Origin: an uncultured Bacilli bacterium
GTDB taxonomy: Bacteria > Bacillota_I > Bacilli_A > RFN20 > DUOF01
Direction: 5' to 3'
DNA length: 64,000 bases
Assembly (NCBI GenBank): GCA_944363575.1
Contig: CALVUJ010000024.1
Coordinates: 1 to 64,000, forward strand
Under the pieces are notes generated by a model. It was given only the letters and a program-made list of their open reading frames with translations, did no database searches and had not been told where the DNA came from. Made by a program: the position numbers and the translations under genes. How positions within the stretch are numbered: the first letter of the stretch is position 1; each line of letters begins with the position of its first letter. Shown in pieces: positions 1 through 64,000 of the stretch.

Positions 1-2
1 AA

Positions 3-131
3 AGAATTGTTATAAGTAATTATTATATATTTTTTTGTAATAAAGACAAAAAGATAAAACTTAAAGATAAAGATATTGATTATTCAAATCCTTTTTTATA
101 CGCAAGTAAAACAATTAAACTAACAGAATAA
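3..131 (+). CDS. C-terminal end of an unidentified upstream gene (partial)
   Basis: An open frame runs from the window edge to a TAA at 129-131. It encodes about 42 residues: a hydrophobic stretch (ISNYYIFF) followed by a lysine- and aspartate-rich tail ending in KTIKLTE. A short hydrophobic segment with a charged tail is what the end of a membrane protein would look like, and the next gene 45 nt downstream is itself a membrane transporter, so an operon is plausible. The length is too short to identify a family, and chance openness in such AT-rich DNA cannot be excluded. Confidence 0.4.
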   Translation, partial: RIVISNYYIFFCNKDKKIKLKDKDIDYSNPFLYASKTIKLTE

Positions 132-176
132 AAAAAAGTAACTAACGAAAAAATAATATAGAAAGGAAATACGAAT

Positions 177-2369
177 ATGATTTATATTTACTATGTATTG
201 ATCTTTCTAATGAGTATTAGTAGTTCAATTTGCTTATATTATTTGTTAAAAAAGACTAATAAAAACGAAGTAATTTTAAAAACAATATCATTAGTTTTAG
301 TTACTCTCATGTTTATAAGGTACATGCTAGGAGAAACAGCAATTGAAAAAACACAAGCCTTAAACATGTATTCAGTATTTGGAGATAATATCTTCTTTAC
401 TATTGTTGGAGTAATTTTAGTATGGTTTAGTTATGCAAGTATCTTACTAATAGCGCTATATCCATTCTTCAAAATAAAAACAATTGAAAACATCTTAAAG
501 TTTGTTGCTTTTCCTACAATAATATTAGATTTTATCTTCTTTTACGTATATGGCATAGCAGTCGTAGGCACTGAGGCATTTAATACATTTGATATAAGAA
601 CATTACTTATGAGTATCGAAATAATAATATCTTTTAGTTATTTATCTGCTGTACTCATTAGAAAAGACTATTTTAAGATAACTAAAAAAGAAATAATTAA
701 TTTATTAATAACCATTATTCCTGTTTTAATAGCAATCATGCCAGCTTATACTATTCAGGTTTTCTTTGGTTATAGTGAAAATGCTAATCTATCTTTTGAT
801 GAGTTAACACCTGCTCATCGAATTCTTCTATATTTAAGTATTTTAATACCTTTTATAATCTATTATGCATTAAAAAATAAGAGTGAAGAAATTAGAAGAT
901 TTTCAATGATTTATTTAAGTTTAGCTACTTTATGGACTTTCCTAAGCAAGTATAGTTTTAGTGATGTGTTACATCCTACTAATTGGCCAATACACTTATG
1001 TAATACTGCAATGTTTATTATTCCATTATGCTTAATTTTTAAAATGAAAAGATTATTTTACTTTACTTTCTTTATAAATGTACTAGGTGCTTTTTTAGCA
1101 ATGATTATGCCAGATGTTGATTCAAATCCTTTTTCAACAGGAACGGTTTTGTTTTGGATTAATCACTTCTGTGCTTTCTTTATGCCAGTATTAATCGTTT
1201 TTTTAAGACTATTTGAAAGACCTAAACTTAAACAATGGATTTATTCAATGATTTCTTTTTGTCTTTACTTCATCTTTGTTTTATTTATGAATGCTTTATT
1301 GTCTAATTATGGTAATGTTGACTTCTTCTTTTTAAATAGTGATTTTATTGTTGATAAGCTAGGTAAATGGGCAGAAGATACTAGAGATATAGTAGTAAGT
1401 TTCAAAATAAATGAAAAAATTACCCTAACTTTTTATCCATTATATCAATTCTTATTTTTCATTGTTTATGCCATATTGGCCTTATTAATGTGGTTTTTCT
1501 ATGAGCAGTTATTTGCTATTGAAGATTTACATCACGATATGCGTATACGAAACAGAAAGATTAAATTAGATGAACTAATATTAAAGGCAAGATTAAAAGG
1601 AAGGAGTGTGAATGAACCTATGAATGAAAAAGCAGGATGTTGTATAGAACTTAAAAACTTTTCTAAAAGATATGGATATAGTAAAGGATATGCCGTGGAT
1701 GATGTTTCTTTGAAAGTAAAAGGAGGAGAAATATTTGGTTTTTTAGGTCCTAATGGAGCAGGTAAATCGACAATTATTAAAAGTATAGTGGGAATGCAAA
1801 CAATAACGCATGGAAGTATTGAGGTATGTGGATATGATGTTGATAAGCAACCAGTTGAGGCTAAAAGACAAATAGGATTTGTTCCTGATCATTATGCTTT
1901 ATATGAGAACTTAACGGGAAGGGAATATATTAATTATATTGCTGATTTGTATGAAGTTAGTAAAGAAGAAAGAGATCAAAGAATTGAAAGATATATAAAT
2001 ATTTTTGAATTAAAAGAGGCTTTTGATAATCAAATGAAAACTTATTCTCATGGAATGAAGCAAAAAATAGCTATTATGGCAGCACTTGTTCATAATCCTA
2101 AAGTTTGGATTTTAGATGAGCCATTAACGGGGTTAGATCCAACAAGTATTCATCAAGTTAAAGAGTGTATGAAACAACATGCTAAAGAAGGCAATATTGT
2201 GTTCTTTTCTTCACACATTATTGATGTCGTAGAAAGAATCTGTGATCGTATTGCCATTATTAGAAAAGGAAAATTAGTTTGTGAAGCGAATGTAAAAGAC
2301 TTAGAAAAACAAAAAATCTTATTAGAAGATTATTATTTACAAGCTATAGGTGGGAAAGAAAATGAATAG
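177..2369 (+). CDS. YwaF-like membrane protein fused to an ABC-transporter ATPase
   Basis: A 730-residue protein with two parts. Residues 1 to about 470 are polytopic membrane protein with many hydrophobic segments. A conserved-looking stretch HPTNWPIHLCN plus IPLCLIF resembles the TIGR02206/YwaF integral membrane family. Residues from about 488 form an ABC-2-type ATPase: Walker A GPNGAGKST near 524, signature SHGMKQK near 624, Walker B VWILDEP near 643, D-loop GLDP and the H-loop histidine in SSHI. It likely energises export by the permease encoded next, whose ATG overlaps this gene's stop. The fusion is unusual, because YwaF-type proteins and such ATPases are normally separate. An AAGGAG motif at 1601-1606 precedes in-frame GTG (1608) and ATG (1620) codons just ahead of the ATPase, so a free ATPase could also be made. 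The substrate is unknown. Confidence 0.8.
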   Translation: MIYIYYVLIFLMSISSSICLYYLLKKTNKNEVILKTISLVLVTLMFIRYMLGETAIEKTQALNMYSVFGDNIFFTIVGVILVWFSYASILLIALYPFFKIKTIENILKFVAFPTIILDFIFFYVYGIAVVGTEAFNTFDIRTLLMSIEIIISFSYLSAVLIRKDYFKITKKEIINLLITIIPVLIAIMPAYTIQVFFGYSENANLSFDELTPAHRILLYLSILIPFIIYYALKNKSEEIRRFSMIYLSLATLWTFLSKYSFSDVLHPTNWPIHLCNTAMFIIPLCLIFKMKRLFYFTFFINVLGAFLAMIMPDVDSNPFSTGTVLFWINHFCAFFMPVLIVFLRLFERPKLKQWIYSMISFCLYFIFVLFMNALLSNYGNVDFFFLNSDFIVDKLGKWAEDTRDIVVSFKINEKITLTFYPLYQFLFFIVYAILALLMWFFYEQLFAIEDLHHDMRIRNRKIKLDELILKARLKGRSVNEPMNEKAGCCIELKNFSKRYGYSKGYAVDDVSLKVKGGEIFGFLGPNGAGKSTIIKSIVGMQTITHGSIEVCGYDVDKQPVEAKRQIGFVPDHYALYENLTGREYINYIADLYEVSKEERDQRIERYINIFELKEAFDNQMKTYSHGMKQKIAIMAALVHNPKVWILDEPLTGLDPTSIHQVKECMKQHAKEGNIVFFSSHIIDVVERICDRIAIIRKGKLVCEANVKDLEKQKILLEDYYLQAIGGKENE

Positions 2370-4008
2370 TTTAAAAGTTTTAGTAATGATGCAATTAAAG
2401 GAAAAACTGAATTTATCTTTCCTTAAAGATAAAAAGCAAGTATTGTTCAAAGCAATTTTTACTATTTTAAAGTTTGCTTTAGTAATAATGCTTTGTTATG
2501 CTTTGCTTTTTGTATGCAGATTACTAAATTTATTCTCATTAACAGCCCATATACCAACTAGTGTTATTAACGTTGTATTTACAGTAATGTTAATTCTTTC
2601 TATTATTTCTTGTACTTTTGGGCTAGTAAAATCTTTATATAGTTCAAGAGATAATCAAGTATTACTAACATTACCCACGAAGTCAATTTATGTTTTCTTA
2701 TCCAAATTAATTGTTTTCTATTTATATGAATTAATAAAAAATTTATCGTTTATGATACCTTTATTTATTAGTTATGGAATTATAAGTGGATTTAGTGTTA
2801 TTTATTATTTTTGGATTATTTTTTGCTTTATTTTTATTTCTCTAATCCCTGTTTTAACTGGAGCCTTACTATCAATACCTATGTTATATATTATTCAATT
2901 TTTTAAACAATATAAAATATTACAAGGTATTGTCTTTGCATCAATAGTAGCTCTTTTAACAATGGGTGTTATAAAAGGGATATCTTTAATTCCTGAAAAT
3001 ATTGATTTTATTGCTACATGGGGAACAACCTATTGGAAAATACAAGATTTCTTAAAAACTTTTTCTACTAGATTAGGTATCTTTTATGACATTACAGAAA
3101 TGCTAGTAGGCATCCGTTTAGCCTTAAAAAATGTTTTATTTACCACCTCTTCTTTATTAACATTTTTAAAAGTTATTGGTTATTTAATTATTGTTTTAGG
3201 ATTAACTTTATTAATTACTAAACCATTATTCTATAAAATGGCCTCTAAACCATTTGAATATCTAAAAAAAGATATTAAAAATAAACCTAAAAATAAAGTT
3301 AGAAATAAATACTATTCTTCTTTAAGAAATGAATTTTTACTAAATATTAGATCAACAGATGCTATCTTTAATAATTTAATTATTTTAATAGGTTTACCTA
3401 TAGGAATTCTTTTATTAAATAAGATTTTTGCAGCAATGGATACAAGAACACTAGGTAATTACTTAACATTATCCTTCAATATTTTAATTGTGTTATTATT
3501 TATTTTATCAAGCAATTCATTTGCTGCTTCCATTTACAGTAAGGAAGGAAGAGCTAGCTATCTATTAAAAGTTCAACCATCTAGATACCAACCATTACTT
3601 ATCTCTAAATTAGTGTTTAATGGAATAGTTGCCATTATATCTTTAATTGCTACAGGAGTAGTCATTAAATTAAGTACCAATTTGAGTGTTTCCAATGTCA
3701 TAATATTAACTTTATTTTTTATCTTTATTTATATAGCTCATTTATGTTGGAGTGCTGAATTAGATATTATGAATCCACAATATGAGATATACGCTAGTAT
3801 TGGTGAACAGGAAAGTAACCCAAATGAAACTAAGTCAACAATATATGCCTTTTTACTAGCATTTGGTTTATTTGCTATTGCTTTGTTTTTGATGATGGAA
3901 AATATTAATGAAGCATGGTACAGATTATTATTCATAAGTTTATTACTGTTAATCTTAAGAGTTTATTTATTTTTAAACAAAATAAAACTTTATTATAAGG
4001 AGAAATAG
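2362..4008 (+). CDS. ABC-2-type transporter permease
   Basis: A 548-residue polytopic membrane protein with about a dozen hydrophobic segments in two blocks, separated by a basic cytoplasmic stretch (KKDIKNKPKNKVRNK) near residues 305-320. A GTG 12 nt further upstream is in frame, but the ATG at 2362 is preferred because AGGTGGG sits at proper distance before it. The start overlaps the stop of the upstream ATPase fusion by 8 nt, so translation is probably coupled and the two form one transporter. It resembles large ABC-2 permeases partnered with CcmA-like ATPases in Firmicutes. No substrate can be read from the sequence. The next gene starts 3 nt after its stop, which implies one transcript. 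Confidence 0.75.
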   Translation: MNSLKVLVMMQLKEKLNLSFLKDKKQVLFKAIFTILKFALVIMLCYALLFVCRLLNLFSLTAHIPTSVINVVFTVMLILSIISCTFGLVKSLYSSRDNQVLLTLPTKSIYVFLSKLIVFYLYELIKNLSFMIPLFISYGIISGFSVIYYFWIIFCFIFISLIPVLTGALLSIPMLYIIQFFKQYKILQGIVFASIVALLTMGVIKGISLIPENIDFIATWGTTYWKIQDFLKTFSTRLGIFYDITEMLVGIRLALKNVLFTTSSLLTFLKVIGYLIIVLGLTLLITKPLFYKMASKPFEYLKKDIKNKPKNKVRNKYYSSLRNEFLLNIRSTDAIFNNLIILIGLPIGILLLNKIFAAMDTRTLGNYLTLSFNILIVLLFILSSNSFAASIYSKEGRASYLLKVQPSRYQPLLISKLVFNGIVAIISLIATGVVIKLSTNLSVSNVIILTLFFIFIYIAHLCWSAELDIMNPQYEIYASIGEQESNPNETKSTIYAFLLAFGLFAIALFLMMENINEAWYRLLFISLLLLILRVYLFLNKIKLYYKEK

Positions 4009-4010
4009 AT

Positions 4011-4439
4011 ATGAAGAAGTCAGTGTTAATTTTAATTGCAGTAATCTATGTGGTAGCTATCTTTATGGTTAGCTTTATAGGTTTAAAGATAGGATTCTAT
4101 GATGAAATTATGTATGTAGAAAGCATTAGTGTTGAAAATATAGAATGTGAAAATTGTACGGTTAAGACGGCCGTTGAAAACGGGGTAGAGTATAAATATG
4201 CTGTAGTACAGTATGAAGATGATCCTGAAAATCCAACAGCAGTGCAAATTATTTGGAAATTAAATCCTGATAATGCTACTAATAAAAAAGTAACATTTGA
4301 ATACGATAAGAGTAAAACAATTGGCTATGTAACTGAAACAGGAACAGTAGTCTTTAATAAGAAGGGAACGATTAATGTTTATATTTTAGCTACTGATGGG
4401 AGTGGGCAAAGAGCAATGGTTAAAATTATCGCTAAATAA
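4011..4439 (+). CDS. small membrane-anchored extracytoplasmic protein
   Basis: A 142-residue protein with one N-terminal membrane segment (about residues 4-27) and no lipobox, followed by an outward-facing domain rich in beta-type residues. The domain ends in a pattern (VVFNKKGTINVYILATDGSG) typical of small Ig-like folds, but I cannot assign a named family. A Cys pair in IECENC might form a disulfide or bind metal; this is inference. It starts 3 nt after the permease gene with GGAG in front, so it belongs to the same operon and may be an accessory subunit of the exporter. Unknown function. Confidence 0.65.
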   Translation: MKKSVLILIAVIYVVAIFMVSFIGLKIGFYDEIMYVESISVENIECENCTVKTAVENGVEYKYAVVQYEDDPENPTAVQIIWKLNPDNATNKKVTFEYDKSKTIGYVTETGTVVFNKKGTINVYILATDGSGQRAMVKIIAK

Positions 4440-4446
4440 GAATTCA

Positions 4447-4496
4447 TGTTTTATTTAAGATAAAGAGAGCCTACTATATTTATCTTTAAATAAACA
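4447..4496. repeat. long inverted repeat between operon and lipoprotein gene
   Basis: Two 18-nt arms at 4447-4464 and 4479-4496 are reverse complements apart from small differences in the run of A/T. They are separated by a 14-nt loop. There is no T-run after it, so it is not a classical terminator. It could be a processing site or a weak terminator separating the 4011 gene from the lipoprotein gene that starts 37 nt later. Confidence 0.55.
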
Positions 4497-4532
4497 TTTT
4501 ATATAGATTTAAAAAAAGAAAGGGGAAATAAC

Positions 4533-6626
4533 ATGAAAAAATTAAAAACAATTTTACCAATAATGGCTATGATTATCTCAATGTGTTTTGTTGTTGTAGC
4601 CTGCGGTGGTAAGAAGATTGAAAGTATTGTTTTAAAAGAAGGTAGTATAGCTACAGGTTATACTCAAAACGAAGAAGTAGATCTAAGTGGTTTAATAATT
4701 ATAGTTAAATATAATGATGGAACAACAGAAGAAATTACAAAAGATAAATTAGAAGTAGGAACGATTGATACTTCTGTCGTTGGAGAACAAAAATTAACTA
4801 TTAAGTATGAAGGGAAAACTTTAGATGTTAATATTTTGGTATCTAATAATCTAGATGAAGTATATGATATATTCGGTGTTGATTTACCTACTTATTTAAC
4901 CGTAGATAAATCTAATTTTTATGAACAAGATCATGATTATGTAGTAGGCGATGATAATCCTTTTAAGTTTTTACCAAATATTACGGTATTAGACAATGAT
5001 GACAACTTAGTAACTATTAACCGATATAAGAGTATTTCTACAATTTATAAATATAATGAGGCAAGTCAAATATATGAAGAATTGACAGGAGCAAATCTTA
5101 CTAGTACCGTTACAGTAGATGAAGAAAATTCTACTTATGATTTTAGTGATGTAAGTATAGGTAATAAATATAAATTAATGGTTAGGCCATATTATTTAAC
5201 GGCTGAACAAGCTGAAGATGATGATTTTACAGTATCTTTTGAGTTTAAAGTAGTAGATGGTTGGAATGCATATACAGTTGCAGATCTTTCTAGAATTGAC
5301 AATAGTCAAGATGAATGGAATGAGTATAAAACAAATCATGGAATTGGAAATGAGAAAATTAATGGATTAGTATTACATGGTAATATGACTATCACGATGA
5401 ATGATATTGCTTCTGGCTTTATATATAATTCTCAAGAAACAAGGGAAACTGAATATACTGAACAAAATTATACTAATACAGCAGTTCAAAACACTTTAAA
5501 AGATGGGACATTAATATATGAAAGAACTATAGGTGGCGATTATGGTGTATTTACTTTATATGGTAATTACTTTACTATTGATGCATCACAAATAGCACCT
5601 GCTTCAGATTTAGGAGCAGACTTTAGTAACACAGCATTAATTGCTTATACTTCTGCCTATAATAGAGACAGCAATAATAATAAGATTGCCTTAGAAAACA
5701 CAGTAAATACAAATGGTTTAATTAAAAACATTAATTTTATAGGTAATGCTAAAAGACAGGAAGAAGAAGCTTATAAAGGATTTGGAGGTTTAATTCTTTT
5801 CAAAAGTTTTAGATCTTTAACAACAACAGTTGAAAATTGTACAGTTAATGCTTTCTTTATTGGGATATTTCCTGAATTTTATGAGAGTAAAATAGTTGTT
5901 AATAAAGTTAAAGTTATTGATAGTTTCCAAAGTGGTATTTATGCAAGCCAAGGTATTACTCTGGAAATAAACGATAGCTTGATTTCAAAAAGTGGTGGCC
6001 CTGCAATTATTGTTCAACACCAAGAGAATGATGTAAGATCACCTATTGTTAATGTTTCTAATACCTTGATTGATTGCCCAGTAGCAGGACAGGAAGCGTG
6101 GTTCAATAGTATTGAGGGTTTATCTGCGATGGTTACTCAAATTAAAGCTTTAGATCAAATTTTTAGACTACAATTTGATAAAACATTCTTAAAAGGTAAT
6201 ACTAGTAGCGAACAAGAGTTAGCTAAGGCAACAATGAATATCATTGCTGTTTTAAAGGATGCTGATGCTGCTAGTCCAGTTGAGGCAACAGGCGTGCAAG
6301 GAAAAATTACTATTGATGGATATCTTGCGATAGATAAGGATCCAATACCTGCAGATGCAACTCTTAATGTTCATCAAAAAGTTCAACAGTTACAAAGTGA
6401 AAATCCAGTTTACGCTTCAGCACCAATACTTGTTAATAAGACAGGAGTTATTATCATTTATACAGGAGATCAAAGTAATCCTGTTGTCTTACCACAAGTT
6501 ATGGAAGGTGAGATGACACAAGAGGAAGCTTATAATAAAATTTCTTCAAGTGATAATGATAGTTTAACACTTTATATAGGTGGTTTAGCAGCTGTGTTGA
6601 ACAGGTATGACTTAGAGACTGAATAG
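4533..6626 (+). CDS. secreted lipoprotein with bacterial Ig-like (Big_3-type) domain
   Basis: A 697-residue lipoprotein. The signal peptide ends in lipobox VVAC with the acylated Cys at residue 24. Residues about 28-105 look like a Big_3-type Ig repeat (pattern DLSGLIIIVKYNDGTTEEI followed by GEQKLTIKYEGK). The middle part (about 390-520) has short repeated beta strands such as TVENCTVNAFFIG and IVNVSNTLIDCP, reminiscent of right-handed beta-helix surface proteins. The C-terminal region is unassigned. It is expected to be anchored outside the membrane after lipidation and trimming by LspA (encoded at 61.0 kb). It lies directly behind the ABC export cluster, though the inverted repeat between them may separate transcripts. 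A role in adhesion or surface binding is inference. The start is supported by AAAGGGG 7 nt upstream. Confidence 0.8.
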   Translation: MKKLKTILPIMAMIISMCFVVVACGGKKIESIVLKEGSIATGYTQNEEVDLSGLIIIVKYNDGTTEEITKDKLEVGTIDTSVVGEQKLTIKYEGKTLDVNILVSNNLDEVYDIFGVDLPTYLTVDKSNFYEQDHDYVVGDDNPFKFLPNITVLDNDDNLVTINRYKSISTIYKYNEASQIYEELTGANLTSTVTVDEENSTYDFSDVSIGNKYKLMVRPYYLTAEQAEDDDFTVSFEFKVVDGWNAYTVADLSRIDNSQDEWNEYKTNHGIGNEKINGLVLHGNMTITMNDIASGFIYNSQETRETEYTEQNYTNTAVQNTLKDGTLIYERTIGGDYGVFTLYGNYFTIDASQIAPASDLGADFSNTALIAYTSAYNRDSNNNKIALENTVNTNGLIKNINFIGNAKRQEEEAYKGFGGLILFKSFRSLTTTVENCTVNAFFIGIFPEFYESKIVVNKVKVIDSFQSGIYASQGITLEINDSLISKSGGPAIIVQHQENDVRSPIVNVSNTLIDCPVAGQEAWFNSIEGLSAMVTQIKALDQIFRLQFDKTFLKGNTSSEQELAKATMNIIAVLKDADAASPVEATGVQGKITIDGYLAIDKDPIPADATLNVHQKVQQLQSENPVYASAPILVNKTGVIIIYTGDQSNPVVLPQVMEGEMTQEEAYNKISSSDNDSLTLYIGGLAAVLNRYDLETE

Positions 6627-6644
6627 TAAAAATAAAATTAAACA

Positions 6645-6675
6645 AAAAAGAAAGTTAAAACTTTCTTTTTTTTAT
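6645..6675 (+). terminator. rho-independent terminator of the lipoprotein gene
   Basis: Stem GAAAGT/ACTTTC with loop TTAA, flanked by an A-run before and a long T-run after. It can work on both strands, ending the lipoprotein transcript on the plus strand. Confidence 0.85.
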
Positions 6676-6680
6676 TATAA

Positions 6681-6707
6681 AAAAAGGTATCGCTTGATAC
6701 CTTTTTA
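6681..6707 (-). terminator. rho-independent terminator of rpsD
   Basis: Stem GGTATC/GATACC with loop GCTT, bounded by A6 on one side and T5 on the other. On the minus strand it follows the rpsD stop by about 18 nt and ends in a U-run. It can also act on the plus strand. Confidence 0.85.
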
Positions 6708-6725
6708 TGCTGAATTAAGTTTTTA

Positions 6726-7334
6726 TTAGTCTTTTCTGTTGTAGAATTCAACGATAAGTGATTCATCAATTTCAGGTGATAATTCTACTCTTTCAGGTAA
6801 TCTTGCATATGTACCTTCCATCTTTTCTTTATCAAAAGTAACATAAGCAGGAATTGTTTGAAGAATATCTAATGATTCTTTAACAACCTTTAAGTTCTTA
6901 GAAGTCTCTTTTAAAGCAATTGTTTGTCCAGGTTTTAACATATATGAAGGGATATCAACTTTTTTGCCATCTACTAAAATGTGACCATGATTTACTAATT
7001 GACGAGCAGCACTTCTAGTACGAGCAATACCCATTCTATAAACGATGTTATCTAATCTTGATTCAAGTAATACTAAGAAACGAGTACCAGTAACTTCGTT
7101 TGATTTTTTAGCTAATGTAAAAGTTTTTCTAAATTGTCTTTCATTAACTCCATACATTGTTCTAACCTTTTGCTTTTCTTGTAATTGCTTACCATATTCA
7201 GAAACTTTCTTTTTCTTATTCTTTCCTTGAGGTCCTGGAGCATATGGTCTTTTCTTTAACTCATCACCAGTTTCAAGAATAGAAAAGCCTAATCTACGAG
7301 AAATTTTCCATTTAGGTCCTACATAACGTGACAT
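6726..7334 (-). CDS. rpsD: 30S ribosomal protein S4
   Basis: A 202-residue protein of normal family length that begins [16 protein letters not shown] and carries the S4 RNA-binding domain in the middle ([34 protein letters not shown], cited by its ends, roughly residues 92-125). S4 binds 16S rRNA early in small-subunit assembly and, in Firmicutes, represses its own mRNA through a structured leader. The gene has a long leader with a near-consensus promoter and its own terminator, so it is monocistronic. AGGAGG lies 5 nt ahead of the ATG. In Bacillus subtilis rpsD lies in the same neighbourhood as ezrA and the desulfurase nifZ, as here. Confidence 0.98.
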
Positions 7335-7496
7335 ATTTTTCCTCCTTTGTCAGTTTATTTTGCAAAACTTACACAAGTGTGCAAATTCCATTTCCTGGCT
7401 GTTATTATTAGTTATTTCACCCTTCAGCGTAGGTTACTTTAATACATAATGTTAATAACTCCAAACAGAAAGTATTTGCCTGCTGCAAGTACATGC
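7335..7496 (-). promoter_or_regulatory. long rpsD 5' leader, probable S4 autoregulatory region
   Basis: About 160 nt of untranslated leader separate the promoter at 7503-7531 from rpsD, and it contains several short complementary segments, for example GTTTTGC-like and TTGCACAC/GTGTAAG pairs close to the ribosome binding site. Leaders of this size before rpsD in Firmicutes carry the S4-binding autoregulatory element. Assignment to that Rfam family is from position and length, not from a covariance search. Confidence 0.5.
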
Positions 7497-7502
7497 AAAT
7501 AA

Positions 7503-7531
7503 ATAATAAACGCAGTTTAAACTTTTGTCAA
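7503..7531 (-). promoter_or_regulatory. sigma-A-type promoter of rpsD
   Basis: On the minus strand: -35 TTGACA (7526-7531), 17-nt spacer, -10 TATTAT (7503-7508). This is close to consensus and faces rpsD. Confidence 0.8.
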
Positions 7532-7644
7532 TTATAAACTTCTATTTATTTACCTAAATTACAATATACAATCAATAATTTTTCTTTTTTATATTTAAAA
7601 ATTGCAAAGGGTGCTATAATTTAATTGTTATTGGAGGTATATTT

Positions 7645-9303
7645 ATGTTTTTTATTTTAGGAAAGAAAAGAAGTATTAAGAAAAATATTAACAATTTAAA
7701 TGAGAAGTACGATAAATTAAATAATTCAAATATTGATAATAAGATTAATAAATTAAAAGGAATTAGTGAAAATAATAAAGAGTATGTAGATATTTATAAA
7801 GAAGTAAATGATAAATATCATACATTATTAGATAATTATTCTATGGAAATACAAACTCAATTTAATAAAATTGATGTTTTACTTGCCGATAAAAACTATA
7901 AAACAATTAAAGAAGAAATAGCTAATTTAGAAAAATCTTTAACAAATTATGAAAAAGAATTAATAGAAATAGATAATGAAATTAAGGAAATAACTAGTAA
8001 AGAAGATAAATTAAGGGAGATTGTTACCCCTTTAAAGGAAAGATTTAGAGTTTTAAAAGCCAATTTTCATGAACATAAAGAAGAGTTATCTATATGTAGT
8101 AAAATTTTTGAACAAAAAATTAGTGAATTAGAGAAAATAATTGCTAAGTTAGATAAGAAATTGGAAAATGCGTATTATAAAGAAGCTGAAGAAATTATAG
8201 GGGAACTTCAAAAGGACGTTGAATTTTATGAAAAACATTTAATGAAAATGCCTCAAATAGTTTCTTTTAGTATGCAAGTGTTACCTAAAAGGTTAGAAAT
8301 AGCTATGAATAAATATCATAAGATGAAAGAGGAAGGATATCCTTTATATACCATCAAAGCATCGATAGTTGAGGAAAAAATTAAAGATTCATTAGAAGAA
8401 ATTAGAATTAGATTTGAAGCATTTAATTATGAAGATATAAATGATTCTATTAAAGAAGTAGCTTATGATATTGAAAAGTTAAATGATTCGTTAGAAAAAG
8501 AGATTACAGCGAAAGATCATTTTAGCCAATATATTGATACTGTATATGAAAGTATTGATGAAATAGGTAAAAAGTTTTTAAAAGTCAAAAGGGATACCAG
8601 TAACATTAGAGGTATTTATTTGATAAGTGAGGATAAGTATAATATGCTTACTACTTTGGAAAATGAAATACATATTCTTAATCGTATAAAAATGGAATTA
8701 GATGCTTACATTCATTCTGCGACCAAGCAACCATACACCATTTTAACTAACAAAATGGGTGAACTAGCGGAATATGGTGGCGAAGTAGAGGAAAAATTAA
8801 ACGATTATCAAAACTATATTATTTCTTTAAAAAATGATAGCGAATATTCTTATGATAAAGTTAACAATTACAGTATAGAAATCAATAATGTTTATCATAT
8901 TTTAGTAGGATTGAATCACAAAGTGTTATCTGCTATGTACGAAGATGAATACAAAAATGTGTGTGAAATAATTCAAGAAATTGGTAGATGTTTAAAAACA
9001 AAACCAATAGATGTTAATAAAGTTAATGAAAATTGTAGGGGTTTAATTAATCGTGCAGAAAAATTATTAATAGATATGCGTAATAGTTTGAAAATGTATA
9101 ATATGGCACAAAATATCATTGTGTTCACAAATAAGTATCGTAGTAGTTTCTCTACGGTTAATGAAGTGCTAAATAGGGCACAGGTACATTTTGAAAATGG
9201 AGAATTTGAGTTTGCTATTGATAGTGTTAGTGAAGTGTTGCAGGAAGTACACCCAACAGCATATGAAGAAATGATGAAAAGAAAAGGGTATAAAGATGAA
9301 TAA
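7645..9303 (+). CDS. ezrA: EzrA-like septation ring regulator lacking the membrane anchor
   Basis: A 552-residue, almost wholly coiled-coil protein. Its length matches EzrA (about 560), and the last 45 residues (AQVHFENGEFEFAIDSVSEV then VHPTAYEEM) match the conserved EzrA C-terminus. It is followed by a cysteine desulfurase, as ezrA is in Bacillus subtilis. EzrA binds FtsZ, modulates Z-ring assembly and links division to wall synthesis. The usual N-terminal transmembrane helix is missing: the protein starts MFFILGKKRS, only five hydrophobic residues, so it should be cytosolic. The start is fixed by GGAGG 7 nt upstream, and TATAAT at 7615-7620 leaves little room for a longer protein. It is divergent from rpsD. 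Confidence 0.85.
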   Translation: MFFILGKKRSIKKNINNLNEKYDKLNNSNIDNKINKLKGISENNKEYVDIYKEVNDKYHTLLDNYSMEIQTQFNKIDVLLADKNYKTIKEEIANLEKSLTNYEKELIEIDNEIKEITSKEDKLREIVTPLKERFRVLKANFHEHKEELSICSKIFEQKISELEKIIAKLDKKLENAYYKEAEEIIGELQKDVEFYEKHLMKMPQIVSFSMQVLPKRLEIAMNKYHKMKEEGYPLYTIKASIVEEKIKDSLEEIRIRFEAFNYEDINDSIKEVAYDIEKLNDSLEKEITAKDHFSQYIDTVYESIDEIGKKFLKVKRDTSNIRGIYLISEDKYNMLTTLENEIHILNRIKMELDAYIHSATKQPYTILTNKMGELAEYGGEVEEKLNDYQNYIISLKNDSEYSYDKVNNYSIEINNVYHILVGLNHKVLSAMYEDEYKNVCEIIQEIGRCLKTKPIDVNKVNENCRGLINRAEKLLIDMRNSLKMYNMAQNIIVFTNKYRSSFSTVNEVLNRAQVHFENGEFEFAIDSVSEVLQEVHPTAYEEMMKRKGYKDE

Positions 9304-10429
9304 TATATATTTAGATTATGCTTCTACTACTCCAATTGATAATGATGTTTTAGAAAGTTACTATAAACTATTAAAAGAAAATTATGCTAATAGTGATTCT
9401 TTACACGAGATAGGTAATGTTGCTAGTAGTTATTTAAAGTCTGCTAGGCAACAAATAGCTAATCTCTTAAAGTGCAAAGAAAATGAAGTTATTTTTACTT
9501 CAGGTTCTACCGAAGCGAATAATTTAGCAATAAAAGGAGTAGCTTTTGCTTATCAAAACAGGGGTAAACACTTAATTACAAGCAAAGTGGAGCATCCAAG
9601 TGTTTTAGATTCTTTCAAACAGTTAGAGGAAACATTTGGTTTTGAAGTAACTTATTTAGATATTGATGAAAATGGTTTAATTGATTTAAACCAATTAAAA
9701 AATAGTTTAAGAAATGACACTATTTTAGTTAGTATTATGGCTGTTAATAATGAGATGGGTAGTATTCAAAATCTCCAACAAATATCTAAAATTATTAAAG
9801 AACATTCTCATGCTTTATATCATGTAGATGCTACGCAAGCAATGTGTAAAGAAAAACTAGATTATAGTGTAGCTGATTTATATAACTTTTCTAGTCATAA
9901 ATTTTATGGTTTAAAAGGAGCAGGTGTTTTAATAAAAAAAGAAAAAGTTCGTTTACTTCCAATATTAAGCGGAGGGCAACAAGAAGGTGGTTATCGTGGA
10001 GGCACAGTCAATTGGGTTAGCCAAGTTACGCTTGCTAAAAGTTTAAGATTAGGTGTAGAAAAGTTAGAGGAACACTATAAATATGTTTCAGATTTAAAAA
10101 AATATTTAATAGATAAATTACAAAAAATAGATAATCTAGTTATAAACAGTCCTCAAATGTCTTCTCCTTACATATTAAATATCTATTTTAAAAATAAAAG
10201 AGGAGAAGTTATTATGAATGCTTTATCTAATAAAGGTATTTATATATCTACTAAAAGTGCTTGCTCATCACGAAGTAAAGATTATAGCACATCTATCTAT
10301 GAATTAACCAAAGATAAAAATATTAGTAAGAATAGTTTAAGAATATCTTTATCACATTTAACTACTAAAGAAGAACTAGACATTTTTGTAAATGAATTAA
10401 AAGAAATAGTAGATAATTTGAAGGGGTGA
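9296..10429 (+). CDS. cysteine desulfurase (NifS/IscS class)
   Basis: A 377-residue PLP enzyme that takes sulfur from cysteine and passes it on as a persulfide for Fe-S clusters or tRNA thiolation. It shows the N-terminal YLDYASTTP, the PLP-lysine in SSHKFYGLKG and the catalytic cysteine loop STKSACSSRSKDYS. The loop with an adjacent serine run is of the group I (IscS/NifS) type. It overlaps the ezrA stop by 8 nt and precedes rimM by 4 nt. Bacillus has nifZ and thiI at this position; no thiI is present in the window. TtcA (24.5 kb), IspH and NrdG are possible beneficiaries of its sulfur. It ends in TGA. Confidence 0.92.
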   Translation: MNNIYLDYASTTPIDNDVLESYYKLLKENYANSDSLHEIGNVASSYLKSARQQIANLLKCKENEVIFTSGSTEANNLAIKGVAFAYQNRGKHLITSKVEHPSVLDSFKQLEETFGFEVTYLDIDENGLIDLNQLKNSLRNDTILVSIMAVNNEMGSIQNLQQISKIIKEHSHALYHVDATQAMCKEKLDYSVADLYNFSSHKFYGLKGAGVLIKKEKVRLLPILSGGQQEGGYRGGTVNWVSQVTLAKSLRLGVEKLEEHYKYVSDLKKYLIDKLQKIDNLVINSPQMSSPYILNIYFKNKRGEVIMNALSNKGIYISTKSACSSRSKDYSTSIYELTKDKNISKNSLRISLSHLTTKEELDIFVNELKEIVDNLKG

Positions 10430-10433
10430 GATA

Positions 10434-10940
10434 ATGCCTAAAGTTACAATTGGTAAAATCGTTAATACTTGCGGGTTAAAAGGGGAAGTTAAAGTACTTA
10501 ACGTAAGTGATTTTAAAGAAGAAAGATATAAAAAAGGGAAAATTATTCATGTTTATAATAAAGAACAAAACATTGATAGAGATTATAAAATTAGTAATTA
10601 TAGAGAAAAAGATAAATTTATTTATTTAAAGTTAGAAAGTGTTAATTCTATTGAAGAAGCAGAGGCTTTAAAAAATAGTTTATTATTTATTAACAGTGAG
10701 GATTTATTAAAAGATAATAATGATTTGTTTTATCATTACGAACTATTAAATATGGAAGTTTATTATGGAAATAAAAAGATAGGTTATATTAGTGAAGTAA
10801 GTGATAACGGGGTACAAGATTTAATTAGAGTTAGCGATGATGATAAAAGTTTTTTAGTGCCTTTTTTAGATGAATTTATTGAAAGCATAAATGTAGAAGA
10901 TAAAAAGATTGTTTTAAAGAATCTCGAGGGACTTGTATGA
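10434..10940 (+). CDS. rimM: 16S rRNA processing/maturation factor RimM
   Basis: A 168-residue protein with the N-terminal signature IGKIVNTCGLKGEVKV and a C-terminal PRC-barrel (GVQDLIRV, FLVPFLDEFI). RimM binds S19 and helps the 3' domain of 16S rRNA fold. GGGGTGAG precedes the start. Its TGA stop overlaps the trmD ATG (ATGA), so the two are translationally coupled, the arrangement found across bacteria. Confidence 0.95.
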   Translation: MPKVTIGKIVNTCGLKGEVKVLNVSDFKEERYKKGKIIHVYNKEQNIDRDYKISNYREKDKFIYLKLESVNSIEEAEALKNSLLFINSEDLLKDNNDLFYHYELLNMEVYYGNKKIGYISEVSDNGVQDLIRVSDDDKSFLVPFLDEFIESINVEDKKIVLKNLEGLV

Positions 10941-11890
10941 AAATTACTATTTTAACTTTATTTCCTGAAATGTTTGAGGGCTTTTTGAAAACTTCTATTA
11001 TTAATAAAGCACTAAAAAAGCAACTAGTAGAAATTAGAGTAGTTAATATACGCGATTTTAGTGAGGATAAAAATAAAAGAGTAGATGATAAAGTGGTAGG
11101 TGGAGGTCCAGGTGTAATTTTAAAGTGCGATCCTGTTATTAAAGCTATAAAAAGTGTGTGTAATAATAGCAAAGTTATATATATGTCTAGTAAAGGAATT
11201 ACATATAATCAAAAAAAAGCTCGTGATTTAATTAATGAAAAAAAAGATTTAGTGCTTTTATGTGGGCACTATGAAGGAATTGATGAACGAATATTAGATT
11301 ATGTAGATGAAGAGTTAAGTGTAGGAGACTATATTTTGACAGGAGGAGAAATACCAGCGATGCTTGTAACTGATTCATTAGTAAGATTAGTGAAAGGAGT
11401 TATTAAAGATGAATCTAGTGAAGAAGAATCTTTTGAGACTGGATTATTAGAATATCCTCAATATACTCTTCCAAAAATATACGATAATAAAGAAATTCCT
11501 GAAATTCTTTTTAGTGGCAATCATAAAGCTATAAAGAAATGGCGTGTAAAAGAAAGTTTAAAAACAACTTTAGAAAAAAGAAAAGATCTTTTAGTTAATT
11601 ATAAGTTTAATAAAGAAGAACAAAAATTATTAGAAGAAATTGAAAATAATCAAAAAGGCTTATGGGAAATAGAAGCTATTAAAAATAGTAAAAAAATTAT
11701 TATTCACAGGGTGAGAGTGGATGAAGAAGAATTGAAAAAAATAGAAAAAATGGATGAGTTTGATTTTGAAATAAAAGAGCCTGTGAAATTAAATGACGAG
11801 ATTTGTTTTATTTGTAAAGAAAACTATGTTTTTTACAAAGTATGTGATGTTAAAGGAGATATTATAAAGTTACGAAAGAGTAAGGAATGA
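10937..11890 (+). CDS. trmD: tRNA (guanine-N1)-methyltransferase TrmD with extra C-terminal domain
   Basis: Residues 1 to about 240 are TrmD, which methylates G37 in tRNAs with a G at position 36 using S-adenosylmethionine and prevents +1 frameshifting. The trefoil-knot motifs are clear: LCGHYEGIDERI, SVGDYILTGGE, and the LSGNH-like FSGNHKAIKKWR. The N-terminal glycine loop reads VVGGGPGVIL rather than the common YGGGAGMVL. The protein has 317 residues, about 70 more than typical TrmD. The extra part (from about residue 245, IHRVRVDEEELKK to LRKSKE) is a compact alpha-beta segment that I do not recognise. It may be a fused RNA-binding module. It ends in TGA. Confidence 0.93.
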   Translation: MKITILTLFPEMFEGFLKTSIINKALKKQLVEIRVVNIRDFSEDKNKRVDDKVVGGGPGVILKCDPVIKAIKSVCNNSKVIYMSSKGITYNQKKARDLINEKKDLVLLCGHYEGIDERILDYVDEELSVGDYILTGGEIPAMLVTDSLVRLVKGVIKDESSEEESFETGLLEYPQYTLPKIYDNKEIPEILFSGNHKAIKKWRVKESLKTTLEKRKDLLVNYKFNKEEQKLLEEIENNQKGLWEIEAIKNSKKIIIHRVRVDEEELKKIEKMDEFDFEIKEPVKLNDEICFICKENYVFYKVCDVKGDIIKLRKSKE

Positions 11891-11912
11891 ATATGGTGAG
11901 TAAAATAATAGG

Positions 11913-11941
11913 TTGAAAAATAGCGTATCTTTTGATACAAT
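11913..11941 (+). promoter_or_regulatory. sigma-A-type promoter with dyad in the spacer
   Basis: -35 TTGAAA (11913-11918), 17-nt spacer, -10 TACAAT (11936-11941), upstream of the unknown gene at 11961. The spacer holds GTATC-TTTT-GATAC (11925-11938), a small dyad that overlaps the -10 and could be an operator. Confidence 0.6.
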
Positions 11942-11960
11942 AACACATGGGTGATGTGCG

Positions 11961-12524
11961 ATGTTGAATGAAAAATATAATTTAAGTTTAAAAATAATAC
12001 GAGGTGCTAATAAAAAATTAGCAGAGAGGATTATATCTTTTATTTCTGATATTCCAGAAAATTTGAAAAGTTTAATTGAACAGTGTAAAAAATCTGGAGG
12101 AGCCATTAGGGGCGATGAGAGATGGAATTTTGTTGATAACGGGGAAGAATTAACTATTACTTTAGGGAAACGTAATAATGATAATGTAGATTATATGAGT
12201 CTTTATATTAATAGAACTAGGGAAGGCGATCTTCAAAGGCTAGATCGATATGTTGATAAAAAAATAGTTGGATATGTTGCCTTTTATGTGTATGATGATC
12301 CAGACAAAAAAAGAGCCAGAACGAAACAATTAATTTATGAATATAATGTTATCAAGAGAGATAAAGATTATTGTTGCTATATAAAAGGAAATGTAGATAT
12401 GGATAATAAGAAAAATGTTGAAATCCTTGAAAAGAATGGGTATTTAGAATTTGCTAGGGATGTTTACGATAATGGGTCATATTCATTTAACCTTTCAAAT
12501 GATAAGATAATAAAAAGACAATGA
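11961..12524 (+). CDS. conserved-looking protein of unknown function
   Basis: A 187-residue soluble protein without signal peptide or membrane segment. I do not recognise the family. It has a charged N-terminal helical half (NKKLAERIISFISDIPENLKSLIEQCKKSGG) followed by a strand-rich half with KKIVGYVAFYVYDD and a two-cysteine segment YCCYIKG. The layout of the second half (G-Y-V-A-F-Y, then EILEKNGYLEFA near the end) recalls a GNAT acetyltransferase core, but no acetyl-CoA loop (Q/RxxGxG/A) is visible, so this is only a suggestion. It has its own promoter and is inserted between trmD and rplS, which are usually adjacent. The start follows GGGTGATG. Confidence 0.6.
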   Translation: MLNEKYNLSLKIIRGANKKLAERIISFISDIPENLKSLIEQCKKSGGAIRGDERWNFVDNGEELTITLGKRNNDNVDYMSLYINRTREGDLQRLDRYVDKKIVGYVAFYVYDDPDKKRARTKQLIYEYNVIKRDKDYCCYIKGNVDMDNKKNVEILEKNGYLEFARDVYDNGSYSFNLSNDKIIKRQ

Positions 12525-12620
12525 GCAATTCAAATAGAAAATAAACATCATTAGTGTAAATCTTTAAATATCTATAATTAAACTTTGAAAATAAAAAATA
12601 TAGTTTATTAGTTTTTTAAC

Positions 12621-12649
12621 TTGCATTAGAAAAATTATTTTGCTATCAT
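12621..12649 (+). promoter_or_regulatory. sigma-A-type promoter of rplS
   Basis: -35 TTGCAT (12621-12626), 17-nt spacer, -10 TATCAT (12644-12649), placed just before the L19 leader-like segment. Confidence 0.7.
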
Positions 12650-12655
12650 ATGTAG

Positions 12656-12710
12656 GCATTAGCTGCAGGTGGTCCGCTCAAAGTATGATGAACACTCAAG
12701 ATAAGAAAAG
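12656..12710 (+). promoter_or_regulatory. probable L19 leader (r-protein autoregulatory RNA)
   Basis: A short GC-richer island between promoter and rplS contains GCAGGTGGTCCGCTC and then TGAACACTCAAG. These resemble the conserved core of the Rfam L19 leader, which folds near the start codon and lets L19 limit its own synthesis in low-GC Gram-positives. Position directly ahead of rplS supports it. The match is from memory, not a model search. Confidence 0.6.
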
Positions 12711-12722
12711 GAGGTCTATATC

Positions 12723-13073
12723 ATGAATATGAACTTAGTGAATGAAATTACAGCTACTCAACTTAGAAAAGATATTCCTGAATTTAAATCAGGTGATACA
12801 GTTAAAGTTCATGTTAGAATTACTGAAGGTGAAAAATCACGTATTCAAATTTATGAAGGCCTAGTTATCTCTGTAAAAGGTGGAGGAGTTTCTAAAACTT
12901 TCACAGTTAGAAAGATATCTAGTAACCAAGTAGGAGTAGAAAGAACATTTATGTACAATTCACCAGTAATCGCTAAATTAGAAGTAGTTAGAAGAGGTAA
13001 AGTTCGCCGTAATAAAATTAATTACATTCGTAACTTATCTGGTAAAGCTGCTAGAATTAAAGAAGCTAACTAA
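12723..13073 (+). CDS. rplS: 50S ribosomal protein L19
   Basis: A 116-residue protein of normal length with the L19 signature: [16 protein letters not shown] near the N-terminus, [10 protein letters not shown], and [18 protein letters not shown]19 sits at the interface of the subunits near bridge B8. AGGAGG is 9 nt ahead of the ATG. A second in-frame ATG two codons later is a possible alternative start. It has its own promoter and terminator. The rimM-trmD-X-rplS order preserves the common cluster except for the inserted unknown gene. Confidence 0.97.
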
Positions 13074-13104
13074 AAAAGGGAACTTTAAAGTTCCTTTTTA
13101 TTTT
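13073..13104 (+). terminator. rho-independent terminator of rplS
   Basis: Palindrome GGAAC-TTTAAA-GTTCC flanked by A6 and T5, starting at the rplS stop codon. Confidence 0.85.
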
Positions 13105-13145
13105 AATTAATCACGTTACGATATATAATAAATATAGGTGATAAA

Positions 13146-13757
13146 ATGGAAGAAAATAAGAAAAGCAATTTTAAAGAATTTTATAAAAAACATCAAAAAA
13201 AATTTAATTTTGCTTATATGATTATTATTTGTTTAGTGGTAGCTAAACTTATAACTTCATTTGTTTTTCTTAGTGTCATGGTGGACGGTAATTCGATGGC
13301 TAATACTTTAAAAAGTGGTGATAAAGGAATTACGGATGGTTTATTTTATAAGATATTTGGAATAGATCGTTTTGATATCGTAATTCTTGAAAATAAAAAT
13401 TTTGATGAAAAGTTAGTGAAAAGAGTAATAGGGTTGCCAGGAGAAACCATTAAATATGAAAAAGGTGTTTTGTATGTAAATGGGGAAGTTGTAGAAGAAA
13501 CTTTTATTAGTGATGAAGTTAAAAAGCAAACTTTAACACCTTATGGTAATGATACTTTTGAAATTACTTTAAATGAAAATGAATATTATGTTTTAGGTGA
13601 CAATAGGGGAAACTCTACAGATTCTAGGTATTTTGGACCTGTAAAAAAAAGTGAGATTAAAGGAGTAGGAATGCTATTGTTTGCAGGATGTAAAGAAGTA
13701 ACTAGTGCAGGTAAGTGTTCAGGATTAAAGCTAAGATGGCCTAAAGTTGTTAAGTAA
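13146..13757 (+). CDS. lepB: type I signal peptidase
   Basis: A 203-residue membrane-bound Ser/Lys protease that removes signal peptides from secreted proteins. There is one N-terminal transmembrane helix (about residues 18-40), as in Gram-positive enzymes. The catalytic serine lies in VDGNSMANTL (family motif SMxPT/L), and the general-base lysine lies in KRVIGLPGE. The C-terminal box appears as VLGDNRGNSTDSRYFGPV. The start follows AGGTGAT. A TATAAT lies at 13124-13129. It is adjacent to ribosomal genes and rbgA, as lepB/sipS-type genes often are in Firmicutes. Confidence 0.95.
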   Translation: MEENKKSNFKEFYKKHQKKFNFAYMIIICLVVAKLITSFVFLSVMVDGNSMANTLKSGDKGITDGLFYKIFGIDRFDIVILENKNFDEKLVKRVIGLPGETIKYEKGVLYVNGEVVEETFISDEVKKQTLTPYGNDTFEITLNENEYYVLGDNRGNSTDSRYFGPVKKSEIKGVGMLLFAGCKEVTSAGKCSGLKLRWPKVVK

Positions 13758-13784
13758 CTATATTTAATAAAAGGAGAGGAAAAG

Positions 13785-14366
13785 ATGAATTTTGAAAATG
13801 AGATTACAGTAGAGGTAGATTGTGGCTTTGATGATTTAAAAAAGATTTTAAATAAATATGATTTTAAAGTAGAGGAAGAATATGAAATAAATGACATTTA
13901 TTTTATTAGCAAAGATTTTAAAAGTAATGAGCCTTTAGAAATATTAAAAAATGTTGTAATGGTAAGAGAAATTATAGAAAAAGATAAAGTAACTAATTAT
14001 ATTACATATAAATATAAAAAATTTAATGATCGTGGTGAAATAGTTAAACAAGGTAAAGTTAATTGCCAAGTTTATTCTATAGAATCAGCGAAAGAATTAT
14101 TAAAGTCTTTAAATTATAAAGAACTAATAAAAATAAATGATCGAATTACAGTATTATCTAATGGTATTGATGAAATGTCTCTTCAATCGGTAAATGATAA
14201 GCATTTATATATTGAAATAGAAGAAAAGTGTCATTACATAAATAAAAATTATGAAAACCTAGAAGAACTTAAAAAGGTAATAACTAGATATAATATTCCA
14301 ATAGTAGGAAATGACTACTTTGTAAAAAAAGCCCAGATAGAGATGATAGAAAGTGGATTGATATAA
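13785..14366 (+). CDS. CYTH-like (class IV adenylate cyclase/triphosphatase-like) protein
   Basis: A 193-residue soluble protein resembling CYTH-domain proteins, which act on triphosphorylated substrates inside a beta-barrel tunnel. It has the start ENEITVEVDCGFDDLKKILN, the break EINDIYF where the family has a Y-x-D/T-x-Y-F turn, a YITYKYK strand, and a C-terminal LYIEIEEKCHY strand. The N-terminal ExExK box is imperfect here (no lysine after the second E), which may mean altered or lost catalysis. It is preceded by AGGAGAGG and followed 7 nt later by pnuC. Function not known. Confidence 0.6.
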   Translation: MNFENEITVEVDCGFDDLKKILNKYDFKVEEEYEINDIYFISKDFKSNEPLEILKNVVMVREIIEKDKVTNYITYKYKKFNDRGEIVKQGKVNCQVYSIESAKELLKSLNYKELIKINDRITVLSNGIDEMSLQSVNDKHLYIEIEEKCHYINKNYENLEELKKVITRYNIPIVGNDYFVKKAQIEMIESGLI

Positions 14367-14373
14367 GATTCTT

Positions 14374-15042
14374 ATGAAATCAAAAAGTATATACATAGTT
14401 ATAATATTTTTAATTATATCAGTGATATCTGGAATATTAGCAAATGATTTAATAATTGGTGGGACAACATTATTTACTGGTTTATTAGCTGCATACTATG
14501 CCGTAATGGGTAAAAAAATTAATTATGCATTTGCTTTTATTAATTATTTACTCATGGCCTACACTTCCTTAAAAAATAATTTATATGGAGTATTCTTTAT
14601 GTACGCTTTTATTTGTACATTCTTGCAAATATATAGTTTTATTAAATGGAAAAATAATATGGATAAAAATAATAGTGTAATTATAAGACAATTTACATTG
14701 AAAAATTCCATTATTATTGTATCTACATGTATTATAGGTAGTTTTCTATTAGGTTATTTATTGAATTTGATTCCTAATCAAAATTTAGCTTTTTTAGATG
14801 CTGCATCAAATTCCATTAATATATGTGGCATTATTTTGATGATGTTAAGATTTAAAGAGTGCTGGTGGGTATGGCTTGCTAACAACATTATTGATTTAGT
14901 AATATGGATTATTGTAGTATTTAATAAAGGAGAAGGTTCTACAATGATGTTACTAGTGTCTATAGGTTACTTGTTGTTAAATATTTATGGTGTGATAAAG
15001 TGGAAAGTAGAGGATAAGAAAGAAAATTTGAGTTATGATTAA
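14374..15042 (+). CDS. pnuC: PnuC-type nicotinamide riboside/NMN transporter
   Basis: A 222-residue protein with about seven hydrophobic segments. The PnuC pattern is visible: GNLYGVFFMY-like segment near residues 68-76, W-K after QIYSFIKW, and the diagnostic ECWWVWLANNIIDLVIWI near residues 161-178. These uniporters let in nicotinamide riboside, which is trapped by phosphorylation. The family also includes thiamine and riboflavin carriers (PnuT, PnuX), and the sequence alone does not decide which. It is only 7 nt after the CYTH gene, with no strong ribosome binding site of its own, so coupling is likely. Confidence 0.75.
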   Translation: MKSKSIYIVIIFLIISVISGILANDLIIGGTTLFTGLLAAYYAVMGKKINYAFAFINYLLMAYTSLKNNLYGVFFMYAFICTFLQIYSFIKWKNNMDKNNSVIIRQFTLKNSIIIVSTCIIGSFLLGYLLNLIPNQNLAFLDAASNSINICGIILMMLRFKECWWVWLANNIIDLVIWIIVVFNKGEGSTMMLLVSIGYLLLNIYGVIKWKVEDKKENLSYD

Positions 15043-15235
15043 ATATAAGAATATATTGAATATTGGAAATATCTTTTTAATCATGGTGTGAAAATTTTAT
15101 GTAAGATATTAAAAGTGATGTATTAATAGCAAGTACATTATAAATATCTTATAAAATTTAAGATAAATAATTATTACTTAAAAATTTCAGTAAGACTAAA
15201 AAGAAATGATATAATTTACTAGTAGGAGGATGCAT

Positions 15236-15784
15236 ATGGCCTATAAATATGTATATAAAACCCCAAATGGATTTTCAAATATAATAATGAATAGTGATGG
15301 AGAGTATTTAACGGGGTTATCGTTTGAGTGTTTGAAAGATTCTATTAAACATGCTAGTAGTGGCGAAGAAAAGTATTTAGAAATATTTAAAGAAACATGT
15401 AAATGGCTAGATATATATTTTAGTGGTAAAGTTCCTAACTTCATTCCTAAATATAAAATAAAAAATATCACACCATTTAAACAAGAAGTAATAGATATAA
15501 TGAATTCTATTGAATATGGGAAAACATTAACTTATAAAGATATATCCAAAATTATTGCTAAAAAAAGAGAAATGAAAAAAATGTCATCACGAGCAGTAGG
15601 TAATGCCGTTAGGTGGAATCCTATTTGTATTATCATTCCTTGCCATAGAGTAGTAGGATCAAATGGTAATCTAACAGGTTATAGTGGAGGAATGAAAAAT
15701 AAAGTAGCATTATTAACGCATGAAAAAAATGATATGAGAAAATTTTATACTCCTAAAGGAGAAAAAAATTATGATGAGATGTAA
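15236..15784 (+). CDS. ogt: methylated-DNA-protein cysteine methyltransferase
   Basis: A 182-residue repair protein that transfers the alkyl group of O6-alkylguanine to its own cysteine. The active site IIPCHRVVGSNG is complete, and the helix-turn-helix-like SSRAVGNAVRWNP is present ahead of it. The second ATG (15236) is chosen because AGGAGG (15224-15229) directly abuts the first ATG at 15230 but is 6 nt from the second. TATAAT at 15210-15215 suggests a promoter. The end overlaps tag by 14 nt, making an alkylation-damage repair pair. Confidence 0.92.
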   Translation: MAYKYVYKTPNGFSNIIMNSDGEYLTGLSFECLKDSIKHASSGEEKYLEIFKETCKWLDIYFSGKVPNFIPKYKIKNITPFKQEVIDIMNSIEYGKTLTYKDISKIIAKKREMKKMSSRAVGNAVRWNPICIIIPCHRVVGSNGNLTGYSGGMKNKVALLTHEKNDMRKFYTPKGEKNYDEM

Positions 15785-16313
15785 ATGGTGTAATTTAAAC
15801 AATCCAAAATACATAGAATATCACGACAATGAATGGGGAAAGCCAAATTTTGAGGATAGTTATTTATTTGAAATGTTAGTGCTAGAGTCTTTTCAAGCAG
15901 GACTTTCTTGGGAATGTATACTAAATAAAAGAGAAGAGTTTAAAAAAGCTTTTGATAATTTTGATGTAAATAAAATATGCAATTATAATGATGAAAAAGT
16001 GCAAGAATTATTAAAAAACAAAAAAATAATTAGAAACAAACTAAAGATAAAAGCAACTATTAATAACAGCAAAATCTTTAACAGTATACGATGTGAGTAT
16101 GGTACTTTTCATAATTATTTAAAGACATTTACCAATAATAAAATTATTTATGAAATAGGTAATACTACTAATCAATTATCGGGTGAAATATCAAAAGATC
16201 TACAAAGAAGAGGAATGAAATTTGTTGGAAGTACAATTATATATTCTTATCTACAAGCAATTGGGGTTATATATTCTCATGATAAAGAATGTTTTTTGTA
16301 TAAAAAAGATTAA
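15771..16313 (+). CDS. tag: DNA-3-methyladenine glycosylase I
   Basis: A 180-residue base-excision enzyme that removes 3-methyladenine. The Tag signature is clear: CKWCN zinc cysteines at the N-terminus, YHDNEWG, the ESFQAGLSWECILNKRE segment, and the C-terminal zinc ligands in SHDKECF. The start overlaps ogt by 14 nt, and AAAGGAG lies 8 nt before the first of two consecutive ATG codons. With ogt it forms an operon repairing methylation damage by direct reversal and excision. Confidence 0.95.
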   Translation: MMRCKWCNLNNPKYIEYHDNEWGKPNFEDSYLFEMLVLESFQAGLSWECILNKREEFKKAFDNFDVNKICNYNDEKVQELLKNKKIIRNKLKIKATINNSKIFNSIRCEYGTFHNYLKTFTNNKIIYEIGNTTNQLSGEISKDLQRRGMKFVGSTIIYSYLQAIGVIYSHDKECFLYKKD

Positions 16314-16348
16314 ATTTATTAGTTTTAAAAATTTAGATAACACAAAAA

Positions 16349-16558
16349 AATGAAGATAAAATATTAAGTTTAATTGATGTTAAAATGTACTCTGATTGAA
16401 AGAACATTTAGATTTTTATGAACCTATATGTTGCGACAATAATGAATTTGAAATTTCTTTCTTGTATAAAAATCAAAATGAAAAGGAGATGTGGTTTGAT
16501 GTCATCTTTAGAAATATATATACCAAAGTTAGAAGATTATTGGTATAGCAAAAATTAC
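16349..16558 (+). pseudogene. remnant of an unidentified coding sequence
   Basis: Two frames join into a protein-like stretch: EDKILSLIDVKMYSD up to a TGA near 16397, then after a one-base shift LKEHLDFYEPICCDNNEFE and KNQNEKEMWFDVIF until a TAG near 16557. The composition is protein-like, but no family is recognised. The last part overlaps the start of the decayed GNAT gene in another frame. Probably a relic, with low certainty. Confidence 0.3.
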
Positions 16559-17017
16559 AAAATAATCCAGATACAATGAGTTATAATGCTGGATGAAATG
16601 TAAACTATGAAGGATATCATTATGATACTGGATGTATTGATTTTCCTAAAAGCAAATGGAAAGAAACTTTTGATAAAAGAGTAAAAGAAAATAAATTTTT
16701 TGCTTATTTAAAAGATACAAGTAATGATGAATATGTTGGATATATCAATTATCATTATAATAAGAATGCAGATAAGTATTATTGTGGTATTTTAATAGAA
16801 GCAAAACATAGAGGAAAAGGATATTCAAAATATGGATTAAAATTATTATGTGATTATGCGAAAAAACACGGTATGAAAGAATTATATAATGATTTTTTAA
16901 TTAGATAGAAATGGAATTAAAATATTTGACGATTTAGGATTTAAAATAGTTGACAAATATAAAACAAAACGTTTTGATAAAGATATAGAAATTGTGATAG
17001 TAAAAAAAGTTTTATAA
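16499..17017 (+). pseudogene. decayed GNAT-family N-acetyltransferase gene
   Basis: A ribosome binding site (AAGGAG, 16482-16487) and ATG (16499) open a frame that would encode a GNAT acetyltransferase, but it carries at least three lesions. There is a frameshift after WYS near 16546, a TGA inside NAG-stop-NVNYEGYHYDTG near 16597, and another frameshift near 16905 where LIR-stop should continue as DRNGIKIF. The core remains readable: DTGCIDFP, EYVGYINYHYN, and the acetyl-CoA loop region IEAKHRGKGYSKYGL, then FDDLGFKIVDKYKTKRF. The TAA at 17015-17017 is the original stop. TGA is a true stop in this genome, so this is decay and not recoding. The stretch 16314-17081 holds no other gene. Confidence 0.85.
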
Positions 17018-17081
17018 GTACTTATATTATGATGTTAATTTTTCGCAATAAAAACACAACTATAAAAGGAAGTGATAAATT

Positions 17082-17954
17082 ATGGATAATCAACAAAAAT
17101 CAATAAACATCAATTGGTTTCCAGGACACATGGTTAAAGCTTTAAGGGAAATATATGATAAACAGAAAATGGTTGATATGCTTATAGAAATAGTAGATTC
17201 AAGGGCTCCTTTTTCATCACGCAATCCTGAACTAGTTAACATTAACAAGCCACGTTTAATTATCATGAGCAAAAAAGATTATGCAGATAAAGAAATTGTA
17301 AAAGAATGGATAAATTATTTTAGTGATAAAGATGTAAAAGTAATATGTCAAGATTTAGTACACGGTTTTAATCTTAAAGAAATCATTAGTAGTTGTAATG
17401 AACTAATGAAAGAAAAAATAGAAAGAGATTTAAGAAAGGGAATTAAAAACAGGACAATTAGAGCGATGGTAGTAGGTATACCTAACGTTGGCAAGTCTAC
17501 TTTTATTAATAAAATGTCTAAAAGAAAGGCTGCGAAAGTTAGCAATATGCCTGGTGTTACAAAATCACAACAATGGGTAAAAGCAGATAACCTTGAATTA
17601 TTAGATACTCCAGGAGTTTTATGGCCAAAGTTTGAATCACAAGCTATAGGAATAAAATTAGCACTTATAGGTACTATTAAAGAAGAAATTTTAAATAACG
17701 ATGAATTATCCATTTTGTGTGTTAGTTTTTTAAAAGAGTATTATCCTTCTTATCTACTAAAAAGATATGACTTAAAAAATATTGATGATGATATTTTTAC
17801 TAACATTGCTAAAAGAAGAAATTTATTAAAAAATAATGGAGAAATAGACATAGACAAGGCAAAATATCTGTTGTTAAAAGAATTTAAAGAAGGTATAATA
17901 GCAAGTGTATGTGTAGAAAGGCCAGGTGTTGAATATGGCGTCTTTGGAGTATGA
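17082..17954 (+). CDS. rbgA: ribosome biogenesis GTPase RbgA (YlqF)
   Basis: A 290-residue circularly permuted GTPase needed for a late step of 50S assembly. The motifs come in permuted order: G4-like SKKD (residues about 63-66; the usual form is NKxD), then G1 GIPNVGKST, G2 region PGVTKSQQW and G3 DTPGVLWP. The N-terminal INWFPGHMVKALRE is diagnostic. The Ser in place of Asn in G4 is a small oddity. AAAGGAAGTGAT precedes the ATG. It is followed with overlap by rnhB, the same order as in Bacillus subtilis. Confidence 0.95.
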   Translation: MDNQQKSININWFPGHMVKALREIYDKQKMVDMLIEIVDSRAPFSSRNPELVNINKPRLIIMSKKDYADKEIVKEWINYFSDKDVKVICQDLVHGFNLKEIISSCNELMKEKIERDLRKGIKNRTIRAMVVGIPNVGKSTFINKMSKRKAAKVSNMPGVTKSQQWVKADNLELLDTPGVLWPKFESQAIGIKLALIGTIKEEILNNDELSILCVSFLKEYYPSYLLKRYDLKNIDDDIFTNIAKRRNLLKNNGEIDIDKAKYLLLKEFKEGIIASVCVERPGVEYGVFGV

Positions 17955-18555
17955 AAATGAATTTAGAAATAAAGGCTATAACAAAATCTTAGGAATAGAT
18001 GAAGCGGGTAGAGGACCTTTAGCAGGACCTTTAGTTATCGCAGGAGTTGTTTTAAAAGAAGATTTTACTAATACTGAAATAAATGATTCTAAACAATTAA
18101 GTGACAAAAAAAGAAGAGAATTATATAAAGTAATAATGGAAAATGCTTTAGAAGTAAAAGTTAATATAGTGGATGTAGAAACAATTAATAAACTTAACAT
18201 TTTAAGAGCCACTAAAGAAGGTATGGAAGAAATTGTTAGAAATGTAGGAGATAACTGTAATGCTGTTTTTGTCGATGCCGTTAAACTAGATAATGTTAAT
18301 AAACCTGTTTTATCATTAATTAAAGGCGATGCCTTATCATTATCCATAGCAGCAGCTTCCATCATTGCCAAAGTAACAAGGGATGATATCATGTTAGAGT
18401 TAGATAAAGAATATCCCATGTATGAATTTAAAAAAAATAAAGGATATGGTACTAAAGCACATATGTTAGCATTAGAAAAATATGGAGTAACAAAACATCA
18501 TCGTATGTCGTATGCTCCTGTTTATGAAGCAAGTAGACCTAAACTAGAAATTTAA
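17935..18555 (+). CDS. rnhB: ribonuclease HII
   Basis: A 206-residue enzyme that cleaves RNA in RNA-DNA hybrids and starts removal of misincorporated ribonucleotides. The motif GIDEAGRGPLAGPLV carries the first Asp-Glu metal ligands, FVDAVKL the next Asp, and AAASIIAKVTRD the last. The ATG at 17935 gives MASLEYENE. An in-frame GTG at 17926 would add three residues. The gene overlaps rbgA by 20 nt, so translation is probably coupled. Confidence 0.95.
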   Translation: MASLEYENEFRNKGYNKILGIDEAGRGPLAGPLVIAGVVLKEDFTNTEINDSKQLSDKKRRELYKVIMENALEVKVNIVDVETINKLNILRATKEGMEEIVRNVGDNCNAVFVDAVKLDNVNKPVLSLIKGDALSLSIAAASIIAKVTRDDIMLELDKEYPMYEFKKNKGYGTKAHMLALEKYGVTKHHRMSYAPVYEASRPKLEI

Positions 18556-18570
18556 AAAAGATACTTTTAC

Positions 18571-18599
18571 TTGATTAACATAAAAGATAATGATAGAAT
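18571..18599 (+). promoter_or_regulatory. promoter of the rimP-nusA-infB operon
   Basis: -35 TTGATT (18571-18576), 17-nt spacer, -10 TAGAAT (18594-18599), 55 nt ahead of rimP. Confidence 0.65.
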
Positions 18600-18610
18600 A
18601 TAAACGTTGA

Positions 18611-18637
18611 AGAGAGGAATTGTCCTCTCTTTGTTCT
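18611..18637 (+). promoter_or_regulatory. rimP leader hairpin
   Basis: Stem AGAGAGGA/TCCTCTCT with a 4-nt loop, followed by a weak T-rich stretch, lies between the promoter and rimP. A strong GC-rich hairpin at this place matches the rimP-leader motif reported from Firmicutes, thought to attenuate the nusA operon. The T-run here is short, so it may act at reduced strength. Confidence 0.55.
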
Positions 18638-18653
18638 TAAATGGGGGGATTTA

Positions 18654-19121
18654 ATGACATTAGAGGAGAAAATTAAAAAAATAATTGAACCTGTTTTAAA
18701 AGAAGAAGAAGTAATACTTTACGAGTTAAAGTATGAAAAGGAAAATGGAGAAAATTATTTGAGAATCTTTATTGAAAAAGAGCATGATATTATGGACTTA
18801 GATACGTGTGTAGAAGTTAGTGAAAAAATATCACCTTTACTTGATAAAGAAGATCCAATTAAAGAAGAATACTATTTAGAGGTTGCTTCAAGTGGAAGAG
18901 AAAAAACTTTTGAAACAAGGGAAGATTATAAGAGTGCTATTGGTAAGTATATCTTAGTACAAACTAGTGAACTCATTAGTAACTATGATGAACTAGTAGG
19001 CTATTTAAAAGAAGTAACTGAAGAAGAAATTAAGTTAGAAATTAATCTTAAAGGAAGAATAAAAACGATTGATATCCCATTTAAGATAATAGAAAAAGCA
19101 CATTTAACATATAAGTTTTAA
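18654..19121 (+). CDS. rimP: ribosome maturation factor RimP
   Basis: A 155-residue protein of the RimP family, which helps 30S assembly. It is first in the conserved operon with nusA. Family features include the N-terminal helix with IIEPVLKEEEVILYELKYEKE, the central DLDTCVEVSEKISPLLDKEDPI, and EEYYLEVASSGREKTF (family pattern YxLEVSSPGxxRPL). GGGGGG lies 6 nt upstream of the ATG. It probably shares the leader and promoter with the six genes that follow. Confidence 0.95.
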   Translation: MTLEEKIKKIIEPVLKEEEVILYELKYEKENGENYLRIFIEKEHDIMDLDTCVEVSEKISPLLDKEDPIKEEYYLEVASSGREKTFETREDYKSAIGKYILVQTSELISNYDELVGYLKEVTEEEIKLEINLKGRIKTIDIPFKIIEKAHLTYKF

Positions 19122-19141
19122 TAGGAGGAAAATAAGTAAAA

Positions 19142-20656
19142 ATGAATGCTAGAGAATTATTAAATGCCTTAGATGCCTTTGAACAGGAGAAAGGAATACC
19201 AAAAGAAGTTGTTATTGATGCTTTAAAGGAGGCATTAGAGAAAGCTTATAAGAAAAATACTGATCCAGATGTTTTATGTAGAGTAGATGTTAACTCTGAA
19301 CTTGGAACAATTGAGATGTATGAGTTAAAAAATGTCGTTAATGATGTTGAAGATGATTTGTTTGAAATTGAATTAGAAGATGCTCAAAAAATTAATCCTA
19401 ATATTAAAGTAGGAGAAGTATTAGAAATAGAAGTTGATCCTGATACACTTAGTAGACTTGCAGCACTTCAAGCTAAACAAGTATTAACGCAAAAAATTAG
19501 AGAATTTGAAAAGCAAACTGTTTATGATGCTTACATTGATAAAAAAGATGATATTATTGTAGGAACAGTAGAAAGAATAGAGCCTGCTTTTATTTTGGTA
19601 AATGTTGGTAAAACAAATGCTGTTATGAAAATAAATAATATTATTCCAGGTGAAACATTTAAAGTTGGGCAAACAGTTAGAGTATATGTTGTAGATGTTG
19701 ATAAGAGTTCTCAAGGAGCAGCAGTTATAGTATCTAGAACAGCACCAGGTTTCTTAAAGAGATTATTTGAAAGCGAGATACCTGAGGTATATGATGGAAC
19801 AGTTGAGATTAAACATATTGCTAGAGAAGCAGGAGATAGAGCAAAAGTATCTGTTTTTTCTAGAAATAAAGATGTTGACGCAACAGGAGCATGCATTGGG
19901 CAAAAAGGATTAAGAATTCAAAAAATATCTAATCAAGTTTTAGGAGAAAAAATTGATGTAATTAATTATTATGATGATCCAATTCTTTACATTGCAGAAG
20001 CCTTAAAACCTTCTGAAGTAGTAGGAGTTTCTATGAATGAAGATGGAAAGAGTTGTATAGCTATAGTAAAAGATGATAGTTTTTCTTTAGCTATAGGTAA
20101 AAAAGGTGTAAATGCTCGTTTAGCTGTTAATTTAACAGGATATAAAATTGATATTAAGACTTTAACTAGTGCTGTAGAAGAAGGTGTTGAATACACTACT
20201 ATTGAACAAGCAAGAGCTAATTATGAATATGAATTGCAACAAAAAGAAGAGAAATATACCAAAGCAGAAGAAAAGGTTGAAGAACCTCTTAAAATAGTAG
20301 AAGAACAACCTATAAAAGTAGAAGTTAAAGTTGAAGAAAAGAACGTAGAAGAAAAGCCAAAAGAAAAACCACTTAAAATGCCTAAATTTCTTAAAGAAGA
20401 TAATGTTAAACCTTCTAAGAAAGAAGAAACAAGGCCTGTTAGTAAAAAGAAAAAAGAAGAAGAAAAAGAAACTAAGAGAACAATTATTAGTTCTAAAGAA
20501 CTTGAAGATATCAAGAAGAAGACAGAAGAAGCTAGATCATATATGCCAGTATACACTGATGATGAGTTAGAAGAATTAGATGAAGAAAATGAAGAAGATA
20601 GCTACTATGATGATGTAGACTATGATGAGTATGATAAATACTATGATGAGGATTAA
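19142..20656 (+). CDS. nusA: transcription termination/antitermination factor NusA
   Basis: A 504-residue protein. The N-terminal RNA-polymerase-binding domain (ELLNALDAFEQEKGIPKEVV) is followed by an S1 domain (about 130-200), then KH1 and KH2 (about 200-345) with VDATGACIGQKGLRI and LAIGKKGVNARLA. Gram-positive NusA normally ends soon after KH2 (about 370 residues). Here about 150 residues follow: a Lys/Glu-rich linker with repeated VEEK units, then an extremely acidic tail (DDELEELDEENEED to YDEYDKYYDED). The tail is likely disordered and may mimic nucleic acid; its role is unknown. The ATG follows AGGAGG at a slightly long spacing. Confidence 0.96.
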   Translation: MNARELLNALDAFEQEKGIPKEVVIDALKEALEKAYKKNTDPDVLCRVDVNSELGTIEMYELKNVVNDVEDDLFEIELEDAQKINPNIKVGEVLEIEVDPDTLSRLAALQAKQVLTQKIREFEKQTVYDAYIDKKDDIIVGTVERIEPAFILVNVGKTNAVMKINNIIPGETFKVGQTVRVYVVDVDKSSQGAAVIVSRTAPGFLKRLFESEIPEVYDGTVEIKHIAREAGDRAKVSVFSRNKDVDATGACIGQKGLRIQKISNQVLGEKIDVINYYDDPILYIAEALKPSEVVGVSMNEDGKSCIAIVKDDSFSLAIGKKGVNARLAVNLTGYKIDIKTLTSAVEEGVEYTTIEQARANYEYELQQKEEKYTKAEEKVEEPLKIVEEQPIKVEVKVEEKNVEEKPKEKPLKMPKFLKEDNVKPSKKEETRPVSKKKKEEEKETKRTIISSKELEDIKKKTEEARSYMPVYTDDELEELDEENEEDSYYDDVDYDEYDKYYDED

Positions 20657-20658
20657 TT

Positions 20659-20916
20659 GTGAAAAAAATACCTTTAAGAAAATGTGTAGCCACTAATGAG
20701 AGACTTCCAAAGAAAGAATTAGTAAGAATTGTTAAAAATAATGAAGGAAAAGTTTTTATTGATTTAACAGGGAAAGCTAATGGAAGAGGGGCTTATTTGA
20801 AAAGAAGTAATGAGGCCATTGATATAGCCATCAAGAAAAATAGTTTATCAAGAGCCTTAGAATGCACAATTGAAAAAGAAATATACGAAGAACTTAGAAA
20901 AATAGTTAATGAATAG
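20659..20916 (+). CDS. ylxR: YlxR/RnpM RNA-binding protein
   Basis: An 85-residue protein of the YlxR family (DUF448), recently described as RnpM, a modulator of RNase P. Signature: KCVATNERLPKKELVRIVKN and NGRGAYLKRS. It starts with GTG 3 nt after the nusA stop and overlaps ylxQ by 8 nt. The position between nusA and infB is conserved in Firmicutes. Confidence 0.92.
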   Translation: MKKIPLRKCVATNERLPKKELVRIVKNNEGKVFIDLTGKANGRGAYLKRSNEAIDIAIKKNSLSRALECTIEKEIYEELRKIVNE

Positions 20917-21235
20917 GGCTTTAAATACTTTAGGTATTTGTAGAGGTGCAGGAAAAATAAGCTATGGGGAGACACTCATTAAGGATATTAAAAATAAAAA
21001 AGTATATTTGGTAGTAATAGCTAGCGATGCAAGTGATAACTCTAAGAAAAAACTTATTGATAAATGTTCTTATTATAAATGCGAATATCTAATATGTTTA
21101 GATAAGGAAAGTATTAGTAAAGCTATTGGTAAAGATGGTTTAGTAAGTGCACTAGGAATTAAAGATTTTAATTTAGTAAAGAAATTTGAAGAAAATATTA
21201 ATAGGGATGGTGATAAGTATGAAGAAAAACAATAA
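20909..21235 (+). CDS. ylxQ: L7Ae-family K-turn RNA-binding protein YlxQ
   Basis: A 108-residue protein of the L7Ae/L30e family, which binds kink-turn RNA. Features: [31 protein letters not shown] and ISKAIGKDG. It overlaps ylxR at its start and infB at its end, completing the nusA-ylxR-ylxQ-infB block. Confidence 0.9.
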
Positions 21236-23048
21236 CAAAGGAAATTTTGATAAAAGAACTTCTAATTTTGCTAAAAAGCCTGAAGTAAAAAATAGTGAAG
21301 AAAAATATATTGTTTTTAAAGGGCATAAAAACGTGCAAGAATTAGCTAAAGAATTAGGAGTAAATGCAACTGATGTTATTAAATTCTTGTTTATGGAAGG
21401 TAAAATGGTTACCATCAATTCAGATTTAGATGCTTCTTTAACTGAATTAGTGTGTTTGAATTATGGATTTGATTTAAGAATAGAAAAAGAAGTTAGTGCT
21501 GATAAATTTGAAGAATTAGAGATTGTTGATGATCCTCAAGATTTAAAGGAAAGGCCTCCAATTGTTACTATTATGGGACATGTTGATCATGGTAAAACCA
21601 CTTTGTTAGATGCTATTAGAAAAACAAAAGTAGTTGAAGGGGAAGTAGGAGGTATTACTCAAAGTATAGGTGCTTATCAAGTAGAAATAAAAGGTAAAAA
21701 AATTACTTTTTTAGATACTCCAGGGCATGAAGCATTTGCAGCAATGAGAGCAAGAGGTGCACAAATCACCGATATTGTTATAATTGTTGTAGCAGCAGAT
21801 GATGGTGTCATGCCTCAAACAAAAGAAGCAATTGATCATGCTACAGCAGCAGGAGTACCAATTGTTGTGGCTATTAACAAAATGGATAAGCCAGGAATTA
21901 ATTTAGAGAGATTATATAGTGAATTAAGTGAAATTGGTATTATAAGTGAAGAATGGGGAGGAAATAATATCTTTTGTAAGGTAAGTGCTAAAACAGGGCA
22001 AGGAATTGAAGATTTATTAGAGTCCATTTTAGTAATCTCTGAACTAGAAGAGTACAAAGCTAATCCTTCTCGATATGCTTATGGTACTGTTATTGAAGCT
22101 AAATTAGAAAAAGGAAGAGGAACTGTTGCTACATTGCTAGTACAAAATGGCACTTTAAAACATGGCGATAGCATTGTTGCGGGAACTGTATTTGGTAAAA
22201 TTAGACAAATGCGTGATGATTCCAATAAAGTCATAAAAGAAGCAGGTCCATCTACTCCTGTTGAAATAATTGGCTTATCGGAAGTTCCAGGAGCAGGCGA
22301 TAAATTCATGAGTTTTGCTGATGAAAAAGTAGCTCGTGAAGTAGCTGCTAAAAGATTAACAGAAAAAACTCTAGCAGATCGTAAAAGTAATGCTAGTATT
22401 TCATTAGAAGATTTATACAAGCAAATTAAAGTTGGCGATGTTCAAAACCTTAATATTATCATTAAAGCTGATAGTGATGGGTCTAGTGAAGCAGTAAAAC
22501 AATCACTACTTAAATTAAATAATGATGAAGTAAAAATTAATGTCATTAGAGCTCAATCGGGAGCGATTACAGAAAGCGATGTCTTGCTAGCAAGTGCTTC
22601 TAAAGCTATTATTTATGGATTTAATGTAAGACCTGACGCTCAAGCTAGACAAAAAGCTGAAGAAGAAAAAGTAGATATTCGATTACATCGTATTATTTAT
22701 GCTTTAGTAGAAGAAATTGAAGCTGCAATGAAAGGAATGTTAAAACCTACTTATAAGGAAGTAGTTACAGGAGTGGCGGAAGTTCGTCAATTATACAAAA
22801 TTTCTAAAGTAGGAACTATTGCTGGATGCTATGTAACTGAAGGATCTATTAAAAGAGATAGCGGAATACGTCTTTTAAGAAATGGTGTTATTGTTTATGA
22901 AGGAAAATTAGCATCTTTAAAGAGATTCCAAAATGATGCTAAAGAAGTAAGTACAGGTTATGAATGTGGATTAATGATTGAAAATTATAATGATCTTAAA
23001 GAAGGAGATTATATTGAAGGTTTTGTAATGGAAGAAGTAAAAAGATAA
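21219..23048 (+). CDS. infB: translation initiation factor IF-2
   Basis: A GTPase of 609 residues that brings fMet-tRNA to the 30S subunit and promotes subunit joining. G1 is GHVDHGKT, G3 is DTPGHEAF, G4 is NKMDKPG, and the four C-terminal domains are complete. The N-terminal region is very short (about 105 residues before the G domain), as in reduced Firmicutes and mollicutes. The frame is open upstream to a TTG at 21186, but the ATG at 21219 is preferred because AGGGATGGTGAT lies just ahead of it. It overlaps the ylxQ end by 17 nt. Confidence 0.97.
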
Positions 23049-23066
23049 GAAATAGGTGGGATAAAA

Positions 23067-23408
23067 ATGGCAAAATTAAAACAAGAAAAATTAGCAGTAC
23101 AAATACAAAAATATATTAGTGATATTATTCAATTTGATTTAAAAAATGATAATTTAGGTATAGTTACCGTTACACGTGTTAAAGTTAGTGATGATCATTC
23201 ATGGGCTAAGGTTTATGTTAGTTTTTTAGATAAGAATCGTGAAAAAAAATTAGAAGATTTAAAAGAATGTAAACCATTTATTAGAACATCCTTAGCTAAA
23301 AAATTAACGACTAGAAGAACACCAGATATTGTTTTTGAATTAGATAATAGTTATGAAAATGGAGAAAAAATAGAGAAGATAATTAAAGAGTTAAATGATA
23401 AAAAATAA
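23067..23408 (+). CDS. rbfA: 30S ribosome-binding factor RbfA
   Basis: A 113-residue KH-like protein that binds the 5' helix region of 16S rRNA during maturation. Features: IQKYISDIIQFDLK, LGIVTVTRVKVSDDHSWAKVYVSF and TRRTPDIVFELDNSYENGEKI. It is last in the rimP-nusA-ylxR-ylxQ-infB-rbfA operon. Its stop codon lies in the loop of the terminator hairpin. Confidence 0.95.
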   Translation: MAKLKQEKLAVQIQKYISDIIQFDLKNDNLGIVTVTRVKVSDDHSWAKVYVSFLDKNREKKLEDLKECKPFIRTSLAKKLTTRRTPDIVFELDNSYENGEKIEKIIKELNDKK

Positions 23409-23420
23409 CTCTTTTTTATT
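23385..23420 (+). terminator. terminator overlapping the rbfA stop
   Basis: Stem AAAGAGTTA (23385-23393) with TAACTCTTT (23406-23414), followed by TTTATTTT. The loop contains the last rbfA codons and part of the stop, so termination and translation end coincide. Confidence 0.75.
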
Positions 23421-23497
23421 TTGTAAAAAAAAGGAAAGAATATATATAGATATCTTAAATATTTGTTAAAATAAATCTATAAAAGGAGGAAAAAAAG

Positions 23498-24523
23498 ATG
23501 AGAAAAATTAAAGTTGTTCAGTATGGTTGTGGTAAGATGTCAAAGTACATTTTACGCTATTTGTATGAGAAGGGAGCACAAATAGTTGGAGCTATTGATG
23601 TAAACCCAGAAGTTGTTGGAAAAGATGTTGGAGATTTTGCAGAGTTAGGTGTCAAAACAGGTGTTGTTATTTCTAATAATGCAGATGAAGTTTTAGATAC
23701 GTGTGATGCAGATGTAGCTATCGTTACACTATTTAGTTTTATTCCTGATATTTATGAGCATGTTAAAAAATGTGTAGAAAGAGGAATAAACGTTATTACA
23801 ACTTGTGAAGAAGCAATTTATCCTTGGACTACGAGTGCTAAAATGATTAATGAAATTGATGCTTTAGCTAAAGAAACGGGATGTACAGTTACAGGAAGTG
23901 GAATGCAAGATATTTTCTGGATTAATATGGTAAGTACAGTATGTGGTGGTTGCCACAACATTACTAAAATTAAAGGAGCATATAGCTATAATGTTGAAGA
24001 TTATGGTTTAGCCTTAGCAAACGCACATGGATGTGACTTAACTGTTGAAGAATTTGAAAAGAAAATAGCACACCCAGAGACATTTGAACCTTCATATGCT
24101 TGGAATGCTAGTGAAGCAATTGCTCATAAATTAGGATTAACTATTAAATCAATTACTCAAAAAAATGTTCCTTATGTTATTAAAGAAGATTTATATAGTT
24201 CAACTTTAGGAAAAACTATTAAAGCAGGTAGATGTATAGGAATGTCTGCGGTAGTTACTATTGAAACGATGCAAGGTATTACTATTGAAGAAGAAACTAT
24301 TGGTAAAGTATATGGCCCAAATGATGGAGATATGTGTGATTGGGAAATAACAGGTGAACCTAATGTGAAATTCGGTGTAGAAAAGCCTGCAACAGTAGAA
24401 CATACCTGTGCCACTATCGTTAATAGAATTCCTTCTCTTTTAAATGCAGAAGCAGGTTATGTAACTTGTGATGAATTAGATGAAATAGAGTATCTAACAT
24501 ACCCTATGGAATATCATATTTAA
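23498..24523 (+). CDS. 2,4-diaminopentanoate dehydrogenase-like NAD(P)-dependent oxidoreductase
   Basis: A 341-residue protein with an N-terminal Rossmann domain ([30 protein letters not shown]) and a dihydrodipicolinate-reductase-like second domain. Length and layout ([36 protein letters not shown]) match the 2,4-diaminopentanoate dehydrogenase group, used in clostridial ornithine fermentation, better than DapB (about 250 residues). No OraS/OraE, OrtA/B or other ornithine genes lie nearby. It is a single-gene unit with AGGAGG 9 nt ahead of the ATG and a terminator behind. The true substrate is therefore uncertain; a related amino acid or a different imine is possible. Confidence 0.65.
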
Positions 24524-24540
24524 TTAATGATTAATTTAAC

Positions 24541-24568
24541 AAAAAAAGTGCCTAATTGGCACTTTTTT
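24541..24568. terminator. bidirectional terminator shared by the dehydrogenase gene and ttcA
   Basis: Stem AGTGCC/GGCACT with loop TAATT, A-run before and T-run after. On the plus strand it ends the dehydrogenase transcript. On the minus strand it spans the ttcA stop codon. Confidence 0.85.
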
Positions 24569-25313
24569 CTTTTTCTTCTTCTTTTTCCCACAAGTCTAAT
24601 TTTTCTAAATTATGCAACATCAACAAAAAATTATCTTTACACATTGGATATTTATGATAAAGTTCTTTCAACATTACTTTCATATTTTCTCTTTCCGTGT
24701 GTTTATCATTAGGACAAGTAGAAGGAACTAAGGGCAAATCTAACTTTTTAAAAGATTTGCTAATTAAAGATTCTCTAACATAAACAAAAGGTCTAATAAA
24801 AGTAATTTTGCTACGATCTAAAAACATTTTAGGTTTAAAAGTTGCAATTCTTCCACCAAAAATCATATTCATCATTAAAGTTTCAATTGCATCATCACCA
24901 TGATGGGCAAAGGCTACTTTATTGCACCCTAGACTTAAAGCACTTTCAATAACAACAGCTTTTTTTATTTTAGAACAAATAGAACAAGGTAATCTTCCAT
25001 TATTTTGAACATTAGCTTTTAAAATATCATAAGCTTGTGAAGGTATTAATTCAAAAGGAATATTTAAATCTTTAAAATAATTCACCATAGGTGTAGGATC
25101 CATATTAGGAAAACCCATTAAAATATGCAAACCAACAATTTCAAACTTTTTTGTTTTTTCACACATTCTCTTATATGCGTTCATAGCGTATAAAAGCAAG
25201 ACTGAATCTTTGCCACCACTAACTCCAACAGCAATCTTATCACCATCATTAATCAAATGATAATCTTCATCAGCTTTTTTTATACAACCCAAAATATCTC
25301 TTAAATAATACAT
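24552..25313 (-). CDS. TtcA/TtuA-family tRNA thiolation PP-loop protein
   Basis: A 253-residue ATP pyrophosphatase. The PP-loop VGVSGGKDSVLLL is intact, and a CSICSKIKK motif supplies two cysteines that in TtcA bind an Fe-S cluster. A third cysteine lies in VPSTCPNDKHTERE. The family adenylates a tRNA base and inserts sulfur (2-thiocytidine at position 32 in TtcA). The C-terminal half is slightly shorter than in E. coli. It is transcribed opposite to its left neighbour and ends inside a shared terminator. AAGGATGG precedes the ATG. Exact target base not proven. Confidence 0.85.
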   Translation of the reverse strand: MYYLRDILGCIKKADEDYHLINDGDKIAVGVSGGKDSVLLLYAMNAYKRMCEKTKKFEIVGLHILMGFPNMDPTPMVNYFKDLNIPFELIPSQAYDILKANVQNNGRLPCSICSKIKKAVVIESALSLGCNKVAFAHHGDDAIETLMMNMIFGGRIATFKPKMFLDRSKITFIRPFVYVRESLISKSFKKLDLPLVPSTCPNDKHTERENMKVMLKELYHKYPMCKDNFLLMLHNLEKLDLWEKEEEKEKSAN

Positions 25314-25374
25314 TTAAACCATCCTTTAAATACCATGCCATAATATAATATTTTTATAGATATTGCAAATTATC

Positions 25375-26217
25375 TTACTTCTTTTTTATCTTATTATAAA
25401 ATTCTTTTCTTTTATTATATATTCTTTTCCATTCTTTTAATATTTCTTTAACCCCTTTTTCTAAGTCATCAGGATCAATATCCAAGTATTTAGCCTTTAA
25501 CCCACTTTTTTTATTTTTATAATTTAAAAAGTCTAATGCTAATCTTAAGTTATGCTCTATCGTTTTAATAGTCAAGCCCCCACCTTTTGCTTGCTCATCA
25601 TTTAGTGATAATAAATAATTTGAAATATTAATACTTTGATAGTAACTATAATTATTTGGTATATCGTTTTTAGATAATAGTTCAGTTATTTTATTTCCAA
25701 AATTATTAGCCTCTATTTCAGTAGGTGAATATAAATATAAATCACTTTTATCAATTGCAGGAACATCAGAAAAAGGCTCTTTATCATTAAAGCTTGAAAA
25801 AAGTTTTTGATATAAGCAAATAAAATATAAATAAGCTTGATTTTTATCAAAGTCAGGTTCATTACATCCATTTACTAATTTCATAATCATGTCATTTTGA
25901 TAATAATGAAAACAATCATGAGCAACTGCATGAACCAAAAGATAAGGCAAATAAATATTCATATTTATACTTTTATTAAAATATTTTGAATCGTTTTCTA
26001 GAAAGGAATTATTTATATATATGGAAAGAGGAAGATAATTGAAAAAAGCAACAACTACCTTATCGTCATTAGTTCTAAGATCACAAAAATCAACATCAAT
26101 TTTATCTAGTTTCAACAATTCACATATCTCATTAATCAAATTAATAATTGCCTGTTTCTTTTCATCAATTTTTAAAGAATTAAATGTATCAGGAACAAAC
26201 TTACTTAACATATTCAT
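25375..26217 (-). CDS. unknown protein with a zincin-like H-x3-H motif
   Basis: A 280-residue protein with no signal peptide or membrane segment. I do not recognise the family. The segment HAVAHDCFHYYQ (residues about 96-107) resembles the HExxH helix of zinc peptidases followed by YQ, but with Asp in place of the catalytic Glu. SPTEIEANNFG (164-174) could supply the third ligand, as in ImmA/gluzincin-like proteins where E-x-x-A-N/D-x-F/A follows. The C-terminus is Lys-rich. The ATG at 26217 is preferred over the upstream GTG (26232) because GGTGAT lies 7 nt before it. It stands between ttcA and pnp. A protease that has lost or altered catalysis is one reading. Confidence 0.6.
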   Translation of the reverse strand: MNMLSKFVPDTFNSLKIDEKKQAIINLINEICELLKLDKIDVDFCDLRTNDDKVVVAFFNYLPLSIYINNSFLENDSKYFNKSINMNIYLPYLLVHAVAHDCFHYYQNDMIMKLVNGCNEPDFDKNQAYLYFICLYQKLFSSFNDKEPFSDVPAIDKSDLYLYSPTEIEANNFGNKITELLSKNDIPNNYSYYQSINISNYLLSLNDEQAKGGGLTIKTIEHNLRLALDFLNYKNKKSGLKAKYLDIDPDDLEKGVKEILKEWKRIYNKRKEFYNKIKKK

Positions 26218-26498
26218 AAAAACTATCACCACGATAATTATATTTTATTAGCTATAAATTTTCAATAATAATATTTTATCGTTACTGACCAAAGAGTATT
26301 AATATCGTTTTTACCTGTACACATAATCATCAGTATTCACAAATGATATGCAACTTAAATCTTATATAAGTTATAATTTCAAATCTTTAAATTAACTAAT
26401 GCAAAGACGTATTAAAATAGTATAATCTTTAAATATTATTTGCTTATAATTGAATAAAAAAAATAAGTGGTGTACAATTAATGAGTGAGGTGAAGAAT
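26218..26498 (+). other. intergenic region ahead of pnp
   Basis: AT-rich, no convincing coding frame. Two TATAAT boxes (26421-26426, 26445-26450) could serve pnp, but neither has a good -35 at 17 nt. A GGTGAT-type site for the divergent gene lies at its left end. No known leader element is recognised. Confidence 0.4.
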
Positions 26499-28628
26499 AT
26501 GGCAAAAAGAGTATTTGAAAAAGATTTTGCAGGTAAAAAAATAATTATTGAAACAGGAGAAATGGCTAAACAAGCAGATGGATCTGTTCTTGTTAGATAT
26601 GATGATACAGTTATATTGTCTACAGCAGTAGCAAGTGATGAGAAAAAAGATACTGATTTCTTTCCATTAACAGTTACTTTTGAAGAAAAACTATATTCCG
26701 TAGGTAAGATTCCTGGTAGTTTTTTAAGAAGGGAAGGTAAACCAAGTGAACATGCTACTCTTACAGCACGTTTGATAGATAGACCTATTAGACCTTTGTT
26801 TGCTGAAGGTTTTAGAAATGAAGTGCAAGTAGTTAATACTGTTTTATCCGTAAATAAGGATGCAACTCCTGAAATGGCAGCAATGCTAGGAGCAAGTTTA
26901 GCATTATGTATCAGTGATATTCCTTTCAATGGACCTATTGCTGGTGTTTATGTTGGTAGGGTTAATGGCAAGTATATTGTAAATCCAACAGTAGAAGAAA
27001 TGAACAATAGTGATATTGAATTAGCAGTTGCAGGTACTAAAGATGCTATTAATATGGTTGAAGCAGGTAGTAAAGAAGTAAGTGAAGAGGATATGCTTGG
27101 AGCTATTATGTTTGGACATGAAAAGATTAAAGAGTTAATAGCTTTTGAAGAAGAAATAGTTAAAGAAGTAGGTAAGGAAAAAAGAGAAATTGAATTATAT
27201 GAAGTGAGTGATGAGATTCGTAAAGATGTTGAACAAAGAGCTAAAGATCGTTTATTAAAAGCAATTAAAATACCAGGTAAATTAGAAAGATATGGTGCAA
27301 TTGATGCAATTAATGAAGAAGTAGTTAATCTTTATGAAGAAAAAACTTATAAAGATGAAAAGGAAAAGAAAAATATTTTAATGCAAGTAAAAGATGTTTT
27401 ACATGATATTGAAAAGGCTGAGGTAAGAAGATTAATTACAGAAGATAAAGTAAGACCTGATGGAAGAGCTATTACAGAGATTAGGCCACTTAATTCTCAA
27501 GTAGATTTATTACCTAGAGTTCATGGTAGTGCAATGTTTACTAGAGGTGAAACTCAAGTTTTATCAGTATGTACATTAGGAGCTCAAGGTGATGAACAAA
27601 TTTTAGATAACGTAACAGATGAAGAAACGAAGAGATTTATGCATCATTACAATTTCCCGCCATATTCAGTAGGTGAAGTTGGTAGAATGGGAAGTCCTGG
27701 TAGAAGAGAAGTAGGACATGGTGCTCTAGGAGAAAGAGCATTACTACAAGTTATACCAAGCGAAGAAGAATTTCCTTATACAATAAGAGTAGTAAGTGAA
27801 GTATTAGAATCAAATGGTAGTAGTTCACAAGCTTCTATTTGTGCTTCAACAATGGCTTTAATGGCAGCAGGAGTTCCAATTAAGGCTCCAGTAGCAGGTA
27901 TTGCAATGGGCTTGATTACTAATGGTCCAATTGATAGTGGAGCTCCATATACTATTTTAACTGATATACAAGGTATGGAAGATCATTTAGGAGATATGGA
28001 TTTTAAAGTAGCAGGAACGGAAAAGGGTATTACTGCTTTGCAAATGGATATTAAAATTACAGGAATTAATGAAGAGATTCTAAGGCAAGCACTTGCACAA
28101 GCTAAAATTGGACGTAAACAAATTATGGAAAATATGATGGCAACTATTAGCGAAGTACGACCTGAATTAAGTAAATATGCTCCTAAAGTTGGAACAATGC
28201 AAATTAATCCTGATAAGATTAGAGATGTTATAGGAACTGGTGGTAAAGTAATTAATGATATTATTGCTAAATGCGATAATGTTAAGATTGATATTAGTGA
28301 TGAAGGAAGAGTTGTTATTTATCACATGGATAGAGAGCCTATTAATAAAGCACTTGCGATTATTACTCGTTTAACAAAAGAAGCTCAAGTAGGAGAAATT
28401 TATGATGGTAAAGTAGTAAGGCTTGAAAATTATGGAGCTTTTGTTGAATTGTTTGAAGGCTGTGATGCTTTAGTTCATGTTTCAAAAATATCATATGATC
28501 ATATAAATAGTCCTCGTGATGTTTTAAAAGTAGGACAAGTAGTTAAAGTAGTAGTTACTGAAATAGATGAAAAAGGTAGAGTAAATGCTTCTATCAAAGA
28601 TTTACTTCCTAAACCTGAAGAAAAATAG
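26499..28628 (+). CDS. pnp: polyribonucleotide nucleotidyltransferase (PNPase)
   Basis: A phosphorolytic 3'-5' exoribonuclease of 709 residues, a core enzyme of RNA turnover. Two RNase PH domains are visible ([19 protein letters not shown] in the first; [21 protein letters not shown] in the second), followed by KH ([20 protein letters not shown]) and S1 ([21 protein letters not shown]) domains. The ATG at 26499 is chosen because GAGGTGA lies 5 nt before it. The in-frame ATG at 26481 lacks such a site. A terminator starts at its stop codon. Confidence 0.97.
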
Positions 28629-28651
28629 GGTAAAACCTATTTTTTTTATTT
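28624..28651 (+). terminator. terminator of pnp
   Basis: Stem AATAGG/CCTATT, loop GTAAAA, followed by eight T. The first arm includes the pnp stop. Confidence 0.85.
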
Positions 28652-28872
28652 GTTAATATTTTCCATCATTTCTATAATAAATTATCCACTTTACTAATTA
28701 TTTATAAAAAAATATTATGTAAAAAAAAATGCGAAAATCACACAATGTATCTAAAAGAAACAAAAATATAATTTATTTTGAAAATACTATTCTAAAATTA
28801 AAGTTAAAAAAATACTTAATCTATTCATTTTTACGTTTAAAAAAGATATACTTTAATCAAGGGGGAACTAAT

Positions 28873-31530
28873 ATGAAACTAAAGAAATTTTTAAAATGGA
28901 CAATGGCAGTTGCTCTAGTTTTCGGTACTGCTAGCTATGTAACTGGGTGTAAGGATGATGAACCTACTACTAAAGTAGAAGATACGCAACAATATAAGAT
29001 TTACCAGTTAGCAGTTGAACAAGGAGCTACAGAGTTAACTTATGAAGAATGGTTAGCAAGTATTAGAGGAGAAAGAGGAGAAAAAGGAGAAGATGGTCGT
29101 ACACCAATTATTGTAATTGGATCAAATGGAAACTGGTTTATTGATAACGTAGATACAAACGTTAAAGCACAAGGACCTGCGGGAGAAACTGGTGCAACTG
29201 GTGAACAAGGACCACAAGGAGAACAAGGAGTTGCTGGTGAAGATGGAGCTACTTGGTTAAGCGGAACAACTGCTCCTGCAAATGATATAGGCAAAATAGG
29301 AGATTTTTATTTAGATACAGTAAGTCTAGCAATTTATAAAAAAGGAGAGACCGGTTGGGAAAAAGTAGTTAACACTATTCAAGGAGAACAAGGAGAAACT
29401 GGTGCAACTGGTGAACAAGGACCACAGGGAGAACAAGGAGTTGCTGGTGAAGATGGAACTAAATGGTTGACAGGAGAAGGAGCTCCAACAATAGCAGATG
29501 GAATTAATGAAGGAGATTTCTATTTTGACACAGTTAACAATGATGTTTATTTATATGTTGATGGTTCTTGGACATTAGAAGTAGATTTACCTTCTGAAAA
29601 AACATTAGAATTAAAAGAAGGACTATATGTTTATAATGATGACTATGGATCAGTATATGAAATAAATATTAATGCAAGTGGTGAGTTAGATTCAGTTACA
29701 GTGATAACTGGTGATCAATCTCAAAATGTTACAGATTATATATTATCTGAAATTATAGAAGACTATATTAAAATAAGTATGCAGACACCTGGTATGGAGC
29801 AAGCTCAAATAATGTATTTTTATGTAGGAGAAGAAGTTGATTATAAGGAAGGTAAAGCTACTGAATTAGTGCGTTTTGTTCATATATCTGAAGAAGATAA
29901 GTATTTAATATATGGAAATTACTCTATAAACGGAATAAGCGGACAAGAAACCATAACTATTAGCGGTAGTAAGGCACTTTATTATGGTGGTAATAGTAGA
30001 AAGCAATTTAATTGCACAATAACTGATGCTAACATAGAAGAAGGATATGTTGATATAAAACTTACTGATGGTACCATTGAGATGCAAGTAAGCCTTGATA
30101 TATATTCTCGTTATGCTTATGTTTTAGATAATACTTTAGTTGTAAATAGTTATGAGAATGAATATTATCCTTATTATGGTGATGATATACTTACAATAAA
30201 TAAAAATGCAGATAATTATCAATTATCTACAAGAGAAGGAGTTACTATTGAATTAAATACATATAGTTTTGTAGACAGTCAAAGGTATTTATATGTTTAT
30301 AATGATGATAGAGGAGTGTATTATGTTTTAGATGTATTGAGTAATATAGCATTCGAAAGTCCTATGCAGTTTGACATCTTTACTGAAAAACAATATATAA
30401 TCATTGGTAATTCTGTAAGATATAACCTTAATGAAAACAATCAATTTGAGATATTTAATACTAATGAGCCTATTGGTATTGGTAATTATCAAATATCGTA
30501 TAGTGGTTATGAATACATTGAAATTTACAACGTAGAGAGTAAAGAGAATTATTCAATTAGACTTGATAGTATAGTAAAATCAGAAACTGAAGAAAATGTT
30601 TATACGGCTTTTGATGTTATTTTTGAAAGTGAAGTAAAATTAGTATTTGGAGAAGATGCTGATCAAAATAGAACTTTACAAGTTGTTTCATCACACGTGT
30701 ATAATGAAGCAGGCTTAAGAGCGGCAATTGCTAACGGATATGAAGAAATTTATTTAGCAAGAGACATGCAAATAAGTTCAGTAATAACAATTGAAAATGG
30801 TAAAAATGTAGTAATTAATGGTAATAATGAATATACTATATCAGCAAGTTCTGACTTTGTTAGTACTACAATTACTGAACGTGCAGGAGATCTTTATTCA
30901 TTGTTCTATATTCCTTCAAATACAACTGATACTTCATTAACTTTAAGGAATGTAAATATTAATGGTAATCAAGCAGCTAGAGCAATAACTGTATTTAGTG
31001 GTACTGTAACCATTGATAATGCTATCATCATAAATGGTATTAATAAAGGGAATTGCGGTAGATCTGGAGGAGTATATATTTCAAATAACGCATCATTTAT
31101 CATGACTTCAGGTGCTATTAGAGACAATTATAGTGGGCTTGAAGAAAGTGTAGCAATTGATGGAAGCAATTATCTTTTGCATTACTCAGCAGATTTATGG
31201 ATTGGAGCAAATGCTACTGGATCTCTAATTGCAATTAATGGTGGAGAAGTTGGTATGGCTTTTGTTAATTCTAATGAATATAGTGCTAATAATCCAGGAT
31301 CATTTACTTTAAATGGAGGAACAATTAACACTTTATATGTTGAATGGGATGAATATAGTGCAACATTTAACTATGAAAGTGGTACCGTAAATAACTTATA
31401 TGTAGCGAAAGAAGTTTATGATACTGATGGAACAACAATTATTTATGGACAGACTTATGAGGTTGTTTATTTAGAAGAGGGTAGTCCTGCTAAAACTTAT
31501 TACGGTGGAGAAGATCCTACTGCTGAATAA
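28873..31530 (+). CDS. collagen-like repeat surface lipoprotein with beta-helix C-terminus
   Basis: An 885-residue lipoprotein with lipobox VTGC and Cys26. After a short stalk it has three Gly-X-Y runs (about residues 66-76, 100-127 and 170-197), the last two nearly identical. Each long run is followed by a W-x-x-G...GDFYxDT...Y motif like those found between collagen-like repeats of Firmicutes surface proteins. A middle region (about 215-600) is built of strand-rich segments with repeated LYVYNDD patterns. Residues about 635-845 look like a right-handed beta-helix (VVINGNNEYTI, LTLRNVNINGN, VTIDNAIIING). GGGGG lies 7 nt ahead of the ATG. An open extension upstream has no ribosome site and includes the promoter region. 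Likely an adhesin or ligand-binding surface protein. Confidence 0.85.
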   Translation: MKLKKFLKWTMAVALVFGTASYVTGCKDDEPTTKVEDTQQYKIYQLAVEQGATELTYEEWLASIRGERGEKGEDGRTPIIVIGSNGNWFIDNVDTNVKAQGPAGETGATGEQGPQGEQGVAGEDGATWLSGTTAPANDIGKIGDFYLDTVSLAIYKKGETGWEKVVNTIQGEQGETGATGEQGPQGEQGVAGEDGTKWLTGEGAPTIADGINEGDFYFDTVNNDVYLYVDGSWTLEVDLPSEKTLELKEGLYVYNDDYGSVYEININASGELDSVTVITGDQSQNVTDYILSEIIEDYIKISMQTPGMEQAQIMYFYVGEEVDYKEGKATELVRFVHISEEDKYLIYGNYSINGISGQETITISGSKALYYGGNSRKQFNCTITDANIEEGYVDIKLTDGTIEMQVSLDIYSRYAYVLDNTLVVNSYENEYYPYYGDDILTINKNADNYQLSTREGVTIELNTYSFVDSQRYLYVYNDDRGVYYVLDVLSNIAFESPMQFDIFTEKQYIIIGNSVRYNLNENNQFEIFNTNEPIGIGNYQISYSGYEYIEIYNVESKENYSIRLDSIVKSETEENVYTAFDVIFESEVKLVFGEDADQNRTLQVVSSHVYNEAGLRAAIANGYEEIYLARDMQISSVITIENGKNVVINGNNEYTISASSDFVSTTITERAGDLYSLFYIPSNTTDTSLTLRNVNINGNQAARAITVFSGTVTIDNAIIINGINKGNCGRSGGVYISNNASFIMTSGAIRDNYSGLEESVAIDGSNYLLHYSADLWIGANATGSLIAINGGEVGMAFVNSNEYSANNPGSFTLNGGTINTLYVEWDEYSATFNYESGTVNNLYVAKEVYDTDGTTIIYGQTYEVVYLEEGSPAKTYYGGEDPTAE
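29182..29247 (+). repeat. 66-bp direct repeat, copy 1 (Gly-X-Y segment)
   Basis: Nearly identical (one difference seen) to 29392-29457, 210 bp downstream in the same frame. It encodes GETGATGEQGPQGEQG-type triplets. It suggests a recent in-frame duplication of a 210-bp unit in the lipoprotein gene. Confidence 0.9.
29392..29457 (+). repeat. 66-bp direct repeat, copy 2 (Gly-X-Y segment)
   Basis: Second copy of the repeat at 29182-29247. The 144 bp between the copies is not repeated at this identity, though the encoded GDFYxDT motif recurs after copy 2. Confidence 0.9.
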
Positions 31531-31563
31531 AAGAAGTACTAAAATTACTTTTATGGCAAAGAG

Positions 31564-31597
31564 AAACAGGAAAACATATCGTTTTTCTGTTTTTTTA
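31564..31597 (+). terminator. terminator of the collagen-like lipoprotein gene
   Basis: Stem AAACAGGAAAAC/GTTTTTCTGTTT (one G-U pair), loop ATATC, followed by T7. Confidence 0.8.
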
Positions 31598-31661
31598 TAT
31601 AAAAAAATTAAAAAACATTTAAAAATTAAATAAATTTGATATAATTAACATGGGTGATAAT

Positions 31662-34600
31662 ATGTTAGAAGCGAGAAATTTATGCAGGTCGTATAAAACA
31701 AAGAATGGACCGGTAGTAAAAGCACTAGATAATGTTAGTGTAAAATTTGAAGAAACAGGTATGGTCTTCATTTTAGGTAAAAGTGGTAGTGGTAAATCAA
31801 CTTTATTAAATGTTTTAGGTGGATTGGATAAGTATGACTCAGGAGAAATAATTGTTAAAGGTAAGAGTAGTAAAGATTTTTCTAATGCTGATTTTGATAG
31901 TTATCGTAATACTTTTATTGGTTTTATTTTCCAAGAGTATAATATTCTAGAAGAATTTACCGTAAATAAAAATATTGGATTAGCTTTAGAGTTACAAGGG
32001 AAGAAAGCAGATAAAGAAGCTATAGATGCTTTAACGGAACAAGTTGATTTAAAAGGATATGGTAGACGTAAGCCAAATACTTTATCAGGTGGTCAAAAGC
32101 AAAGAGTAGCAATTGCTAGAGCCTTAGTTAAAAATCCTGAAATTATTATGGCGGATGAACCTACTGGAGCACTTGATAGTAATACTGGTAAGCAAGTTTT
32201 TGATACTTTAAAGAAACTATCTAAAACTAAGTTAGTACTAGTTGTTTCTCATGATCGTGAGTTTGCTGAGTATTATGGCGATCGTATTATTGAACTAGCA
32301 GATGGTAAGATTATTAGTGATATTAGTAAGTATAAGAGTTCACCTAAAGAGAGTAATGGTTTTGAAATAGTTGATGATAAAATCTTAACTATTAAAAAGG
32401 GAACAAAAATAGATTCTACTAAAACTAAGACATTACTAGATTTCTTAAATAAACAAAATGATGATATTGTTATTTCAGTAGATAGTAAAGCAAATACAGA
32501 ATTTAAAAAGTTTGCTATGATTGATGAAGAAGGTAATAAAGAGTCATTTAAAGAAACAGATAATGTTGATGTAAAAGATTATAATCCTAAAGATTTTAAA
32601 TTGATTAGATCAAAATTACCTGCGAAAGATTCATTTAAGATGGGTGCTAGTGGTTTAAAGAGTAAACCTGTTAGATTATTCTTTACCATTATCTTATCAG
32701 CGATAGCTTTTGCTTTATTTGGTTTAGCAGATACAATGGGTAGTTATGATAAGGTTGATAACACTATTCAATCTATTATGGATAGTAATATTAACTATGC
32801 TTCTTTTTCTAAAGAAGTAAAACAAGGCGAGGGAAATAGCTCATATTATGATGAGAAAAAACTTTCATTAGCCGATTTTGATAAACTAAATTCAGATTTA
32901 GAAGGTTATAAATTTCTTCCTGTATTTAGTTTGAATGAGTATGGTTCAAATGCTTATATAAGCGAATATATTTATAATAATGAAGGAATTAGCGACTATA
33001 GAGGAACATATCGAAGTGTTTTATATGGTTTTGCTGAAATTAATCAAAATAATCAAAGTGTGATTGGTACTTTATTAGAAGAAAGTCGTTTACCTTCTAG
33101 TGATGATGAAATAGTTATAACAAAGTATACTTATGAAATATTTAAAAAAGGTAATTTTAAAGGTAGTAGTGGTACTGAAATTGAGATTAATAGTATTAGT
33201 GATATTATAGGTAAAGAGATAGAACCTGAGTATAATAAGAAATTTAAAATAGTAGGTGTTATTGATACTAATGTAAATCTAGATAGATATGAAAAAATGA
33301 ATGAGGAAGGTTTTGGATCAGGAATTTCTGATTATATGCTTGAAAGAGAGTTTGATGATTTTATTTCTAAATCTTCACATGCTTTAGGGTATTTAAACTC
33401 AGGTTATTATAACCGAAATTTTTCTAAATCAGAATTAGATAAAATTAATAATTCTATTTATGGTATAATTAGTGATGTAGAGCCTTCTACTTCAGCATCT
33501 GGAAATAGCTACGATTATATTTCTAATTTAAAAGACAGTGTAAAGGCAGATATTGTATGGCTTAACGAAGAAAAATCTACTCTTGCTAATGATGAAATAG
33601 TTATAAGTTATAGTATGTTATCAAATATGGATTTTGATCCAAGTGAAAATACGTACCTTGGTTTATATGATATTCTGTCATTATCTGGTAAAGAGAACTA
33701 CGTTCGTGATAGTTTAATGACATTTATGGATAATGATAGCAAATACGACAATTACTCTTATTATGAAGTATTCACATATTATAATTATGGTGCTGATACA
33801 AAATGGACCGGAGATTATCCTGAATATAGCGAAGAATTAACTGATGAGATGAAAACAGAAATAGAAAATTTTATTAATAGTGTAGATACTTCTATGTATG
33901 TTGATGTTTCAACATATTTAAATCGTAGTGAAATAAAGAGTGTTTTAGAAAGTGAATATCAAATTAGATATGAAAATGGTGATTATGGTGATTATAATAA
34001 TTATTTAAGTTTCATTATTAGTAATGCCTCATCATCATATTATGGTGACCTTACTTTAACTGATGCTGAAAAAGGAATAGTAAATGGATTAAAGAGACTA
34101 GCTGTTGAAAAAATCAAAACACTAATTCCTAATTCTATTTATTTTAGATATTATTCTCCAAGTGGTGAAGATTATTATGAAAGTCCAAGAAAATTTACGA
34201 TTGTAGGGTACTATATAGAAGAAATAAAAAATTCTAATGGTGGCTTATCTTATGGATTAATATCTCCTGTAATTTATGATGAATATAAACAGGAACTAGG
34301 AGGAGTTTATAACTTCGCTATTTCAAAATTAGATTATACAAATGAAGCTGAAGTAAGAAAAATTGTAGAATATGGCTATAAAGAAGGAGACATTATGTAT
34401 GTTTTAAACAATCCAGTAATGTCTAGTATGAGCCAAATAAATAGTTTGATAGAAACTTTATCAAGTGTCTTCTTATATGTTGGTATAGGGTTTGCAGTAT
34501 TTGCTTCATTACTATTACTTAACTTTATAACTATTTCTATTTCTTACAAGAAAAGAGAAATTGGTGTACTTAGAGCAATTGGTGCTAGAGGAAGAGATGT

Positions 34601-34862
34601 CTTTAAAATATTCTTTAGTGAATCATTCATTATCGCTATTATTAACTTTGTTCTAGCTTTAATAGGGTCATTCGTAGTGTGCTTATTACTTAACAATATG
34701 TTCAGAAATGACTATGGAATCTTAATTACCCTACTAAATATGGGTATAAGACAAGTTCTATTAATATTAGGTGTAAGTCTTTTAGTAGCCTTTATCTCTT
34801 CGTACTTACCAGTACATCGAATTGCTAAGAAAAAGCCAATAGATGCTATTAGAAATTCATAA
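31662..34862 (+). CDS. ABC transporter, ATPase fused to FtsX/MacB-type permease
   Basis: A 1066-residue single-chain exporter half. Residues 1 to about 225 are a MacB/LolD-type ATPase: Walker A GKSGSGKST, Q-loop FIFQEY, signature LSGGQ, Walker [14 protein letters not shown]-loop SHD. A linker leads to one membrane helix near residue 345. A very large extracellular domain of about 550 residues follows, then three C-terminal helices in the FtsX domain (SYKKREIGVLRAIGARGRDVF). This family moves lipoproteins, peptides or antibiotics, or works mechanically on surface enzymes. The ATG at 31662 is preferred since GGGTGAT lies 5 nt before it. TATAAT at 31640-31645 is a likely -10. It stands alone between two terminators. 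It is paralogous in design to the gene at 55.6 kb. Confidence 0.88.
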   Translation: MLEARNLCRSYKTKNGPVVKALDNVSVKFEETGMVFILGKSGSGKSTLLNVLGGLDKYDSGEIIVKGKSSKDFSNADFDSYRNTFIGFIFQEYNILEEFTVNKNIGLALELQGKKADKEAIDALTEQVDLKGYGRRKPNTLSGGQKQRVAIARALVKNPEIIMADEPTGALDSNTGKQVFDTLKKLSKTKLVLVVSHDREFAEYYGDRIIELADGKIISDISKYKSSPKESNGFEIVDDKILTIKKGTKIDSTKTKTLLDFLNKQNDDIVISVDSKANTEFKKFAMIDEEGNKESFKETDNVDVKDYNPKDFKLIRSKLPAKDSFKMGASGLKSKPVRLFFTIILSAIAFALFGLADTMGSYDKVDNTIQSIMDSNINYASFSKEVKQGEGNSSYYDEKKLSLADFDKLNSDLEGYKFLPVFSLNEYGSNAYISEYIYNNEGISDYRGTYRSVLYGFAEINQNNQSVIGTLLEESRLPSSDDEIVITKYTYEIFKKGNFKGSSGTEIEINSISDIIGKEIEPEYNKKFKIVGVIDTNVNLDRYEKMNEEGFGSGISDYMLEREFDDFISKSSHALGYLNSGYYNRNFSKSELDKINNSIYGIISDVEPSTSASGNSYDYISNLKDSVKADIVWLNEEKSTLANDEIVISYSMLSNMDFDPSENTYLGLYDILSLSGKENYVRDSLMTFMDNDSKYDNYSYYEVFTYYNYGADTKWTGDYPEYSEELTDEMKTEIENFINSVDTSMYVDVSTYLNRSEIKSVLESEYQIRYENGDYGDYNNYLSFIISNASSSYYGDLTLTDAEKGIVNGLKRLAVEKIKTLIPNSIYFRYYSPSGEDYYESPRKFTIVGYYIEEIKNSNGGLSYGLISPVIYDEYKQELGGVYNFAISKLDYTNEAEVRKIVEYGYKEGDIMYVLNNPVMSSMSQINSLIETLSSVFLYVGIGFAVFASLLLLNFITISISYKKREIGVLRAIGARGRDVFKIFFSESFIIAIINFVLALIGSFVVCLLLNNMFRNDYGILITLLNMGIRQVLLILGVSLLVAFISSYLPVHRIAKKKPIDAIRNS

Positions 34863-34870
34863 AAATAATA

Positions 34871-34898
34871 ACTCAAGTGAAGAACTTGAGTTTTTTTA
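34871..34898 (+). terminator. terminator of the ABC gene
   Basis: Stem ACTCAAGT/ACTTGAGT with a 5-nt loop, followed by seven T. Confidence 0.88.
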
Positions 34899-34947
34899 TA
34901 CTTTCACCTATTTATTATTAAATCATACAATGTTATGAGGTGATTCA

Positions 34948-35799
34948 ATGAAAAGTAAACTAATTACAGCACTAGTTACTCCTTTTGATAGTGAAGGAAA
35001 TTTAGATGAAGAAGAATTAAAAAAATTAGTAAAAGATGTGGTAAAGCAAGGTAGTGATGGTGTTGTTTTAGGAGGAACGACCGGTGAAGGTACAAGTTTA
35101 AGTGATGAAGAATTAATAAGAATTATTGAAATTGTAAATGAATTAAATTTAGATATTGAAATAATTATTAATGCTGGTACAAACTGTACTTTTAAAACTA
35201 TAAATAAAATTAATAAGATAAAAAAATATAAACATGATGCTTTAATGATTATTGTTCCTTACTATAATAAACCTAATAAACAAGGAATATATGAGCATTT
35301 TAAAAAGATTGCTAATACTTTTAAAGAAGAAAAATTTATTTTATATAATGTTCCTAGTAGGACAGTTGTTAAATTAGAAGTAGATACTTTGTTAAAACTT
35401 ATTGAAGAATGTCCTAATATTATAGGATTAAAACATGCTAGTGATGATTTTAAGCTAATTGAAATAGTTAAAGAAAAGAAAAAAGATTTTCTTATTTATA
35501 GTGGGGATGATAAATATACTTTGAATATGCTTAAATTAGGGGGAAATGGAGTTGTTTCGGTACTTAGTCATGTCTTTGGAAAAGATATAAAAGAATTAAT
35601 AGAGGACTATAATGCTGGTATAGAAAATGAAGTTATTGATAAATATTTAAAAGATTTAAGTAAGATTATTTTTAGTGAAACTAATCCTTTAGGTATTAAA
35701 TATATGTTAAAGAAGAAAGGATATCAATCTATGTATTTAAGATTACCATTAAAAGAGCTTACAAATCATCAAGATATTAATATTATTTTAAATTTATAG
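34948..35799 (+). CDS. dapA: 4-hydroxy-tetrahydrodipicolinate synthase or DapA-family aldolase
   Basis: A 283-residue class I aldolase. DapA condenses pyruvate with aspartate semialdehyde toward lysine and diaminopimelate. Key features: VLGGTTGEGTSLSDEE with the Thr-Thr pair, the Tyr in YNVPSRT, the Schiff-base lysine in IIGLKHASDD, and YSGDDKYTL. The Arg of NVPSRT supports DapA over other pyruvate aldolases such as NanA. No other dap gene is adjacent. Its starts uses GAGGTGAT 5 nt upstream. The dehydrogenase at 23.5 kb is not DapB, so the pathway partners must be elsewhere. Confidence 0.85.
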   Translation: MKSKLITALVTPFDSEGNLDEEELKKLVKDVVKQGSDGVVLGGTTGEGTSLSDEELIRIIEIVNELNLDIEIIINAGTNCTFKTINKINKIKKYKHDALMIIVPYYNKPNKQGIYEHFKKIANTFKEEKFILYNVPSRTVVKLEVDTLLKLIEECPNIIGLKHASDDFKLIEIVKEKKKDFLIYSGDDKYTLNMLKLGGNGVVSVLSHVFGKDIKELIEDYNAGIENEVIDKYLKDLSKIIFSETNPLGIKYMLKKKGYQSMYLRLPLKELTNHQDINIILNL

Positions 35800-35846
35800 T
35801 TTAAAAATAAAAAATATGGGAAAAATTAAAGGGAAAGGAGAAAAAT

Positions 35847-36260
35847 ATGAAAAATTCACTTACAAAGTATGATAATGATGTATTTGGTAGTAATTGGTTA
35901 AAAAATTTCTTTGACATTCCAATTTTCACTAACAGTAGTATTTTAAAAACAAATATACGTAAAGAGGGAGATAGTTATGTATATGAAGTAGATGTTCCAG
36001 GATATCGTAAAGAAGATATAAGTATTAGTTATGAAGAGGGTTATTTAATTGTAGAAGCTAAAAAGCAGGGACAAGTAAATAATTCAAATGATACATATAT
36101 CCGTCAAGAAAGATATAGTGGGACTTGTTCAAGAAGTTATTATGTTGGAGAAATAGATGAAAGTAAAATAAGTGCTAAATGTGAAAATGGTATTTTATGT
36201 ATTACTTTTAAAGAAGAAAAAGATAAAAAAATTACTACTAAAAAAATTAATATTGAATAA
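35847..36260 (+). CDS. Hsp20 small heat-shock protein
   Basis: A 137-residue alpha-crystallin-domain chaperone that holds unfolding proteins. Features: an N-terminal segment NWLKNFFDIP, then VYEVDVPGYRKEDISISYEEGYLIVEAKK, the ERYSGTCSRSYYVG segment (family R-x-x-GxFxRxfxLP), and AKCENGILCITFKEE. A C-terminal I-x-I/V is present as KKINIE. GGGAAAGGAG precedes the ATG. No CIRCE element is seen upstream. It is monocistronic with its own terminator. Confidence 0.93.
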   Translation: MKNSLTKYDNDVFGSNWLKNFFDIPIFTNSSILKTNIRKEGDSYVYEVDVPGYRKEDISISYEEGYLIVEAKKQGQVNNSNDTYIRQERYSGTCSRSYYVGEIDESKISAKCENGILCITFKEEKDKKITTKKINIE

Positions 36261-36264
36261 AAAT

Positions 36265-36294
36265 AAGCTCCTTGTTAATAGCAAGGAGCTTTTA
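36265..36294 (+). terminator. terminator of hsp20
   Basis: Stem AAGCTCCTTG/CAAGGAGCTT with loop TTAATAG, short T-run. Confidence 0.85.
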
Positions 36295-36367
36295 ATTTAT
36301 TTTTCATTAGAGCGAGTAAGAAAAAAACATTTCCCTAAAAAATGGCAATAAAATTAAGCAAAATATA

Positions 36368-36396
36368 TTGACAAAAAAATATTAACAAAAATAATT
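36368..36396 (+). promoter_or_regulatory. promoter of nrdDG
   Basis: -35 TTGACA (36368-36373), 17-nt spacer, -10 ATAATT (36391-36396; AATAAT with a 16-nt spacer is equivalent). About 115 nt of leader separate it from nrdD. No clear NrdR box pair is seen. Confidence 0.6.
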
Positions 36397-36462
36397 TAAA
36401 ATAATTGAAAGCATAGTTTAAATTAACTAAAATCAAAATTGTTATAGGACACTTCTATGACA

Positions 36463-36502
36463 CTTAACTAAATTACTCTGGGGAGAAGTAATTTATGTTA
36501 GG
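36463..36502 (+). promoter_or_regulatory. strong hairpin touching the nrdD ribosome binding site
   Basis: CTTAAC plus TAAATTACT (36463-36477) pair with AGTAATTTA (36487-36495), a bulged T, and GTTAGG (36497-36502), around the loop CTGGGGAGA. The 3' arm runs into the G-rich Shine-Dalgarno at 36501-36508. Such a stem could control nrdD translation or protect the mRNA 5' region. Confidence 0.55.
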
Positions 36503-36516
36503 GGGGAGGAATTTTT

Positions 36517-38844
36517 ATGGTTAAAAAAATAATTAAAAGAGATGGTAGAGAGGTAAAGTTTGAAAAGGAAAAAATTTATAATGCCATTTCTAAGGCTGTG
36601 GAAGCCACTGAAGAAGCTTATGAAGTACCTGTTGGTTCATTAGTAGATGAAGTAGTTAAAAGGATTAATGAAAAATATAAGGATAATATTCCAGGGGTAG
36701 AAGATGTACAAGATATCGTAGAAAATGTTTTAATTGATAGGGGATATAATCAAGTTGCTAAAAATTATATCGTATACAGGGCTAATCGTAGTAAAGCTAG
36801 AGAAGCAAAAACAAAATTAATGAAAACCTTAAAAGATATTACTTTTGAATCTTCATCACAAAATGATAATAAAAGGGAAAATGCTAATATTAATGGTGAT
36901 ACAGCAATGGGAACCATGCTTAAATATGGAAGTGAAGCAGCTAAAAACTTTTACTTAACATGTTTAATAGATAAAAAATTTTCTAAAGCACATAGTGAAG
37001 GTGACATTCATATTCATGATTTAGACTTCTATGCTTTAACTATGACATGTTGCCAAATAGATTTAATACAATTATTTAAAGATGGTTTTTGCACAGGACA
37101 TGGTTTTTTAAGAGAACCTAATGATATTCGTAGTTATTCTGCTTTAGCATGTATTGCTATCCAATCTAATCAAAATGATCAACATGGTGGGCAAAGTGTA
37201 CCTAACTTTGATTATGCGATGGCAATTGGAGTTAGAAAAACATATGCTAAACTATACCGTAATAATTTAGCTAAAATGTTAGATTTTTTATATGGAAATG
37301 TAGAAATAGAAGATATTAAAAACTTATTTAAAGAAATAAAAGAAAAAACAGGATTAGAGCCTAAAATGGATAATCATGATTTTAATGAATATTTAATGAA
37401 AGAATTAACTAATATTTATCATGATAAAGAAGTAATAAATAAAGTTATTATGAATGTTGTTAAAAATACTGCAAGCGAAATAAGAGATGCTACATATCAA
37501 GCAATGGAAGCTTTTATTCACAATTTAAATACAATGCATTCAAGAGCAGGAGCACAAGTTCCATTTTCTTCTATTAACTATGGAACAGATACAAGTAGTG
37601 AAGGACGTTTGGTTATAGATTGTTTATTAGAGACAACAATGAAAGGATTAGGAAATGGCGAAACTCCTATTTTCCCAATTCAAATTTTTAAAGTAAAAGA
37701 AGGAATTAACTACAATGAAGGCGATCCTAACTATGATTTATTTATAAAATCAATAAAATGCAGTGCCTTAAGATTATTCCCTAATTTTTCTTTCATAGAT
37801 GCTCCTTTCAATGCTTTATATTATAAAAAAGGAGATTATAATACAGAAGTAGCGTACATGGGTTGTCGAACTAGAGTTTTAGCTAATGTATACGACCCAA
37901 CAAGAGAAGTAACTTGTGGAAGAGGAAATTTAAGTTTTACTTCGATTAATTTACCAAGAATTGCTTTAAAACATCGTAATAATATTGAAGCTTTTATGAA
38001 AGAATTAGATGAAAAATGTGATTTAGTAATCAATCAATTATTAGAAAGATTTGAAGTACAAAGTAATAAAAAAGTTTATAACTTTCCTTTTTTAATGGGA
38101 GAAGGCATATGGTTAGATTCTAATAAATTAAAACCTGGTGATAGTGTTAAAGAAGTTATTAAGCATGGAACTTTAACGATTGGATTTATTGGTTTAGCAG
38201 AAACTCTTAAGGCTTTAATAGGTAAACATCATGGTGAAAGTAAAGAAGCTCAAGAATTAGGATTAAAAATTATTGGCTTTATGAGAGAAAAATGCGATAA
38301 AGCTGCAAGTAAATATAAATTAAACTTTTCTTTAATCGCAACCCCAGCGGAAGGATTATCAGGAAGATTTATTAAAATGGATAAAAAGATTTTTGGTAAA
38401 ATTGAAGGAATAACTGATCAAGAATTTTATACAAACTCTTTCCATGTTCCTGTATATTATCCTATCTCTATTTTCAAGAAAATTGATATTGAAGCTCCAT
38501 ATCATGAGTTAACTAACGGTGGGCACATTAGTTATGTTGAAGTAGATGGTGATATAGGGAAAAATTTACCAGCCTTTGAAAAAATTATTCGTCACATGAA
38601 AGAAAAAGGTATAGGATATGGTTCTGTTAACCATCCACTTGATCGTGATCCTGTATGCGGTTACAATGGTATTATTAATAATGAATGTCCTTGTTGTCAT
38701 CGTAAAGAAAATGAAATTAAGTTTGAAAGGATTAGAAGAATAACTGGTTACTTAGTAGGTACACTTGATAGATTTAATGATGCTAAAAGAGCTGAAGTTG
38801 AACATCGAGTTAAGCACTCTATGGAGGAGCATTATGAAAATTAG
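36517..38844 (+). CDS. nrdD: anaerobic ribonucleoside-triphosphate reductase
   Basis: A 775-residue glycyl-radical enzyme reducing ribonucleotides without oxygen. The N-terminal ATP-cone (KKIIKRDGREVKFEKEKI to about residue 100) senses ATP/dATP. Conserved active-site segments include DIHIHDLDFYALTMTCCQ and NQNDQHGGQSVPNFD. The C-terminal zinc site is CGYNG and CPCCHRK, and the glycyl-radical loop is RITGYLVGTLDRFNDAKRAEV. GGGGGGAGG lies 8 nt before the ATG. It overlaps nrdG by 11 nt. Its presence indicates life with little oxygen. Confidence 0.97.
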   Translation: MVKKIIKRDGREVKFEKEKIYNAISKAVEATEEAYEVPVGSLVDEVVKRINEKYKDNIPGVEDVQDIVENVLIDRGYNQVAKNYIVYRANRSKAREAKTKLMKTLKDITFESSSQNDNKRENANINGDTAMGTMLKYGSEAAKNFYLTCLIDKKFSKAHSEGDIHIHDLDFYALTMTCCQIDLIQLFKDGFCTGHGFLREPNDIRSYSALACIAIQSNQNDQHGGQSVPNFDYAMAIGVRKTYAKLYRNNLAKMLDFLYGNVEIEDIKNLFKEIKEKTGLEPKMDNHDFNEYLMKELTNIYHDKEVINKVIMNVVKNTASEIRDATYQAMEAFIHNLNTMHSRAGAQVPFSSINYGTDTSSEGRLVIDCLLETTMKGLGNGETPIFPIQIFKVKEGINYNEGDPNYDLFIKSIKCSALRLFPNFSFIDAPFNALYYKKGDYNTEVAYMGCRTRVLANVYDPTREVTCGRGNLSFTSINLPRIALKHRNNIEAFMKELDEKCDLVINQLLERFEVQSNKKVYNFPFLMGEGIWLDSNKLKPGDSVKEVIKHGTLTIGFIGLAETLKALIGKHHGESKEAQELGLKIIGFMREKCDKAASKYKLNFSLIATPAEGLSGRFIKMDKKIFGKIEGITDQEFYTNSFHVPVYYPISIFKKIDIEAPYHELTNGGHISYVEVDGDIGKNLPAFEKIIRHMKEKGIGYGSVNHPLDRDPVCGYNGIINNECPCCHRKENEIKFERIRRITGYLVGTLDRFNDAKRAEVEHRVKHSMEEHYEN

Positions 38845-39328
38845 TGGGATAATAGAGGAATCAATCGTAGATGGCCCAGGAATCCGTTTCGTTATCTTTT
38901 TTCAAGGATGCACACATAATTGTTACAAATGTCATAACCCAGAAACTCATGATATAAATAAAGGAAAAGAAATGAGTGTAGATGAAATAATTAATAAAAT
39001 AAAAAACGTTCCTTTAACAGATGGTGTAACGCTATCTGGAGGAGATCCGTTAATGCAAATAGATGATTGTCTAGAGTTATGTAAAAAAATAAAAAAAGAA
39101 CTTAATCTAAACATTATTGTTTATACAGGTTACACATATGAGCAAATTATAAAAATGACTAAACCTCAATATAAAGAACTATTTAATTACATAGATTATT
39201 TAATAGATGGCCCATTTATCTATGATTTATTAGATTTATCTTTAAAATATAAAGGAAGTTCAAATCAAAGAATAATAGATATTAAGCAAACTTTACAAGA
39301 AGGAAAAATAATTACAAGTGATTTATAA
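38834..39328 (+). CDS. nrdG: anaerobic ribonucleotide reductase activating protein
   Basis: A 164-residue radical-SAM activase that puts the glycyl radical on NrdD. The cluster motif is in FFQGCTHNCYKCHNPETHD, and the N-terminal GIIEESIVDGPGIRFVIF is typical. The ATG at 38834 (MKISGIIEE) is chosen because GGAGG lies 6 nt before it. The open frame further upstream lies inside nrdD. TLSGGDPLM is the family GGEP-like motif with Asp. Confidence 0.96.
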   Translation: MKISGIIEESIVDGPGIRFVIFFQGCTHNCYKCHNPETHDINKGKEMSVDEIINKIKNVPLTDGVTLSGGDPLMQIDDCLELCKKIKKELNLNIIVYTGYTYEQIIKMTKPQYKELFNYIDYLIDGPFIYDLLDLSLKYKGSSNQRIIDIKQTLQEGKIITSDL

Positions 39329-39353
39329 GGAAAGAAATATTCTTTCCTTTTTA
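39327..39353 (+). terminator. terminator of nrdDG
   Basis: Stem GGAAAGAA/TTCTTTCC with loop ATA, followed by five T, starting at the nrdG stop. Confidence 0.85.
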
Positions 39354-39386
39354 TATTTGCTATAATTAATAAAAGGGAGGATATTT

Positions 39387-40523
39387 ATGAATATCAAAAT
39401 ACCTTTACAAGTACAAAACATTCTTAATTTAATTAAAAATACAGGATATGAAGCTTACATAGTAGGTGGTTTTGTTCGTGATAGTTTATTAAAAAAAGAA
39501 ACTTATGATGTTGATATAACAACATCTATGTTACCTAATGAATTAAAAAACATTTTAAAAGAATATACTTTAAATACTAAATATATAAAATACGGGTGTC
39601 TTAAATTCAAAGTAGATAAATTCAATATCGAAATAACCACATATCGAAAAGAGGGAATATACCATAACCATCGTAATCCTTCATATATTGAGTTTACTAA
39701 TAAACTTGATGAGGATTTAAAAAGAAGGGATTTAACGATTAATGCCCTATGTTATGATGGAAATAAATTAATTGATATGTATGATGGATTAAAAGATTTA
39801 AAAAATAAAAAAATTAAAATGATTGGAGAACCTAACTTACGTTTAAAAGAAGATAGTTTAAGAGTTTTAAGAGTACTAAGATTTGCTTCTAATTTAAAGT
39901 TTGATATAGATTATGATTTAAAAAAAGCTCTTTTTAATAATTATAAATATTTAAAAGAAATATCCTTTTTTAAAAATCATATCGAATTAGAAGGAATTTT
40001 AAAAGGAGAAAATTATCTTTATATTTTAAAAGAATATAAACTAATATTTGAAGATGTTTTTAAAATAAATAAATTAGAATTAGTTTTATTTAAAGAAAAT
40101 ATAGAATATAGTATTAAAGAAGCTTTATTTTTTTATAATAGTGAATATAAAATAAAAAATAGATATTTACTTTTAAAAGAAGAAAAGTTTATTTGTGATA
40201 AAAAAGATTTAAAATTTAAGTTAAATAAATATGGTTATCAAGTAGTACATGATTTTTTGCTTTTTAGAAATAAATATATGCATAAAGATAAAAAAATTTA
40301 TTTTTTATTAGAGAAGATAATTAGTAATAAAGAGTGTTATTGCTTAAAAGATTTAAAGATAAAAAGCAGTGATTTATTGCAATTTAATCTTGAAAAGGAG
40401 AAAATAAGTAAGTATTTGAATTTATTACTAGAAGCAGTTATTAATGAAGAGTGTTTAAATGAAAAAGAAGCTTTATTAAATTATTTTAAAAGAGGTGTAA
40501 ATAATGGAGTTTTTATATCGTAA
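39387..40523 (+). CDS. cca: CCA tRNA nucleotidyltransferase
   Basis: A 378-residue class II nucleotidyltransferase that adds or repairs CCA at tRNA 3' ends. The catalytic motif YIVGGFVRDSLL is followed by YDVDITTS (metal-binding DxD), and the motif RRDLTINALCYDG and flexible-loop region RLKEDSLRVLRVLRFA are clear. The C-terminal part is strongly diverged and Lys-rich. The window's tRNA-Arg already encodes CCA, so a repair role applies at least to that tRNA. GGGAGG precedes the ATG. It overlaps the next gene by 20 nt. Confidence 0.93.
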   Translation: MNIKIPLQVQNILNLIKNTGYEAYIVGGFVRDSLLKKETYDVDITTSMLPNELKNILKEYTLNTKYIKYGCLKFKVDKFNIEITTYRKEGIYHNHRNPSYIEFTNKLDEDLKRRDLTINALCYDGNKLIDMYDGLKDLKNKKIKMIGEPNLRLKEDSLRVLRVLRFASNLKFDIDYDLKKALFNNYKYLKEISFFKNHIELEGILKGENYLYILKEYKLIFEDVFKINKLELVLFKENIEYSIKEALFFYNSEYKIKNRYLLLKEEKFICDKKDLKFKLNKYGYQVVHDFLLFRNKYMHKDKKIYFLLEKIISNKECYCLKDLKIKSSDLLQFNLEKEKISKYLNLLLEAVINEECLNEKEALLNYFKRGVNNGVFIS

Positions 40524-41661
40524 ATTTATTAAAAATTATCATAATACTAAAGATTCTAAAGTTATTAAAAGATATGGTATATTTGCAGGAATTATAGGAA
40601 TTATTTTTAACACGATTTTATTTTTAATTAAAATAGTTATTGCTTTAATGAGTGGAAGTGTTTCCATTATTAGTGATGCGATTAACAATTTAAGTGATGC
40701 ATCTAGCTCCGTTATAACTCTTATTGGATTTAAATTGTCTTCAAAACCTGCGGATAAAAAACATCCTTTTGGTCATCAAAGAATAGAATATATATGTGCT
40801 TTTGTTATTTCTTTTATTATTTTATTAATTGGTTTAGAACTAGGTATTTCTAGTGTTAAAAAAATTATAAATCCAGTTGAATTTAGCTATGATTATATTA
40901 TTTTAATTATTTTATTTATGACTATTTTTATTAAACTATGGATAGCAATTTTTTATTACAAGACAAGTAAAAAAATTAATTCACTTTCTTTAAAAGCTAG
41001 TTTTAAAGATTCTATTAATGATGTTATAACAACTTTAATTATTGTTATTGGTTTATTAATTGGAAAAATATTTAATTTTAATATAGATGGTTATTTAGGA
41101 TTATTAGTTTGTATTTATATTGTAGTAGGAGGAATAAATTTAGTTAAAGAAACGGTAGATAAGTTAATTGGAGGAACTCCTGACAAAGAACTTATTAATC
41201 AAGTAAAAATAGAAGTATTAAAAGATAAAAACATTTTAGGTATTCATGATATTTTATATCATTATTATGGAGGAAGAGAAGTATATATGAGTTTACATGC
41301 TGAAATAGATAGTTCTTTGTCTTTAGTTGAAGCTCATGAAATTATTGATAAATTAGAAAAAAACATTAAAAAAATGTATCAAGTAGAATTAGTTATCCAT
41401 ATTGATCCTATTCCTTTAAATGATGAATTATTAAATGACATTAATCTTAAATTGACTATGATTATTGAAAATATAGATAAGAATTTAAACTTTCATGAAT
41501 TAAAAATAACTAACAAGAAAAATAAAATTATTATTAGTTTTGATTTAGAAGTTCCTTATGATTATAAATTAAGTAACGAAGAAATATATTTACTAATTAA
41601 TTCTGAATTAAATAAAATTGATAGTAATTACCGAGCAAGTATTAACTTTGATAAAAATTAA
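40504..41661 (+). CDS. cation diffusion facilitator (zinc/manganese efflux) protein
   Basis: A 385-residue CDF transporter that exports divalent cations in exchange for protons. Six hydrophobic segments lie within residues about 25-215. The signature is SDAINNLSDASSSVITLIGF with the metal-binding Asp pair, then ADKKHPFGHQRIEY. The partner metal site in the fifth helix is seen as SFKDSINDVITT. The C-terminal half is cytosolic with two ferredoxin-like stretches, longer than usual (about 90 extra residues). It overlaps cca by 20 nt and ends facing the opposite-strand gene with a 4-nt overlap. Metal specificity (Mn or Zn) is not decided. Confidence 0.9.
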   Translation: MEFLYRKFIKNYHNTKDSKVIKRYGIFAGIIGIIFNTILFLIKIVIALMSGSVSIISDAINNLSDASSSVITLIGFKLSSKPADKKHPFGHQRIEYICAFVISFIILLIGLELGISSVKKIINPVEFSYDYIILIILFMTIFIKLWIAIFYYKTSKKINSLSLKASFKDSINDVITTLIIVIGLLIGKIFNFNIDGYLGLLVCIYIVVGGINLVKETVDKLIGGTPDKELINQVKIEVLKDKNILGIHDILYHYYGGREVYMSLHAEIDSSLSLVEAHEIIDKLEKNIKKMYQVELVIHIDPIPLNDELLNDINLKLTMIIENIDKNLNFHELKITNKKNKIIISFDLEVPYDYKLSNEEIYLLINSELNKIDSNYRASINFDKN

Positions 41662-42161
41662 AGATCCTCGTTTTCTTTTTCAATTTTAGCCCCAGTGATA
41701 TCGGCAATTTTATAAACAGTTGTATTACTTAAAGTAACAGGATATTGACCAGTTGTGGTATATAAAGTCCATTTATTATTTTTCTTTACAAGTTTATGAA
41801 CATCTTTAATTTCCGTTACTAAGTTATTCATATATATTTTCTTTTCAGCACGCAAGATAACAGATTTACCAATTGTTCTAGTAAAAATAATTAAAGCAAT
41901 TGTCGGCAAAATTTCACTAAAAATTAATTGACTAGTAGTCATTTTATCACCTACTGAAAACCAAACAATAACTTTAATAATTATAATTAAAAAGGCACTG
42001 ATATAAGAAAACCAATATAACAAAGGATCGGTAACTTCTTTTCTCATTCCAAATTTTTTTGCTTGTGTACGAATTGTTCTCATCCTTAAAAGAGTTATCG
42101 TAAGGAAAGCAATAATGGTAACTAAAGAGATAACTATTAGCAAAACATTCAATACTTTCAT
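41658..42161 (-). CDS. small membrane protein of unknown function
   Basis: A 167-residue protein with three hydrophobic segments (about residues 4-24, 50-69, 80-95) and a C-terminal cytosolic or external domain of about 60 residues (KKNNKWTLYTTTGQYPVTLSN region). The loop after helix 1 is very basic (RMRTIRTQAKKFGMRK). I do not recognise a family. AGGAGTTAGGT precedes the ATG. It converges with the CDF gene (4-nt overlap) with no terminator seen between them. Confidence 0.65.
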   Translation of the reverse strand: MKVLNVLLIVISLVTIIAFLTITLLRMRTIRTQAKKFGMRKEVTDPLLYWFSYISAFLIIIIKVIVWFSVGDKMTTSQLIFSEILPTIALIIFTRTIGKSVILRAEKKIYMNNLVTEIKDVHKLVKKNNKWTLYTTTGQYPVTLSNTTVYKIADITGAKIEKENEDL

Positions 42162-42235
42162 ATACTACCTAACTCCTTTTACTTTTTTCATTATATTCTA
42201 AAAAAAGAGCTTTATCAATGTAAATAAAAGTTATT

Positions 42236-43699
42236 TTATAAATTATTAATAATTATTTCTTTTAATTTTAAGATATCTTCTTTTAAAGTGGAAGCACCTG
42301 CACTAAGACCAATCTTATGTCCATTTTTTATTTCCTGTTTTTTAATCAAATTTATAACATCTTCAGGCTTTTCTATAAAAAATGATTTTTTAATTTTACT
42401 AACATTATTAAATAATTCTTTAGTATTACTAGAATTTTTACCACCCATTATAATCATTACATCAACTTTTTTAGCAAGTTCAGTAGAGTAGTCATTAATT
42501 AATTTTTGAGCATTACAAATAGTGTTTTTATAATCAAATATTTTATTATTATTTTTCATTAGTTTTTTTATTTTTTGAATAAATAAAGCAGTTTTATCTT
42601 TAGAAAAAGTTGTTTGAACTACTAAAAAGTATTTATCATAACTTAAATCTATCTTTTCAATTTCCGATTCATCTTCAATAAAAAGAGGATTACTACACCA
42701 ACCTGCTATTCCTTCTACTTCAGGATGCATTTTATTATTACTAAATCCATATTTACCAAGAATAATAATTTTATATCCCTCATTATCTTTTTCTTGTACT
42801 AAGTAATTTATTGCTTTTACATTAGGGCAAGTACAATCAACGTATTTAATATGCTTTTCTTCTAAATATTTGAAAGTATTATAGGGTTCTCCATGTGCCC
42901 TTATTATAACTAAATCATCTTTATTAATATCATTTAGATTATTAACCGTTTTAATACCTTTTTCTTCCAACGATTTAATTACATTAGAATTATGTAATAT
43001 TTCTTTATATAAAATAATCTTTTTGTTTTTTTCTATTTGTTCATTAGTAAGTGAAAGTGATCTTTTTGCTCCATAACATAACCCACAAACTTCAGATATA
43101 AAAATATTTCTCTCTTTTTCTTTATATAATAATTCTAAAATAGCTTTATAACGATGTGATACTTTGTTTTTTTCTTGACTAGTAGCTAAACCAAAACATT
43201 TATTTAATTCGTTAGAGAAAAAAAGACAATCATAACCAAAAGAAGTATCACCAGTTTCTTGATATAAAATAGTGCCATATGTATAACCTTGTGAATAAAT
43301 ATAACTTCCATCAATAAAGTATTCTACAATAACACAAACAAAATGAGCTTTCCTATTTTCTTTAGTTCTCATTTCTTTTAATAATTTATCTCTATTTTCT
43401 TTATCACTACTATTTGTTCCTGCATATCTAGCACTATAAATGCCAGGAGCACCATCCAAACTATCAACACATAGTCCACTATCATCAGCAATAACAGACG
43501 CCAAGATCTTTTTCTTTTTTAAAAACGCATGTACTGCTTTAGCTTTAATTAAAGCATTTTCTAAAAAAGAATTTCCATTTTCATCTATTTTCTCATCAAA
43601 ACCAATATTTTTTAAAGATAAAATTTGATCATTATTAAAAATTTCTTTGAATTCTTTAATTTTATGAGTATTACTAGAAGCTAAAACACGAATGGCCAT
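42236..43699 (-). CDS. fusion of RdgB-type NTP pyrophosphatase and IspH (HMBPP reductase)
   Basis: A 487-residue protein with two enzyme domains in one frame. Residues 1 to about 195 are RdgB/HAM1, which hydrolyses ITP, XTP and dITP: SSNTHKIKEF, DDSGLCVDSLDGAPGIYSARYAG (ends cited, residues 72-94), FGYDCLFF, SHRYKA. Residues about 200-487 are IspH, the last enzyme of the MEP isoprenoid pathway. The Fe-S cysteines are C208 (GLCYGAK), C291 (CTCPNV) and C395 (TICNAQ). Substrate residues are H269 (RAHGEP), H325 and E327 (HPEVEG), T363-T364, the NSSN box near 422-425 and SAGAS near 466-470. Every expected catalytic residue of both domains is present, so both may work. GGAGG lies 7 nt ahead of the ATG. 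The fusion is not one I know from cultured bacteria. Confidence 0.92.
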   Translation of the reverse strand: MAIRVLASSNTHKIKEFKEIFNNDQILSLKNIGFDEKIDENGNSFLENALIKAKAVHAFLKKKKILASVIADDSGLCVDSLDGAPGIYSARYAGTNSSDKENRDKLLKEMRTKENRKAHFVCVIVEYFIDGSYIYSQGYTYGTILYQETGDTSFGYDCLFFSNELNKCFGLATSQEKNKVSHRYKAILELLYKEKERNIFISEVCGLCYGAKRSLSLTNEQIEKNKKIILYKEILHNSNVIKSLEEKGIKTVNNLNDINKDDLVIIRAHGEPYNTFKYLEEKHIKYVDCTCPNVKAINYLVQEKDNEGYKIIILGKYGFSNNKMHPEVEGIAGWCSNPLFIEDESEIEKIDLSYDKYFLVVQTTFSKDKTALFIQKIKKLMKNNNKIFDYKNTICNAQKLINDYSTELAKKVDVMIIMGGKNSSNTKELFNNVSKIKKSFFIEKPEDVINLIKKQEIKNGHKIGLSAGASTLKEDILKLKEIIINNL

Positions 43700-43760
43700 A
43701 AAATACCTCCAATAAATTTCTTAAATTTTACTATTTGTGAATGTCTTTGTAAATATTATA

Positions 43761-43786
43761 AATAAAAACGATTTAAAAGATCGTTA
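43761..43786 (-). terminator. terminator-like hairpin behind the tRNA-Arg pseudogene
   Basis: On the minus strand: AACGAT, loop CTTTTAA, ATCGTT followed by TTTTATT. It lies 8 nt behind the CCA end of the decayed tRNA and echoes the arrangement of the intact tRNA gene and its terminator. Confidence 0.7.
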
Positions 43787-43794
43787 TTTTAAAA

Positions 43795-43871
43795 TGGCGT
43801 TCACGATAGGATTTGAGCTTCTGATCTTCTTCTTAGGAAAGATGAACCTCATCCAATTAACTTTTACAATT
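43795..43871 (-). pseudogene. decayed tRNA-Arg gene
   Basis: The sequence aligns without gaps over about 75 nt to the intact tRNA-Arg(CCU) at 45168-45244. The 3' part (CCA, acceptor 3' arm, T-arm 3' half) is identical, and TTCCTAAG of the anticodon loop is kept. The 5' acceptor strand, D-arm and anticodon stem no longer pair. It cannot fold as a tRNA. It is either a dead duplicate or a displaced attachment-site fragment (see findings). Confidence 0.8.
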
Positions 43872-43875
43872 AAAA

Positions 43876-43912
43876 ATCCGTAAAAATATTTATTTTTAAA
43901 AGTTTTACGGAT
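43876..43912. repeat. inverted repeat upstream of the decayed ATPase gene
   Basis: Arms ATCCGTAAAA (43876-43885) and TTTTACGGAT (43903-43912), a perfect 10-bp stem with a 17-nt loop, no T-run on the plus strand. Possible end of an inserted segment or a leader hairpin. Confidence 0.6.
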
Positions 43913-43935
43913 ATAAATATTATTGGGTGATTTAT

Positions 43936-45092
43936 ATGTTAATAAAAAGAGATTATTATCTTAACCAATTTATATCTTAAAAAGATAAAGATATCGTTAA
44001 AATTATTACAGGTATTGGAAGATGTGGCAAATCAGTTCTTTTGTTTGATTTATTTTATAATTATTTAATAGATTCAGGGGTAAATAAAGAAAATATAACT
44101 ATATTGAAAATTATATAAAAAATGGAGATAGGTATTATCTTCTTTTAGACGAAATACAATTAGTAGAAAATTTTGAGGAAGTTGTGAATGATATTAAGAG
44201 AGATTTTAATGTAGACATTTATATAACTGGTTCTAACTCAAGGTTATTGTCAAAAGAAATTAATACAATATTTAGAGGACAAGGAGTAGAAATAAAAGTT
44301 TATCCTTTTTCTTTTTCTGAATATTATGATTTTGTAAAAGGAGATAAAAACAATGCTTTTAATGATTATATTATGTATGGAGGTTTGCCTTATTTGTTAC
44401 AAGAAGATAATAAAGTCAATAAAGTAAAATATTTAGAAATGATTTGTAATACAGTAGTAACAAAAGATATTATTGATAGACACAATATTAGAAATGTTCA
44501 AGCATTTAATTCCCTGGTAGACTTACTTTGTTCCTCTATTGGATCGTATGTTTCCTCTAGTAAAATTGCAAACACCTTAAAATCTAATGGTGTTAAAGAA
44601 ATTACTAATGAAACGATAAGTATATATTTAGATTATTTATGTGATGCTTTCTTGTTTTATAAAGTTAATCGTTATGATATAAAAGGAAAAGAATATTTGA
44701 AAACATTGAATAAATATTATGTTAGTGATATTGGAATAAGAAATACAAAACTTAATTTTAGGCAAATAGAAATGACACATACTATAGAAAATATTGTATA
44801 TTTAGAGTTATTAAAAAGGGGGTATATAGTAGATATAGGAAAGAATGTAAATCAAGAAATTGATTTCATTGCTAAAGATTTTAAAGATACTTATTATATT
44901 CAAGTTTCTTTTACAATAGAGGATGAAGAAGTGAAAAAGAGAGAATTAGGAGCCTTTAAAAGATTAGATGATGGTTATAAAAAAATAGTAATTACGATGG
45001 ACAACTCTCCGTTTACTATTTTAGAAAATGGGTATAAAAGGATAAATCTTATAGATTTTCTTTTAAATAATAATGCATTAAAGGAAATATAA
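43936..45092 (+). pseudogene. decayed AAA-type ATPase of the DUF4143 family
   Basis: The original start is the ATG at 43936 with GGGTGAT ahead. The frame reads MLIKRDYYLNQFIS and then meets TAA at codon 15. It resumes KDKDIVKIITGIGRCGKSVLL (Walker A, with Gly replacing the usual Arg), and stops again near 44118. After a frameshift and an apparent loss of 20-30 codons, the frame from about 44106 continues YYLLLDEIQ (Walker B), YITGSNSRLLSKE (sensor), YPFSFSEYYDF, the GGLPYLL segment and a DUF4143 C-terminus (VDIGKNVNQEIDFIA) to a TAA at 45090-45092. The 302-codon open part from 44184 lacks Walker A and is very unlikely to be active. This family is common in variable regions of gut bacteria; its function is unclear. 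Confidence 0.85.
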
Positions 45093-45126
45093 AAAAACAA
45101 GAAATTTATATAATTGTAATAAAAAC

Positions 45127-45164
45127 AAAAGCCAACTATTTTAAAAGAGTTGGCTTTTTTTTTT
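45127..45164. terminator. bidirectional terminator between the decayed ATPase and tRNA-Arg
   Basis: Stem GCCAACT/AGTTGGC with A-run before and ten T after on the plus strand. On the minus strand the tRNA-Arg transcript ends in TTTTGTTTTT. Confidence 0.88.
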
Positions 45165-45167
45165 AAA

Positions 45168-45244
45168 TGGCGTTCACGATAGGATTTGAACCTACGACCC
45201 CTTCCTTAGGAGGGAAGTGCTCTATCCAGCTGAGCTACGTGAAC
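45168..45244 (-). tRNA. tRNA-Arg (anticodon CCU)
   Basis: On the minus strand: acceptor GTTCACG/CGTGAAC, D-stem GCTC/GAGC, anticodon stem CTTCC/GGAAG with loop CTCCTAA (anticodon CCT, reads AGG), T-stem GTAGG/CCTAT with one G-U pair, discriminator G and encoded CCA. All stems pair. It lies 40 nt behind the HTH-TPR regulator gene on the same strand. ATTATA at 45254-45259 (TATAAT on the minus strand) may be its -10. Confidence 0.96.
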
Positions 45245-45284
45245 ATACTACCTATTATAACATAATTATTATAACTATGTTAGT

Positions 45285-46208
45285 TTAACAATCAACATTT
45301 TGATAAATATCTAATTGATGCTTTATTATTTCGGATTCCATAATAGTCTCTTCAAATAAATTGAAAAAAGTTGTAGCCTTTTTATAAAAATATTTAGATT
45401 TTTCAACTTCTTCTAATATTTCATAAATATTAGCTAACATTACCCATAAATTACCTAAATAGTCATAACAACAATAACGATGAGATAATTCTATAGCGTT
45501 ATTAATGATAGTAACACAATCATCATAATTTTTCAGGGTAAAATAAAAGTGAATAGTAGAAACCATTAAAGAAATAATGATTCGGTAATCTTTATCCATA
45601 GGATAATCATAGATTGAATTATTTAAAACTTTTATATAATACAATGATTCAGTAGTACTTAATTTACCATCTATTCTCCAATTACAATAAATAAGACCAT
45701 TTATAATTCTCATTTCAGTTAGGGTAAATACTTCATCATCAATATAACTACTAGTAATTGCTAAAGCTTTTAAATACTTTTCTTTAGCTACTTCATATTT
45801 TCCTAAATCATATAAATAATTAGCTTCCACTAATCCAAGATATTGAGCATCCACAGGATGTAAAATCCTATCAGTATACTTTTTAGCTAGTTCATAAGCC
45901 TTCTCATATTTTCTAACTTTCATTAAGGCATCTATCTCATTTTTCTTTAACCATAGTTGATTTATTTCTCCACCATAAGCAAACAAGAAAAAATCATCAA
46001 GTGTAATAGATAACCTTCTACAAAGTTGATTTAAAAGATAAATAGAAGGTTGCTTTACTCGCCCTTTTTCTAAATGAATAAGAGCAGTTCTATCACAAAT
46101 TCCTTCTGCTAATTTTATTTGCGATAATCCTGCTTGCATTCTTAGTTTACGAATAGCAGAACCAATCTTTAAATAATCATCACCACCACTGATAACAGAA
46201 TCATTCAT
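45285..46208 (-). CDS. HTH-TPR transcription regulator of the RRNPP (Rgg/PlcR-like) type
   Basis: A 307-residue protein. Residues about 14-75 are an XRE-type HTH (IGSAIRKLRMQAGLSQIKLAEG, DRTALIHLEKG, LLNQLCRRLSITLDDFF). The rest, about 85-300, is all-helical in TPR-like pairs (YEKAYELAKKY, YEVAKEKYLKAL, YDDCVTIINNAIEL, VEKSKYFYKKA). HTH plus TPR of this length is the layout of RRNPP regulators, which bind a re-imported peptide in the TPR groove. It is divergent from a 39-residue peptide gene whose ATG is 137 bp away, the classic arrangement of a receptor with its pheromone. GGTGAT lies 6 nt before the ATG. It is not assigned to a named subfamily. Confidence 0.85.
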   Translation of the reverse strand: MNDSVISGGDDYLKIGSAIRKLRMQAGLSQIKLAEGICDRTALIHLEKGRVKQPSIYLLNQLCRRLSITLDDFFLFAYGGEINQLWLKKNEIDALMKVRKYEKAYELAKKYTDRILHPVDAQYLGLVEANYLYDLGKYEVAKEKYLKALAITSSYIDDEVFTLTEMRIINGLIYCNWRIDGKLSTTESLYYIKVLNNSIYDYPMDKDYRIIISLMVSTIHFYFTLKNYDDCVTIINNAIELSHRYCCYDYLGNLWVMLANIYEILEEVEKSKYFYKKATTFFNLFEETIMESEIIKHQLDIYQNVDC

Positions 46209-46226
46209 TTAAGTATCACCATAAGA

Positions 46227-46255
46227 ATTATAACTAAATTGTCAATTTTTTACAA
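46227..46255 (-). promoter_or_regulatory. promoter of the HTH-TPR regulator, with overlapping dyad
   Basis: On the minus strand: -35 TTGTAA (46250-46255), 17-nt spacer, -10 TATAAT (46227-46232). A dyad ATTGT-N9-ACAAT (46238-46256) overlaps the -35 and spacer, a good place for autorepression. Confidence 0.6.
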
Positions 46256-46270
46256 TAAATAGCAAAAAAA

Positions 46271-46303
46271 GTCTAAATGTGGCGAGTTTTCACAGGTCTA
46301 GAC
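46271..46303 (+). promoter_or_regulatory. operator-like dyad ahead of the peptide gene
   Basis: GTCTA...TGTG (46271-46281) mirrors CACA...TAGAC (46291-46303). The right half also contains the 8-bp palindrome GTCTAGAC (46296-46303). It overlaps TAGACA (46299-46304), a possible -35 followed after 17 nt by a poor -10, which is what an activator-dependent promoter would look like. Confidence 0.5.
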
Positions 46304-46345
46304 AACTTTTCTCACACTAAAATACACAGAAAAGGAGGGAAGAAC

Positions 46346-46465
46346 ATGTTAACAAACGTTTTAACAATCATCAAACCTGGTGATCCATTTGGATCAGAAA
46401 CAGAAAACCCAGTATGGCCTTTCTGTACAAGTCCAGTATTTGCTGTTTTCAATTGGTTATTCTAA
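46346..46465 (+). CDS. 39-residue peptide gene, candidate signalling peptide
   Basis: The ATG at 46346 has a perfect AGGAGG 7 nt upstream. An open frame extends upstream to 46277 but lacks such a site. The peptide has a hydrophobic N-terminus (MLTNVLTIIK), a Pro/Gly/acidic middle (PGDPFGSETENP) and a very hydrophobic aromatic end (VWPFCTSP, VFAVFNWLF). It has one cysteine and no charge after residue 20. There is no typical signal peptide with a cleavage site. It is divergent from an RRNPP-type regulator and followed by a terminator, so it is a monocistronic peptide gene. A pheromone precursor whose C-terminus is the active part is the first hypothesis; a leaderless antimicrobial peptide is an alternative. 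No modifying enzyme or dedicated exporter is adjacent. Confidence 0.75.
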   Translation: MLTNVLTIIKPGDPFGSETENPVWPFCTSPVFAVFNWLF

Positions 46466-46504
46466 TTTTAACGGCAAAATTTTAGAGAAGCGTAGTTTTT
46501 CACA

Positions 46505-46535
46505 AAAAATAGTTAGTCATCTAACTATTTTTTCT
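46505..46535. terminator. bidirectional terminator between peptide gene and DEAD-box helicase
   Basis: Stem AAATAGTTAG/CTAACTATTT with loop TCAT, A-run before and T-run after. It ends the peptide transcript on the plus strand and overlaps the helicase stop on the minus strand. Confidence 0.88.
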
Positions 46536-48093
46536 TTTCTTCAATTTTAACTTTTTTATTCTTAATTTTAATTTTTGATAAAGAAGAAATTGCATCTTTA
46601 CAATATTCAACAGGAATACTTACTATGCTATAAGTATCATTAACTTGTATTTTACCAATCTTTTTAACATCAATTCCTGTCTCTTCCACCAATGCACAAA
46701 CGATATGATTAGCATTAATTTTATCTTTTCTCCCTAAAAAGATAACAAGCTGGGTTTTCTTCCCACTCAATAATTTTTCTTTGCTTTTCACACCATTAAC
46801 TTCTTTAATATTAAAGTTAATAAGCATTGATGCTAAAACATTAATAATATGACTAGCCTCATAGCCTTTATTAAGTAAACTTTTAGAAATAGCATTATAA
46901 CTTTCATATTGTCCATCTTTTAACTTACTTTCAATATTTTTCACAAACGTATCACTCAAAATTTGTAAAATCTCAAATTTATTAGGTAATTTGCCTTCTT
47001 TAATATTAGAATTAGTTTCTTTGGCTATTTGCACTAATTCATTAAGTTGCTTCTTTCCACTTACAAAAGTATATGCTATTCCTTCTTTACCTGCCCTGCC
47101 CGTTCTCCCGATACGATGGACATAATATTCTCTAGTTTGTGGTAAATCATAGTTAAAAACAATTTCAATATCATTAACATCAATACCTCTAGAAACAACA
47201 TCACTTGCAATTAAAATATTAATTTTCTCATCCTTAAAATTATTTAAAACTCTAGTCCTTTCTGTTTGAGCCATATCGCCATGTAGCTTACTAACTTTTA
47301 AATCTTTATCATTTAAAAATTCATATAAATCATCTACCATTCTTTTAGTATTAGCAAATATTAACGCACTTTTAGGCTGATGAATATATAGTAAATTCAA
47401 TAAAGCTTGTTTTTTTTCACTTCCATTAATATTAAAATAATATTGTTTAATAGTTTTAACGGTCATTTCTTCTTTATTTATTTTAATAATAGTAGGATTT
47501 TTCTGAATATTTTTAGAAATATCTTTTATTTCTTTTGGCATAGTAGCAGAAAACATTACTACTTGTTTGTATTCAGGTGTATATTTAAAGATTTCCTCAA
47601 CATCCTCTTTAAATCCCATTTTTAGCATTTCATCTGCTTCATCTAAAACAATTGTTTTAACTGATTCTAAATGTAAAGCCTTTCTTTTAAGTAAATCAAT
47701 AATTCTACCAGGAGTGCCTACAACAATATTCACTTTTTTTCTTAATGCTCTAATATTATTTTCAATAGGAGAACCACCATATACTGCTTCAATTAATAAA
47801 TCTTTACGATATTTAATTAATGTATGAAAAACTTCATTAATTTGTAATGCTAATTCTCTAGTAGGGCAAATCACTAAAGCTTCTATTTTATTAGCATTAT
47901 TAATACTTTCAATAATTGGTAAGGCAAAAGCTAAAGTTTTACCACTTCCAGTTTGTGATAACCCCATAATATCGATACCTGAAAGCATTAAAGGAATAGC
48001 TTCTTCTTGTATTTTAGTAGGTTCTTTAAAATTTAATTCTTTTATAATTTTTAAACTATCTTTAGATAAATTTAATTCTTCAAATGTTGACAT
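46525..48093 (-). CDS. DEAD-box RNA helicase with DbpA-type RNA-binding domain
   Basis: A 522-residue ATP-dependent RNA helicase. Motifs in order: Q motif FKEPTKIQEEAIP, I SQTGSGKT, Ia PTRELALQI, II VLDEADEML, III FSATMP, IV LIFANT, V RGIDVNDIEIVFNYD, VI HRIGRTGRAG. Residues about 445-515 form a DbpA-type RRM (QLVIFLGRKDKINANHIV, SIVSIPVEY), suggesting binding to structured rRNA. Related CshA/DbpA proteins act in ribosome assembly, cold growth and RNA decay. The ATG at 48093 is chosen since AAAGGAG lies 6 nt before it. The longer frame includes the leader hairpin. Confidence 0.95.
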   Translation of the reverse strand: MSTFEELNLSKDSLKIIKELNFKEPTKIQEEAIPLMLSGIDIMGLSQTGSGKTLAFALPIIESINNANKIEALVICPTRELALQINEVFHTLIKYRKDLLIEAVYGGSPIENNIRALRKKVNIVVGTPGRIIDLLKRKALHLESVKTIVLDEADEMLKMGFKEDVEEIFKYTPEYKQVVMFSATMPKEIKDISKNIQKNPTIIKINKEEMTVKTIKQYYFNINGSEKKQALLNLLYIHQPKSALIFANTKRMVDDLYEFLNDKDLKVSKLHGDMAQTERTRVLNNFKDEKINILIASDVVSRGIDVNDIEIVFNYDLPQTREYYVHRIGRTGRAGKEGIAYTFVSGKKQLNELVQIAKETNSNIKEGKLPNKFEILQILSDTFVKNIESKLKDGQYESYNAISKSLLNKGYEASHIINVLASMLINFNIKEVNGVKSKEKLLSGKKTQLVIFLGRKDKINANHIVCALVEETGIDVKKIGKIQVNDTYSIVSIPVEYCKDAISSLSKIKIKNKKVKIEEKKK

Positions 48094-48110
48094 ATAATTC
48101 TCCTTTACAA

Positions 48111-48133
48111 AATAAAAAACGTGATACACGTTT
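48111..48133 (-). promoter_or_regulatory. terminator-like hairpin in the helicase 5' leader
   Basis: On the minus strand: AAACGTG, loop TAT, CACGTTT, continuing with TTTATT. It lies between the promoter (48143-48171) and the ribosome binding site. It has the form of an intrinsic terminator directly behind the transcription start, which suggests attenuation or cold-sensing control of the helicase. Confidence 0.65.
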
Positions 48134-48142
48134 CGCTTTATA

Positions 48143-48171
48143 AATATAACATTATTTTATATATATATCAA
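48143..48171 (-). promoter_or_regulatory. promoter of the DEAD-box helicase gene
   Basis: On the minus strand: -35 TTGATA (48166-48171), 17-nt spacer, -10 TATATT (48143-48148), giving a start about 8 nt ahead of the leader hairpin. Confidence 0.65.
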
Positions 48172-48176
48172 ACAAA

Positions 48177-48557
48177 TTATCTCTTATTCATATTATGATA
48201 AAAAGGAATAACCTCAGCACACTTATTAGCATCAAAAGGTTTAGAAATCATTCTAGTAACTTCTTCTCCATTTTTATTTCTACCCGTTAAAGAAACTTGA
48301 ATTTCCATTGAAGGATTATGTACTAAACTTTTAATAATATTAGGAACTTTTTTTTGATTAATAAAAAGAACTTCTTTATTATCTTTCTCTATTTTAGTAA
48401 TTTGTTCTTTAGCACCTTCTTTTCCATATATTTCTTCAAAAGTTTTCGTCAAAGAATCGATCATTTGCGAAAAAAGATGACTTGGCATAGTATCATTTTC
48501 TAAAGCAAACCAACCCTCTTTATAGATACTTACTTTAAGTGTACTTACCTCATTCAT
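48177..48557 (-). CDS. small protein of unknown function
   Basis: A 126-residue soluble protein beginning MNEVSTLKVSIYKEGWFAL. I do not recognise it. It has alternating strands and helices (SHLFSQMIDSLTKTFEEIYG, VLFINQKKVPNIIKSLVHNPSMEIQVSLTG by its ends) and no cysteine-rich or catalytic-looking motif. The ATG at 48557 is chosen because AGGAGTGA lies 6 nt before it; upstream in-frame codons have no site. It is on the same strand as the helicase and just upstream of the helicase promoter. Confidence 0.6.
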   Translation of the reverse strand: MNEVSTLKVSIYKEGWFALENDTMPSHLFSQMIDSLTKTFEEIYGKEGAKEQITKIEKDNKEVLFINQKKVPNIIKSLVHNPSMEIQVSLTGRNKNGEEVTRMISKPFDANKCAEVIPFYHNMNKR

Positions 48558-48647
48558 CTTAATCACTCCTATCATTATTATAGTCAAAATCGACCATTTT
48601 TACAATAAACCCTAAAAAAAAGAAGTTTAAATTAGTGTGTAATTAAA

Positions 48648-48670
48648 TATTATGTTAAAATAACATAATA
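48648..48670. promoter_or_regulatory. perfect 10-bp palindrome ahead of trpS
   Basis: TATTATGTTA-AAA-TAACATAATA, a perfect dyad 19 nt before the trpS start. It may be an operator or a small mRNA hairpin. No T-box or trp-leader features are seen in the 100 nt ahead of trpS. Confidence 0.6.
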
Positions 48671-48689
48671 AGTAATTAGGGGGGATTTT

Positions 48690-49745
48690 ATGAAAAGAGT
48701 AATTTTAACCGGTGATAGACCTACAGGTAAATTGCATTTAGGCCATTATGTAGGTTCCTTAAAAGAAAGAGTAAGATTACAAAATGAAGGAAACTATGAT
48801 GAAATGTATATCATGATTGCAGATGCTCAAGCTCTAACAGATAACTATGGTAATGTTCAAAAAGTAAAAGATAATATTATTGAGGTAGCATTAGATTATA
48901 TAGCATCAGGGTTAGATCCAAATAAAGTAACCATTTTCATTCAATCTGAAATTAGTGAGTTAACTGAATTTACTTTTTATTACATGAATTTAGTAACTTT
49001 AGCTCGATTAAAAAGAAATCCAACTGTTAAAGAAGAATTAAAACAAAAATCTTTTGCTAATGATATTCAAGTGGGTTTTTTAACTTACCCTATAAGTCAA
49101 GCTGCAGACATTACAGCTTTTAACGCTACGATTGTTCCTGTTGGTGATGATCAACTTCCAATGATTGAACAAACAAGAGAAATCGTAAGATCTTTTAATA
49201 ATTTATATGGTGAAACTTTATTAGAACCAAAAGCCGTGTTATCTGATAATGAAGCATGCCAAAGATTGCCAGGAATCGATGGTAAAGCAAAAATGTCTAA
49301 ATCTTTAGGTAACTGTATTTATTTAAGTGACGAACCAGAAGAAATTAGAAAAAAAGTTATGAGTATGTATACTGATCCTAATCATTTAAGAGTAGAAGAT
49401 CCAGGAAATGTGAAAAATAATCCAGTCTTTATCTATCTTGAGGCCTTTTGTAAAGATGAACATTTTGTTAAGTATTTACCAGAGTATAAAAATCTAGATG
49501 AACTTAAGGCTCACTATAAAAGAGGAGGACTAGGAGATGTCAAAGTCAAAAAATTCCTAAATAATATTTTACAAGAGGTTTTAGAGCCTGTAAGAAACAA
49601 AAGAAAAGAGTTAGAACAAAATAAAGAAAAAATTATGGAAATATTGTTTAAGGGTAGTGATAAAGCAAGAAAAGTAGCAAATGAAAACTTAAAAAGATTA
49701 AAGAAAGCTATGGGTATTGAATATAGAAATTATTGTAATAATTAA
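48690..49745 (+). CDS. trpS: tryptophanyl-tRNA synthetase
   Basis: A class I synthetase of 351 residues that charges tRNA-Trp. The HIGH-type motif is GDRPTGKLHLGHYVG, and the second signature is KMSKSLGN. IADAQALTDN and VGDDQLPMIEQTREI are typical. It is about 20 residues longer than Bacillus TrpS and resembles the TrpS type with LARLKRNPTVKEE. GGGGGG precedes the ATG at 9 nt. The following ABC-F gene starts 12 nt after its stop. Confidence 0.96.
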   Translation: MKRVILTGDRPTGKLHLGHYVGSLKERVRLQNEGNYDEMYIMIADAQALTDNYGNVQKVKDNIIEVALDYIASGLDPNKVTIFIQSEISELTEFTFYYMNLVTLARLKRNPTVKEELKQKSFANDIQVGFLTYPISQAADITAFNATIVPVGDDQLPMIEQTREIVRSFNNLYGETLLEPKAVLSDNEACQRLPGIDGKAKMSKSLGNCIYLSDEPEEIRKKVMSMYTDPNHLRVEDPGNVKNNPVFIYLEAFCKDEHFVKYLPEYKNLDELKAHYKRGGLGDVKVKKFLNNILQEVLEPVRNKRKELEQNKEKIMEILFKGSDKARKVANENLKRLKKAMGIEYRNYCNN

Positions 49746-49757
49746 GGATTGGTTAAT

Positions 49758-51635
49758 ATGAGATTAGTTGTTGAAGATGGTAAGATAGAATTCGGAGGAG
49801 AACCTTTAATAGAGCATATCAATTTTAATGTTAATAATAATGATAAAATTGCTATTATTGGTAAAAATGGTGCAGGTAAAACTAGTTTATTAAAAGTAAT
49901 TCAAGGTGAACTTGATTTAACTTTTGATAGTACTAATTTATCTGGATATATAAATAAATCTAATGATTTTAGTTTAGGATGTTTAAAGCAAATATCTTTT
50001 TCTAATGAGAATATAACATTAGAGGAAACTGTTTTAGAGTGTTATAAAGAAATTATTGAGTTAGAGAAAAAACTAAGAAAATTAGAAGATAAAATGCAAA
50101 AAGATACTAGTGATAAAATAATAAATGAGTACTCTAAAACACATGATTTGTTTGAAAATTTAGGTGGATATTATTATCAAAAAGAATATAGCACGGTATT
50201 GAAAAAGTTTGGCTTTGAAAAAGATAGTTTTAATAAACCAATTGCTTCTTTTTCAGGTGGAGAGAGAACGAAAATTGCTTTTATAAAACTTTTACTTAGT
50301 AAACCTGATTTACTTTTATTAGATGAGCCTACGAATCATTTGGATATTGAAGCAATTGAATGGCTAGAAAATTATCTTAAAAATTATAAGAAAGCTTTTA
50401 TCATTGTTAGTCATGATCGTGAATTTATTAATAAAGTCGCAGAAACAGTATATGAAATTGAACATAAAAAACTTTATAAATATACTGGTAACTATGATAG
50501 CTATTTAAAACAAAAAGAAGCTATGTATAATACTTTAGAAAAAATGTATGTTCAACAACAAAAGCATATTGAACAAACAGAAACTTTAATAAATAAATTT
50601 AGATATAAACCTACAAAAGCTAAAATGGTACAAGAAAGAATCAAGCAACTAGAAAAATTAGAAAGAATAGAAGAACCTCCTAAAGAAAATAATAAAACTT
50701 TTAAAATGGATATTAATCCTCTTAGTGAAAGTGGGAAAAATGTTTTGTTTCTTAATGAATTAGAGTATGGTTATGATAAAGCATTAGGTAGAATTAACTT
50801 AACTATTATAAAAGGGCAAAAATTAGCTATTATCGGTGAAAATGGTACAGGAAAGTCAACTTTACTTAAAACAATAATGGGTTTTATTGAACCTTTATTT
50901 GGAGAAATAAAATACGGTTTTAATGTAAAAGTTGGTTATTTTGATCAACAAAGTGCCACTAGTGTTAGTGAAGATACAATTTTAGAAGATTACATGAAAG
51001 CATATCCTTTTTTAACTAATCAAGAAGCAAGAAAAGATTTAGGAGCCTTTATGTTTTCTAAAACAGATGTTGATAAAAAACTAAAAATTTTATCAGGAGG
51101 AGAAATGGTAAGGTTAGGTTTATGTAAAATATTTAAGAAAAAACCCAACTTATTAATATTAGATGAACCTACTAATCATATGGATATTGATAGTAAAGAA
51201 ACAATAGAGAAGATGTTAAAAGATTATAAAGGAACTATTATTTTTGTATCGCATGATAGGTATTTTGTTAGAAAAATATCTGATTCTTTGTTAGTCTTAG
51301 AAAACAATGAAGCAACTTATTATCCATATGGATATAACCAATATATGGCTAAAAAAGAAGATAAAAGTTATGAAGTAAAAGTAGAGGTGAAAAAGGAAGA
51401 GAAACCTTTAGTTAATAAAGATAAAAATGCTTTAAAAAAAGAACTTGCTAAAGTAGAAAAAGAAATAGAGGAATATGAAGAAAAAATTAAAAATATTAAT
51501 GAACAATTTGAACTTGAAGAAGTATACAGTGATTTTATGAAAACTAGGGAATTAGAAGAAATAGTAGAAAATCTTGAAGATGAACTACAAATTCTTATGA
51601 GAAGATGGGAAGAAATAATAAAAAATTTAGAATAA
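49758..51635 (+). CDS. ABC-F family ATPase
   Basis: A 625-residue soluble protein with two ABC domains and no membrane part. The first has Walker A GKNGAGKTS, signature FSGGE and Walker B LLLLDEPTNHLD. The second has GENGTGKST, LSGGE and LILDEPTNHMD. The interdomain linker (P-site tRNA interaction motif, about residues 245-310) is helical, and the C-terminus is a Lys/Glu coiled coil (about 545-625). ABC-F proteins bind the ribosomal E site to relieve stalling or antibiotic block. It is closer to housekeeping YdiF/Uup types than to resistance types by layout. The ATG at 49758 is preferred over TTG at 49749. Confidence 0.9.
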   Translation: MRLVVEDGKIEFGGEPLIEHINFNVNNNDKIAIIGKNGAGKTSLLKVIQGELDLTFDSTNLSGYINKSNDFSLGCLKQISFSNENITLEETVLECYKEIIELEKKLRKLEDKMQKDTSDKIINEYSKTHDLFENLGGYYYQKEYSTVLKKFGFEKDSFNKPIASFSGGERTKIAFIKLLLSKPDLLLLDEPTNHLDIEAIEWLENYLKNYKKAFIIVSHDREFINKVAETVYEIEHKKLYKYTGNYDSYLKQKEAMYNTLEKMYVQQQKHIEQTETLINKFRYKPTKAKMVQERIKQLEKLERIEEPPKENNKTFKMDINPLSESGKNVLFLNELEYGYDKALGRINLTIIKGQKLAIIGENGTGKSTLLKTIMGFIEPLFGEIKYGFNVKVGYFDQQSATSVSEDTILEDYMKAYPFLTNQEARKDLGAFMFSKTDVDKKLKILSGGEMVRLGLCKIFKKKPNLLILDEPTNHMDIDSKETIEKMLKDYKGTIIFVSHDRYFVRKISDSLLVLENNEATYYPYGYNQYMAKKEDKSYEVKVEVKKEEKPLVNKDKNALKKELAKVEKEIEEYEEKIKNINEQFELEEVYSDFMKTRELEEIVENLEDELQILMRRWEEIIKNLE

Positions 51636-51664
51636 AAAAAGTACCCGAATGGATACTTTTTAAT
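51636..51664. terminator. terminator between ABC-F gene and rpmB
   Basis: Stem AAAGTACC/GGATACTTT (one bulged A) with loop CGAAT, A-run before and T-run after. It can serve both converging genes. Confidence 0.75.
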
Positions 51665-51837
51665 TAACCAGCTTTTTTAAGGGTTCTTAGTGCACGAGCT
51701 GAAACATATTCAGTCTTACCATTTATTGTAACTTTTTGTAAGTTAACATTCCATTTTCTACGTGTTGCATTCATTGCGTGTGAACGTTTGTTACCACTTA
51801 ATGCACCTTTTCCTGTAATAGCACATACTCTTGACAT
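51664..51837 (-). CDS. rpmB: 50S ribosomal protein L28
   Basis: A 57-residue protein on the minus strand, read from the sequence directly. It begins [11 protein letters not shown] and continues with [14 protein letters not shown] and a C-terminus [13 protein letters not shown], the complete L28 pattern and the usual short Gram-positive length. It lacks the zinc-binding cysteines of the other L28 form. GGGGGG lies 8 nt ahead of the ATG. It converges with the ABC-F gene. Confidence 0.95.
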
Positions 51838-51950
51838 TACTTTACCCCCCTAACTTTTAAATAACATTGCTGAAGTATAATAACATTACAAAAATAAAAA
51901 ATCAATAGTTATTTATGTTTTTATACTAAAACATTAATCTTATATTTACC

Positions 51951-51979
51951 TTGACATAACATTAAAAACGACTTATAAA
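51951..51979 (+). promoter_or_regulatory. promoter of the T-box/gatCAB transcript
   Basis: -35 TTGACA (51951-51956), 17-nt spacer, -10 TATAAA (51974-51979). Confidence 0.75.
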
Positions 51980-51985
51980 TATAAG

Positions 51986-52206
51986 AAGTATGTTGATAAA
52001 GAAAAATGGTAATAAAAATTGATCTAAGCGAGCTAGTTGTGGTGTGAGTTAACGATTAAGATTATTATGAAGAACACTTTGAGATATTTAGATGAAAATA
52101 AAGGAGTAGTCTAGCTAAAAGACTATATTTAAATATACAAGGTTGGCACTGTGAAGATAATTTTAATAGTAATTCATTCCTAAAATGATGAGTTACTGTT
52201 TTTTTT
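51986..52206 (+). promoter_or_regulatory. T-box leader of gatCAB, asparagine type
   Basis: Stem I contains the distal signature AGCGAGCTAGTTGTGGTG, and the specifier region reads GAAG-AAC-ACTTTGAG, giving AAC (Asn). The T-box sequence GGTTGGCAC carries the bulge TGGC (52144-52147), which pairs with a tRNA ending GCCA, as tRNA-Asn does. A terminator follows: AGTAATTCATT with AATGATGAGTTACT and then T8 (52168-52206). Uncharged tRNA should pair here and allow read-through into gatCAB. Confidence 0.85.
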
Positions 52207-52238
52207 GTGGTAAAATTAAAAAGTTGAGGAGGAATAAC

Positions 52239-52529
52239 ATGATTACAAAAGAAAAATTAAAAGATTATGCACATAAGTTAATGTTTGATATGAATGATGA
52301 AGAATATGATACATTACTTAAAGAGTTTGATGTTATGTTAAAACAAATGGATTTAATTGGTAATATTAAAGATATTAGCTGTGTGGAACCAATGACTTTT
52401 CCTTTTGAATTAGATAGTGTGGAATTGAGAAATGATGAAGAAAGTAGAAATATTGAAATAGAAGAAGTTTTAAGTAATGCAGGGAGCAAAAAAGGTAGAG
52501 AAGTTAGAGTACCAAAGGTGGTGGAATAA
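52239..52529 (+). CDS. gatC: Asp/Glu-tRNA amidotransferase subunit C
   Basis: A 96-residue GatC that stabilises the GatAB complex. It has the usual order LKDYAHKLMFDMNDEEYDTLLKEFDVMLKQMD (ends cited), and ISCVEPMTFPFEL in place of the common VxPxxhP. The ATG at 52239 is selected since GAGGAGG lies 6 nt before it. An open frame further upstream lies in the T-box terminator. gatA starts with the next base after its stop. Confidence 0.92.
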   Translation: MITKEKLKDYAHKLMFDMNDEEYDTLLKEFDVMLKQMDLIGNIKDISCVEPMTFPFELDSVELRNDEESRNIEIEEVLSNAGSKKGREVRVPKVVE

Positions 52530-53993
52530 ATGAGTTATATTAAGGGAACAATTGAAGAAATTAGAAAAGCAATGGATGAAAAGAAAGTTACTAGTGAAGA
52601 ATTAGTAAATGAAAGTTTAAAACTAGCACATACTTATGAAAAAGAATACAATGCTTTTGTAACTATTTGTGACGATGCTAAAGAAGAAAATAATGTAAAA
52701 GATAATCCTTTAAAGGGTATACCTTGTGCGATAAAAGATAATATATCTACTAAAGGGGTACTTACGACAGCATCATCAAATATCTTAAAAAATTACATAC
52801 CATTTTATGATGCAACCGTTGTAACCAAATTAAAAGAAGCTGGTGCTATTAGCATAGGCAAAACTACATTAGATGAATTAGCAATGGGAGGAACAGGAAC
52901 AGCTGCTCATACAGGAATTGTAAAAAACCCATGGGATAAAAATAGATTAATTGGTGGTTCAAGTGCAGGTAGTGCAGCAGCAGTATCTCTAGGCATTGTA
53001 CCATTTGCTTTAGGAAGTGATACAGGAGATTCAATTCGTAAACCTGCGGCATATGGAGGAATAGTTGGGTATAAGCCAACTTATGGATTAATATCTAGAT
53101 ATGGTTTATTTCCTTTTGCGTGCTCTCTTGATCATATTGGATGTTTTACAAGAAGTGTAAAAGATGTTGCTTATGTTCTTGATTGCTTAAAAGGAAAAGA
53201 TGAAAAAGATATGACATCTTTAGATACTAAAACTAATTTTATAAATGAATTAACTAATGATGTAAAAGGGAAAAAAGTATTTTATATAAAGGAAATGTTA
53301 GATAGAAATAATTATAAAGATGATTACGATGAAGAACTAGAAGAGATTTTAAATAATTTTGATGAAGCCATGAAAAAGTGTAAAGAATTAGGCATGGAAG
53401 TAGAAGAAGTAAGTTTTGATATCAAACTATTAGAAGCTATTTTTCCAACATATTTTACAATTTCATGTGCAGAAGCAACCTCTAATAACTCTAATTTAAC
53501 AGGAATTATCTTTGGCCCACGAGGAGAAGGAAAAACGGTTGAAGAGATTATGTTTGATGCTAGAACAAAAGGATTTAGTGAATTAATAAAAAGAAGATTT
53601 GTTTTAGGAAGTTATATTCTTCAAAAAGAAAATCAAGAAAAGTTATTTTTAAATGCTGGAAGAATTAGAAGATTAATTGTAAACAAAATGAATGAATTAT
53701 TTAAAAAATATGATGCGATGATTTTGCCTGCACAAGGGGCAGTTGCTCCAACATTTAGAAGTGAAGATATAGATAAGTTATCTAATCGTTATTTATTATT
53801 AGAAAATCATATGGCAATTGGTAATTTTGGAGGGTTTCCTAGTATTACTATTCCATGTGGATTCGTAAATAAAATGCCTATAGGTTTATCTATAACAGGA
53901 GCAGTTAAAAAGGATATAGACGTTTTAAATATTGCTTATGCTATTGAAGAAAAATATCCATATAAAGGGCAAATAGCAAAGGAGGTAAAATAA
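52530..53993 (+). CDS. gatA: Asp/Glu-tRNA amidotransferase subunit A
   Basis: A 487-residue amidase that releases ammonia from glutamine for the amidation of Asp-tRNA(Asn) and/or Glu-tRNA(Gln). The catalytic triad lies in CAIKDNIS (Lys), GGSSAGSAAAVSLG (cis-Ser) and GSDTGDSIRKPA (nucleophile Ser). KGGTG upstream: AAGGTGGTGGA before the ATG. Together with GatB and GatC it completes the trimeric enzyme. Confidence 0.97.
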   Translation: MSYIKGTIEEIRKAMDEKKVTSEELVNESLKLAHTYEKEYNAFVTICDDAKEENNVKDNPLKGIPCAIKDNISTKGVLTTASSNILKNYIPFYDATVVTKLKEAGAISIGKTTLDELAMGGTGTAAHTGIVKNPWDKNRLIGGSSAGSAAAVSLGIVPFALGSDTGDSIRKPAAYGGIVGYKPTYGLISRYGLFPFACSLDHIGCFTRSVKDVAYVLDCLKGKDEKDMTSLDTKTNFINELTNDVKGKKVFYIKEMLDRNNYKDDYDEELEEILNNFDEAMKKCKELGMEVEEVSFDIKLLEAIFPTYFTISCAEATSNNSNLTGIIFGPRGEGKTVEEIMFDARTKGFSELIKRRFVLGSYILQKENQEKLFLNAGRIRRLIVNKMNELFKKYDAMILPAQGAVAPTFRSEDIDKLSNRYLLLENHMAIGNFGGFPSITIPCGFVNKMPIGLSITGAVKKDIDVLNIAYAIEEKYPYKGQIAKEVK

Positions 53994-53994
53994 G

Positions 53995-55422
53995 ATGGAA
54001 TATGAAGTAACAATTGGATTAGAAGTGCATTGTGAAGTAAAAACACATACGAAAATGTTTTCACCTTCTTTAAATGCTTATGAAGAGATGGCTAATAGTA
54101 ATGTTACAGAGATTGATTTAGCTTTTCCTGGGGTTTTACCTACTGTAAATTACGAGGCTGTAAAAAAGGCAGTTAAAATGTCTTTAGCACTTAACTGTAA
54201 AGTTCCTGAAAAAATGTATTTTGATCGTAAAAATTATTATTATGCTGATTTACCAAAAGGATATCAAATTACACAAACGCATGATCCAGTAGGAACGAAT
54301 GGTTACATTAATGTATATGTAGGTGAAGAAGTAAAAAAAGTTTTAATACATGATATTCACTTAGAAGAAGACACAGCAAGTTTAGATCATTATGATAATT
54401 ATTCCTTAATAGATTACAATCGAGCAGGTATACCATTATTAGAAACAGTAACTGAACCTTGCTTACATAGTGCGGAAGAGGCTCTTGCTTTCTTAGATGC
54501 TTTAAGAAAAATTTTTATTTATTGTGATATAAGTGAAGCACGTACTGATCGTGGTCAAATGAGATGTGATGTAAATATTTCTTTAGCCCCAAAAGGTAGT
54601 CAAGTTTTAGGAACAAAAGTAGAAATGAAAAACATTAACTCTTTTGCTAATGTTAAAGCAGCAATTGAATATGAAATAGAAAGACAAAAAGAAGCTCTAA
54701 ATAAAGGAGAAAGAATTATTCAAGAAACTAGAAGATATGATGATGTAGATTGCAAAACTTATCGTATGAGAGAAAAAGTAGAAAGTATTGATTACAAGTA
54801 TTTTATTGAACCAAACATCCCTCCATATAAATTAGAAAAAGAATTTATTGAAGAGATAAGAAAAACAATCCCTCCATTACAATTTGAAAGAATTTCTAAG
54901 TATATTAATGAATATGGAATATCTCATTATGATGCTTCTGTTATCGTTAAAGATAAAAGTGTGGCAGAATATTTTGAAAAATGTTTAGAACTTGGAATTA
55001 ATCCTAAGACAAGTGCCAATTGGGTTACTTCTATTATACTAGCACATTTAAACAAGACCGAAACAAGTATTGAAGATTTATACTTAACTCCTAAAATGTT
55101 AAAACAAATCATTAATTTAATAGAAGAAGGAAAAATATCTTCTAAACAAGCAAAAGAAGTCTTTTATAAAGTAGTTGAAGATAAAAAAGGCCCATTAAAG
55201 ATTATTGAAGAATTAGGTATAAAGCAAACGAGTGATGATAGTGCAATTAGAACTATAGTTCAAAGTATTTTAGATAATAATCAAAATCTAATTGAAGAAT
55301 ATAAAGGTGGCAGAAGTAATGTATTAGATTTCTTTGTTGGTCAAGTTATGAAACAAACAAGAGGACAAGCAAATCCAATGATGACTTCTTCGATTATTAA
55401 AGAAGAAATAGGGAAGAGATAA
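53995..55422 (+). CDS. gatB: Asp/Glu-tRNA amidotransferase subunit B
   Basis: A 475-residue kinase-like subunit that binds the misacylated tRNA and activates it with ATP. Features: IGLEVHCEVKTHTKMF, DRKNYYYADLPKGYQI, HLEEDTASLDH, VEMKNINSFANVKAAIEYEIERQ (ends cited) and the C-terminal YqeY-like tail. It starts 2 nt after gatA with GGAGG in front. No asnS or glnS is seen in the window, so the cell may depend on this route, as the Asn T-box suggests. Confidence 0.97.
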   Translation: MEYEVTIGLEVHCEVKTHTKMFSPSLNAYEEMANSNVTEIDLAFPGVLPTVNYEAVKKAVKMSLALNCKVPEKMYFDRKNYYYADLPKGYQITQTHDPVGTNGYINVYVGEEVKKVLIHDIHLEEDTASLDHYDNYSLIDYNRAGIPLLETVTEPCLHSAEEALAFLDALRKIFIYCDISEARTDRGQMRCDVNISLAPKGSQVLGTKVEMKNINSFANVKAAIEYEIERQKEALNKGERIIQETRRYDDVDCKTYRMREKVESIDYKYFIEPNIPPYKLEKEFIEEIRKTIPPLQFERISKYINEYGISHYDASVIVKDKSVAEYFEKCLELGINPKTSANWVTSIILAHLNKTETSIEDLYLTPKMLKQIINLIEEGKISSKQAKEVFYKVVEDKKGPLKIIEELGIKQTSDDSAIRTIVQSILDNNQNLIEEYKGGRSNVLDFFVGQVMKQTRGQANPMMTSSIIKEEIGKR

Positions 55423-55630
55423 GAAGATAAAAAAAGATTTTAAAATTGCATGATTAAAAATAAAATTCAAGTTGTTATATATTTACTTTTAAATATGGAA
55501 CACCAGGTAAGTGATTAAGGAAAGAGCACATTAAATTGCGTCACTACACTTATATAACTATTAATTATTTTACAATAATGTATGAAATATAATTAATATA
55601 AAGTATAATGAAATATGAAAGGGCGATGCT
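55423..55630 (+). promoter_or_regulatory. leader with long-range pairing ahead of the ABC gene
   Basis: GTTATATA (55474-55481) can pair with TATATAAC (55551-55558), and inside it TAAGTG (55508-55513) can pair with CACTTA (55547-55552) or GTGA with TCAC. The enclosed GC-richer part (AACACCAGG, AGAGCACA, TTGCGTCAC) stands out from the AT-rich surroundings. A TATAAT (55604-55609) lies nearer to the gene. No known riboswitch is recognised. Confidence 0.35.
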
Positions 55631-57979
55631 ATGCTTAAACTATTAAATATAAAGAAAAATTATAAAATAACTAAAGATGAATTTGTTCCTGCTTTAAAGG
55701 GACTTAATATTGAATTTAGAGAAAATGAGTTTGTTGCCATCTTAGGTCCAAGTGGGTGTGGTAAAACAACGCTTTTAAATATTCTAGGTGGGTTAGATAA
55801 ATATAGTGAAGGAGATCTAATTATTGATGGAATATCCACAAAAGAATATAAAGACAGAGATTGGGATGCATATCGTAATGATCGTGTAGGCTTTGTTTTT
55901 CAAAACTATAATTTAATTCCTCATCTATCTGTTTTAGGAAATGTTGAGTTAGCCCTTACTTTATCAGGAATCTCTAGAAGTGATAGAAAAAAAAGAGCTA
56001 TAGAAGCTTTAAAACAAGTAGGACTAGAAGATAAAATAAATAAAAGACCTAATCAATTAAGTGGAGGGCAAATGCAAAGGGTAGCAATTGCTAGAGCTAT
56101 AGTTAATGACCCTGATATTATTCTTGCAGATGAGCCTACTGGAGCATTAGATAGCAAGACAAGTGTTCAAATAATGGAAATACTTAAAAAGATTTCTAAA
56201 AGCAGGTTAGTTATAATGGTTACGCATAATCCTAATCTAGCAGAAAAATACTCAACGAGAATAGTTAATTTGTTGGATGGGGAAATTATTAGTGATTCTA
56301 ATCCTTATAATTCTTTAGAAAAAAATAAAATAGAAAGTAAAAAGAAAAAAACTTCTATGAGTTTTTTTACCGCACTTTCTTTAAGTTTTAAAAATCTAAT
56401 AAAGAAGAAGAGTAGAACTATTTTAACTTCTATTGCAGGAAGTATTGGTATTATAGGTATTGCTTTAGTTTTAGCTATTTCTAATGGCTTTCAAAAATAT
56501 ATTGATAAAATGCAAGCAGATACATTATCTAGTTATCCTTTAATTATTGAAGAAGAAACCGAAAATATTGATGCAATCATAAATTCTGTAAGAGAAGACG
56601 AAAGTTTAAAAAAATACCCAGCATTACAAGAAGTATATATTAATAATTTAACAGAAGCCTATGAAAATATGTATATTAAAAATAATATAACAGAGGAATA
56701 TGTAACTGAAGTTATTGAAAAAATAGATCCTTCATTAACGAATGGAATTAGTTATAATAGAAGGCTAGAATATAACTTCTTTACTAATAGTGGTTTTATG
56801 AAGCAAACAATAGGTGATCAAGAGTATTATTATGGTGTTTCATCTAGTATATGGCAAGAAATGTTAAATAATGAAAAGTTTATTCTTTCTCAATATGATA
56901 TTTTAAATGAAAATGGAAGACTACCACAAGCTAAAGATGAAGTAGTTATCGTTGTAGATAAGTATAATAGATTAAGTGATATTGTGTTAACTAATATAGG
57001 TTTATATACTAAAGATCAAGAAAAAGAATCGTATACTTTTGAAGAATTGTTAAATATAGAATTTAAAATATTAACTAACGATCAAAAATATCTTTATGAT
57101 ACTGAAAAAGGATATTATGTTTTGAATGGGAAAACTAGTGAAGGAGTTACTATTATTAATGATGAAACATATAATTCAGGTTTAACTTTAAAAGTAGTAG
57201 GCATTTTACGTGCCAAACCTGATACAGCGATGGGAATCTTAAATTCTGGTCTTGTATATTCACATTTATTAACTGAATATATTTTAGAACAAAACAAAGA
57301 ATCTGATTTAGTAAATTATATGAATGCAAATCCTAATATTAATCCACTTGAAGGTAGTGAAATTACCGAAAAAGAATACTATAATCTTTTACAAAAATAT
57401 GGCGCTAATGATATTCCTAAAAGCATAAATATTTATCCAAAAGATTTTAATTCTAAAAATGAAATTAAAGAGTATTTAAATAACTATAATGAAACTAAAG
57501 AAGAAACCGAAAGAGTTATTTATACTGATATAATGCAAATTATGTTTGATGCTCTTAGTAAAATGGTAGATATTATAACATATGTTTTAGTTGGATTTAC
57601 GGCGATATCCTTAGTAGTTTCATCAATTATGATTGCTATTATTACTTATGTATCAGTTATAGAAAGGACGAAAGAAATAGGAGTATTAAGAAGTATTGGT
57701 GCTCGTAAAAAAGACATTAGTAGGGTCTTTAATGCCGAAACATTTATTATTGGTTTATTTGCAGGTGTCTTTGGTATTTTAATCGCCATTGTCTTAACTA
57801 TTCCAATTAATGTTATTATATCATCGCTTGTAAGTGATGTAGGTAATATTGCTTCTTTAAATATCTTACATGCCATTGTTTTAATAATAATCAGTGTTAT
57901 TTTAACATTATTATCTGGATTTATACCTGCTAAAATGGCTGCCAAAAAAAATCCGGTAGAGGCTTTAAGAAGCGAATAA
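55631..57979 (+). CDS. ABC transporter, ATPase fused to FtsX/MacB-type permease
   Basis: A 782-residue protein with residues 1-225 forming a MacB-type ATPase: Walker [11 protein letters not shown]-loop FVFQNY, signature LSGGQ, Walker [14 protein letters not shown]-loop THN. A basic linker leads to one helix ([20 protein letters not shown], near 263-282), an extracellular domain of about 360 residues, and three C-terminal helices with [21 protein letters not shown] and a final [17 protein letters not shown]. That last motif is the common FtsX-type end. It is smaller than the 31.7-kb paralogue and the two are likely anciently duplicated. Candidates for function are peptide or lipoprotein export or resistance; nothing adjacent decides it. 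Confidence 0.9.
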
Positions 57980-57997
57980 TAAAATATTTATTAAATA

Positions 57998-58026
57998 TTG
58001 CAAATAAAGCAAATTTATGCAATAAT
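57998..58026 (+). promoter_or_regulatory. promoter of the T-box/ileS transcript
   Basis: -35 TTGCAA (57998-58003), 17-nt spacer, -10 AATAAT (58021-58026). Confidence 0.65.
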
Positions 58027-58032
58027 AGTTGC

Positions 58033-58266
58033 ATTGTAAAAACAATGATGAAGACACGAAATTAAAGAACTTTTATTGTAGAGAGATGCTGGTTGGTGAA
58101 AAGCATTAATAAAAACTTTAATTTTATCACTTCGGAGTTTCTTTATTGAAAGTAGTAAATAAAGACGTCGTTAGCGTTAATAACTAATTAAGTGCATAGA
58201 TATTCTATGAAGTAGGATGGTACCGCTTTGTATATACAGAGTTCCTATACATTAGGAACTTTTTTT
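58033..58266 (+). promoter_or_regulatory. T-box leader of ileS, isoleucine type
   Basis: Stem I has the distal motif AGAGAGATGCTGGTTGGTG, and the specifier region reads TTTT-ATC-ACTTCGGAG, giving ATC (Ile). The T-box AGGATGGTACCGC carries TGGT (58218-58221) for a tRNA ending ACCA. The terminator is AGTTCCTA/TAGGAACT with loop TACAT and T7 (58240-58266). All T-box parts are close to consensus. It fills the gap between the ABC gene and ileS. Confidence 0.93.
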
Positions 58267-58285
58267 GTTATAAGGGGGAGAAAAC

Positions 58286-61033
58286 ATGGAAGTTAAAGAA
58301 ACGTTATTAATGCCAAAAACTAATTTTGAAATGAGAGGTAATTTACCTAGTAAAGAACCCGCAATTAGAGAAAAATGGGAAAAAGAAAATTTATATGAAG
58401 AATTATTAAAGAAAAATAAAAATAATACACCTTTTGTTTTGCATGATGGACCACCATATGCCAATGGAGATATGCATATTGGACATGCACTAAATAAATC
58501 ATTAAAAGATTTTGTTGTGCGTTATAAAGCAATGTGTGGTTTTTATACACCTTTTGTTCCTGGTTGGGATACTCATGGTTTGCCAATTGAAAATGCTGTT
58601 ATTAAATCAGGAGTAAATAGAAAAACTACTGATCCATGTGAGTTTAGAAAAAAATGTGATGAATACGCACATCTTCAAATTGAAAAGCAAAAAAAACAAC
58701 AATTATCATTAGGATTAATAGGTGATTACGAACATCCTTATTTAACATTAAGTAAAGAATTTGAAGCAAATGAAGTAGAAATGTTTGCTACTTTAGCCTT
58801 AAATGGTCTAATTTATAAAGGATTAAAACCTGTATATTGGTCACCTACAAGCGAAAGTGCTCTAGCAGAAGCTGAAATCGAATATTATGATAAAGAAGAT
58901 ACTTCTATTTACGTTTCTTTCAAAGTTAAAAATGGTAAAAATATTTTAACTAGTGATGATAATTTCATTATCTGGACTACAACTCCTTGGACAATACCTG
59001 CAAATCTTGCTATATGTTTAAATGCTAATATGTTATATGGCTTATATCAAACAGAAAAAGGGCGTTTTGTTTTCCTTGAATCTTTAAAAGATAAATTAAA
59101 AGAAGAATTACATTTTGAAAAAGTTGAATTAGTTAAGTTATTTAAAGGAAAAGATGTGGAGGGTGTTACTACGCTTCATCCATTCTATAATCGTGAAAGT
59201 GTTATTATTTTAGGAGATCATGTAACAGATGATGCTGGTACTGGTTGTGTTCATACGGCTCCTGGTCATGGTGCTGAAGACTTTTATATTGGTATGAAAT
59301 ATAACTTAGATGTTTTATGTCCAGTAGATGAAAAAGGATTAATGACTAAAGAAGCAGGAGCAGATTTAGAAGGTTTACCTTATTATGAAGCTAATGAAAA
59401 AGTAATTGAAAAGTTAGATTCATTAGGAGTTTTAATGGGAGCAACTAAGTTTAAACACTCTTATCCACATGACTGGAGAACTAAAAAGCCTGTTATCTTT
59501 AGAGCTACACCTCAATGGTTTGCTTCAATTGATAAAATAAGAGATGAATTATTAAAAGAAATTAAAAATGTTAAATGGCATAACGAGTGGGGAGAACTAC
59601 GAATGACTAATATGATTAAAGATCGTAATGATTGGTGTATTTCTCGTCAAAGATTATGGGGATTACCAATTCCTATCATTTATAATGAAGATAAGAGTCC
59701 TATTATTGAAAAAGAAGTATTTGATCATATCGCTAAATTATTCAGAGAAAAAGGATCTACATGTTGGTATGAACTAGATGTTAAAGCTTTATTACCTAAG
59801 GGTTATAAAAATAAATTGAGTCCAAATGGTAAATTTTATAAAGAAACAGATACTTTAGATGTTTGGTTTGATTCAGGATCTTCACATACTGGAGTATTAA
59901 AAGAAAGAGGTATGGGATATCCATGTGATTTATATTTAGAAGGAAGCGATCAATATCGTGGATGGTTCAATTCTTCTTTAATTTTAGGAGTAGCAAAATA
60001 TCATAAATCTCCTTATAAAGAGTTAGTTTCACATGGCTTTATTGTTGATGAAAAAGGAATGAAAATGTCTAAATCATTAGGTAATGGAGTAGATCCACTT
60101 AAAGTAGTAGAAACACAAGGAGCAGATATCTTAAGATTATGGGTAGCAAGCATTGACTATAAAGCAGATTGTAAAATAGGTCAAGATATCTTAAAGCAAG
60201 TTAGCGAAACTTATCGTAAAATTAGAAATACTTTTAGATTTTTAGTAGGAAATTTAAGTAATGGAGAATATGGTAAGTTTGATGTTTTAAAAGATACTGT
60301 AAAAAGTTATGAATATGTTGATTTATGTGTTTTAGAAAAATTGAAACAAGTAAAAAATACAGTATTAGATAGTTATGACAAATATGATTTTGCAACAGTC
60401 TTAACAACTATTGTTAACTTTATGAGTGTTGAATTAAGTTCATTTTATTTAGATTTAAGTAAAGATATCTTGTATTGTGATACATATAAATCACTTAGAA
60501 GAAAACAAGTTCAAAACGTATTATATAAAGTATTAGATACTTTAATGCGTTTATTAACTCCAATTATCCCGCATACAATGGATGAGTTATATACAGCATT
60601 TACAGGAACTAGCAAATCTGTTCAACTTTTATCAATGCCAGTTAGAGAAAAAGTAAATGAAGAACTTTTAAAAGAATTTGATTCATTAATATCTTTAAGA
60701 GATGATGTATTAAAAGCTATTGAAGTTAAAAGAGGAGAAGGACTTATTAAATCCAGTCAAGAAGTTTCATTAGAGTTAGATGTTATGGATGAAGAAGTAA
60801 GAAAAGTCTTTAATAAATTACCTTCATTAGAACAAAAAAGATTATTTATTGTAAGTGATGTTGTTATAAAAGATTTAAGTGATGAGTATAAATTAGAAGT
60901 AAGTAAAGTTAAGGTAAATGTTCATAGTGGTATTAGATGTGAAAGATGTTGGAATCGTTTTGAGGAACATGAAATTAGTAATGGTATGTGTAAAAGATGT
61001 AATGATGCCATGAAATTTTATGAAGGGAAATAA
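58286..61033 (+). CDS. ileS: isoleucyl-tRNA synthetase
   Basis: A 915-residue class I synthetase of the bacterial type. HIGH motif GDMHIGHALNK, KMSKS as KGMKMSKSLGNG, editing-domain segment TTTPWTIPAN and HTAPGHGAEDF, and a C-terminal zinc finger with CERCW and CKRC. GGGGGAG lies 7 nt before the ATG. It is followed by lspA after 2 nt, and rluD after that, an order common in Firmicutes. Confidence 0.98.
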   Translation: MEVKETLLMPKTNFEMRGNLPSKEPAIREKWEKENLYEELLKKNKNNTPFVLHDGPPYANGDMHIGHALNKSLKDFVVRYKAMCGFYTPFVPGWDTHGLPIENAVIKSGVNRKTTDPCEFRKKCDEYAHLQIEKQKKQQLSLGLIGDYEHPYLTLSKEFEANEVEMFATLALNGLIYKGLKPVYWSPTSESALAEAEIEYYDKEDTSIYVSFKVKNGKNILTSDDNFIIWTTTPWTIPANLAICLNANMLYGLYQTEKGRFVFLESLKDKLKEELHFEKVELVKLFKGKDVEGVTTLHPFYNRESVIILGDHVTDDAGTGCVHTAPGHGAEDFYIGMKYNLDVLCPVDEKGLMTKEAGADLEGLPYYEANEKVIEKLDSLGVLMGATKFKHSYPHDWRTKKPVIFRATPQWFASIDKIRDELLKEIKNVKWHNEWGELRMTNMIKDRNDWCISRQRLWGLPIPIIYNEDKSPIIEKEVFDHIAKLFREKGSTCWYELDVKALLPKGYKNKLSPNGKFYKETDTLDVWFDSGSSHTGVLKERGMGYPCDLYLEGSDQYRGWFNSSLILGVAKYHKSPYKELVSHGFIVDEKGMKMSKSLGNGVDPLKVVETQGADILRLWVASIDYKADCKIGQDILKQVSETYRKIRNTFRFLVGNLSNGEYGKFDVLKDTVKSYEYVDLCVLEKLKQVKNTVLDSYDKYDFATVLTTIVNFMSVELSSFYLDLSKDILYCDTYKSLRRKQVQNVLYKVLDTLMRLLTPIIPHTMDELYTAFTGTSKSVQLLSMPVREKVNEELLKEFDSLISLRDDVLKAIEVKRGEGLIKSSQEVSLELDVMDEEVRKVFNKLPSLEQKRLFIVSDVVIKDLSDEYKLEVSKVKVNVHSGIRCERCWNRFEEHEISNGMCKRCNDAMKFYEGK

Positions 61034-61035
61034 AT

Positions 61036-61518
61036 ATGAAAAAATATAAGCATTTAATATTTATCATATTAATATCTCTTGTTTGTTTTTCATTAGATTT
61101 AATAACTAAAATTATAGCTAAAAATACTTTAGTAGAGTTTGAAAAAAATGAAGTTATTAATAATTTTTTCTATTTTACTTTGTGTTATAACACAGGAGGA
61201 GCATGGAGTATCTTTAGTGGAAATATTGCTTTTTTAATAATTGTTAGTTTAGTAGCTTTAGGCGTTGTTATTTATACAATGATTAAATCAAAGAGCCTTT
61301 TTTATAAATATAGCAGTGCTGTTTTTATAGGAGGATTATTAGGTAATTTATTTGATCGTATATTTTATCAAAAAGTTACTGATTTCTTAGATTTTAATAT
61401 TTTTGGTTATGATTTTCCTGTTTTTAATATAGCAGATTGTTTTATATGCGTAAGTGTTGTTTTAATGCTAGTAGCGGCAATAAGGGAAGAAAAGAAAAAT
61501 GGAACAAGCGAAGTTTAA
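61036..61518 (+). CDS. lspA: lipoprotein signal peptidase (signal peptidase II)
   Basis: A 160-residue membrane aspartic protease that cuts prolipoproteins before the lipidated cysteine. Four hydrophobic segments are seen. Conserved boxes: CYNTGGAWSIFSG, GGLLGNLFDRIF, VTDFLDF with the first catalytic Asp, and VFNIADCFIC with the second. Its clients in this window include the lipoproteins at 4.5 and 28.9 kb. It overlaps rluD by 20 nt. Confidence 0.96.
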   Translation: MKKYKHLIFIILISLVCFSLDLITKIIAKNTLVEFEKNEVINNFFYFTLCYNTGGAWSIFSGNIAFLIIVSLVALGVVIYTMIKSKSLFYKYSSAVFIGGLLGNLFDRIFYQKVTDFLDFNIFGYDFPVFNIADCFICVSVVLMLVAAIREEKKNGTSEV

Positions 61519-62410
61519 AATTAGTGAAGAAAACGTTAATACTCGTCTAGATAAATTTTTAAAAGATTATTTAGGAGAGTTGTCTAGAGTTTATATTCAA
61601 GAATTAATTGAAGAAGGATATATTTTAGTAAATGATAAAAAAGTAAAGAGTTCTTATAAGACCATTTTAAATGATGAGATTGTAGTAAATTTAAAAGAAG
61701 TAGAAGAACTAAATGTTGAAGCACAAGATATACCTTTAGATATTGTATATGAAGATAAAGATGTAATTGTTATTAATAAGCCACAAGGAATGGTTGTGCA
61801 TCCTGCTTCTGGTGTCTATAAAGATACTTTAGTAAATGCTTTATTATATCATTGTAAAGATTTATCATCTATTAATGGGGTTAAAAGACCTGGTATTGTA
61901 CATCGTTTAGATAAAGATACTAGTGGTTTAATAATGGTAGCTAAAAATGATAATGCTCATAATTTTCTAGCAGAGCAATTAAAAGATAAAACGGCTTCTA
62001 GAGTTTATGTTGCTTTGGTGCATGGTAAGGTAAAAGTAAAAAAAGGAATTATTAATGCTCCAATTGGTAGAGATCCTAAAAGTAGGGTTAAAATGGCTGT
62101 AGTAAAAGATGGTAAAGAAGCTATCACTGAATTTAGTGTTTTAAAATATTATCATGATTTTACTTTAATAGAGTGTCATTTAAAGACTGGGAGAACACAT
62201 CAAATAAGAGTGCATATGTCCTACATTGGCTATCCACTTGTAGGTGATCCTTTATATGGTCCACGCAAATTAAAGTATGGAGATAAGCAGTATTTACATG
62301 CTAAAGAGTTAAGTTTTATTCATCCTACTACTAAAGAAAGGGTAACATTCAAAACTGATTTACCTGAATACTTTCAAAATTTTTTAAACAAAATAGAATC
62401 AAATAATTAA
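61499..62410 (+). CDS. rluD: RluD-family 23S rRNA pseudouridine synthase
   Basis: A 303-residue enzyme making pseudouridines in 23S rRNA. It has an N-terminal S4-like domain (VNTRLDKFLKDYLGELSRVYIQELI, ends cited), the catalytic GIVHRLDKDTSGLIMVAKN with the active Asp, and LKTGRTHQIRVHMSYIGYPLVGDPLYG. It starts inside lspA. AAGGGAAGAAAAGA upstream is a moderate ribosome site. The exact uridines are not predictable from sequence. Confidence 0.94.
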   Translation: MEQAKFKISEENVNTRLDKFLKDYLGELSRVYIQELIEEGYILVNDKKVKSSYKTILNDEIVVNLKEVEELNVEAQDIPLDIVYEDKDVIVINKPQGMVVHPASGVYKDTLVNALLYHCKDLSSINGVKRPGIVHRLDKDTSGLIMVAKNDNAHNFLAEQLKDKTASRVYVALVHGKVKVKKGIINAPIGRDPKSRVKMAVVKDGKEAITEFSVLKYYHDFTLIECHLKTGRTHQIRVHMSYIGYPLVGDPLYGPRKLKYGDKQYLHAKELSFIHPTTKERVTFKTDLPEYFQNFLNKIESNN

Positions 62411-62446
62411 CTATAATGTTATACTTTGAGTAAAGATGTGGTAGGA

Positions 62447-62878
62447 ATGAGAAAACGTATTAGTGGAAGTGGGGGAAATGTACGTTTTGGCCCAACTTTT
62501 CATATTTCTGGATGGAAAGGATTTCTCGTTGTAATAGTTATTATTCTAGCGATGGTTGGTATAGGTTATTGTCATTATCGTAATTCAGTTAATGATGTAG
62601 TGGAAATAGCTGAAACGGATATTGAGATAAGTACTTATGATACTTTTGGAAATAGGATAGATAGTGTAATTATTACTGCTTATGTTCCTGTCAAAGATCT
62701 TAAAATTAGATTTGATTTGTATGGAGAAAATCTGACTTTTATACAATCTATAGAATATAGTAATATTGATTTAGATACAGGAATGTCAAAAGAAATTAAA
62801 TTTATAAAAGATATTGATTATGATGAGTTTTATATTGTTTATTATGAATATGAAATTTTAAATGCTTTAAAAGGCTAA
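62447..62878 (+). CDS. small membrane-anchored protein of unknown function
   Basis: A 143-residue protein. A short basic, glycine-rich N-terminus (MRKRISGSGGNVRFG) is followed by one membrane helix (about residues 26-46, GFLVVIVIILAMVGIGYCHY) and an outward strand-rich domain of about 95 residues without cysteine. I do not recognise it. The frame extends to a TTG at 62426 without any ribosome site, so the ATG at 62447 is preferred, although GGTAGGA is rather close to it. TATAAT at 62412-62417 may be a -10. Confidence 0.6.
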   Translation: MRKRISGSGGNVRFGPTFHISGWKGFLVVIVIILAMVGIGYCHYRNSVNDVVEIAETDIEISTYDTFGNRIDSVIITAYVPVKDLKIRFDLYGENLTFIQSIEYSNIDLDTGMSKEIKFIKDIDYDEFYIVYYEYEILNALKG

Positions 62879-62943
62879 GTTTATTTTTAAAAATTCAAAT
62901 TAGCTATTTAGGAAAACTTTCTAATTTTTAATAATACGTAATA

Positions 62944-62972
62944 TTGAAAAGAACTTTTTGCAATAGTATAAT
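62944..62972 (+). promoter_or_regulatory. promoter of the gtrA-yfhO pair
   Basis: -35 TTGAAA (62944-62949), 17-nt spacer, -10 TATAAT (62967-62972), 44 nt ahead of the GTG start. Confidence 0.75.
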
Positions 62973-63016
62973 TAAAAAGCATAGTTTGTGTTGTTCTAAG
63001 AATTTGAGGTGTAAGT

Positions 63017-63499
63017 GTGATAAAAAGTATAATTAATAAATATCCAAGATTATATGAAATATTTAAATTTTTGCTTGTTGGAGGATTTGCAACAATCATT
63101 GATTTTTTAGTTATGGCTTTAGTTTTATATGCGTTTAACCCTAGCCTTTATAATTATAGTTTTATTAATGCAATTATTGGTGATGCTTCCCCAAGCAATC
63201 TTGCAACTATAATAGGAACGGGATTAGGTTTTATTGCTGGATTAATATTCAACTATATATTTTCAATAATATTCGTATTTAATACTTCTAATACAGATTT
63301 TGCCAAAACAAAAAAAGGATTTTTTATTTTTTCTATGTTGTCATTAGTTGGCTTTTTTATACACACAATAGGTATGTACATTGGGTATGGATTATTAAAT
63401 ATTAATGAATGGTTAATAAAGATTGTTTTAACTTTTGTTGTTCTAATTTTCAACTACATTAGTAGAAAGAAAGTGGTTTTTAAGAATGAAAAAGAGTAG
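63017..63499 (+). CDS. GtrA-family membrane protein
   Basis: A 160-residue protein with four hydrophobic segments. GtrA-family pattern: YEIFKFLLVGGFATIIDF at the N-terminus, GFIAGLIFNYIFSIIFVFN in the middle, and LTFVVLIFNYISRKKVVFK at the end. These proteins help move lipid-linked sugars across the membrane for cell-surface glycosylation. It starts with GTG behind GAGGTG. It overlaps the following YfhO-type gene by 14 nt, so the two form an operon. In Bacillus, GtcA, CsbB and YfhO work together in lipoteichoic acid glycosylation, which fits this pairing. Confidence 0.88.
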   Translation: MIKSIINKYPRLYEIFKFLLVGGFATIIDFLVMALVLYAFNPSLYNYSFINAIIGDASPSNLATIIGTGLGFIAGLIFNYIFSIIFVFNTSNTDFAKTKKGFFIFSMLSLVGFFIHTIGMYIGYGLLNINEWLIKIVLTFVVLIFNYISRKKVVFKNEKE

Positions 63500-64000
63500 A
63501 CCATTTTTAAAATATACTCTTATTTTTTTAATCTTTTTATTAATTGGATTATTACCAATTGAAATATCTAATAAAAGACTATTATTTAGTGGATTACATA
63601 ACGATGGGTATACCCAACATCTTGTTTTTTTAAAAGATTATATAATTGATATTAAAAATTTTTTGTTTCATGGGGTTTCTTTCCCTTTATATAAATTTGA
63701 TGTAGGGTTAGGAGCAGATACGATTAACACCTATACATATTATTCACTTTTTGATATTTTTAACATAATAGCAATTATTTTACCAATAAAATATATAGAA
63801 GAAGCTTATTATATTATGGTTATGCTAAGACTATATTTAAGTGGTATCTTTATCATTATTTTAGCCAAAAAATATTTTAACGTAAAAAGTGAACAAGCAT
63901 TGATTTGTACTGCTATATCTTATGTGTTTTGCTATACTGTCATTTTTAGTGGGTTTAAACATGCTATGTTTATCAATGGACCATTATTATTGCCATTAAT
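63486..64000 (+). CDS. YfhO-family membrane glycosyltransferase-like protein (partial)
   Basis: About 171 residues are visible before the window ends. The start MKKSRPFLKY lies inside the gtrA end. A first hydrophobic helix is followed by the family pattern SGLHNDGYTQHLVFLKDYI (sugar-lipid-using enzymes have a D-G-x-x-Q-H motif here), and then FDVGLGADTINTYTYYSLFDIFN, as in YfhO (DUF6044-like) proteins. YfhO transfers sugars onto teichoic acids outside the cell. The 3' part lies outside the window. Confidence 0.8.
   Translation, partial: MKKSRPFLKYTLIFLIFLLIGLLPIEISNKRLLFSGLHNDGYTQHLVFLKDYIIDIKNFLFHGVSFPLYKFDVGLGADTINTYTYYSLFDIFNIIAIILPIKYIEEAYYIMVMLRLYLSGIFIIILAKKYFNVKSEQALICTAISYVFCYTVIFSGFKHAMFINGPLLLPL

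Follow-up and report, generated by a model that had tools for sequence, protein, structure and literature searches.

A PlcR-like receptor gene facing a leaderless propeptide gene in uncultured Bacilli: a predicted peptide signalling switch

In RRNPP-type signalling systems, the propeptides are mostly secreted via Sec, while SHP and PrgQ leave the cell via PptAB; this is not universal, as the leaderless peptides of the RopB class do without it. One genome survey, in which a signal peptide was a requirement, assigned RRNPP(A) systems to the Lactobacillales and Bacillales (PMC9765709), and would for that reason miss a receptor paired with a leaderless propeptide such as the one described here. 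Among the characterized systems, PlcR contacts the glutamate of its peptide PapR through Lys89, Gln237 and Tyr275 (PMC6568020), and the type II ComS of S. mutans is a precursor of just 17 residues, whose exporter has not been identified (PMC6211226). The Bacilli also comprise orders with reduced genomes, including RF39 and RFN20 (PMC10868615), and the genome studied here probably belongs to an order of this kind. For the lineage studied here, we found no description of a comparable system in the open-access literature.

The locus lies in a window of 64,000 nucleotides (the whole stretch of DNA that was analysed) from a genome of 1.13 Mb, hereafter G000, which is 91% complete, low in G+C and assembled into 26 contigs; its family and order consist only of uncultured-looking small genomes. 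We interpret the pair described below, with a probability of roughly 0.72, as an auto-inducing switch of the RRNPP type, made up of a receptor and a leaderless propeptide, in which the signalling itself is predicted. A preliminary description had proposed a 307-residue HTH-TPR protein on the minus strand that faces a 39-codon gene on the plus strand, the latter with an AGGAGG ribosome site and a terminator of its own, and two dyads between them. The two open reading frames (ORFs) are exactly as claimed and are separated by 137 bp, and the ribosome site and both dyads are present. The terminator hairpin exists as well and is shared with a convergent DEAD-box helicase gene. The features of the locus are:

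45168-45244, minus strand: tRNA-Arg(CCU) gene just downstream of the regulator gene, a synteny marker (it adjoins the regulator gene in G002 too and is about 1.5 kb away in G001)
45285-46208, minus strand: RRNPP-type receptor/regulator of 307 aa, with HTH_3 (residues 19-73) and a helical TPR superhelix (Pfam, PlcR match, AF2, Foldseek)
46227-46255, minus strand: regulator promoter, TTGTAA-17-TATAAT, 10 of 12 matches, called from the consensus alone
46246-46269: imperfect dyad that covers the regulator's -35 element, 11-nt arms 82% complementary; candidate auto-regulatory operator
46296-46303: perfect 8-mer palindrome, GTCTAGAC, at the -35 position of the presumed peptide promoter; putative regulatory site
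46318-46323, plus strand: TAAAAT, the presumed -10 of a peptide promoter that lacks a good -35
46332-46339, plus strand: Shine-Dalgarno (SD) site containing AGGAGG (46333-46338), 7 nt ahead of the ATG
46346-46465, plus strand: leaderless propeptide gene of 39 codons, MLTNVLTIIKPGDPFGSETENPVWPFCTSPVFAVFNWLF (ORF, SD site, chance statistics, homologue in G002)
46504-46533: bidirectional terminator hairpin between the peptide gene and the convergent helicase gene, -11.6 kcal/mol, z -7.9

Elsewhere in the window, a single ORF of 487 aa (42236-43699, minus strand) carries a Ham1/RdgB nucleotide pyrophosphatase (residues 5-191) followed by LytB/IspH (residues 199-476), an unusual gene fusion; a GTG-start ORF of 302 aa (44184-45092, plus strand) holds just the end of an AAA_14 domain followed by DUF4143 and is probably an N-terminally truncated ATPase; and a T-box leader lies at 58036-58249 on the plus strand (114.5 bits).

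Sequence and predicted structure both confirm that the regulator is an RRNPP receptor, with PlcR as the nearest relative and ComR, Rgg2/3 and PrgX next, in agreement with the identity first proposed. HTH_3 and TPR_2 score above the Pfam cut-offs, and the best match among PDB sequences is PlcR, at 3e-9 with the single sequence and at 2e-14 with a small profile, the latter over residues 14-302; this profile (A1) matches Rgg over the HTH alone. Searches of NCBIfam, and likewise of PHROGs, returned only weak HTH matches. An AlphaFold (AF2) model built from 45 window and locus sequences has a mean pLDDT of 86.5, and Foldseek ranks the PlcR-PapR-DNA complex first against it, followed by ComR, Lmo0325, Rgg2/Rgg3 and PrgX, all with a probability of 1.0. 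The TM-scores of about 0.45-0.6 and the large rmsd values are taken to mean a differing relative orientation of the domains, so that the model shows the family and not the ligand-bound state. The protein thus has the predicted build of an RRNPP(A) receptor, an HTH followed by a TPR superhelix of the peptide-binding type within 250-500 aa, together with full-length similarity to a known receptor and, as in these systems, an adjoining small propeptide gene.

Several properties of the 39-codon ORF are those of a gene. Just two intergenic ORFs of 20-70 codons in the window have an SD match of at least 6, and it is one of them. In sequences drawn from a first-order Markov model with the dinucleotide frequencies of the divergent region, an SD-led ORF of at least 30 codons appears in 0.3% of draws; the corresponding figures are 0.55% for the homologous region of G002 and 0.15% for that of G004. 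The codon-position G+C of 0.38/0.44/0.26, compared with 0.27 for the window, fits a coding frame. An in-frame ATG further upstream, at 46277, would yield a product of 62 aa; as it has no SD site, the 39-codon version is the likely gene. The product has a polar middle and a hydrophobic, aromatic C-terminal end (about PVFAVFNWLF). By inspection, neither this peptide nor its counterparts in G002 and G004 show a signal peptide, that is, a basic N-region followed by a long hydrophobic run, which upholds the first assessment of it as leaderless.

The pair is not confined to the window. Of the 279 genomes of the order, only G000, G001, G002 and G004 strongly match the regulator along its length, and the divergent arrangement of regulator and small ORF recurs in two other genera, represented by G002, from the same family as G000, and G004, from another. 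The regulator of G002 is 54% identical to that of G000 in the HTH part and 36-38% elsewhere; it is broken by a frameshift in an A-run (L169, G002:C58, 3120-4035), through either decay or an assembly error, and the peptide gene beside it is intact. This gene is SD-led and has 39 codons (MFSFVLTHPGPCSGEGSGGLSPPVAAPVFRLLRLIFSLI, with AAAGGAGG). G004 has an intact regulator of 338 aa and an SD-led divergent ORF of 31 codons (MFLFCSDFDDLFPRLGGQPSALWNIIISVFF, with AAAGGAGGTG). All three loci share the layout of regulator, peptide gene, bidirectional terminator and convergent gene, with strong hairpins; the convergent gene is polC in both G002 and G004. As the tRNA-Arg(CCU) gene adjoins the regulator in G000 and G002 and lies about 1.5 kb off in G001, the locus was probably inherited vertically.

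The two 39-residue peptides of G000 and G002 align with a p of 0.0002-0.0006 against shuffles and have VLT, PG.P (as VLT..PG.P) and PVF in common, and the codons of VLT and PVF carry synonymous changes between the two genes. The 31-residue peptide of G004 could not be aligned with that of G000 (p 0.6), so that homology between these two would be a matter of position and character only, both being leaderless with an aromatic/aliphatic tail. The expectation that homologous regulators face a conserved small ORF therefore holds for two of the three full-length-type homologues, G002 and G004, and fails for G001, which has a related regulator with no divergent small ORF beside it. In an IQ-TREE phylogeny, the receptors of G000 and G004 pair with a support of 96/86, and G001 falls elsewhere, outside the group of the window protein, with weak support and a long branch. 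The claim of a leaderless peptide divergent from an RRNPP regulator and forming a new family is nevertheless supported by the recurrence of the arrangement in G002 and G004.

More distant searches added no further loci. A tblastn search of the 279 genomes of the order for relatives of the G000 and G002 peptides returned nothing convincing, and the matches that were checked were rejected, as they overlap unrelated genes; this method is too insensitive for such peptides, since neither query retrieves the other. A search of the genome contigs with the single regulator found no relatives, an alignment-based search of the same contigs found, besides G001 and G004, only PlcR-, Rgg- and ComR-like relatives, and a class-wide sample of 395 genomes held no further member of the regulator clade.

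These data bear on two readings in which the small ORF would have no part in signalling. It might be a chance ORF beside an orphan HTH-TPR regulator, as the missing ORF in G001 and the failure of the G004 and G000 peptides to align could suggest; however, a per-locus chance of 0.15-0.55% in three loci, the presence of just one other such ORF in 64 kb and the significant similarity of the G000 and G002 peptides make this very improbable, and we rejected it on statistical grounds. Alternatively, the ORF might encode the leader peptide of an attenuator, for which a short reading frame with an SD site and a terminator hairpin behind it is the classical arrangement. Here, however, the next gene is convergent in three of three genomes and the terminator is bidirectional, which leaves nothing downstream to attenuate; with no co-directional gene to follow, we rejected this reading, which is hardly tenable, on gene order.

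The divergent region offers candidate sites for regulation in both directions. The dyad over the -35 of the good regulator promoter would suit auto-repression. On the plus strand, no sigma-70 site reached the threshold of the promoter scan, and a peptide promoter that has a TAAAAT -10 but lacks a good -35 would suit activator-dependent control. Both dyads are short and AT-rich, and thus weak evidence when taken alone.

How the peptide might reach its receptor can be judged from the transport genes. An Opp permease, the import route of RRNPP(A) systems, had been proposed as something to look for elsewhere in the genome, and G000 indeed carries a complete oppABCDF operon on contig 16. G004 carries at least oppCDF, and OppA, OppC and the C-terminal family of OppD/F were not found in G001, G002 and G003. 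An intact pair thus coincides with Opp (G000, G004) and a frameshifted regulator with no detected Opp (G002), a correlation which, at five or six MAGs, is suggestive only, and which is directly testable in more genomes. Neither of the usual RRNPP(A) secretion routes, Sec or PptAB, could be assigned to the propeptide: EcsB/PptB was not found in any of six genomes, although the search did recover it from B. subtilis and L. lactis, which served as controls. Site-2 protease (M50) genes are present in all genomes examined. No peptidase-containing exporter (bacteriocin-type, C39-ABC) was found, the Peptidase C39 matches being stand-alone proteins of 120-170 aa. We also considered double-glycine processing, given the GG pairs in the peptides of G002 (GSGG) and G004 (LGG), and rejected it, as the G000 peptide has no GG and a C39-ABC exporter is missing.

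The stand-alone Peptidase_C39-like proteins themselves are encoded in G000, G002 and G004 (L176, 1405-1767; L175, 1486-1869; L173, 1492-2004), and in G000 and G002 their gene adjoins one for a transporter-like membrane protein.

Three peptides with no signal peptide, and genomes in which neither PptB/EcsB nor a peptidase-containing exporter was found, would also suit a peptide that is never exported and binds the receptor in the producer cell, forming a bistable switch or a growth-rate timer and not a means of cell-to-cell signalling. The peptide gene is retained in G002, which has no detectable Opp, and there is a precedent in S. mutans, where ComS can act on ComR within the cells (PMC6211226). 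Yet the Opp genes kept in G000 and G004 and missing from G001-G003 fit re-import, and peptides of the RopB class, which are likewise leaderless, are secreted, albeit by a route that is not known (PMC10518010); we consider a purely internal role doubtful. The hydrophobic C-terminus brings up another reading, in which the product of the small gene is an effector (bacteriocin-like or membrane-active, for instance) under the control of the regulator, with something else as the true inducer. Regulators beside small effector genes are common, but no modification, immunity or transport genes adjoin the pair, whose neighbours in the three genomes are a helicase gene or polC and tRNA genes, and the peptide is very near RRNPP propeptides in size and place, which makes such an effector unlikely.

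In the auto-inducing switch that we favour, the 39-residue product would be a leaderless propeptide whose C-terminal end (about PVFAVFNWLF) serves as the ligand. It would reach the cytoplasmic receptor via release and re-import through Opp, or directly inside the cell, and lodge in the concavity of the TPR domain. The peptide-bound receptor may then activate the weak promoter of the peptide gene, giving positive feedback, and probably other targets too, and it may repress its own promoter. Against this count the unalignable G004 peptide, the missing ORF in G001, the missing exporter and the weak dyads. A further generalization is possible, though tentative and on present evidence rather unlikely: the pair could represent a new class of RRNPP ligands, leaderless propeptides of 31-39 residues that are read by PlcR-like receptors in uncultured Bacilli with reduced genomes, use neither Sec nor PptAB nor a bacteriocin-type exporter, and possibly act purely within the cell. 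If uncultured Bacilli with genomes of about 1 Mb do pair a PlcR-like receptor with a leaderless propeptide, the family would reach beyond the Lactobacillales and Bacillales, and a PlcR-type receptor would be seen to have taken on a ligand that is neither PapR-like nor Sec-dependent. The pair would also offer a natural example for studying how leaderless peptides exit or act within cells.

Among the known systems, PlcR-PapR is the closest: its receptor is the nearest in sequence and fold, its peptide gene adjoins, and the ligand is expected at the C-terminus of the peptide. The G000 peptide differs in having neither a Sec signal peptide nor an LPFE-type tail. At the columns of PlcR Lys89, Gln237 and Tyr275, the G000 receptor has Arg99, Asn253 and Met290 and that of G004 has Cys, Arg and Trp, an assignment that is tentative at about 20% identity; receptors that read LPFEH, LPYEH or LPYED mostly keep Lys/Arg, Gln/Glu and Tyr there, with one exception (L116). 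As the glutamate-reading residues are not kept and an LPFE-type tail is missing, the peptide code appears to differ from that of PapR. Applied as a positive control to the surroundings of just over 40 more distantly related receptors, including those of Bacillaceae, the small-ORF scan picked up PapR-like propeptides that bear signal peptides. Their genes diverge from the receptor gene in Mesobacillus, Alkalicoccus and Alkalihalobacillus and lie downstream of it in Baia, Croceifilum, Ornithinibacillus and Sporosarcina, and the ends of the peptides include LPFEH, LPYEH, LPYED, LPNQH and IPSEH. The regulator thus lies close to a clade whose members usually have a peptide gene beside them.

Two loci from this wider set are worth recording. 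Beside a PlcR-like receptor in G299 (L144), a divergent ORF of 43 aa with a signal peptide ends in IELPWWL, a WW tail that is unusual in the clade, and in Sporosarcina globispora (L098) a propeptide with three IPSEH repeats lies downstream of a PlcR-like regulator (3854-4867).

RopB and its leaderless communication peptides (LCPs; SIP and relatives) resemble the pair in that the peptides are leaderless, aliphatic/aromatic and encoded divergently from the receptor gene (PMC10518010). LCPs are, however, mostly 8-10 residues long and need no processing, whereas the peptides here have 31-39 residues (39, 39 and 31 codons) and a polar middle, so that the ORF would not itself be the mature signal; moreover, the receptor is nearer to PlcR and lies outside the RopB/Rgg clan. 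ComR-ComS shares the receptor fold and a short precursor with a hydrophobic C-terminal end, but here there is no WW-type XIP motif and no comX next door, the precursor is twice as long and the orientation is divergent. Rgg2/3-SHP shares the receptor fold, a hydrophobic peptide and often a divergent gene, but SHP is exported by PptAB, whereas the peptide here has no basic N-terminus and the genome no PptB/EcsB. The early suggestion of an undescribed peptide family is supported. Judged by its sequence, the pair is neither PlcR-PapR, as it has no PapR-like peptide, nor an LCP of 8-10 residues, nor SHP; it is probably a new form of a known bacterial signalling circuit, with a well-supported locus and a predicted signal role. 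RRNPP_detector would class it as 'loose' (PMC10075063), together with other candidates in which a TPR receptor adjoins an SD-led peptide without a secretion tag. That class is a search category only, to which the G000 locus adds conservation across three genera.
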